DNA from: Candidatus Thalassarchaeaceae archaeon
Lineage (GTDB): Archaea > Thermoplasmatota > Poseidoniia > Poseidoniales > Thalassarchaeaceae
DNA: 19,260 nucleotides
Direction of reading: 5' to 3'
NCBI GenBank assembly: GCA_030745885.1
Contig: JASLNR010000036.1
Span: 1-19,260, forward strand
The first letter of the stretch is position 1. Every line of letters begins with the position of its first letter. Position numbers and translations under genes: made by a program. This document shows, in pieces, positions 1 through 19,260 of the stretch. The notes under the pieces were generated by a model. It made no database searches. It was not told the DNA's origin and was given only the letters and a program-made list of their open reading frames with translations.

Positions 1-1
1 C

Positions 2-934
2 TCCACCACTGGGACGCGCGAGGACGGCAGGGCGCGGAGCGCGGAGCGGAAGCCTATGTGGATCCTGCTGGATGCGACGGAGACGGCCTTCCAGCCATTC
101 ACAGAGAACCTGAGGATCCATGGCACGATCAGGGAGGCCAAAATCGACATCGGCAGCCACCACACCCATGTCATCGGAGTTGGCGACGAGGTCGAAGTCT
201 CCATGGAGGGGGGGCTCCCCGCCGCTGACCTCTCACTGCTCAAGGAATCCTTGGCATCCGGCAGGCGTGCCAAGGCCGGACTGCTCGTAATAGAGTCTGA
301 CGAGGTACTGATCTTCGAAGTCGCAGCGCATGGGTTCAGGGACGTCTCGCAGTTCACCATGCGCGGCGGAGGAAAGCGCGCAGGGGACTCGACCGGCGTC
401 CGACGCGGCTTCGCCGAGCGCGTCGCCAAGGAGGTTCGCCTGGTATTCCCCGACGACATGCCTCTGGTGTTGTGCGGGCCGGGCATGGCGCGCGAGCAGT
501 TCGAAGCACAGCTGAGGGCTCTGGGCGCGCAGAACAGCATCATCAATGCAGCCACCTCCATCGGTGGGAGGGCGGCTGCCAATGAGGTCCTCGCAGAGGG
601 GCTCGCAGATGCCCTGCTGGGCGAGCACGCGCTAGTCCGGCAGGTTCGTGCGATCGAGGAGGGGCTCAAGCGAATCTCGACTGGGGGCGCGGTCACCTAT
701 GGGGCGGACCCGATTGCCGAGGCTGCCCAGCAGGGCGCAGTGGAGGCGCTGGTCATCATCGCCTCGATGCTGCGCTCCGGCGAGGAGGGCTCGAGGCTTC
801 GGTGGGAGGCCGTGGCCTCCCAAGTCGAGGGCTCCAGGGGCGATGTCATCCAAGCCTCCGAAGACCATGATGCCAGCCAGCAACTGATCGGGCTCGGAGG
901 CGCCATCGCCCTCCTGAGGTGGAAGGTCGAGTAG
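2..934 (+). CDS. pelA: Pelota (archaeal Dom34), 5' end missing
   Basis: Archaeal Pelota/Dom34, the eRF1-like factor that with its GTPase partner (aEF1A in archaea) releases stalled ribosomes. The reading frame is open from base 2 with no start. The codons before the first in-frame ATG (base 56) already encode family sequence: a TTGTRE...ERKPMW stretch, then the LRIHGTI segment of the N-terminal Sm-like domain. ATG 56 is therefore internal, and I estimate that 40-50 residues lie upstream of the window. After the N-domain come the RNase H-like central domain (VLIFEVAAHG through PLVLCGPGMAREQF) and the eRF1-like C-terminal domain, which contains GAVTYGADPIAEA and ends at LRWKVE. The protein lacks the GGQ loop of eRF1, as expected for Pelota. 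The next gene follows after about 46 bases on the same strand. I am confident of the family. Confidence 0.92.
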   Translation, partial: STTGTREDGRARSAERKPMWILLDATETAFQPFTENLRIHGTIREAKIDIGSHHTHVIGVGDEVEVSMEGGLPAADLSLLKESLASGRRAKAGLLVIESDEVLIFEVAAHGFRDVSQFTMRGGGKRAGDSTGVRRGFAERVAKEVRLVFPDDMPLVLCGPGMAREQFEAQLRALGAQNSIINAATSIGGRAAANEVLAEGLADALLGEHALVRQVRAIEEGLKRISTGGAVTYGADPIAEAAQQGAVEALVIIASMLRSGEEGSRLRWEAVASQVEGSRGDVIQASEDHDASQQLIGLGGAIALLRWKVE

Positions 935-980
935 GCAATGCTCATCACGGCGCCACCAGAGCGTGCACCGGGGGACTGAC

Positions 981-1628
981 GTGGTGCGAATAGTTGGCTT
1001 CGGTCACCCGGACAGGAACGACCGGGCCTCAGCTGTCCTCTCAGCGGCAGCCGAAATCGGGGCGAGCATCATTCACGTGAACCCCGGGGGCAGCTCCGGG
1101 TTCGCTGCAATGGATCAAGGCGCCATAGACTGGCGAGTCGTGCTCGACTCGGCGCACTGGTTGGTGAACTCATCCTCCACGGTCCTCGAAGGGGAGGCCC
1201 CCCGGAGTGCGTGGGGGGCATCAATGTCCTTTGCTGAAATGGAGGGGAGTCGCTCGGTGATGGTGGTCGATATGCCGGAGCGCCCGGAGCGCCTAGCCGA
1301 GGCTTGGGGGGCGGTGATTGAGCGGATTCGCCAGATTCACCTCCTCTTCATCGAGCCCGACGCACTGGTGGCAATCGCAGAGATAGAGTCGCTCGACCCC
1401 GAGTCCCTGCTCTCTAGCATCAGGGACAGGGGCCTTGTTCCGATTGTCTGCAGCTACGGGCCCGATAATCGCAAGGCGTGCATAGAGCACGCTCTGGGTT
1501 CCACCGAGGTGATCACGAGCAAGACGATGGATTCGGGGTCGTGGTTGGCAGCCTTCCTGTGCGAACTGCCCCTATCGGGCTCTGGCAAAGGGGGATTGGA
1601 GAAGGCTGCAAGGGCAGGAACCGACTGA
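981..1628 (+). CDS. Degenerate PfkB-like sugar kinase homologue
   Basis: About 215 residues that resemble the PfkB/ribokinase fold, closest in feel to 2-keto-3-deoxygluconate kinases. The GAIDW...SAHWLVNSSS segment corresponds to the family's substrate-lid and 'G-x-I-x-W...ADWL' region. A later MVVDMPERPERLAEAW stretch matches the 'vD.N.R..LW' strand and helix. The C-terminal GSWLAAFLCELP sits where active kinases have GAGDxFxAG, so the catalytic Asp and the anion-hole glycines are missing. The protein is also about 100 residues shorter than normal members. GTG codons occur at 963, 981 and 984. The GGGGGA at 970-975 is best spaced for 981 or 984, and the sequence after them (VRIVGFG) looks like a first beta strand, so I chose 981. 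It is probably not an active kinase. It could be a regulatory or structural remnant. Confidence 0.5.
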   Translation: MVRIVGFGHPDRNDRASAVLSAAAEIGASIIHVNPGGSSGFAAMDQGAIDWRVVLDSAHWLVNSSSTVLEGEAPRSAWGASMSFAEMEGSRSVMVVDMPERPERLAEAWGAVIERIRQIHLLFIEPDALVAIAEIESLDPESLLSSIRDRGLVPIVCSYGPDNRKACIEHALGSTEVITSKTMDSGSWLAAFLCELPLSGSGKGGLEKAARAGTD

Positions 1629-1659
1629 ATTTCCGGGATTTGCACCCATCGAACGGAAA

Positions 1660-1674
1660 CCCCTTTTGAAGGGG
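1660..1674 (+). other. Short GC hairpin between genes
   Basis: CCCCTT, a three-base TTG loop and AAGGGG form a perfect 6-bp hairpin, in the 80-base gap between the PfkB-like gene and the endonuclease IV-like gene. No U-tract follows, so it does not look like an archaeal terminator. It may be a leader structure of the downstream gene or may be fortuitous. Confidence 0.3.
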
Positions 1675-1708
1675 CACCCATTCGGCCCGACCCGCGAGGA
1701 CATAGGGG

Positions 1709-2839
1709 ATGCCACTCAAACTAGGGCCAGCCGGCGTGCCCCTCTCGTGCAAGGGCAGAACGATTGTCGAGGGTATGGACGACATCACCGTTCTCGGCCT
1801 CGATGCGATGGAGGTCCAGACTGTACGAACCATCCAACCACAGCACTTCGACCAGTACTGGCAGGCAGGGGTCCTATCGTGGAACTCGGACTTCGAGATG
1901 AACATGCACGGGCCCTATTACGCCGAGCTGCTAGGCAGCCGGCGAGAGCGAAACAGGACCCTATCAAAGATGGAGACCAGCCTGCAGGCTGGCAAGATCA
2001 TCAATGCCAGGCACCTCACCTTCCACGTGGGCCCGTACGGGGAACATCGGCCCGGACCTGAGACGAACGAGCAGGTCGCCAACGTTCTCGCAGGAGTGGT
2101 GGACAGGGTCAGGGAGGTCTGGGGGGATGCCGAGGAGGAGGAGGACTACGCCGCCTTCCCATGGGTCCATGAGGCCGAGCCGTCGTTGGTCGGCGTCGAG
2201 ACATCCGGTAGGCAGGAGCTCTGGGGCACTGTCGAGGAGGTCCTAGAGGTCTGCAATCACGTCGAAGGGACAGTTCCGGTACTCAACATGGGCCACATAC
2301 ACGCGCGCGGGCACGGGAGGCTGAGGACCAGCGAGGACTACGCGGAGCTGTTCGATCAGGCTCGGGAGACCTACGGGGGCTCGACCTTCTACTGCCACTT
2401 CGCTGGAGTCGAGCACAGGATGGGCAACGCCCTTCACTACACTCAGATCAAGAAGTCGGACCTGAAGTTCGAGCCCTTTGCCGAATACCTCGCAGAGGAG
2501 GGGGACTGGATGGACATCACGATCATCTCCGACTCTCCCCTGCTCGAGCACGACGCGATGTACATGCTCCAGCACTACGACAAGGCCAGGCAGCGCCTGC
2601 TGGAAATACGCGCCCGTGACGAGCGCAGGTTCAAGCTCGCAGCTCAGACCGGCATCGATCCCGAGGAGCTCAAGCGAAAGGAGGAGGAGGCCGCTGCCGC
2701 GCGTAAGGCGCAACTCTTGGGGGGGCAGGTCAAGGAGACGAAGAAGCCGGCCAAGAAGGCAGCATCCAAGAGTAACTCTGGCAAGGGCGGCAAGATGATG
2801 TCATTCGACGAGAACAAGGGCGAGGACGATGTCTTCTAG
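1709..2839 (+). CDS. Endonuclease IV-like (AP endonuclease family 2) TIM-barrel protein
   Basis: A 376-residue xylose-isomerase-like TIM barrel of the endonuclease IV (Nfo) superfamily, whose characterised members cut DNA 5' of abasic sites using three zinc ions. It starts with the family's LGPAGVPLSCKG and LGLDAMEVQ strands. Likely metal ligands are His67 (HGPYYAEL), His106 (FHVGPYG), Glu164 (GVETSG), His196 (NMGHIHAR) and His230 (FYCHFAGV), followed by an ISDSPLLEHDA strand. At the position equivalent to E. coli Asp179 the residue is Asn193, and the later Asp/His pair is not obvious, so the metal site differs from classical Nfo. The barrel ends near residue 300. The remainder is a charged helix and a Lys/Ala/Ser-rich tail that could bind nucleic acid. 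The nearest ATG with the right N-terminus is 1709. It converges with the WW gene downstream. Confidence 0.8.
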   Translation: MPLKLGPAGVPLSCKGRTIVEGMDDITVLGLDAMEVQTVRTIQPQHFDQYWQAGVLSWNSDFEMNMHGPYYAELLGSRRERNRTLSKMETSLQAGKIINARHLTFHVGPYGEHRPGPETNEQVANVLAGVVDRVREVWGDAEEEEDYAAFPWVHEAEPSLVGVETSGRQELWGTVEEVLEVCNHVEGTVPVLNMGHIHARGHGRLRTSEDYAELFDQARETYGGSTFYCHFAGVEHRMGNALHYTQIKKSDLKFEPFAEYLAEEGDWMDITIISDSPLLEHDAMYMLQHYDKARQRLLEIRARDERRFKLAAQTGIDPEELKRKEEEAAAARKAQLLGGQVKETKKPAKKAASKSNSGKGGKMMSFDENKGEDDVF

Positions 2840-2873
2840 GTGTAGCCCCTGATCACTGACTCGGGCATTACCA

Positions 2874-3419
2874 CTAATTCCCCAAATCCCCTTTGGCGAT
2901 CTTTCTAGCCATCGATTTGGCATTGGCCTTAACCTTCTTGATTTTCCCGACCATCGCCCTGTGCATGGCCTTGGTCTCGGCAACGGCCTTTCTTGTCCTC
3001 TTCAGTTCCTCCTTAGCCTGGGCCATCTCTCCGGTCTCTTTCCTCAACTTCTCTTCGGTCTCTTCCTTCAACGTCTCAATAGCCTTGATCTTCTCTTCGG
3101 TCTCTTTCTTCAACGTCTCAAGGGGATTTGTCTTCGAATTCTCACCTGCCAACGCCGGCCCCCACTCAAACGCTCCCACCGAGTGGCCTTCGGGTTCCGC
3201 CGTCTCGTCCTTCTGGTGCTGTAGAGGTTCCTCTCGCACCTTTTCCAGCGCAAGCGTCGGACGCTCCCACGTTACCTGTTGCGTTACAGTGTGCGCGTAG
3301 TAAGGGCGGTTGTGCTCGGCGCTCCAATGCTGGGTCCAGCCGCTCGGAAGCGCTTGTGCCCCCTCCCCACTGGCCCCCACAGAGGTCGCCTCCTTCGTCT
3401 CATCTTCGCTGAAGACCAC
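2874..3419 (-). CDS. WW-domain protein with C-terminal charged coiled coil
   Basis: A 181-residue protein with no archaeal family that I recognise. Residues 24-54 form a clear WW domain: LPSGW opening with Trp28, aromatic pair Tyr40-Tyr41 after NRP, His43, Thr46, second Trp51 and closing Pro54. Twenty-two residues separate the two tryptophans, as is canonical. In eukaryotes this fold binds proline-rich ligands such as PPxY. Residues 55-98 are a low-complexity acidic linker. Residues 99-150 are a Glu/Lys-rich coiled coil built on a repeated ETLKxETEEK unit, and residues 157-176 form a very basic tail. There is no signal peptide or membrane segment. The GTG start at 3419 is the first acceptable start after the linker-free N-terminus, and a TATA-like element lies about 28 bases upstream, which suggests a leaderless transcript. 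The gene is more AT-rich than its neighbours. The domain call is strong; the function is unknown. Confidence 0.82.
   Translation of the reverse strand: MVFSEDETKEATSVGASGEGAQALPSGWTQHWSAEHNRPYYAHTVTQQVTWERPTLALEKVREEPLQHQKDETAEPEGHSVGAFEWGPALAGENSKTNPLETLKKETEEKIKAIETLKEETEEKLRKETGEMAQAKEELKRTRKAVAETKAMHRAMVGKIKKVKANAKSMARKIAKGDLGN
3049..3121 (-). repeat. 42-bp tandem repeat in the coiled-coil coding region
   Basis: Two near-identical 31-base copies lie at 3049-3079 and 3091-3121, offset by 42 bases (14 codons), with a shorter relative from about 3027. They encode the repeated ETLKxETEEK heptad-like units of the WW protein. This is intragenic duplication that lengthens the coiled coil. Confidence 0.7.
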
Positions 3420-3439
3420 GCATACCGCAGGCAGGGGGA

Positions 3440-3452
3440 CGATAAGATATCT
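3440..3452 (-). promoter_or_regulatory. Candidate TATA box for the WW gene
   Basis: On the minus strand this reads as an AT-rich AGATATCTTAT element about 28 bases upstream of the GTG at 3419. That spacing would put transcription start at or next to the start codon, giving a leaderless mRNA. This rests on position and composition only. Confidence 0.4.
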
Positions 3453-3563
3453 CTCAATAACCGAGTGGTATAGGGGGTTTCGGTTAGTTCGTATTCACAG
3501 GAGTTCGCATGTCCCCCTTCCTCGGAAGGCTTGAAGTCGCGACCACAGTGGCGGGGACGCTAC

Positions 3564-3639
3564 GGGACTGTAGCTCAGCTGGGAGAGCGCCGCACTGAAG
3601 ATGCGGAGGCCGCTGGTTCAAGTCCGGCCAGTCCCACCA
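3564..3639 (+). tRNA. tRNA-Phe (GAA) with encoded CCA
   Basis: A complete cloverleaf can be drawn. The acceptor stem GGGACTG (3564-3570) pairs with CAGTCCC (3629-3635) over all 7 bp. U8-A9 follow, then the D stem GCTC/GAGC. The anticodon stem CCGCA/TGCGG encloses the loop CTGAAGA, with anticodon GAA at 3597-3599. The variable loop is AGGCC, and the T arm GCTGG-TTCAAGT-CCGGC has one G-U pair. The discriminator is A3636, and CCA is encoded at 3637-3639. No intron. No clear TATA element lies at the expected distance upstream, so the transcript may begin further upstream and be processed. Confidence 0.96.
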
Positions 3640-3674
3640 CCTAAGTGCGAGTCTATCCGAAGTGGCTTCACAGT

Positions 3675-4535
3675 TCATTTGGCGTCGGCTAGAATGCTGG
3701 CCTGGAGCGCGTGGAGCTTGGCGATGCCGGAGGTCGCGGCGTCAATCATGCCATCGAGCTCCCCTCTGGTGTATGTGGCCTCCTCCCCGGTGCCCTGGAC
3801 CTCGACGAAGCCGCCATCGCTGGTCATCACGACGTTCATGTCGACGTCGGCATTGCTGTCCAGGACATAGTCCAAGTCGGTTCTGACCGAGCCCCCCACC
3901 ATTCCGACGCTGAGTGCGGCCACGTCGTTGGCCATGACGGCCGCCTCGTGCTCCGCTTGCCCCCCTTCTGAGAGGACGGGTTGCTCTGCTCCCTTCCTGA
4001 TATCGTCCCTCGAGAGCCTGAGATCTGCTGGGAGGCACTCTCCGGATGCGATGAGTCTGCGAATGGCTAGCCTGAGCCCGATGCTGGCCGCCGTAATGGA
4101 TGCGCACCTAGTCCCCCCGTCGGCATTTAGCACGTCGCAGTCGACAGTGAGGGCGACCGGTCCCAGATGATCCAGGTCCACGGCTCCCCGCATCGAGCGG
4201 GCGACCAGCCGCTCTATCTCATGGGTCCTGCCCTTGGCGCCGCCGCGCTCCCTTCGAAACCTCGTATCAGTGGAGGCGGGCAGTAGTGAGTACTCCGCGT
4301 GCACCCATCCCCGGTTGGCGTCGCGAGGGAACCAGCGGGGGAGGGAGGGTGCCTTGGTGACGCAGACGAGGACTTGGGTCTCGCCCTGGCGGTAGAGCAG
4401 GGAGGACAGGGCATTGGGGGTGAAGTCCAGAGTGACCTCGACTCCCCTGAGTTCGTTGTTCGCCCGATCGCTGCTACCAGTCCCGGTCTTAATCTTCGCC
4501 ATGTCCCGGCGAGCCCATTCACTCGGATGAATCAT
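3675..4535 (-). CDS. rph: Bacterial-type ribonuclease PH
   Basis: RNase PH, a phosphorolytic 3'-to-5' exoribonuclease that trims tRNA 3' ends. The sequence follows bacterial RPH rather than archaeal exosome Rrp41: RGWVHAEYSLLP, the phosphate-site GRTHEIERLVARS (103-115), DCDVLNADGGTR (132-143), and the catalytic block DLDYVLDSNADVDMN, with Asp226 and Asp232 in the positions of the two bacterial catalytic aspartates, then FVEVQGTGE. At 286 residues it is longer than the usual ~240-255. The extra length is at the N-terminus and in an inserted charged segment around residues 163-200. The ATG at 4535 overlaps the upstream mog stop (ATGA). An internal ATG at 4502 (MAKIKTG) is an alternative start closer to the family N-terminus. 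The gene is co-transcribed after mog. Confidence 0.88.
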   Translation of the reverse strand: MIHPSEWARRDMAKIKTGTGSSDRANNELRGVEVTLDFTPNALSSLLYRQGETQVLVCVTKAPSLPRWFPRDANRGWVHAEYSLLPASTDTRFRRERGGAKGRTHEIERLVARSMRGAVDLDHLGPVALTVDCDVLNADGGTRCASITAASIGLRLAIRRLIASGECLPADLRLSRDDIRKGAEQPVLSEGGQAEHEAAVMANDVAALSVGMVGGSVRTDLDYVLDSNADVDMNVVMTSDGGFVEVQGTGEEATYTRGELDGMIDAATSGIAKLHALQASILADAK

Positions 4536-5152
4536 TCGTGTCGAGCATGTGGCGGGCGGAAGGAATCGACCACAGCGGAATCCGTGGTGATGTACGGCCC
4601 ACCGATAAGATCGACGCAGTAGGGAACGGCTGCGAAGACTTCATCGAGAATCTCGCGGATGGAGCGCGGGGAGCCTGGGAGGTTGAGGATCAAGGAGGAG
4701 CCGCGAATCCCCGCAGTCTGGCGGGAAAGGACCGCGGTCGGAACGTGCTTCAGGGAGACTGCGCGCATCTGCTCTCCGAAGCCAGGCAGCATCCTCTCGC
4801 AGACTGCCTCGGTGGCCTCTGGAGTGACATCCCTCGGTGCCGGCCCCGTTCCTCCCGTGGTCACCACCACCGAGCAGTCCTCGGAGTCCACCAAATCCAC
4901 GAGAGCCGTCTCAATTGCAAGCTGCTCGTCGGCAACAATCCTTCGTTGCACCTCCCACGGAGAGGTGAGGGCCTCTTCCAGGAATGCCTCTATCGCCGGG
5001 CCACTGAGGTCGTCGTATCCTCCCGAGCTAGCCCGGTCAGAGGCCGTCAGTACCCCGAATCGGCACACATCGCCCCTAGGCATCACCCCTTCAGGCGGGG
5101 TGATGCGGAAAATCACGTCGGTCATCGGGAGCAAAGCCATGGACACGTTCAA
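4532..5152 (-). CDS. mog: MogA-type molybdopterin adenylyltransferase
   Basis: A MogA/MoaB-family enzyme that adenylylates molybdopterin before molybdenum (or tungsten) insertion in cofactor synthesis; cytosolic. Family signatures are VLTASDRASSGGYDDLSGP (34-52), the TGGTGP loop (99-104) followed by RDVTPEAT with Asp108, PGFGEQMR (123-130), the ILNLPGSP loop (155-162), and VPYCVDLIGGP near the end. The PGFGEQMR-to-VPTAVLSRQ stretch is closer to bacterial MogA than to the MoaB proteins typical of archaea. The length of 206 fits MogA (~195), with a few extra N-terminal residues. In-frame ATGs at 5140 and 5125 are possible alternatives to 5152. It is the first gene of a two-gene unit with rph and is divergent from the RPA gene. 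Confidence 0.88.
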   Translation of the reverse strand: MNVSMALLPMTDVIFRITPPEGVMPRGDVCRFGVLTASDRASSGGYDDLSGPAIEAFLEEALTSPWEVQRRIVADEQLAIETALVDLVDSEDCSVVVTTGGTGPAPRDVTPEATEAVCERMLPGFGEQMRAVSLKHVPTAVLSRQTAGIRGSSLILNLPGSPRSIREILDEVFAAVPYCVDLIGGPYITTDSAVVDSFRPPHARHE

Positions 5153-5276
5153 AGACCGTCGATTTGAACTCGCGTCTCCGGAGGTAATGAGGTGCCACGT
5201 CTACCCCAACAAGCACCGACAATCGTTTCCCGTACAACGTCACGTCGTGTGTCATCCCGGTCTTTCGCATCGGTGG

Positions 5277-5284
5277 TTAAAATA
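5277..5284 (+). promoter_or_regulatory. Candidate TATA box of the RPA operon
   Basis: TTAAAATA stands alone in GC-rich sequence about 38 bases before the GTG start of the RPA gene. Transcription would begin near 5305-5308, leaving a short leader with a GGTGAG ribosome-binding site at 5310-5315. Confidence 0.55.
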
Positions 5285-5318
5285 GGCTCAGCGCCCATCC
5301 ACTGAAGCAGGTGAGACC

Positions 5319-7010
5319 GTGACAGAAGAAGGAAGATACGCAAATCAGATTGCTATTGTGAAGCAAGAGTGCCCCGATGCCGACGAGAATGACATCGGCA
5401 AGGAGTTCGCGAGGTACGAAGAGGAGTTTCTAATCCCGCCCGAGGACGCTCTTCGCTCGGTGGTCAGGAAATTCCAAGCGGCCACGGGAAAGGAGGTGAC
5501 TTCGGGGGCCCCTGCACCCACGCGGATAGAGAAGAAAGTCAACAGATTCTCCGAGCTGGGCGCCGATGACAGGAACGTGTCCATCGAGGTCGCCGTCGTG
5601 ACCTACACCCCAAGGATCCAGACGGTCAGAGGCGAGGAGCGCCAAGTCGCCTTCGGCTGGATCGAGGACAACCCCTGGGAATCGGGCTCTCAGAGGGAAC
5701 GCTGGGACTTCAAGGACTGGGGGGAGAAGGGTGAGAGCCTAGCTCCCGGCTCGATCGTCAGGCTCGAGGGTGCCTCTGTTAACGAGTGGAACGACAAGCG
5801 ATCATTGAACATCAACCGAACTACTAGGGTCACCGTCCTCAGAGAGGGCGGTCCGGCGGCGCCCCAGATCGGAGACGAGCCACTGAGCATTTCCAAAGTA
5901 TCGGAGGTTGAGGGCTACGTCAACGTGGTCGCTAGGATACTAACCTCCAAACCCGGGGTCATTGTCAGACGTGACGGTAGCGGGCAGATTGATGTCACCA
6001 GAGGGCAGCTCGCAGATCCAAGCGGGAGCATCGGTTTCCTCTCCTGGGTGCCGTTCGAGCATCAGGAGGGGGCCCTGGTCAAGATAATTGGAGCCTCGGT
6101 TCGGAAGTTCATGGACACCCCGGAGATCAACATCAACGATGGGACCGTCATAGAGCCCTACCACGACACCGCATTCCCCGACATGGGCGAATTGGCCGTC
6201 TCGACCAAGTCCACTATCGCCGACCTCAGGAACGGCATGAGGGACGTCGGAATCACCCTACAGGTGGAGTCCTGGAATCAGAGGACCTTCGCCTCCGAGG
6301 ACGGCTCGCAGAAAGTGGTCCGCAGTGGCGATGTCATCGATCCCAGCGGTAGGTGCAGACTTACCGCTTGGTGTGAGTTCGACCCTGAGCCGGGGGACTT
6401 CATACGCATCGAGGGTGGCAGGGTCCAATTCTGGCAGGGCTCCCCAGACCTCGTCATCGACCAGAGCGAGCAGGTCATCGACCTTTCCGACCCGCCTTGG
6501 GAGAAAATCGACCCGGAGGGACATTGGGTCGATCTGGACCTCACAAGCCTGGTCAACGGAGGCTCGAGGAGGGGGATTAGGACCTCCGGTACGGTCGTTG
6601 CAGTAAGGCCTGACTCGGGCATCGTCGAGCGCTGCCCGGAGTGTCGCCGCGTCCTTCGAGACGGTTCCTGCATGGAGCATGGGGCCCAACGTGGGCAGGA
6701 GGACCTGCGCCTCCGGTTCGTCATTGACAACGGCGTCTCAAACGCATCGCTACTGATGTCCAGAGAGCCCGCCGAGGCTTTCCTAGGCCTTGGGATGGAC
6801 GGCGTAAGGGACCAAATCGCAAGCGAGGGTCGCGAAGGGTTCGTCGCCTCGCTGAGAGCTAGGGCTCTATCTGGGGCTATGGTAGTCCACGGTCGAACCA
6901 TAGTGGATGATCAGGGGGCGATGGTGCTAGCGGACACTGCTGAGATCGAGGAGACTAGCCCCTCCAAGGCTGCTCAGGAAGTCATGGAGAAGTGGGGCGT
7001 GGTACTATGA
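5319..7010 (+). CDS. rpa: Replication protein A, multi-OB-fold with zinc finger
   Basis: Archaeal single-stranded DNA-binding protein RPA, which protects and organises ssDNA in replication, repair and recombination. Residues 1-60 form the helical N-terminal domain seen in euryarchaeal RPAs (IGKEFARYEEEFLIPPEDALRSVVRKF). Three successive OB folds follow, at roughly 70-180, 195-285 and 300-400. Each has the recurrent pattern of a 'v.a.v..' strand, then 'DPSG.i....W' and 'G..v.i.g..V..f...p.I.i'. A C-terminal OB-like domain carries a C-x2-C-x8-C-x2-H zinc site at Cys439, Cys442, Cys451 and His454. The length of 563 suits the large euryarchaeal form. The GTG start at 5319 is preceded by GGTGAG. 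The stop overlaps the next gene (ATGA), so the two proteins are translationally coupled. Confidence 0.9.
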   Translation: MTEEGRYANQIAIVKQECPDADENDIGKEFARYEEEFLIPPEDALRSVVRKFQAATGKEVTSGAPAPTRIEKKVNRFSELGADDRNVSIEVAVVTYTPRIQTVRGEERQVAFGWIEDNPWESGSQRERWDFKDWGEKGESLAPGSIVRLEGASVNEWNDKRSLNINRTTRVTVLREGGPAAPQIGDEPLSISKVSEVEGYVNVVARILTSKPGVIVRRDGSGQIDVTRGQLADPSGSIGFLSWVPFEHQEGALVKIIGASVRKFMDTPEININDGTVIEPYHDTAFPDMGELAVSTKSTIADLRNGMRDVGITLQVESWNQRTFASEDGSQKVVRSGDVIDPSGRCRLTAWCEFDPEPGDFIRIEGGRVQFWQGSPDLVIDQSEQVIDLSDPPWEKIDPEGHWVDLDLTSLVNGGSRRGIRTSGTVVAVRPDSGIVERCPECRRVLRDGSCMEHGAQRGQEDLRLRFVIDNGVSNASLLMSREPAEAFLGLGMDGVRDQIASEGREGFVASLRARALSGAMVVHGRTIVDDQGAMVLADTAEIEETSPSKAAQEVMEKWGVVL

Positions 7011-7945
7011 TGGCACAAGCCACACGGAGATGGGTTCGACAGAGCGCGGTGAGGATCTTCGCCCAGGAGTTCTTCGAGGCATCCCTGATTGAAGAGGGCT
7101 CGGGGGAGTACGATCCATCCTTCGTCGTCACCAAACTGGGGGCGAAGGTCAATCGTTGCCTCGTGGGTGGCGTCATCGACAGGATCGAGCGGCGTGAGGG
7201 TGATAGCGGCCCTTACTACTCCGGCCAGATCAGGGACCTAACGGGTGCCCATTACTTCAGCGTGGCACCGTTCCAGCCGGAGCTTCATGCTGACACTGAA
7301 GAGCTGCTGGCCAGATTCGAGTCAGGCGACCGCTTCCTGATGTTAATAGTCGGCAGGGCGCGGTGGTCCGAGTCCGAGGACGGCGGCATTTTCACCTCGA
7401 TACGGGCCGAGGACTTCACAATCGTCGAAAAGGATCGTTACAAGAGATGGTTGGTCGAAGCAGCAGACGCGACCCTGAGGCGCTTGGATGCACATTCCGC
7501 GTCGATGGAGAGCGAACTGAGTCCGGCAGCACTGGAGGCAGCAGGCGTTCCGCCGGACCTAGTGGACGGCCTCATCCTATCAAGAGGGCACTACGCCGAC
7601 TTCGATTCGGAGGGGTATCGTGTTGGCGTGCTGCGGGCGCTCTCGCTGGCAAGTGGCAGGACGGATTCTTTGGAGTCCGTCGCCCCGGCGCCGGAGCCTG
7701 AGCAGTCCCAGCCAACGGAGCAGGCAGGGGGGCCGGCCGGTCCCGTCGATGCCAGTCAGGTGATTCTCAACCTGCTTTCGTCCAAGGGGGGCGAGTTGGT
7801 TGAGTACGATGCCCTAGTGGGGGCATGCACTTCTGCGGGCGCGTCCAGAGAGGCGGCCGAGGATGCCATTGAGAACCTCCGGGATATCGGAGGCGAGATC
7901 ATCGAGCCGCGCTTCGGCTTCTTCCAGATCCTCCAAGGTGGCTAG
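7007..7945 (+). CDS. RPA-associated protein (COG3390 family)
   Basis: The partner subunit of archaeal RPA. The diagnostic N-terminal RxxAxRxFAxEF motif is present (RQSAVRIFAQEF), followed by an OB fold (about residues 45-140) with CLVGGVIDRIER and YSGQIRDLTG strands. The middle is acidic and Pro/Gln-rich, which suggests a flexible linker. The last ~65 residues (ASQVILNLLSSKGG to EPRFGFFQIL) look like a winged-helix domain, commonly used for protein contacts in RPA32-like subunits. The ATG at 7007 overlaps the RPA stop by four bases, and an ATG at 7010 and a GTG at 6992 are alternatives. Its TAG stop shares a CTAG palindrome with the stop of the opposing gene. Confidence 0.86.
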   Translation: MMAQATRRWVRQSAVRIFAQEFFEASLIEEGSGEYDPSFVVTKLGAKVNRCLVGGVIDRIERREGDSGPYYSGQIRDLTGAHYFSVAPFQPELHADTEELLARFESGDRFLMLIVGRARWSESEDGGIFTSIRAEDFTIVEKDRYKRWLVEAADATLRRLDAHSASMESELSPAALEAAGVPPDLVDGLILSRGHYADFDSEGYRVGVLRALSLASGRTDSLESVAPAPEPEQSQPTEQAGGPAGPVDASQVILNLLSSKGGELVEYDALVGACTSAGASREAAEDAIENLRDIGGEIIEPRFGFFQILQGG

Positions 7946-8979
7946 GCGTCCTCGTCAGGAATGAGCAACTCGACCTCGGCCAACTTGCTCCTGATCCTCT
8001 CGATTGTCGATTCGGTGTCCTCGCTGATCTCGTCCCCAATTCTAGGGGCATCCATTGCCGCGCCCTTGACCTCGGCGATATTTGTTGCGACCGTGAGGAT
8101 CCTGTGCCTGACCAACTGCTCGTCCAAGGGCCACCCCCTGCGCCCTGCTAGGCGGAGGAGGAGCTCCTTCTCGGCTTGGCCCCAGACCCCCCCATGGCCC
8201 CTCAGAATCGTACCCACCATACGCTCTAGGTCCTCGACGCGGGCCTGAATCGTAAGCAGGTCGCCTTGCACCGAGGCGGCCTGCTTGTCGACCCCTAGCA
8301 CCAAGGAGTCCCTAGCATCCTCGATAACAGCCTTGGCTGGAATCGCTTGGAAATCGGTGTCTCGCACCGGTTCCCCGACGGTGATCTCATCGGCCCCCTC
8401 ATCCCGTGGTTCCTCGAACATCGGAGATTGGAGTCCGTTTCTCCTCAAGCTCCTCTTGATTCGGCCCCATCCGTTGACCTGACTGGTCAGGACACCGGCG
8501 ACCCTACCCATCAGAACGGTCCTATTGCCCGTCAAATCCAATTCGAGCCTCTTGCAGAGCCCATGCAGGTCATCGCGACCCATCTCGGCCAATCGTTCGA
8601 TGGTCAGTCTCCTAGAGTCGTAATTGAGGTGGAGCCAAAGGCGTTGACGCCTCTCCTTGTGGGAGCCTGATGACTTGACTCCGAAGACCTTCAAGACATC
8701 CCCCGCATCCTTGTGGGACATCGCTTGGATTCCTTCCCACGAGAGATCCAGGTCTGGCAGCACCTCTTCGCAGATCAGCTTGGCCCGAAGGACCTCCACA
8801 GAGCCGCTCTTTGGGATTCCGCACTCCTCGGCCCTCTCCCTGAGCTTCTGGAGTCGGTCCGTGTACAACGAACTCAGCAATCCCGAGTCTACCTGCATGG
8901 AACCACGCTGCACCTCGCCCGAGGGGGTATTTGTTATCGCTTGCCCCCCCCAGCGGTCGCTCTCGTGGGATTTTACCAC
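7942..8979 (-). CDS. Protein with three SAP-like repeats
   Basis: A 345-residue protein of unknown role. Residues 39-72, 86-118 and 131-164 look like successive SAP-type helix-extended-helix units: each has a helix with LxxL or LKxx spacing, a G-[IV]-x-x-[ST]-G turn (GIPKSG, GVKSSG, LDLTG) and a second helix. SAP domains bind DNA or RNA. The middle (185-225) is acidic and probably disordered. The C-terminal third is helical, with a coiled-coil-like stretch (ASVQGDLLTIQARVEDLERMV) and a final amphipathic segment. The GTG start at 8979 is preceded by GGTGAT at good spacing, 19 bases after the HemC-like gene, so the two form one unit. It converges on the RPA operon, and a DNA-related role is an inference. 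Confidence 0.6.
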   Translation of the reverse strand: MVKSHESDRWGGQAITNTPSGEVQRGSMQVDSGLLSSLYTDRLQKLRERAEECGIPKSGSVEVLRAKLICEEVLPDLDLSWEGIQAMSHKDAGDVLKVFGVKSSGSHKERRQRLWLHLNYDSRRLTIERLAEMGRDDLHGLCKRLELDLTGNRTVLMGRVAGVLTSQVNGWGRIKRSLRRNGLQSPMFEEPRDEGADEITVGEPVRDTDFQAIPAKAVIEDARDSLVLGVDKQAASVQGDLLTIQARVEDLERMVGTILRGHGGVWGQAEKELLLRLAGRRGWPLDEQLVRHRILTVATNIAEVKGAAMDAPRIGDEISEDTESTIERIRSKLAEVELLIPDEDA

Positions 8980-8998
8980 TTAATTGCCATCACCGGGC

Positions 8999-10063
8999 TC
9001 AGGGGACGATGAAGGGCGGTGCCTCCGCATCTGTTGGGTGGTCCTTGGGGACCTCCCTAGAGGCCTCTTTGAGCAATTGTTTCCAATCCCTGATGGTCGA
9101 GAGAGTCGCAAACTGATATTCTGAGTGCACCACGAGACGGTTCAGGGCGAGGGTCCTGCGGCCATCCTCAGAGACTAGCTCCATCCTCAGTTCCACGTGC
9201 ACCTCATCTTCCAGGATCTCGCCATCGGCGCTCTGGCAGGCCTCCTCCATAATGGGGTCCTTCTCCTCTTCGGCCTGCCTTAGCAACGAGCCGACCTGCC
9301 GGTGCCTAACCTGCAGTCCAATCATGCCAGCGAGATGCTCGCCCAGCTCTTTCAGCACCCTGCTTTGCACCCAAAGCGAGGTATTGCCTTCGGCCTCGGT
9401 GACACGCCGAGAGATGGTCGAGGGGAACCTCATTCTCGCGATTATCGCGATTAGGTCGGAGTAGGGTGGAGGTAGGAAATGCGCGCCCCCCCTCTCCTGG
9501 GCGAAGGGCATGAGGGTGTGCCGGCGCTCTGTTTGGCCGGATGACTCGTAGGCTGCCCTAGATATGACGAAGCCATCAATCTCGCCGCTCTCTTGCAAGT
9601 CCCCCAACCACCTCGCCCTCGCGATTGCCTCAAGCGGGGCTTTTGGGGTCAGACGACTGAGGGGGACATCCTCGGATGCAATCACCGTCAAATCTGGTCG
9701 GGCCCTGAGCAACTGCCTGCGGGTCAGAGTAGAATCGGAGACGATAACGGCCGATTTGGGCTGGTAGAACAACCTGTTTCCTGAGACTAGGACCAGGTTC
9801 GGCCTCCTAGGTGTTCTTGCTCCGATTGGCTCGCACCCCAATCGGGATATCTCAGTCCCCCTACCATGCATCAAACTGGCTGGAACGGCAAGCAGATCGA
9901 TGAGTCCGTTGCTCAGTAGCTCCAAGGCGGCATCGAAGTCCGGGACCCGCTGGACCTCAGACTCGATATCCCGGACCTCAGATGATTCTAGAAATTCGGA
10001 TAGGGGCGAATAAACCGGGCAGTCAACCGAATCCAGCGTCCCAACAACTAGCCGGTCATTCAT
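8999..10063 (-). CDS. Divergent HemC-like (hydroxymethylbilane synthase-like) protein
   Basis: A 354-residue protein whose first two domains follow hydroxymethylbilane synthase. RLVVGTLDS is the first strand. ALELLSNGLIDLLAVPASLM corresponds to 'L..G.iDlaVHSlKDvP'. Then come VLVSGN, the signature LTRRQLLRARPDLTVI, and a segment matching the '.G..DaivlA.AgL.R' helix (GEIDGFVISRAAYESSG). The HSLKD motif is replaced by AVPASLM, and I find no cysteine in the usual cofactor-attachment context, so tetrapyrrole synthesis seems unlikely. The fold is the periplasmic-binding-protein type. The last ~110 residues are Glu-rich and novel to me. The open frame continues upstream to 10321, but ATG 10063 has a GAGGTGG site and avoids overlapping the divergent gene. 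A PPPY motif lies at 9461-9472. Confidence 0.55.
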   Translation of the reverse strand: MNDRLVVGTLDSVDCPVYSPLSEFLESSEVRDIESEVQRVPDFDAALELLSNGLIDLLAVPASLMHGRGTEISRLGCEPIGARTPRRPNLVLVSGNRLFYQPKSAVIVSDSTLTRRQLLRARPDLTVIASEDVPLSRLTPKAPLEAIARARWLGDLQESGEIDGFVISRAAYESSGQTERRHTLMPFAQERGGAHFLPPPYSDLIAIIARMRFPSTISRRVTEAEGNTSLWVQSRVLKELGEHLAGMIGLQVRHRQVGSLLRQAEEEKDPIMEEACQSADGEILEDEVHVELRMELVSEDGRRTLALNRLVVHSEYQFATLSTIRDWKQLLKEASREVPKDHPTDAEAPPFIVP

Positions 10064-10123
10064 CGCATCCACCTCTAGGGAGGGGGCACGTCTCGTACCC
10101 GTTCTGACCCGCGTGCGCACCTG

Positions 10124-10133
10124 TTGATATATG
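10124..10133 (+). promoter_or_regulatory. TATA box of the prenyl synthase gene
   Basis: TTGATATATG is an AT-rich island in GC-rich sequence. A start point 25-27 bases downstream of its centre falls on the ATG at 10155, so a leaderless mRNA is likely. It also argues against the upstream in-frame ATG at 10131, which overlaps the element. Confidence 0.55.
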
Positions 10134-10154
10134 CGACCCCCGGGATGGCCCATC

Positions 10155-11138
10155 ATGAGCGTCATGCAGGGCGATGTCGCTCCCTTGGAATCATACAAGA
10201 ACAGAATCGAGGACGAGATTGAGAAGCTGGTTCTGGCGCGTATGAGCTCCCCGGAGGAGCAACCGGCGATGGCCCTCGCAAGGGGCGTTCTGTTGGCCGG
10301 TGGAAAAAGGTACAGGCCCATATTGGGCCTCCTTGCCTACGAAGCCTGTGGGGGCAAGGATGTTGACAAGGTGATGAATTTCGTCTTGTCCGCCGAACTG
10401 ATTCACACTGCGACTCTGGTTCACGACGATGTTTACGATAGATCGAAGATGCGCCGTGGCAAGCCCACAATCCATACATCGCATGGGATTTCGCATGCAA
10501 TCATAGCCGGTGATTACCTATTCGCACTGGGATTCGAACTTGGAGGCAGACATGAAGAGAGAATCATCGATATGGTCAGGACTTCGTGCGTTCGGGTGGC
10601 CTCTGGGGAAATCCTCCAGTTGGAACACATAGGTGACCTCAGCACCAAGCCGGAGGACTACTATGAGATAATAGATGGGAAGACAGCAGGGCCGTTTGCA
10701 ACAGCGTGCTCCTGCGCTGCAATCGTAGCTGCCCCCCACGAGGATTTTGTCGAGCCAATGTGGAACTACGGGATGGAAATGGGGAGGGCTTTCCAAATGG
10801 TCGATGACCTGCTTGACCTTATCGGGGACGAGACGATTGGCAAGCCTAGGGGAACGGATGTCCACGAAGGCAAGATGACGCTGCCGATAATCCACGCCCT
10901 GACGGTAATGCACGGTGCGGAGCGAGACCATCTCGCCGATGTGATTACCAACTTCAACGATTCTAGACTGAGTGAACTCACCGATCTGCTGGAGCGTGCG
11001 GGGTCCTTCGACTACTCGCGGCTGCTAATCTCCAACCACGTCGAACGAGCATTGGGGAGTTTGGGTCAATTACCGGACTCAGATGCCAAGAAGCGGCTCA
11101 TTGATTTCGCAGAGATGTCCAAGTCCCGTACAAATTAG
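10155..11138 (+). CDS. idsA: Polyprenyl / geranylgeranyl diphosphate synthase
   Basis: A trans-isoprenyl diphosphate synthase that condenses isopentenyl diphosphate onto allylic diphosphates to give the C20 chain of archaeal lipids. Seen are GGKRYRPILG, the first Asp-rich motif DDVYD (residues 91-95 from this start) followed by RSKMRRGKPT, the DGKTAGPF lysine motif, and the second Asp-rich motif DDLLD (217-221). The residue five before the first Asp is Ala, so no bulky group blocks chain growth at that site; C20 or a longer product is possible. The length of 327 is typical. Start 10155 is chosen over 10131 because of the TATA box position. The geranylgeranyl reductase gene follows after 15 bases, which supports a lipid role. 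Confidence 0.9.
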   Translation: MSVMQGDVAPLESYKNRIEDEIEKLVLARMSSPEEQPAMALARGVLLAGGKRYRPILGLLAYEACGGKDVDKVMNFVLSAELIHTATLVHDDVYDRSKMRRGKPTIHTSHGISHAIIAGDYLFALGFELGGRHEERIIDMVRTSCVRVASGEILQLEHIGDLSTKPEDYYEIIDGKTAGPFATACSCAAIVAAPHEDFVEPMWNYGMEMGRAFQMVDDLLDLIGDETIGKPRGTDVHEGKMTLPIIHALTVMHGAERDHLADVITNFNDSRLSELTDLLERAGSFDYSRLLISNHVERALGSLGQLPDSDAKKRLIDFAEMSKSRTN

Positions 11139-11153
11139 GTCAAGGAGATTTCA

Positions 11154-12254
11154 ATGCCTGAGGACGGGTCTTGGGACGTGATAGTAGTCGGAGGCGGGCC
11201 TGCTGGGAGCACTACTGCGCGTTATGCGGCCGAAGGCGGGCTGAGAGTATTGGTGATAGATGTCAGGAATCCGATCGGCTCTCCCCTGCAATGCGGCGAA
11301 CTAGTCCCGTCCAACGATGAGATGCGCAGGCTCTGCCCCGATGTCCCGGAGATGGACGACCTGTTCAGAACCCCGAACCACGCAATCTCGATGCAAACGA
11401 GCAAGATGCGTCTGGTTCCCCCGAACGGCAAGGCCCTCGAGTTCGAGTTCGGAGGATTGGTCCTCGACCGTGTAGCGCACGACGAGGCTCTAGTGGAGCT
11501 TGCAGTCTCCCGGGGCGTGGAGTATCTGCTTGGCGTCAGAGTCGACGGGGTGGACGGTGACCGAATCATACTGAAGGATGGGAGGAGGCTGGAGGCGCGT
11601 GTGATAGTTGGGGCAGGGGGCCACAACGACCCCATCAGGAGGCAACTTTGGGAAGACGGGGGCCTGAATATTCCCGTCAAGTTCGTCCTCAAGCAGGGAA
11701 ATCACACCGATGCAGTGGAGTTGCACTTTGGGTCCGTTGCACCGGGCGGATACGCCTGGGTGTTCCCCAAGCAGGGCGGTTCCAATATCGGACTGGGCAT
11801 CCAGAGGGGGAGGGCAAAGGGGAAGAGCCTCAACGAGTATGCTGACGACTTCATCTCCAGATACCCTGGGGAGATCACATACAGGGGCGCAGGTGCCCTC
11901 CCCATATCGGGTTCCATCCGCCACTTCGTCAAGGGCAACTGCCTGCTTGTCGGTGATGCCGCTGGCATGGTCTTGCCCTCCAACGGAGCTGGCATCACCG
12001 TTGCCATGATTGGTGGAAGGATCGCAGGTCAGGTTATTGTTGAGCACGTCAAAGAGGGATTGCCATTGGATGAGTATGAGATGCGATGGGACGATCAGAT
12101 GGGCAAGGTCATGAGAAACTCCAAGCGAGCAAATGGAATTGGGAACTTGGTTTTCAGGCTGCCAGACTGGGTGATGAATCTGAGCTTCAACCGTCTGACT
12201 AGGGGGGTCATCTGGAGGGCCGTAACCTGTCGGAAGATGTTTTGGATCCTATGA
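11154..12254 (+). CDS. Geranylgeranyl reductase family flavoprotein
   Basis: An FAD-dependent digeranylgeranylglycerophospholipid reductase that saturates the isoprenoid chains of archaeal membrane lipids at the membrane surface. Seen are the Rossmann GGGPAGS (13-19), an acidic residue ending the second strand (VLVID), the family Cys in PLQCGEL (Cys47), the substrate-site PGGYAWVFP with Tyr200, Trp202 and Phe204, and the second FAD motif GDAAG (267-271). The length of 366 is slightly below the usual ~390-400. The ATG at 11154 is preceded by AAGGAGAT at good spacing. It is the second gene after the prenyl synthase. Its TGA overlaps the opposing methyltransferase stop by six bases. A related prenyl reductase, for example one acting on a quinone, cannot be excluded. 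Confidence 0.9.
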   Translation: MPEDGSWDVIVVGGGPAGSTTARYAAEGGLRVLVIDVRNPIGSPLQCGELVPSNDEMRRLCPDVPEMDDLFRTPNHAISMQTSKMRLVPPNGKALEFEFGGLVLDRVAHDEALVELAVSRGVEYLLGVRVDGVDGDRIILKDGRRLEARVIVGAGGHNDPIRRQLWEDGGLNIPVKFVLKQGNHTDAVELHFGSVAPGGYAWVFPKQGGSNIGLGIQRGRAKGKSLNEYADDFISRYPGEITYRGAGALPISGSIRHFVKGNCLLVGDAAGMVLPSNGAGITVAMIGGRIAGQVIVEHVKEGLPLDEYEMRWDDQMGKVMRNSKRANGIGNLVFRLPDWVMNLSFNRLTRGVIWRAVTCRKMFWIL

Positions 12255-12959
12255 AGGGGCCCGGGCACTCCAAATCGTGGCCATGCCGGGGAAAATCACC
12301 TTGGCCCGGACGTCGCCGAATCCGACTTCTTCAAGCATCCTGACGTAGTCCTTGGTAGTTCCGAAACCCGCGTAAGTCCTATTCAACCACCTCCATGGGT
12401 GATCGCGTCGGCCGCACACCAACCTCGCGTACGTCCCCACCCAGACCCTCATCCAGATGAGCCCAAGCCAACCATGTACGCGATTGACCTTGGCGGGATC
12501 AATGATCACAATCGGTCCGCCGGGCTTGAGGACCCTCAGGGACTCGGTGAGACCTGCCCTCTTGTCATACCAATCACGGAAGGAGAATATTGAGCACACC
12601 GCGTCGAAGGAGTCGTCATCGAAGGGCAGGTTCTCTGCTGTTCCCTCGACGAATTCGGGAGGAGAGTCATTGCGCTGCGAGCGTCTGCTGTTGACCCTCT
12701 CCTCAGCGACTCGGAGCATCTCTGGTATCGGGTCAAGGCAGACTAGTTCCCCACCCTCGACATCCTCTGCGAAGCTGCCAGGCCCGCAACCGATTTCCAG
12801 AACACGGCCCACAGGGAGCATCTCACGTACCATCCTGCGCCATTTAGAGACCTGTCCTAGGGTTGCGAACCGGTTAATCCGGTCATAGACGGGAATCGTC
12901 GCGCCAAGGTTGCGCTGGAGTTCGCTCCATTCGTCCTCCTCGATGCGCTCCTTGTCCAT
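12249..12959 (-). CDS. UbiE/MenG-like SAM methyltransferase
   Basis: A class I SAM-dependent methyltransferase of the UbiE/MenG/COQ5 group. Seen are the N-terminal IPVYDRINRFATLG...KWRR, which resembles the start of MenG; motif I VLEIGCGPG (53-61); the acidic residue ending strand 2 (CLDP, Asp76); motif II PFDDDSFDAVCSIFSFRDW; and motif III LRVLKPGGPIVIID. The length of 236 is typical. In menaquinone synthesis the enzyme methylates demethylmenaquinone, and its place beside two prenyl-lipid genes fits that, but no other men gene is in view. A GGGGGAGGGG tract just before the ATG can serve as ribosome-binding site. It is divergent from the ATPase operon. Confidence 0.78.
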   Translation of the reverse strand: MDKERIEEDEWSELQRNLGATIPVYDRINRFATLGQVSKWRRMVREMLPVGRVLEIGCGPGSFAEDVEGGELVCLDPIPEMLRVAEERVNSRRSQRNDSPPEFVEGTAENLPFDDDSFDAVCSIFSFRDWYDKRAGLTESLRVLKPGGPIVIIDPAKVNRVHGWLGLIWMRVWVGTYARLVCGRRDHPWRWLNRTYAGFGTTKDYVRMLEEVGFGDVRAKVIFPGMATIWSARAPS

Positions 12960-13039
12960 GGCCCCTCCCCCACCTATCCTCTATTTGGTTGAATCTGGAA
13001 GGCCTCTTGGCAGCGCTTGTGGAAGCGACAAGGTCAACA

Positions 13040-13049
13040 TGATATACTG
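13040..13049 (+). promoter_or_regulatory. Candidate TATA box of the ATP synthase operon
   Basis: TGATATACTG lies about 40 bases before the ATG of atpH. Transcription would begin near 13068-13070, leaving a short leader that contains GGTGA at 13074-13078. Confidence 0.5.
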
Positions 13050-13083
13050 CTCCTCATTGGCGCTGTCACCGTAGGTGACACCG

Positions 13084-13404
13084 ATGGGAAGGGCAGAAGT
13101 ACTCCGTACTATCAAAGAAGCCGAGTCTAACGCAGAGAGGGTTCGGGAGCAGGCTGAGTCCGAGGCGAAGAGCATCGTTTCAAAGGCCCGAGCAGAGGCG
13201 TCAGATATTTCATCGAAGGGACGCCAACAGGCGGACGAAGCGGCCGCTTCGATAATCAAGAATTCCAAGGATGACTCCGAGTGGCAGGCGGGCACGATCA
13301 GCACCGAGGGCGATACCCTGCTTGAGAAGGTCAAGGAAAACGGCAAGAAGAACCGCGATGCGGCCGTCCAAGTCGTCCTCTCTGCCTTTCGTGATGCTGC
13401 ATAA
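13084..13404 (+). CDS. atpH: A-type ATP synthase subunit H (peripheral stalk)
   Basis: A 106-residue Glu/Ala/Arg-rich coiled-coil protein opening MGRAEVLRTIKEAESNAERV, as archaeal AhaH subunits do (polar helix with xxKEAExxA repeats). With subunit E it forms the peripheral stalk that holds the A3B3 head against rotation. A GTG at 13075 is in frame, but it lies inside the GGTGA ribosome-binding site (13074-13078), so the ATG at 13084 is the better start. It is the first gene of the operon, and atpI follows after 20 bases. Confidence 0.85.
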   Translation: MGRAEVLRTIKEAESNAERVREQAESEAKSIVSKARAEASDISSKGRQQADEAAASIIKNSKDDSEWQAGTISTEGDTLLEKVKENGKKNRDAAVQVVLSAFRDAA

Positions 13405-13424
13405 TCCCCATTAAAGGTGCTAGA

Positions 13425-15560
13425 ATGAGCCAGTTGACTACCGAGGAAATGTCCCGAGTAGTCGTCGCTGGAACCCGAGGGCAGCTCAAGACGACCATTG
13501 AGGTCGCGGCCGGGCTCTCCTTGATCCACATCAACGACTTCAGTGGAGATGAGGACGGACTCGCATTGGGTACCCCCGGAGAGGAGTCCGAAGAAATCAG
13601 CCGCAGACTAACCAAGATGCGCGGCTGTGCGGCACAGGTCTCCCCGGAAGATCAGCAGGAGCTGCTCCCAGCGCCACAGGTTCGCAGGATTCTGTCTAAC
13701 TCGATCGACCAACAGGTGGAAATCGCCCTCGCTCGCTTTGACGAGATAAACGCGCTAGGAACCGAATCCTCGCAAATCGACGAGGAGTTGGAAGTCTTAG
13801 AGACACTGGCGCCACTTAGCCTGGAGCTGGAACTGATGGGGGATTACAACACTGTGACCTCATTCGTGGGCACGGTCTCGTCCCTGTCCAAGGCCCGCCC
13901 TGCCCTCTCGGCGATGGGTGACTCAATCATCCAGATGACCAGCGAGGTCGGGAAGAAGGGCGTCGTGGCCGTATTCTGCCGCAAAGAGGCGGGTGCCCAG
14001 ATCCATGAGACGCTCACCGGCTTGGATTTCCAAGCCGTCACCATACCTGAATCGAGTGGTCTGCCATCCGACAGGATAACGGAACTCCAAAGCAGGAAGG
14101 GCGAGATCTCAGAGAGGATTGAGATTCTAGAGGACGAGGGCAAGGAGTGGTCCAAATCCAATGGTGGAATGCTATTCGGTGGAATGGAGCTCCTCGAGCG
14201 TGACCTAGGGCTTGCCATGGCGCCGGTAAGGGTCGCAGTCAGCGATCATTCCTTCATGCTGGACGGATGGGTACGAACCGAAGTCGCGTCCGAGGTGCAG
14301 GAGGCCCTCTCCCGGGCCTGCACCTACGTAAGCATCGAGAAGTTCGAGCCGCCTGCACACAGCAGCCAATACCATCACGACGAGGACAAGTCGGAGATGC
14401 CTCCGATAGCGTTCTCTCCGAGAACCTACAGCAAACCGTTCGAGATGCTTACCGACGTTATGGGGCGGCCTTCCTACGGCAAGATCGACCCCACGTTCTT
14501 CATGTTCCTCACCTACCCTCTCTTCTTCGGCCTCATTCTAGGCGACATGGCCTACGGTCTGGCTGTCATGGGGATGGCTTGGTACATCTGGAGACGCTTT
14601 CCGATCGACGAGATGATGAGGAACGTAGCAGGCTTCCTGCTCACCATCGGCCTCTCGACTCTGGTATTCGGCTACATCTACGGCGAGTTCGCGGGCTTCG
14701 AATTCCTGCCGCACCTCCACTGTGATATCGAAGGAGCGCTCACAGTGGCCCAATGTGAGGCCGCTCACGGCCATTATCACTGGGTGGAAGGGCAAGCGCC
14801 CTGGTGGGTGGCTTGGATGACCAACCTGTATCCGAACAATGGCGAATTCTACGCCGTCTGGGAGGGACCACTGAGCATCGTGCTCGCCTATCCCTTCCAT
14901 CGGGTTGCGGCCAACCTCGAGAACCTCATCCTGATCACCATCTACCTAGGGTTCTTGCACGTGCTGCTTGGATTGGTTCTGGGATTCCGCGATGTCCTCA
15001 AGACGCACGGATTCGTTGACGCGCTGTTTGAGAAGGGGTCATGGATTACCCTCCTGTTCGGCGGCTTCATCTTCTCTTACGGCTTCCTGGTGGAGTCGGC
15101 TTCAGAGATAATGATGCCAGGGGCGGCAATGACCTCGGTTGGCGTTGTGATGGTGATGGTGCTGCTCGCCCACTACGAGAAGATGGGAGTAATAGGAATC
15201 CCACTGGGAATCCTCGAGTCGCTCGGGATGCTTCCGAAAGTGGTCTCTTACGTTCGGCTGTTCGCTGTTGGAGTTGTAGGGGTAAAAATCGCTGCGACCG
15301 GTAACGAGATGATTTACGAGGTGATGGCACACACCCTATCCGATCTCTCCCACGCATCAGCGATGGACATCGCCCTGCTTCCTGTCATGTTCGTAGGCTG
15401 GCTTCTCGTCCAACTCTTCGCCCTCGTGCTGGGCGTGTTTAGTCCGAATATTCACACAGTGAGACTCCACTTTGTAGAGTGGATGATGATGTTCTACGAA
15501 GGGAGCGGCCTGCCTTTCGAAGCGTTCGGATTCAAGCCGGGCACAGTAGAGGTCGAATGA
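13425..15560 (+). CDS. atpI: A-type ATP synthase subunit I (membrane stator)
   Basis: Subunit I/a, which with the c ring forms the ion path. The first ~340 residues are soluble and carry two coiled-coil hairpins (around 80-140 and 210-260). From about residue 365 there are roughly seven to eight membrane helices, starting FFMFLTYPLFFGLILGDMAYG. The essential stator arginine is Arg611 in SYVRLFAVGVVGVK. The loop between the second and third helix pairs (roughly 430-485) is long and rich in His, Trp and Cys (HLHC..., HGHYHW, WWVAWM). The length of 711 is usual. The ATG at 13425 has AAAGGTG upstream. The C-terminus reads PFEAFGFKPGTVEVE. Confidence 0.93.
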   Translation: MSQLTTEEMSRVVVAGTRGQLKTTIEVAAGLSLIHINDFSGDEDGLALGTPGEESEEISRRLTKMRGCAAQVSPEDQQELLPAPQVRRILSNSIDQQVEIALARFDEINALGTESSQIDEELEVLETLAPLSLELELMGDYNTVTSFVGTVSSLSKARPALSAMGDSIIQMTSEVGKKGVVAVFCRKEAGAQIHETLTGLDFQAVTIPESSGLPSDRITELQSRKGEISERIEILEDEGKEWSKSNGGMLFGGMELLERDLGLAMAPVRVAVSDHSFMLDGWVRTEVASEVQEALSRACTYVSIEKFEPPAHSSQYHHDEDKSEMPPIAFSPRTYSKPFEMLTDVMGRPSYGKIDPTFFMFLTYPLFFGLILGDMAYGLAVMGMAWYIWRRFPIDEMMRNVAGFLLTIGLSTLVFGYIYGEFAGFEFLPHLHCDIEGALTVAQCEAAHGHYHWVEGQAPWWVAWMTNLYPNNGEFYAVWEGPLSIVLAYPFHRVAANLENLILITIYLGFLHVLLGLVLGFRDVLKTHGFVDALFEKGSWITLLFGGFIFSYGFLVESASEIMMPGAAMTSVGVVMVMVLLAHYEKMGVIGIPLGILESLGMLPKVVSYVRLFAVGVVGVKIAATGNEMIYEVMAHTLSDLSHASAMDIALLPVMFVGWLLVQLFALVLGVFSPNIHTVRLHFVEWMMMFYEGSGLPFEAFGFKPGTVEVE

Positions 15561-15562
15561 TA

Positions 15563-15575
15563 CTCACAAAGTGAG
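15563..15575 (+). other. Hairpin before the proteolipid gene
   Basis: CTCAC-AAA-GTGAG forms a 5-bp stem immediately after the atpI stop and 21 bases before the atpK start. An A-rich stretch with GGAGG follows. It could mark an RNA-processing or translation-tuning site for the high-copy c subunit. Confidence 0.35.
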
Positions 15576-15582
15576 AAAATAC

Positions 15583-15587
15583 GGAGG
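15583..15587 (+). promoter_or_regulatory. Strong Shine-Dalgarno of atpK
   Basis: GGAGG lies 8 bases before ATG 15596 and is followed by an A-only spacer and an AT-rich start. It is one of the strongest ribosome-binding sites in the window and fits the need for many c subunits per complex. It also fixes the start at 15596 against ATGs at 15608 and 15620. Confidence 0.65.
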
Positions 15588-15595
15588 AAAAAAAT

Positions 15596-15901
15596 ATGAA
15601 AATAAATATGGTAAGAGGAATGCGTTTGTTGCTTGTTTTGATGAGCATAAGCCTGATTGTAGGGGTGGCCAGTGCGGCTACCGCTGACGAAATAGCCGAG
15701 AAGGACACCATGGCCAAGTTGGGTGCAGGAATTGCACTCGCAGGTTGTGGTATTGGAACGGGCTTGGCACAAGGCCCGATCGGTGCGGCAGCAGTCGGCA
15801 TGATTGCCGAGGATGGGACGAAGTTCGGTGTCGGCCTACTGTTCACCGTACTGCCCGAGACCATTGTTCTGTTCGGATTCCTTTCAATCTACTTGTTGTA
15901 G
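15596..15901 (+). CDS. atpK: A-type ATP synthase subunit K (proteolipid c ring)
   Basis: The ring-forming proteolipid, 101 residues. Residues 1-27 look like a cleavable signal peptide (basic start, hydrophobic core, ASA before Ala28). The hairpin follows: helix 1 GAGIALAGCGIGTGLAQGPIG (43-63) and helix 2 FGVGLLFTVLPETIVLFGFLSIYLL (77-101). The ion-binding carboxylate is Glu88 in the PET motif. Gln59 and Thr89 are placed like ligands of sodium-binding c rings. It is a simple two-helix unit, not duplicated. The AT-rich start and strong ribosome-binding site point to high expression. Codon use at the 5' end is AT-richer than in the neighbouring genes. Confidence 0.92.
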   Translation: MKINMVRGMRLLLVLMSISLIVGVASAATADEIAEKDTMAKLGAGIALAGCGIGTGLAQGPIGAAAVGMIAEDGTKFGVGLLFTVLPETIVLFGFLSIYLL

Positions 15902-15933
15902 ACTGATTGGTCGAATAGACAGGAGACTCAAGC

Positions 15934-16506
15934 ATGTCATTGAAAAACCTCGCTAGTGAAATCGAATCTATGGCCGAGGCCGAGGCCAGGAAGGTCACGG
16001 ACGAGGCCCAGGCCCAGGCCGAGAATATTCGTAAGGCGGCCAATGACGGAGTCAAGGAGTACAGTGACGAAGCCATGGTAAAAGCTGAGAGGACGAGTTC
16101 GCAGATTACTGTCGAGAGCATCGCGGCTGCGCGACAGAGGAACCAGAAGCGCCTCCTAGTCGTCCAACGAGCGGAGCTCGATTCGACCTGGGGCGAGGTC
16201 GTCGCGACGGTCGGTTCCAAGAGCATGGACGACAGGGACAAGATTCTGAAATCCCTTCTCAAGGAGGCCAAGGGCGCAGCCGAAAAAGGCATGATACTAC
16301 GACCGGTCAAAACAGATCGAGCCGCGCTCTCAAAGGGCGCTGGTCAATTCAAGATCGGAGACGACATAGGCGGACTGGGCGGCTTCGTCCTCGAAAGCGA
16401 AGACGGTTCCGTAATGATGGACTACCGCTTCGAGGGAAGGCTCCGCGAGGCCTGGGATTCCAGTCTTGGCGAAGTCAGCAGAATACTGTTCAGAGACAGG
16501 GTATAG
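15934..16506 (+). CDS. atpE: A-type ATP synthase subunit E (peripheral stalk)
   Basis: A 190-residue peripheral stalk subunit. Residues 1-100 are a long charged helix (AEAEARKVTDEAQAQAENIRKAA...) that pairs with subunit H. The C-terminal ~90 residues form the globular domain that contacts the head: KGMILRPVKTDRAAL, GGLGGFVLESEDG and the closing LFRDRV. GGFVLESEDGSVMMDYRFEGRL is the family's typical C-terminal beta-helix segment. The ATG at 15934 follows atpK by 32 bases with CAGGAGA upstream. AtpC follows after 7 bases. Confidence 0.92.
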   Translation: MSLKNLASEIESMAEAEARKVTDEAQAQAENIRKAANDGVKEYSDEAMVKAERTSSQITVESIAAARQRNQKRLLVVQRAELDSTWGEVVATVGSKSMDDRDKILKSLLKEAKGAAEKGMILRPVKTDRAALSKGAGQFKIGDDIGGLGGFVLESEDGSVMMDYRFEGRLREAWDSSLGEVSRILFRDRV

Positions 16507-16513
16507 GGATAGT

Positions 16514-17569
16514 ATGGCAGGAGCTGCAGTCGGAAAGGGCAACTGGGCAAATGCCTCTGCCCGCAGCAAGGCACGCAAGGCCAGACTGCTAGACGAGACC
16601 CGCCTCCGCCAACTAATGAGGAGCGGCCCGGACACCATTGCCGCGAGCATTGGGGAGCTCGACTACCGCATGGAGCTCGACATCTACTCCTCTCGACTGA
16701 GCGGCGCGGACCTAGTTGAAGCTGCTTTGAGCCACAACCTCGACCGCGAGCTCGCTGAGGTAGTGGGATTCTGCCAGGGTCGCCTGAAGAGCATCGTCTC
16801 GGCCTTCGCAATGCGCTTCTCCTACAGCGATGCCAAGGCGGTGCTCCGTGCCGTCAACGGCGGTATCTCCGCCGAAGAGCTTGCGAACTCAGTGCTTCCT
16901 CACGAGAACGCCCTAAACACGGGTTGGCTGGAAATCGCTCGACAAAGCGGGACGTTGCAAGAGGCCGCCGCCGCCATGCACGGGACGCCTTGGGGTTCAG
17001 CCATAGACAGCATGGATGCCGATGCGAGCCTGCAGGAGTACGAAGACGCACTCGACAGGCACTACTACCACCAGGCATTCTCAGTGCTGAAGTCAAGCGG
17101 CCAGAAGCACAGCCTCCTCTTGGGGTACCTTCGCACTGAGATTGATCACAAGAATATCGTCAACCTGCTCAGAGCGCTGCGTCAGGGCCTGCCGGCCGAC
17201 CGTCGCGCCGAGATGACTCTCGGAGACGGCAGGGCACTGCGCGGGAGTCTCCTGCGCAGCGCGACACAGGCTGAGTCCGAGGATGCCCTGATGGAGGTCC
17301 TCCGTCGCTCGAGCATGGACACAATCGAACTCGAGGAGGCCCTCAAGAAGTCTCATGATCAAGGGGGACTCGATCCCGTGGTCAGCTACCTAGACAGTCT
17401 GCGACGCGCGGATCTGAGGCGAATGAGTCACCTCAACCCCCTCTCGGCATTTCCCATTATCCACTACCTAGAGAGCAAGGTGCTGGAAGTACAGAATCTC
17501 CGTCTGCTCGTGCGCGGCAAGGCGGTAGACCTCCCTGAAGAGGTAATCGAAGCGCATATGTCATTCTGA
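16514..17569 (+). CDS. atpC: A-type ATP synthase subunit C (central stalk socket)
   Basis: Subunit C (V-type d homologue), the funnel that joins the rotor stalk to the c ring. The 351 residues are almost all helical with a threefold internal similarity. Recognisable pieces are the internal LGYLRTEIDHKNIVNLLRALR block (the 'E.D..Ni..ilR....G' pattern of the family), LEEALKKS and a terminal FPIIHYLESKVLEVQNLRLLVRGKAVDLPEEVI with the conserved 'K..E..N.r.i.rgk' segment. The frame is open upstream to 16466 inside atpE, but ATG 16514 (MAGAAVGKGNWANASARSKARK) is the natural start. AtpF follows after 9 bases. Confidence 0.92.
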   Translation: MAGAAVGKGNWANASARSKARKARLLDETRLRQLMRSGPDTIAASIGELDYRMELDIYSSRLSGADLVEAALSHNLDRELAEVVGFCQGRLKSIVSAFAMRFSYSDAKAVLRAVNGGISAEELANSVLPHENALNTGWLEIARQSGTLQEAAAAMHGTPWGSAIDSMDADASLQEYEDALDRHYYHQAFSVLKSSGQKHSLLLGYLRTEIDHKNIVNLLRALRQGLPADRRAEMTLGDGRALRGSLLRSATQAESEDALMEVLRRSSMDTIELEEALKKSHDQGGLDPVVSYLDSLRRADLRRMSHLNPLSAFPIIHYLESKVLEVQNLRLLVRGKAVDLPEEVIEAHMSF

Positions 17570-17578
17570 GGTGAGAAG

Positions 17579-17878
17579 GTGGAAATAGCGATAGTAGGAA
17601 CTCCAGAATTCACACTTGGATTCCAGCTCGCGGGCATCACACGCCTGCACAACCCCGAAAGTGAGGACGATATGGGCCATGTCCTCCGCTCGATGCTCGA
17701 TGAGAAGGAGGTCGGCATCATCGTTGTCGATGCGTCCGACCTGGCTCGCGTGCCAGACAGGCTCAGGCAGCGCTTGTCGGATAGCATTTCGCCCACTGTA
17801 CTGGGCATAGGGACCGAGGAGGACAACACCCTCCGAGAGTCCATCAAGTCGGCGCTAGGCGTCGACCTCTGGAAGTAG
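17579..17878 (+). CDS. atpF: A-type ATP synthase subunit F (central stalk)
   Basis: A 99-residue regulatory central-stalk subunit with an alternating alpha/beta, CheY-like fold. The sequence starts EIAIVGTPEFTLGFQLAGI and contains VGIIVVDASDL and ISPTVLGIG, then a C-terminal helix (RESIKSALGVDLWK) that reaches into the head. The GTG start at 17579 is preceded by GAGGTGAGAAG. The length and order between C and A match archaeal operons. The intergenic gap to atpA is 33 bases. Confidence 0.92.
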   Translation: MEIAIVGTPEFTLGFQLAGITRLHNPESEDDMGHVLRSMLDEKEVGIIVVDASDLARVPDRLRQRLSDSISPTVLGIGTEEDNTLRESIKSALGVDLWK

Positions 17879-17911
17879 ATTCCAAAATTACATGGATAAG
17901 GAAGTGAATAA

Positions 17912-19260
17912 ATGAGTGAAGAAAGCGGATTGATTTACAGAATCTCAGGACCGGTCGTTACGGCCGTCGGCATCTCGCCGAGAATGTACGAAGTGGTGCG
18001 AGTTGGCAATGAGGGACTGATGGGAGAAGTGATCGAGTTGCACGGTGACCAGTCGGTCATCCAGGTCTATGAGGAGACCTCCGGCATCAAGCCCGGCGAA
18101 CCGGTCATCAGGACGGGGCAGACCCTGTCCGTGAAGCTAGGGCCGGGTCTCCTGACCCAGATCTACGACGGAATACAGCGCCCCCTCGAGGACCTCGAGG
18201 CGACGATGGGCGTATTCATCACGCGCGGAGTCGACGCTGACGGCCTCGATCTCTCGAAAAAGTGGGAGTTCAACCCCACCGTCTCGGTCGGCGATGAGGT
18301 CTCGGGGGGCTCCGTGATTGGAGTCGTCCAAGAGACCGAAACCGTCGAGCACAGGGTCATGGTTCCTCCGGGCAACAGTGGCAAGGTCGCTAGCATCGAG
18401 TCAGGCGAATTCGACATCACCACCACGGTTTGCACGCTGGACGGTGGAACTGAGATCGCCATGATGCAAGAATGGCCGGTTCGCACACCCCGGCCATTCG
18501 TCCAGAAGTACGCTCCAGACGTCCCTCTAGTGACGGGCCAGAGGATCCTGGACTTCCTCTTCCCCCTTGCCAAAGGAGGGACCGCCGGCATCCCCGGGCC
18601 CTTCGGGTCCGGAAAGACAGTGGCGCAGCAGCAGCTTGCCAAGTGGTCCGATGCCCAGATTGTCGTCTACATCGGATGCGGCGAGCGCGGTAACGAGATG
18701 ACCGAGGTGCTCAGCGAGTTCCCCCACCTCATCGACCCCAACACAGGCAAACCGCTGATGAACAGGACCACCATGATTGCCAACACATCGAACATGCCAG
18801 TGGCCGCTCGCGAGGCGTCGGTTTACACCGGCATTACAATCGCCGAGTACTTCCGAGACATGGGCTACGACGTCGCTCTGATGGCTGACTCCACAAGCAG
18901 GTGGGCCGAGGCGATGCGGGAGATCTCCTCCCGTCTGGAGGAGATGCCCGGCGAGGAGGGGTATCCGGCTTACCTATCCAGCCGACTCGCCGAGTTCTAC
19001 GAGCGGGCCGGTCGCGTGCAGACCCTGGCAGGGGACGATGGCTCTGTTTCTGTCATCGGGGCCGTGTCCCCGCCCGGCGGGGACATATCCGAGCCGGTCA
19101 GCCAAGGAACGCTTCGAATCGTCAAGGTGTTCTGGGGCCTGGATGCGGGACTGGCTCGCCAGCGCCACTTCCCTGCCATCAACTGGCTCAATTCGTACAG
19201 CCTGTACCCACAGGCTCTCGACCAGTGGTACCGCGACAACATCGCCAGCGACTATCCCGA
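17912..19260 (+). CDS. atpA: A-type ATP synthase catalytic subunit A, 3' end missing
   Basis: The catalytic subunit that hydrolyses or makes ATP. The ATG at 17912 has GGAAGTGA upstream, and the frame is open to the window edge, giving 449 codons of an expected ~580-590. Seen are the N-terminal beta barrel ([15 protein letters not shown]), the non-homologous insert typical of V/A-type A subunits (about 115-190, including [13 protein letters not shown]), the Walker A GPFGSGKT (229-236), the catalytic GERGNEM loop, the Walker B region [40 protein letters not shown], and [14 protein letters not shown]. No intein interrupts the P-loop region, unlike atpA of some Thermoplasmatales. AtpB and atpD are expected after the window. 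Confidence 0.96.

What the first reader, a model, noticed from the sequence alone, without database searches (positions are those of the whole stretch)
3258..3350. WW domain in an archaeal protein
Residues 24-54 of the minus-strand protein carry every hallmark of a WW domain: LPxGW opening, tryptophans 22 residues apart, a YY pair after NRP, H43/T46 and a closing Pro. WW modules are mainly a eukaryotic recognition device for proline-rich peptides. Joined to a charged coiled coil and a basic tail, in locally AT-rich sequence next to a tRNA gene, this looks like an acquired adaptor that could scaffold proteins or tether them to nucleic acid. Other possibilities are an old archaeal domain or a recent eukaryote-to-archaeon transfer.
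Basis: partly seen in the sequence, partly recalled or inferred. Interest (0 to 1): 0.85.

Follow-up and report, generated by a model that had tools for sequence, protein, structure and literature searches.

The report
Recently gained archaeal WW-domain protein
A marine archaeon carries a small, recently gained gene whose protein has a true WW domain, a proline-peptide-binding module known almost only from eukaryotes, joined to a long charged helix, and a few of its relatives carry WW domains in three other, unrelated proteins.

Summary
The minus-strand ORF 2874-3419 (181 aa) has a WW domain at residues 24-54 (PF00397, E 7.7e-11, 42.3 bits, cut-off 26.9). AlphaFold gives the WW sheet, and the PDB matches shown are WW-bearing. 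The window is from Ca. Thalassarchaeaceae. The gene is a 678-bp insertion between a TIM-barrel gene and tRNA-Phe: both closest relatives have an empty site, 20 of 80 related loci keep a 48-56 bp gap, and 0 of 80 carry this family. Protein searches found 5 clusters, the window's own included. WW is not unique to this gene: 14 of 318 genomes of the order have one over the cut-off, in three other architectures. The window's WW scores higher with 5 of 7 human WW domains than with any of those, which suggests but does not prove a separate gain. Most likely role, inferred: an adaptor that binds proline-rich peptides through WW and self-associates or tethers through its helix. The ligand is unknown; residues argue against classical PPxY or phospho-Ser-Pro binding. 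'Every hallmark' and 'AT-rich' are overstated.

The parts
3258..3350 (-). WW domain, protein residues 24-54
   Evidence: PF00397 E 7.7e-11; WW fold predicted and matched to solved WW structures
2874..3419 (-). 181-aa WW plus helix protein, GTG start (P0002-P0005 start with M at the same place)
   Evidence: ORF; 4 further protein clusters align over the whole length, 64-72% identity
2892..3125 (-). long charged alpha helix, residues 99-176 (coiled coil or single helix)
   Evidence: AlphaFold helix; block pLDDT 89-95 over residues 101-170
2877..2999 (-). basic C-terminal part, residues 141-181; residues 146-181 are the best-conserved stretch tested
   Evidence: 13 K+R against 2 D+E; 32-33 of 36 residues identical to the four relatives
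3024..3131 (-). imperfect DNA repeats (start spacing 24 and 42 bases) coding for the repeated helix segments
   Evidence: the relatives differ in length nearby
2842..3519 (.). inserted segment (678 bp) absent from the two closest relatives
   Evidence: similarity to L001 stops at 2841 and resumes at 3520; L001 has 3 bases between
3520..3639 (+). conserved tRNA upstream stretch and tRNA-Phe (3564-3639), the right flank
   Evidence: ARAGORN; alignment to L001 and L002
1709..2839 (+). TIM-barrel (AP endonuclease 2 family) gene, left flank, convergent with the WW gene
   Evidence: PF01261; 3064 homologues at E 1e-30 or better among 7996 scored candidates

Best explanation
A real, lineage-restricted archaeal gene. 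SHOWN: it encodes an N-terminal WW domain, a variable linker and a long charged helix with a basic end (the helix and fold by prediction), and it sits in a short segment that is missing between the TIM-barrel gene and tRNA-Phe in the closest relatives, so it was most simply gained in this Thalassarchaeaceae lineage. INFERRED: the WW domain (Y40 and W51 forming the usual proline groove, recalled) binds a proline-containing stretch of a partner protein; the helix lets the protein self-associate or dock on a second partner, with the conserved basic end free to touch nucleic acid or acidic surfaces. The protein would then work as a small adaptor that gathers partners rather than as an enzyme. The ligand is probably a PP-type core (as for PRPF40A-like WW domains, recalled); the residues do not favour PPxY or phospho-Ser-Pro.
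For: PF00397 over cut-off in the window protein and in P0002 and P0003. WW fold, with WW-bearing structures as matches. Conservation concentrated in WW (24-25 of 31 identical) and in the basic end (32-33 of 36), with the linker loose (13 of 38 to 20 of 32), as expected for two working ends and a spacer. W28, Y40, Y41, W51 and P54 invariant in the 6 rows. No enzyme family found. Empty site in L001 and L002, and 0 of 80 loci carry the family. Other archaea of the same order carry WW beside helices or proline-rich tails.
Against: No ligand is known and the genome is not held. Among 20 predicted window proteins the motifs tried (PPxY, PPLP, PPP and others) occur once: a PPPY in the ORF 8999-10321, which does not point to WW because it lies in a conserved FLPxPYSDL stretch; 16 of 52 related loci that cover it have PPxY there, L001 included, and none of them has the WW gene. 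The alignment has 6 rows, 4 of them distinct from the window. The full-length model has low overall confidence (pLDDT 65.5, pTM 0.29), so self-association is not shown. A WW fold can also serve as a dimer surface: the DGCR8 dimerization domain is among the matches.
Confidence: 0.55

Rival explanations
1. The WW fold is kept only as a structural or dimerization surface and binds no proline peptide.
For: The DGCR8 dimerization domain is among the structural matches; no convincing proline-motif partner in the window; A42 replaces a residue that is Y, V or F in the alignments.
Against: Groove residues Y40 and W51 are invariant in all 6 rows, and the score is well over the cut-off for WW.
Confidence: 0.2
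2. Cargo of a mobile element or virus that uses the tRNA-proximal site, so that the gene serves the element or is passing ballast.
For: Clean small insertion next to a tRNA gene, at a place where 23 of 80 related loci have more than 2.6 kb, in the two looked at (L003, L010) other genes; patchy spread.
Against: No relative in IMG/VR by two pattern scans, in phage records or plasmid records; no integrase family among the 11 window proteins scanned, no flanking direct repeat of 11 bases or more; insertion is upstream of the tRNA, not in its 3' end.
Confidence: 0.15
3. A young orphan ORF without function in which the WW resemblance is left over from a captured fragment.
For: Only 5 clusters found, the window's own included; codon score third lowest of 20 window genes (0.048).
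Against: Four other clusters keep the start and both ends at 64-72% identity.
Confidence: 0.07
4. Eukaryotic contamination or misassembly.
For: Closest solved relatives are eukaryotic; P0002-P0005 lie on contigs of at most 1,472 bases.
Against: Both flanks are Thalassarchaeaceae DNA that aligns to within a few bases of the insert; cluster P0001 lies on 3 contigs, the longest 145,796 bases; codon usage is within the window's range.
Confidence: 0.03

Closest known systems
PCIF1 (CAPAM) WW domain, PDB 2jx8
   Same: Best single-domain alignment among the five shown (30.8 bits; 15 of 31 identical, no gap, same loop length, shared NRPYY and W-S)
   Different: PCIF1 is a eukaryotic methyltransferase (recalled); no such domain here; the Arg-Arg after the shared Ser is Ala-Glu here
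PRPF40A/FBP11 WW1 (PDB 8pxw, 2l5f)
   Same: 15 of 28 identical; Thr at the position where Itch WW1 has His
   Different: First loop one residue shorter and three aromatic residues in a row where the window has Y-Y-A
Charged, coiled-coil-like WW proteins of the same order (L083, L086, L090-L097; open frames of 649-795 codons)
   Same: Archaeal, same order, WW in a variable linker beside helical-looking sequence
   Different: No LPxGW start, shorter first loop; WW identity to the window at best 12 of 28; the family profile A1 matched none of the five genomes of this kind that were in the family-level search (G292, G401-G404)
Mycobacterial PMT WW-like domain (PMC12331936, passages read)
   Same: Proposed prokaryotic proline-selecting WW-like module
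   Different: By the paper's own words it has an incomplete signature and lacks a third strand; here PF00397 matches over its full length

Membership tests
WW domain (PF00397) | Profile score over the curated cut-off | tested here: met
   42.3 bits against 26.9, positions 1-31 of 31
WW domain (PF00397) | Two spaced tryptophans, aromatic pair, closing proline | tested here: met
   W28, W51, Y40-Y41, P54 invariant in the 6 rows
WW domain (PF00397) | Three-stranded antiparallel sheet | tested here: met
WW domain (PF00397) | Binds proline-rich peptides | not testable with these tools
   No experiment; own genome not held
Group I WW (PPxY binders; definition recalled) | His two residues after the last hydrophobic residue of strand 2 | tested here: not met
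   The Itch WW1 His is matched by T44 in the alignment
Group IV WW (Pin1-type phospho-Ser/Thr-Pro; definition recalled) | Ser-Arg pair in loop 1 that holds the phosphate | tested here: not met
   Loop length equals that of PCIF1, but S33 is followed by A34 where PCIF1 has S-R; Pin1 letters were not printed and are recalled
Window WW protein family (P0001-P0005) | WW plus helix plus basic end over the full length | tested here: met
   Alignment A1; 64-72% identity to P0002-P0005, full query coverage

The most novel reading that the evidence does not exclude
Poseidoniales have taken in WW modules more than once, the window's from a eukaryote-like source in the plankton and independently of the other three architectures, and use them as a home-made proline-motif adaptor network: a eukaryotic recognition module put to work in free-living archaea outside the Asgard group.
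Probability: 0.3. Interest if true: 0.8.

Novelty: new variant of a known kind. Interest (0 to 1): 0.55.

Why it matters
WW domains are treated as a eukaryotic recognition device; PMC12331936 (2025, passages read) states they had so far been characterised only in eukaryotic proteins. Here full WW domains sit in archaeal contigs, in four architectures within one order, and one arrived recently enough for the empty site to be read base by base. Whether a prokaryote can use WW-proline recognition thus becomes directly testable with small soluble domains. It also warns against reading WW as a mark of eukaryotic contamination in marine bins.

Tried and rejected
Relatives of the protein in GTDB species genomes by conserved peptides: 31 pattern matches, none confirmed. 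Family profile A1 in 148 genomes of the family: 0, without a positive control. PF00397 in six relatives' genomes: 0, and there nothing rang in the controls either. Viral contigs twice, phages, plasmids (also a DNA query of the ATPase A gene): nothing. A DNA pattern for a PPLP-like motif in two genomes was useless: hits were about as frequent as with the reversed pattern. Promoter and terminator scan gave nothing for this gene. Rfam found only the tRNA in the window. Arcadin-4, Cast and other weak hits of the helix are far below their cut-offs and read as coiled-coil cross-talk. The WW profile A2 over 309 genomes of the order found the same 14 plus 4 weak matches (E 0.001-0.008, 16-20 profile positions), taken as chance. 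Three matches at E 0.003-0.009 below the cut-off (L087-L089) were dropped. My first codon and motif scripts read the ORF 8999-10321 out of frame; one search repeats both in frame and replaces them: it removed an apparent oddity of that ORF and brought up its PPPY motif, which one search then showed to be shared with relatives that lack the WW gene. Literature: WW domain with Marine Group II, Poseidoniales or Thermoplasmat gave 0 papers each; a looser search (any two of WW domain, archaea, Poseidoniales) gave 199 papers, 20 listed, none of the 20 with WW domain; with Asgard 3, archaeon 19 (15 listed), euryarchae 3; none of those listed announces archaeal WW proteins by title or by the start of the abstract shown; the 2 mentions in PMC4922055 are reference titles. 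The library lacks most subscription papers and all preprints.

Full report

Whose genome. The neighbouring TIM-barrel gene has 3064 homologues at E 1e-30 or better among 7996 scored candidates; of the 120 listed one is named Candidatus Thalassarchaeum. In genome contigs 104 relatives were confirmed and 80 kept; the best are L001 at 95% and L002, a Candidatus Thalassarchaeaceae bin, at 91%. That family belongs to the order Candidatus Poseidoniales. The window's own whole genome is not held.

An insertion. In the window 724 bp separate the TIM-barrel stop from tRNA-Phe. In L001 and L002 the gap is 49 and 54 bp. Alignment to L001 breaks after 2841 and resumes at 3520, with 3 bases in L001 in place of 678 in the window; the conserved stretch upstream of the tRNA is intact. 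Of 80 loci, 20 have a gap of 48-56 bp on the same strand, 1 has 155, 23 have more than 2.6 kb, 27 have the tRNA on the other strand and 9 have no tRNA-Phe match on the locus; a profile of the family hits the window and 0 of 80 loci. Gain in the window's lineage is simpler than repeated loss. No flanking direct repeat of 11 bases or more was found. In L003 and L010 the same interval holds a 78-codon frame that looks cold-shock-like (by eye) and an open frame of 1248 or 1245 codons, so the place takes cargo.

How rare. Two searches of 5.8 billion proteins gave the same 5 clusters, the first being the window's own; 654 and 7990 candidates were scored, so remote relatives can have been missed. Peptide patterns in GTDB species genomes and in viral contigs found no relative, nor did tblastn in phage and plasmid records. 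The profile search of 148 genomes of the family found none but had no positive control.

Not the only archaeal WW. PF00397 passes its cut-off in 14 of 318 genomes of the order and in 6 of 389 drawn from the phylum, all 6 being among the 14; the 14 named control genomes gave none. The 14 fall into three architectures, read from the frames: ten charged, helical-looking proteins (649-795 open codons) with WW in a variable linker; two proteins with WW near the N end, a proline-rich stretch and hydrophobic segments; two with DxDxDG-type repeats, one hydrophobic stretch and WW at the very C end. Helix, repeat and membrane calls here are by eye. Contigs of five of the 14 genomes were looked at; neighbours scanned include a Toprim protein that looks like archaeal DnaG (by eye), an NFACT protein, SOUL proteins and a thiolase. 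The two N-end WW genes share a SOUL neighbour. The ten coiled-coil-like proteins are 40-100% identical to L090, whereas 55 more of 65 matching genomes (of 311) have only partial or 20-37% matches, and no WW match lies in those proteins: WW looks like a module gained inside that family.

Origin. Against the seven human WW stretches taken the window scores best with PCIF1 (15 of 31), GAS7 (15 of 31), PRPF40A WW1 (15 of 28), Itch WW1 (14 of 30) and Itch WW2 (14 of 32), all above every archaeal WW outside its family; but PRPF40A WW2 and Itch WW3 score below the best three archaeal ones, L093 (10 of 26), L086 (12 of 28) and L094 (10 of 28). The window keeps LPxGW and a longer first loop that the other archaeal ones lack. 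This favours a separate gain, perhaps from a eukaryote, but the comparison set is tiny and the domain short, so the donor is open.

How it may work. Conservation is high in WW and in the basic end and low in the linker. Groove residues are invariant in the six rows. The His of Itch WW1 is matched by T44, and the Ser-Arg of PCIF1 by S33-A34, so PPxY and phospho-peptide reading are unlikely; a PP-type core is my inference. The helix has imperfect repeats at the DNA level with spacings of 24 and 42 bases, and the relatives differ in length around it. An adaptor that binds one partner through WW and gathers copies or a second partner through the helix is the best-supported reading: its anatomy is shown or predicted, its action inferred.

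Against the reading. The only proline motif of the kinds tried in 20 window proteins is a PPPY in the ORF 8999-10321. It sits in a conserved FLPxPYSDL stretch: of 52 related loci that cover it 16 have PPxY, L001 included, and none of them has the WW gene, so I do not read it as a ligand. The alignment is shallow; the helix could be a lone charged helix; a purely structural WW is possible. I saw no archaeal WW report in the searches named, of which mostly listings were seen; of PMC12331936, PMC4922055 and PMC2515105 I read passages only.

Noticed in passing
L083, L086, L090-L097 (WW near locus position 1501): Ten proteins of one charged, coiled-coil-like family in the order carry a WW in a variable linker; outside its family L083's WW scores best with PRPF40A WW1, 17 of 26.
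   Followed up: partly
L081:620-1459 and L082:1387-2208: Small protein with WW near the N end followed at once by a proline-rich stretch and hydrophobic segments, beside SOUL genes in both genomes; a possible built-in WW ligand.
   Followed up: partly
L138:5769-8696 and L140:7161-10082: Open frames of about 975 codons with DxDxDG-type repeats and a WW at the very C end behind a hydrophobic stretch.
   Followed up: partly
window 2840-3563; L003, L010: The interval between the TIM-barrel gene and tRNA-Phe differs among relatives: empty, WW gene, or a cold-shock-like frame plus an open frame of about 1245 codons.
   Followed up: partly
window 3675-4535 (-): RNase PH of the equivalog model TIGR01966 (234.3 bits, cut-off 141.5) rather than archaeal Rrp41 (68 bits, cut-off 318.7).
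   Followed up: no
window 8999-10321 (-) and 7942-8979 (-): Two long ORFs without any Pfam or NCBIfam match; the first holds a conserved FLPxPYSDL stretch, PPPY in the window and L001.
   Followed up: partly
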